A stretch of DNA of 5,775 bases from Gemmatimonadota bacterium. GTDB lineage: Bacteria > 4572-55 > J002. The stretch is taken from assembly GCA_003697105.1 (NCBI GenBank), contig RFFQ01000017.1:1-5775 (forward strand), given 5' to 3'. The translations under genes and the position numbers were made by a program. Positions 1 to 5,775 of the stretch are shown piece after piece; within the stretch, counting starts at the first letter, position 1, and each line of letters begins with the position of its first letter. The notes under the pieces are model-generated. The model was not told the origin of the DNA. It saw nothing but the letters and a program-made list of their open reading frames with translations, and did not search any database.

Positions 1-84
1 CATCCTTCATCCTTCCGCCTTCATCCTTCATCCTTCCGCCTTCCGCCTTCATCCTTCATCCTTCCGCCTTCCGCCTTCATCCTT
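1..84. repeat. Heptamer tandem array, two unit types, 12 copies
   Basis: Twelve consecutive 7-bp units without interruption. Two variants occur: A = CATCCTT and B = CCGCCTT on the plus strand (AAGGATG and AAGGCGG on the coding strand). Read on the minus strand from position 84 down to 1, the order is A B B A, A B B A, A B A A. There is therefore a 28-bp higher-order unit: 57-84 and 29-56 are identical, and 1-28 differs only by B to A in its third unit. The array touches the window edge and may be longer. Units 1 to 9, plus one base of unit 10, are translated as the tail of the TPR membrane protein. All of this is read directly. The similarity to short tandemly repeated repetitive sequences known from cyanobacteria is a resemblance only. 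Confidence 0.97.
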
Positions 85-2045
85 TCATACAGTGTTTTGA
101 CAAAATCTGGATTTGGGGTAAAGCCGAGTGCTTGTGCTCGTTCAATATCTTGTTGTGCCGCATCAAACTGCCCCATAAAAAAGAGGGTCACGGCGCGACT
201 TTGATATATTGCCCCATTTTCCGGTTCAAGTCGTAGTGCTTGTTCTAAATCTGCTAAAGCTTGGCGATATTGTCCCAGTGCAACATACACATTTCCACGA
301 TTATGAAATGCTTTTGCATAGCTCGGGTCACATTCAATCGCCCGCGTAAAATCCGCGAGGGCTTGTTGTGGGTGTTGTTGCTGGTATAGCACACCTCGGT
401 TATTGTATGCTTGGGCTAAATTTGGATTCAAATACAATGCGTGCTGATAGTCTGCCAGCGCATGTTCCACATCCCCTTGAATTTGATAAAGATACCCCCG
501 CTGATAGTAGCTTTCTGCATCATTTGCTTTAAGCTGTAACACCCGGTTTAAGTCGTGAAGGGCTTGCGAATAGTTCCCTTGCATCCGGTAAATCACCGCG
601 CGCGAACGATAACTTTTAAAGTATTGTGGGTCATACTCAATCGCACGATTAAAATTCTCCAGCGCACGGGGCAGATCGCCCATTTTGATGTATGCCTCAC
701 CCCGATTATGGTAAACCGAAGCATTATCCAGTTGGATGCGAAGCGCGGCATCAAAATCCGCTAAAGCCCGGTCAAACTGACCCTGACGGGCATACCATAC
801 CCCCCGATTATTATACGGCATCGGAATACGATCCGGATATTTTGTAATCGCATCCGACCAAAGCACCCCCTCATTTTTCCAGATGGAAACTTGTTGGTAG
901 CTTAACATCACCCAGGCAATACATATGATCGATAATACAATACCGCCCGCCCGCCGGAAAGAATGTAAAAACCCTTCCGGTTTAAGCATGATGCCGATCC
1001 CGAATATGGAAAAATACAGGTAACGGTCGGCAACAGTGGACCAATTTTGATACTCAAACGGTACAAAACCGGAAACCGGTAACCATCCCAAAACGAAAAT
1101 CACCAACCCTACCCAAACATACCGGTACGCGGTGAATTTCCACAGAACTACGACAAGGATCAACACAGGAATAACCCAACTCCACCAAAACCACCCCTGC
1201 GCCATCACCCAGAGAGGTGTTCGTCCATAACTGACAGATAAATTAAACGGTAAAATAAGTTTCCACAGGTAAAACTGAATTGCATCACACCAAATCAGCG
1301 GACGTGCCCACAGGGACGGTACAAAATCCAGCACCGTGTGCGGTTGTGCCCAGCGGGTCAAAAAAATGATGGGAACAATAAGTGCCAACCAAAGCCCGAA
1401 TCGTTTGAAACTGATTTTCCAGTTGACGCCTCGTAACGCCCCGTCGATTACCATCAAAATCAGAGGTAAAACCAAAATCGAAGGCTTGGCAAAAAGTGCC
1501 AAGCCAAATAATAGAGTCGCCAAACTATAGCCAAGCCAATAGCGCAAAAGATTGGAATCATTCAGATTTAGGTAAATAAGCATAGCACCAAATCCCAAAC
1601 TTGCGCTAAGCAAATCTTTTAAGCCCCATGCTAACGCCACGACTTCCACCTGCACGGGATGCACCGCGAACATCATCGCCCCTAAAGCCACAATCCAACG
1701 GTCTTTTATCAGGTGAAAAAGAATAAAAAACACAAATAAACTATTGATAATATGGAGGATAATGTTAGCGGCATGAAAGACGCGCGGGTTGAAGGGGGAA
1801 TCTGGGTCAAGTTGGTTGAGTAGCAGCCATGCCGTCAGCGCCACCGGTACATAAAGTTCATTGTAAGGTTGGCTCCAGATGTGATGCAGACTTTCCGCCC
1901 GAATACCGGTGAGATATGACCCATGATCCAAAATAAACTGATCATCCCAGACGAACTCGTGCGTCATTGTTCGTCCAAAGATGATCAGGGGTAACAAAAT
2001 CAACATCAAGATGATAGGCAGAAACGATTGAAGACGGCTCTTCAT
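21..2045 (-). CDS. TMTC/GT-C-like multi-pass membrane protein with C-terminal TPRs
   Basis: The protein has 674 residues. Residues 1-400 hold about 10-12 hydrophobic segments (for example 7-24, 94-112, 117-137, 170-200, 213-230, 285-302, 307-325, 366-382). After the first segment comes a WDD motif (W33 D34 D35), as in the acidic first external loop of GT-C glycosyltransferases. An AVHPVQVE stretch (H129 P130) followed by KDLLSA (K143 D144), and ADRYLYFSIFGIG (D340 R341), match patterns I associate with TMTC-type O-mannosyltransferase-like proteins and their bacterial TPR relatives. Residues 409-644 form seven TPRs of about 34 residues. The fifth (545-576) is two residues short. The likely role is lipid-linked sugar transfer to an exported protein, with the TPRs binding the substrate or a partner. 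The acceptor is unknown and activity is inferred. The start follows the sppA stop by 2 bp and has its own SD. The last 20 residues (655-674, RMKAEGG-type heptapeptides) come from heptamer DNA and are probably not ancestral. A non-enzymatic TPR membrane scaffold is the main alternative. Confidence 0.88.
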   Translation of the reverse strand: MKSRLQSFLPIILMLILLPLIIFGRTMTHEFVWDDQFILDHGSYLTGIRAESLHHIWSQPYNELYVPVALTAWLLLNQLDPDSPFNPRVFHAANIILHIINSLFVFFILFHLIKDRWIVALGAMMFAVHPVQVEVVALAWGLKDLLSASLGFGAMLIYLNLNDSNLLRYWLGYSLATLLFGLALFAKPSILVLPLILMVIDGALRGVNWKISFKRFGLWLALIVPIIFLTRWAQPHTVLDFVPSLWARPLIWCDAIQFYLWKLILPFNLSVSYGRTPLWVMAQGWFWWSWVIPVLILVVVLWKFTAYRYVWVGLVIFVLGWLPVSGFVPFEYQNWSTVADRYLYFSIFGIGIMLKPEGFLHSFRRAGGIVLSIICIAWVMLSYQQVSIWKNEGVLWSDAITKYPDRIPMPYNNRGVWYARQGQFDRALADFDAALRIQLDNASVYHNRGEAYIKMGDLPRALENFNRAIEYDPQYFKSYRSRAVIYRMQGNYSQALHDLNRVLQLKANDAESYYQRGYLYQIQGDVEHALADYQHALYLNPNLAQAYNNRGVLYQQQHPQQALADFTRAIECDPSYAKAFHNRGNVYVALGQYRQALADLEQALRLEPENGAIYQSRAVTLFFMGQFDAAQQDIERAQALGFTPNPDFVKTLYERMKAEGGRMKDEGGRRKDEG

Positions 2046-2047
2046 TC

Positions 2048-4516
2048 CTACTCCATGCTTTTCAAGACCTCAAACAGGTCATTGCCTTCCATCTGCTCCA
2101 ATGGAAGCATAAGCAACGGTTGCCCGTTGTGCTCTAAACGGAATTGGATATAGTCTAATACATCTGGTTGGCCGGTTCGCAGGTCAACACCAAGTAACCG
2201 TGGCATAAATTGCTCGACATTGACCAGCCCCTTGCGCGGGTATGACACCAGCGTGACCGGTTCATCCGCCGGAATGCTGGCTTTTTCCTTCGCCAACCGG
2301 ATCGCCGTGGATAAGCCACCCAGTTCATCTACCAACCCGATCTCCATGCCATCCAAACCAGACCAGACTCGACCTTGAGCAATTTCTTCAATTTCATCTG
2401 CTGGCAAACCGCGTCCCTCCGCAACCTTTTTTACAAAAACATCATAATGGCTTTTGATCAACGTCTCCACTTCTGCTTGCTCTTCCGCGTTCAGATTGCG
2501 ATCCGGAATTTGCCAACCCAAATACGGCATTCGGATTCCAAAACCGAGATCGGCATGATCCCCCACCCGGACATGATCGGTGGTCATACCCAGACTTTCT
2601 TTGATCCCAGCATTATACAACCACCCGCCAATCACTCCAATCGAACCGGTAATGGTATTGGGAGCGGCAACAATGACATCCCCATACATTGAGAGCCAAT
2701 ACCCCCCAGATGCCGCCACATATCCCTGCGAAACAACAACCGGTTTACCCGCTTCTTTGCACTTGCGGAGTGCTTCCGCTACCAAATCCGAGGCAAGACC
2801 ATCACCGCCGGGCGAATCGACCCGCAAAATCACCGCTTTAATCGATGTATCTTTGGCGATCTTCTCAATTACGCGGCTCAATTGACGAGCTTTAATACCC
2901 TCGTCCATCGCGCATATTCCCAACGCATATACGACAGCAATACGGCGAGGTTCACCCCAATAGGGATAAACGGGAGGCGCAGTGTTCACCAACGCCTCGG
3001 ATGACACCAGCTTTTTATCCTTGCCAACAATGGTTTCGAGCAATTCCTGACCCTCGCCTTCCCAACGCGCAATCTCATCGATTAAACCCGCGTCAAGAGC
3101 CTCTTGCGGACTCAATAGTACTTCTTCATTGATAATTCGATCCAATTCGGCAGGGTCAAGAGATCGCGAGGCACAAATATCATCTTTGGCTAATTGATAA
3201 TAATCATCCACCAACGCTTGCCGCTGTTCCCGGTCACCGTCAGACATACCTTCCCGTGATAGCGCTTCTGCAGCAGATTTATACTTAAAATAACGCCACT
3301 CGTCAAACGCTAAGCCCAGTTTATCCAAAGTACCTTTGATGAAGGTCAACCCCATCAGATACCCTTCCAGCGTGATCATCCCTTCGGGATCCAGCACCAA
3401 CTGATCCGCCACTGAGGCAAAATGATATTCATCTATTCCTAATCGATCCGCATACATAATGACGGTTTTACCGGTCGATTGAAAATCGAGCAACTCCTGC
3501 CGGAGTTCCCACAACATTTCGCGGTTGATTTTCATCCCGGAGAGGTTAATCATCATGCCACCAACAGCAGGGTCTTCTTTTGCCTGTTGGATCCAATCGA
3601 TATAATCCATCAATGTTTTTCCATCATCAAACCATTGATACGTTTGATAACGTAAGGAACCGTTCATTTCCACCCGAATGAACCGTTTCTGGTGAAGATA
3701 CCGGTCTCGAATCACGCTCCGCTCTCGTCCCCCCAGCCGGACAGAATAACTATTGAATAGATGCTCTTGTTCCGCATCATAATGGCTTTGCATGGTCACA
3801 CTCTCATGCCCGAAACTGAAATTGACCCCGACATTAAACGCCTCCGTATCAAAATACCGTGCCGTAAGCCGCATACCGTCCAGTAGCTCCACGATACCCC
3901 CGACACTCCAGTGCCCTTCCTCAACACTCGAATGCTCCTGCAAGCCGTAATCCCCAAACAGAGTCAAGGTCTCATCCCCTAAGGGGCGCAGTGCCAGATC
4001 ACCGGCATACTCCCGTTGACGGCTGTTGGTCGCAAGGGTAGTCGTCAATCCGGCTGACAGATAGCGGTTAGGACGGTATAAAGAACCTAGTGTGACCCGT
4101 GTCTTCCGCTCAAAACCACCAATCGTATCTGTCGCCCAATGATAACCAAGCCCTACACTGGAGCGACGCCCGCCCCATGATAGTGCCAGATTGTAATTGG
4201 TGATGCGTCCCAGACCGGGAATTTTTTCGTTTAAAAGATTGAAACTGAAATTCGGTACTGCAAATGAAAACCCAACTTGACGGTACGTTTTAAATGAATC
4301 CCCCGGATCGGAAAAACTGAACACCAGATCACCCTGATGAACGTAAGCCAACACTGCCGGATTAAGATACCCCTGCGATCCGGTACGAAATCCACCGGGT
4401 GATGCCAAGGCAAAATCCGTTTGAGTATGGTAGGTAGGAAATTCCAGTTGGGCAGGAGCAGATATAACCCATAACCCTAACATTAACAATGACGTAAAAA
4501 CGGTCGAAAGCCGCAT
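2048..4516 (-). CDS. sppA: SppA-type signal peptide peptidase with N-terminal beta-barrel-like region
   Basis: The protein has 822 residues, about 200 more than E. coli SppA (618). A signal peptide covers residues 1-22, with a hydrophobic core and an APA|Q cleavage site. Residues about 25-262 are beta-strand rich with alternating polar and apolar residues and an early YLNPAVLA segment (50-57). This resembles the NPA-type start of PorV/UPF0164/FadL-like outer-membrane barrels. The first SppA repeat spans about 280-480 and carries the general-base lysine in KYKSAAE (K413, matching E. coli K209). The second spans about 520-745 with RVDSPGG (565-571) and the nucleophile in AASGGYW (S603, matching S409), followed by TGSIGVIG. 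Both catalytic residues are present, so activity is expected. The family cleaves membrane-embedded remnant signal peptides. Apart from the signal peptide I see no transmembrane helix, unlike the inner-membrane-anchored E. coli enzyme, so an outer-membrane or periplasmic place is inferred. The start is fixed by a perfect SD. It is followed 2 bp later by the TPR membrane protein gene. Confidence 0.93.
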   Translation of the reverse strand: MRLSTVFTSLLMLGLWVISAPAQLEFPTYHTQTDFALASPGGFRTGSQGYLNPAVLAYVHQGDLVFSFSDPGDSFKTYRQVGFSFAVPNFSFNLLNEKIPGLGRITNYNLALSWGGRRSSVGLGYHWATDTIGGFERKTRVTLGSLYRPNRYLSAGLTTTLATNSRQREYAGDLALRPLGDETLTLFGDYGLQEHSSVEEGHWSVGGIVELLDGMRLTARYFDTEAFNVGVNFSFGHESVTMQSHYDAEQEHLFNSYSVRLGGRERSVIRDRYLHQKRFIRVEMNGSLRYQTYQWFDDGKTLMDYIDWIQQAKEDPAVGGMMINLSGMKINREMLWELRQELLDFQSTGKTVIMYADRLGIDEYHFASVADQLVLDPEGMITLEGYLMGLTFIKGTLDKLGLAFDEWRYFKYKSAAEALSREGMSDGDREQRQALVDDYYQLAKDDICASRSLDPAELDRIINEEVLLSPQEALDAGLIDEIARWEGEGQELLETIVGKDKKLVSSEALVNTAPPVYPYWGEPRRIAVVYALGICAMDEGIKARQLSRVIEKIAKDTSIKAVILRVDSPGGDGLASDLVAEALRKCKEAGKPVVVSQGYVAASGGYWLSMYGDVIVAAPNTITGSIGVIGGWLYNAGIKESLGMTTDHVRVGDHADLGFGIRMPYLGWQIPDRNLNAEEQAEVETLIKSHYDVFVKKVAEGRGLPADEIEEIAQGRVWSGLDGMEIGLVDELGGLSTAIRLAKEKASIPADEPVTLVSYPRKGLVNVEQFMPRLLGVDLRTGQPDVLDYIQFRLEHNGQPLLMLPLEQMEGNDLFEVLKSME
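2051..2054 (-). promoter_or_regulatory. Shine-Dalgarno of the TPR membrane protein gene, inside the sppA end
   Basis: GGAG lies 5 bases before the ATG at 2043-2045. It sits in the last codons of sppA (ATG GAG TAG), so ribosomes finishing sppA stop on top of this start signal. That arrangement fits translational coupling. It also supports choosing this ATG rather than a later one. Confidence 0.75.
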
Positions 4517-4522
4517 AGAAAG

Positions 4523-4530
4523 ACCTCCTT
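4523..4530 (-). promoter_or_regulatory. Perfect Shine-Dalgarno of sppA
   Basis: AAGGAGGT on the minus strand, 6 bases before the sppA ATG at 4514-4516. It is a full match to the 3' end of 16S rRNA. A short TCCT/AGGA pairing with the bases just upstream (loop TTTA) could mask part of it, but a four-pair stem is weak. Confidence 0.88.
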
Positions 4531-4556
4531 AAAAGGACAAATGAAGAGTTTGAGGT

Positions 4557-4585
4557 AACATAATAGAGAATTACCACTTAGGCAA
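4557..4585 (-). promoter_or_regulatory. Possible sigma-70-type promoter for sppA
   Basis: On the minus strand, TTGCCT (4580-4585) and TATGTT (4557-4562) are separated by exactly 17 bases. Each hexamer matches four of six consensus positions. Transcription would start near 4550 and give a leader of about 33 bases containing the strong SD. The sequence shows only the motif. The sigma factor preferences of this organism are unknown, so the call is tentative. Confidence 0.32.
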
Positions 4586-4662
4586 GCGTTTGTTCCGGAA
4601 AGGGCGGGAGAGCAGGAGAAGTTGTTCAGAAAAGATGGCCGGTTGGTGTATCAAATTGAAAA

Positions 4663-5643
4663 TCAAGGTAACATGGTTTTCACATGTTGCAAAACATCTT
4701 CGACAGAAATCGCGCGTAAACACGCATAAGGTTCTGATTTCAAAGGACATTCCCGCTGGTAACACGGGGAACATACCAATTTGGGGTATATCACTCGATG
4801 ATGGTCGCCATACGGCGCCGTCCAATTGGGATTGGTAGAGGCAAAAAGTGCCAGCGTCGGCACCCGAACAGCGGCAGCCAGATGCATCGGTCCGGTATCA
4901 TTGGAGATAAAGACAGTACACTGCGCAATAACAGAGGGTAAATCTGCCAGTGAAATTTTACCGCTGAGCCGGATGGCAGGTTGTCGCATTTGATCGATAA
5001 TCTGTTGCTCGGTACCCACATCACCGGGACCCCCCAAAATAACGACTTCCGCCCCGAAATGCTCCACCAGATGATCCCCAACCGCCGCAAATCGATCCGG
5101 CAACCACCGTTTCGCGGGACCAAACGTGGCTCCCGGATTGAGCGCCACCAATGGGCGCTCCGGGTGGTGGCGGGGAATCAACCGTCGCCCTCGTTCCTCA
5201 TCAACCGGCATAAAAAGCCGCTTCACATGGATTTTCGCACCTGCCACCGCGGCGATCTTCAGATAATTCTCCACATTATGGTGATCCCGAAAATCGGCAG
5301 GATAGCGTAGCGGGTCGGTCAATAGCAAACGACGACCTTCCGTAGCGTACCCAACCCGGCGTGGAATTCCAGCAAGAAAAAAAAGCCACGCCGCTGAAAA
5401 CGCATTCGGTAAAATCAGTCCCCAATCGACGTTTAAACGACGAAGGCGTACCGCGGTTTGGAACACCCCTTCCAACGGAACAATCCGATCCAACGCTGGA
5501 TGAGCCTCAAACAACGCTACTAGATTCGGCTTCATCACGCCAATAATTTCTGCCGCCGGAAAACTCTCACGTAAAGTGGAAAGCGTGGCGGTTGCCATCA
5601 CCGCATCACCGATCCAGTTGGGTAAGCGAATTGCAATGTTCAT
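4663..5643 (-). CDS. waaF: ADP-heptose:LPS heptosyltransferase II
   Basis: The protein has 326 residues, close to the usual length of about 350. It is a GT-B enzyme of family GT9 that transfers the second heptose from ADP-L-glycero-D-manno-heptose to heptose I of the LPS inner core on the cytoplasmic face of the inner membrane. The N-terminus LPNWIGDAVMATATL has the conserved GD (D13), in line with the WaaF/WaaC active-site aspartate. NPGATFGPAKRW (169-180) and SNDTGPMHLAAA (247-258) are the nucleotide-sugar-binding motifs of the C-terminal lobe. Four cysteines near the end (C291, C294, C299, C308 in the CSPC..ECP..C pattern) are typical of the heptosyltransferase II subgroup. The ATG at 5641-5643 is fixed by the conserved N-terminus, yet no SD precedes it: the preceding 28 bp are a heptamer repeat. 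A different GT9 heptosyltransferase of the core (WaaC or WaaQ type) is the main alternative. Confidence 0.92.
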   Translation of the reverse strand: MNIAIRLPNWIGDAVMATATLSTLRESFPAAEIIGVMKPNLVALFEAHPALDRIVPLEGVFQTAVRLRRLNVDWGLILPNAFSAAWLFFLAGIPRRVGYATEGRRLLLTDPLRYPADFRDHHNVENYLKIAAVAGAKIHVKRLFMPVDEERGRRLIPRHHPERPLVALNPGATFGPAKRWLPDRFAAVGDHLVEHFGAEVVILGGPGDVGTEQQIIDQMRQPAIRLSGKISLADLPSVIAQCTVFISNDTGPMHLAAAVRVPTLALFASTNPNWTAPYGDHHRVIYPKLVCSPCYQRECPLKSEPYACLRAISVEDVLQHVKTMLP

Positions 5644-5671
5644 GATTAGGATTTAGGGATTAGGGATTAGA
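5644..5671. repeat. Heptamer repeat abutting the waaF start codon, four units
   Basis: Four 7-bp units in exact register on the plus strand: GATTAGG, ATTTAGG, GATTAGG, GATTAGA. The first unit begins at the base next to the waaF ATG, so on the coding strand the untranslated leader ends in CCTAATC followed by ATG. No purine-rich SD lies within 20 bases of the start. The total of 28 bp equals the higher-order unit of the array at the other end of the window, though the unit sequence differs. Confidence 0.9.
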
Positions 5672-5678
5672 TGCTTTT

Positions 5679-5703
5679 CTGAAGTCTCCGCAGAAGTCTT
5701 CAG
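5679..5703. other. Imperfect palindrome in the gap before waaF
   Basis: CTGAAG (5679-5684) and CTTCAG (5698-5703) pair over six bases. A T/T mismatch and two further pairs follow toward the centre. The stem overlaps the stop codon of the upstream gene. The same stretch holds a direct repeat GAAGTCT separated by five bases (5681-5687 and 5693-5699). On the minus strand AAAAGC follows rather than a T-run, so it does not look like an intrinsic terminator. Its function is unknown. Confidence 0.4.
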
Positions 5704-5775
5704 CCTAGCTTTATGTATTCCATAATATCAGCCCATTCGTCTGGGCTGATGCCCTGTTCTTTGATAAATCGCTCG
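5700..5775 (-). CDS. C-terminal end of an unidentified upstream gene (partial)
   Basis: The last 24 codons of a minus-strand gene that begins outside the window. The frame starts with the codon at 5772-5774 and ends at TGA (5700-5702). The tail reads ERFIKEQGISP then DEWADIMEYIKLG: amphipathic, acidic and probably helical. The frame is open and the composition looks like normal protein, but at this length it could be chance. The direction and the 56-bp gap fit a gene upstream of waaF in the same transcription unit. I do not recognise the family and assign no function. Confidence 0.55.
   Translation of the reverse strand, partial: ERFIKEQGISPDEWADIMEYIKLG
5727..5750. other. Perfect 9-bp inverted repeat with 6-base loop
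   Basis: ATCAGCCCA (5727-5735) and TGGGCTGAT (5742-5750) are exact reverse complements around the loop TTCGTC. It lies inside the last codons of the partial upstream gene and encodes ISPDEWAD on the minus strand, with its end 24 bases before the stop codon. No T-run follows on either strand. It could stabilise the transcript end or bind a protein, or be coincidence in a coding sequence. Confidence 0.55.

Follow-up and report, generated by a model that had tools for sequence, protein, structure and literature searches.

We found that a G-rich tandem heptamer array at the edge of an assembled contig has overrun the last codons of a gene for a TPR membrane protein, giving the gene a different stop codon and some 20 further codons derived from the repeat, which are presumably translated as a tail of the protein. 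The window analysed here is the whole of contig C39, 5775 bases long, from a 4.18-Mb genome in 199 contigs, and the features that matter are as follows:

1..84, minus strand (G-rich strand): heptamer array, units ABBAABBAABA and a partial unit, with the contig end at base 1
84..2045, minus strand: native part of the TPR membrane-protein gene, 654 codons, its native end set by homologues
21..83, minus strand: array-encoded C-terminal tail RMKAEGGRMKDEGGRRKDEG with its stop, translation recomputed
21..23, minus strand: TGA stop codon, from unit 9, an A unit

Recomputed from the sequence, the array consists of two units, GGATGAA (A) and GGCGGAA (B), which follow one another on the minus strand from base 82 as A B B A A B B A A B A and then a partial A. 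Tandem Repeats Finder reports a period of 7 with 12 copies across bases 1-84, together with a 28-base super-repeat in the array (3 copies, 96% match), and on these grounds a chance origin of the array was rejected. Base 1 is the end of the contig, so that the array is cut there, its visible length is a minimum and the TGA stop of the TPR gene lies only about 20 bases from the assembly break. A sequence-only reading of this DNA had placed the array at 21-84; the array is indeed there, with a span of 1-84 up to the contig end, and the unit assignment of that reading (B at units 3 and 6, A at unit 9) is exact.

The open reading frame runs from 2045 to 21 on the minus strand and encodes 674 residues, with TPR repeats at about residues 410-640 (Pfam) and a hydrophobic N-terminal half. 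Residues 655-674 are encoded by the array (bases 83-24): the frame passes through nine units, read as RMKAEGGRMKDEGGRRKDEG, and terminates at the TGA of unit 9 (23-21), such that recomputation of sequence and frame bears out the earlier claim that the array lies in an open frame and provides the stop codon. The native end was placed with homologues from a single genome (G033), in which four homologous ORFs of about 33-40% identity align up to query residue ~652-654 and stop 4-8 residues past the end of the alignment, with tails such as ASGR or LREASGR. This agrees with the suggestion of the sequence-only reading that the native protein might end near residue 650, the homologues placing its end near 654. 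That reading had also held that repeat-free homologues keeping the heptapeptide would speak against it; we looked for these, and none of the four G033 ORFs has the heptapeptide. These repeat-free homologues finish about where the array begins in the TPR gene, and with other residues, which makes the tail repeat-derived and means that the array has replaced the last few native residues and the native stop. A search with the TPR protein across 84,980 species found no relatives; one further member of the class yields no more than a weak TPR match.

Whichever of its three frames is read, the G-rich strand encodes peptides of the form R(M/R)K(D/A)EGG; the frames are distinguished only by the units that fall in stop phase. 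As A contains TGA and B has no stop, a run of A units soon stops translation in every frame. On the opposite strand there are zero stops in any frame, and ORF finders therefore report spurious HPSSFIL-type proteins there. We computed the outcome of removing or duplicating any single unit: the shortest resulting tail has 6 residues and the longest runs on past the visible array, but all are rearrangements of the R(M/R)K(D/A)EGG motif with the same composition. The earlier statement that gain or loss of a unit would change the tail thus holds for its length and hardly for its composition or character. With random unit order the probability of a tail of at least 20 residues is 0.21, so that the present tail is of ordinary length.

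Nine loci in the source genome carry the array (C3, C10, C38, C39, C49, C61, C113, C177 and C199), with sizes from 5 to about 60 units. At all eight arrays with a visible upstream gene, the array sits at the 3′ end of that gene with the G-rich strand as the coding strand. The array itself provides the stop at five loci (C3, C38, C39, C61 and C177), two of which, C3 and C38, lie inside contigs and carry the same in-frame tail; at three others (C10, C49 and C113) an intact stop precedes the array, which begins 9-24 bases later. The upstream genes are unrelated to one another and include those for a helicase, an LPG-synthase-like membrane protein, an SDR, a C25 peptidase and a MoaC-Mog fusion, the last followed by a 60-unit array between moaC-mog and moeA, all on one strand (C177; Pfam). 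A placement test gave 8/8 for the observed arrays versus a mean of 0.74 and a maximum of 4 in 2000 draws, the random positions being drawn, with a random strand, from non-coding sequence at these loci; the 30-base limit was set after seeing the data and genes were taken from simple ORF rules. ORF-based context is unreliable at C177, where the MoaC-Mog and MoeA genes were entered by hand from Pfam, and also in G387, which has many arrays inside genes and was excluded from the test. At C199 the array stands at the right contig end and enters an open frame that leads into a FlgD-like/secretion-tail domain (DEGGRMKDEGG...); it is partly built of 24-base units that preserve the frame, so this copy may lie within a gene. 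As the arrays of C39 and C199 both break off at contig ends, we weighed a connection between the two but could not demonstrate one.

We consider it likely that the array is a copy of a G-rich heptamer family that gathers behind genes with its purine-rich strand coding, that it overran the native end of the TPR gene, and that the resulting tail is tolerated rather than selected. A G-rich heptamer array would come to sit just behind a gene with its stop-rich strand as the sense strand, and would overrun the last native codons and the native stop; with a non-triplet unit length of 7 and a TGA in each A unit, a new stop would soon follow in any frame. An array in sense orientation can thus stand in for a native stop, the price being a short, charged extension. 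The length of the array presumably changes by slippage or unequal recombination, with the length of the tail following; both this mode of growth and the neutrality of the tail are inferred. The tail is accordingly no dedicated switch, in all probability, but a by-product that is tolerated. Tolerance of stops accounts for arrays that reach into a coding end; it does not cover the G-rich sense strand behind intact stops or tRNA genes, and a further constraint or function is likely in such positions, the tRNA genes being those of other genomes.

Beyond the source genome, a 26-base array pattern was present in 3/385 other genomes of a wide sample, and a strict 40-base pattern recovered 15 loci in a scan of 84,980 species, which fall in Anaerolineae/Anaerolineales, Pyrinomonadaceae, another acidobacterium, Abditibacteriaceae, Sumerlaeota and Planctomycetes. 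Many of these copies consist of a G-arm, a short loop and a C-rich arm, with hairpin z-scores of -6 to -20 against mononucleotide shuffles, and such hairpins occur behind tRNA genes too. For Pyrinomonadaceae CH3, a sense position at a gene end was counted for 20 of 39 arms, against a random mean of 3.65 and maximum of 11, and one arm is in the reverse sense only; in Anaerolineales H5_CFX5 several single arrays lie away from gene ends. The latter genome also displays G-arm/loop/C-arm hairpins in frame inside long ORFs (L131:652-3687; L109 ~2508-2577; L110 ~2467-2542), whose hosts, named from sequence alone, are a PriA-like helicase for L131 (ARRMKAEGGRMKEGNPPSSFIPHPSSFVALP) and two histidine kinases for L109 and L110, with the copy inside the ATPase domain (ARMKDEGG...HPSSFILQISISDTGPGIAP; VERMKAEGG...HPSSFILFSVADTGIG). 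A wider proposal, which we advance tentatively and with some doubt, is that the GGATGAA/GGCGGAA arrays form one dispersed repeat family common to several phyla, which would settle at stops and, as two-armed hairpins, in frame within important genes, spread by a shared sequence-specific process; the tail in the window would then be one outcome of repeat-driven protein extension.

The main rival of the by-product view, with which it is not fully exclusive, holds that the array is a functional element of the transcript 3′ end (a terminator, an mRNA stabiliser or a stop/restart device that couples translation to the next gene), kept for that role at the RNA or DNA level, with the tail incidental; we regard this as a possible but less probable account. 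The sense orientation that is kept behind intact stops and tRNA genes points to such an element, as do the strongly folding hairpins of other genomes, the AAGG and overlapping ATGA that every A unit contains, and the position of the C177 array on one strand between moaC-mog and moeA. Yet that array separates two genes of one pathway, for which a terminator is ill-suited, and the five complete arrays of the source genome fold no better than shuffled sequence and have no C-rich arm. A terminator hairpin in the source genome was rejected on the folding result; the same five arrays lack the stable hairpin with a following U run of an intrinsic terminator, and the copy in the window is cut by the contig end. 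That cut, within the array itself, and the two-armed copies that are common elsewhere, some of them in frame inside genes, would also suit an explanation in which the window array is one arm of a gene-inserting dispersed palindromic element (G-arm, loop, C-arm) whose second arm lies past the contig end, but with a C-rich arm in 0/5 of the complete source-genome arrays we think this unlikely.

The sequence-only reading had seen in the unit pattern a mutable C-terminus of the TPR membrane protein, under which view it would be a selected contingency locus. In favour of this, slippage would alter the length of the tail, which is in frame, translated heptamer tracts act as switches elsewhere (e.g., neuO), and arrays differ among the relatives of ribD (see below). 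Against this, unit changes barely alter the composition, arrays of the same kind stand behind unrelated housekeeping genes, at three loci after intact native stops, homologues lack the tail, and the known heptamer switches sit at the 5′ end, where a change of frame matters. A selected mutable C-terminus is therefore not supported and appears very improbable. Finally, the unit order or the stop position could be an artefact of assembly at a contig end, and four of the nine arrays (C39, C61, C113 and C199) do stand at contig ends, as expected where repeats break assembly; but arrays inside contigs are arranged alike, including the two with the same in-frame tail, and the arrangement recurs in independent assemblies, which makes an artefact highly improbable.

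Variation of the array between related species can be followed at ribD in Pyrinomonadaceae, a proxy from another phylum that concerns the kind of array and not the TPR gene. RibD of CH3 ends in KAKDEG, encoded by an array of A units, and its relatives of 65-85% identity differ at the same place, with RNEGGPV and SRNER among their endings. Where the ending is AKTG another heptamer-like repeat follows, where it is EARDTE there is no array, and where it is KSEG or KSEE a G-arm/C-arm hairpin is present; as the endings differ in this way among relatives, presence of the array and the tail change together between related species. In three relatives of CH3 (L174, L175 and L176), the hairpin that separates ribD from the following gene seems to give the ribD stop and, with its C-rich arm, to encode the beginning of the protein that follows (HPS..KRLGQNFL-like).

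A literature search for the unit sequence returned only unrelated papers. The nearest known repeats in kind are the G-rich heptamers of Rehm et al. 2015, GGGAATC in Xanthomonas and GGGGA(C/T)T in Nostoc, which vary in unit number, are mostly intergenic and lie beside genes of all classes; copies downstream of a gene have the coding-strand orientation and lie no more than 50 bases from the stop, which some overlap, convergent inverted pairs occur, and a role in phase variation was judged unlikely (PMC4692102). The present array is likewise a tandem 7-base unit of variable number at many loci per genome, with 8/8 source-genome arrays on the coding strand near or overlapping the stop. Unlike the Rehm repeats, it has the units GGATGAA/GGCGGAA, which fit neither GGGANTN nor GGGGAYT, and comes from another lineage; moreover, its units hold GG tracts only, so that a three-tetrad quadruplex is not expected. 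Convergent inverted pairs of the Rehm kind are absent from the five complete source-genome arrays but common with GGATGAA/GGCGGAA in other genomes. Accordingly, the present array is of the Rehm kind and placement and of a different sequence family. A second parallel is provided by the TAACTGA direct repeats of Beggiatoaceae and others, patchy across phyla, which, read forward, put a stop in each of the three frames and reach into the ends of genes upstream (MacGregor 2015; PMC4679880). For runs of A units the present forward strand also stops all three frames, and GGATGAA/GGCGGAA arrays overlap upstream stops and are patchy across phyla; they differ in unit, are longer, and lie behind genes, whereas TAACTGA is mostly found just upstream of starts. 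Heptamer repeats overlapping stop codons are already described (PMC4692102, PMC4679880), and the present array is of this kind in position and behaviour.

In neuO of E. coli K1, a translated heptanucleotide tract in the 5′ region switches the whole protein on and off (PMC13001214); the present tract resembles it in lying in a reading frame and in having tandem 7-base units whose number determines that frame, but stands at the 3′ end, where the C-terminal tail alone changes. The Rickettsia palindromic elements, about 150 bp long and encoding a conserved peptide, are repeat DNA translated within host proteins (PMC10969869), comparable in this to the in-gene hairpins of Anaerolineales; in contrast, the array in the window consists of heptamers at the end of a gene and shows a single arm, two-armed in-frame copies being found in another genome. 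The case shows how a non-triplet repeat can safely take over a stop codon, with a short charged tail in place of a ruined gene, and extends by one heptamer the short list of repeats known from gene ends. It also warns annotators that RMKDEGG-like tails and HPSSFIL-like ORFs stem from repeat DNA, and the loci make it testable why G-rich heptamers sit coding-strand behind genes in distant phyla.

Two further repeats accompany these arrays or share the window. A third repeat of the AACTC(A/G)T(A/C)A type, with units of 8-9 bases, directly follows the heptamer array in C3, C38 and C49, and its pattern has 114 matches in the genome versus 3 for a reversed control. At the other end of the window, a heptamer-like GGGATTA repeat (5644-5671), G-rich on the plus strand, lies directly upstream of the start of a glycosyltransferase-9 gene (5643) and on the non-coding strand of that gene; members of the GGGATTA family likewise immediately precede the gene starts at C49:44781 and C67:36303, a placement that agrees with the upstream rule of Rehm 2015 (PMC4692102).
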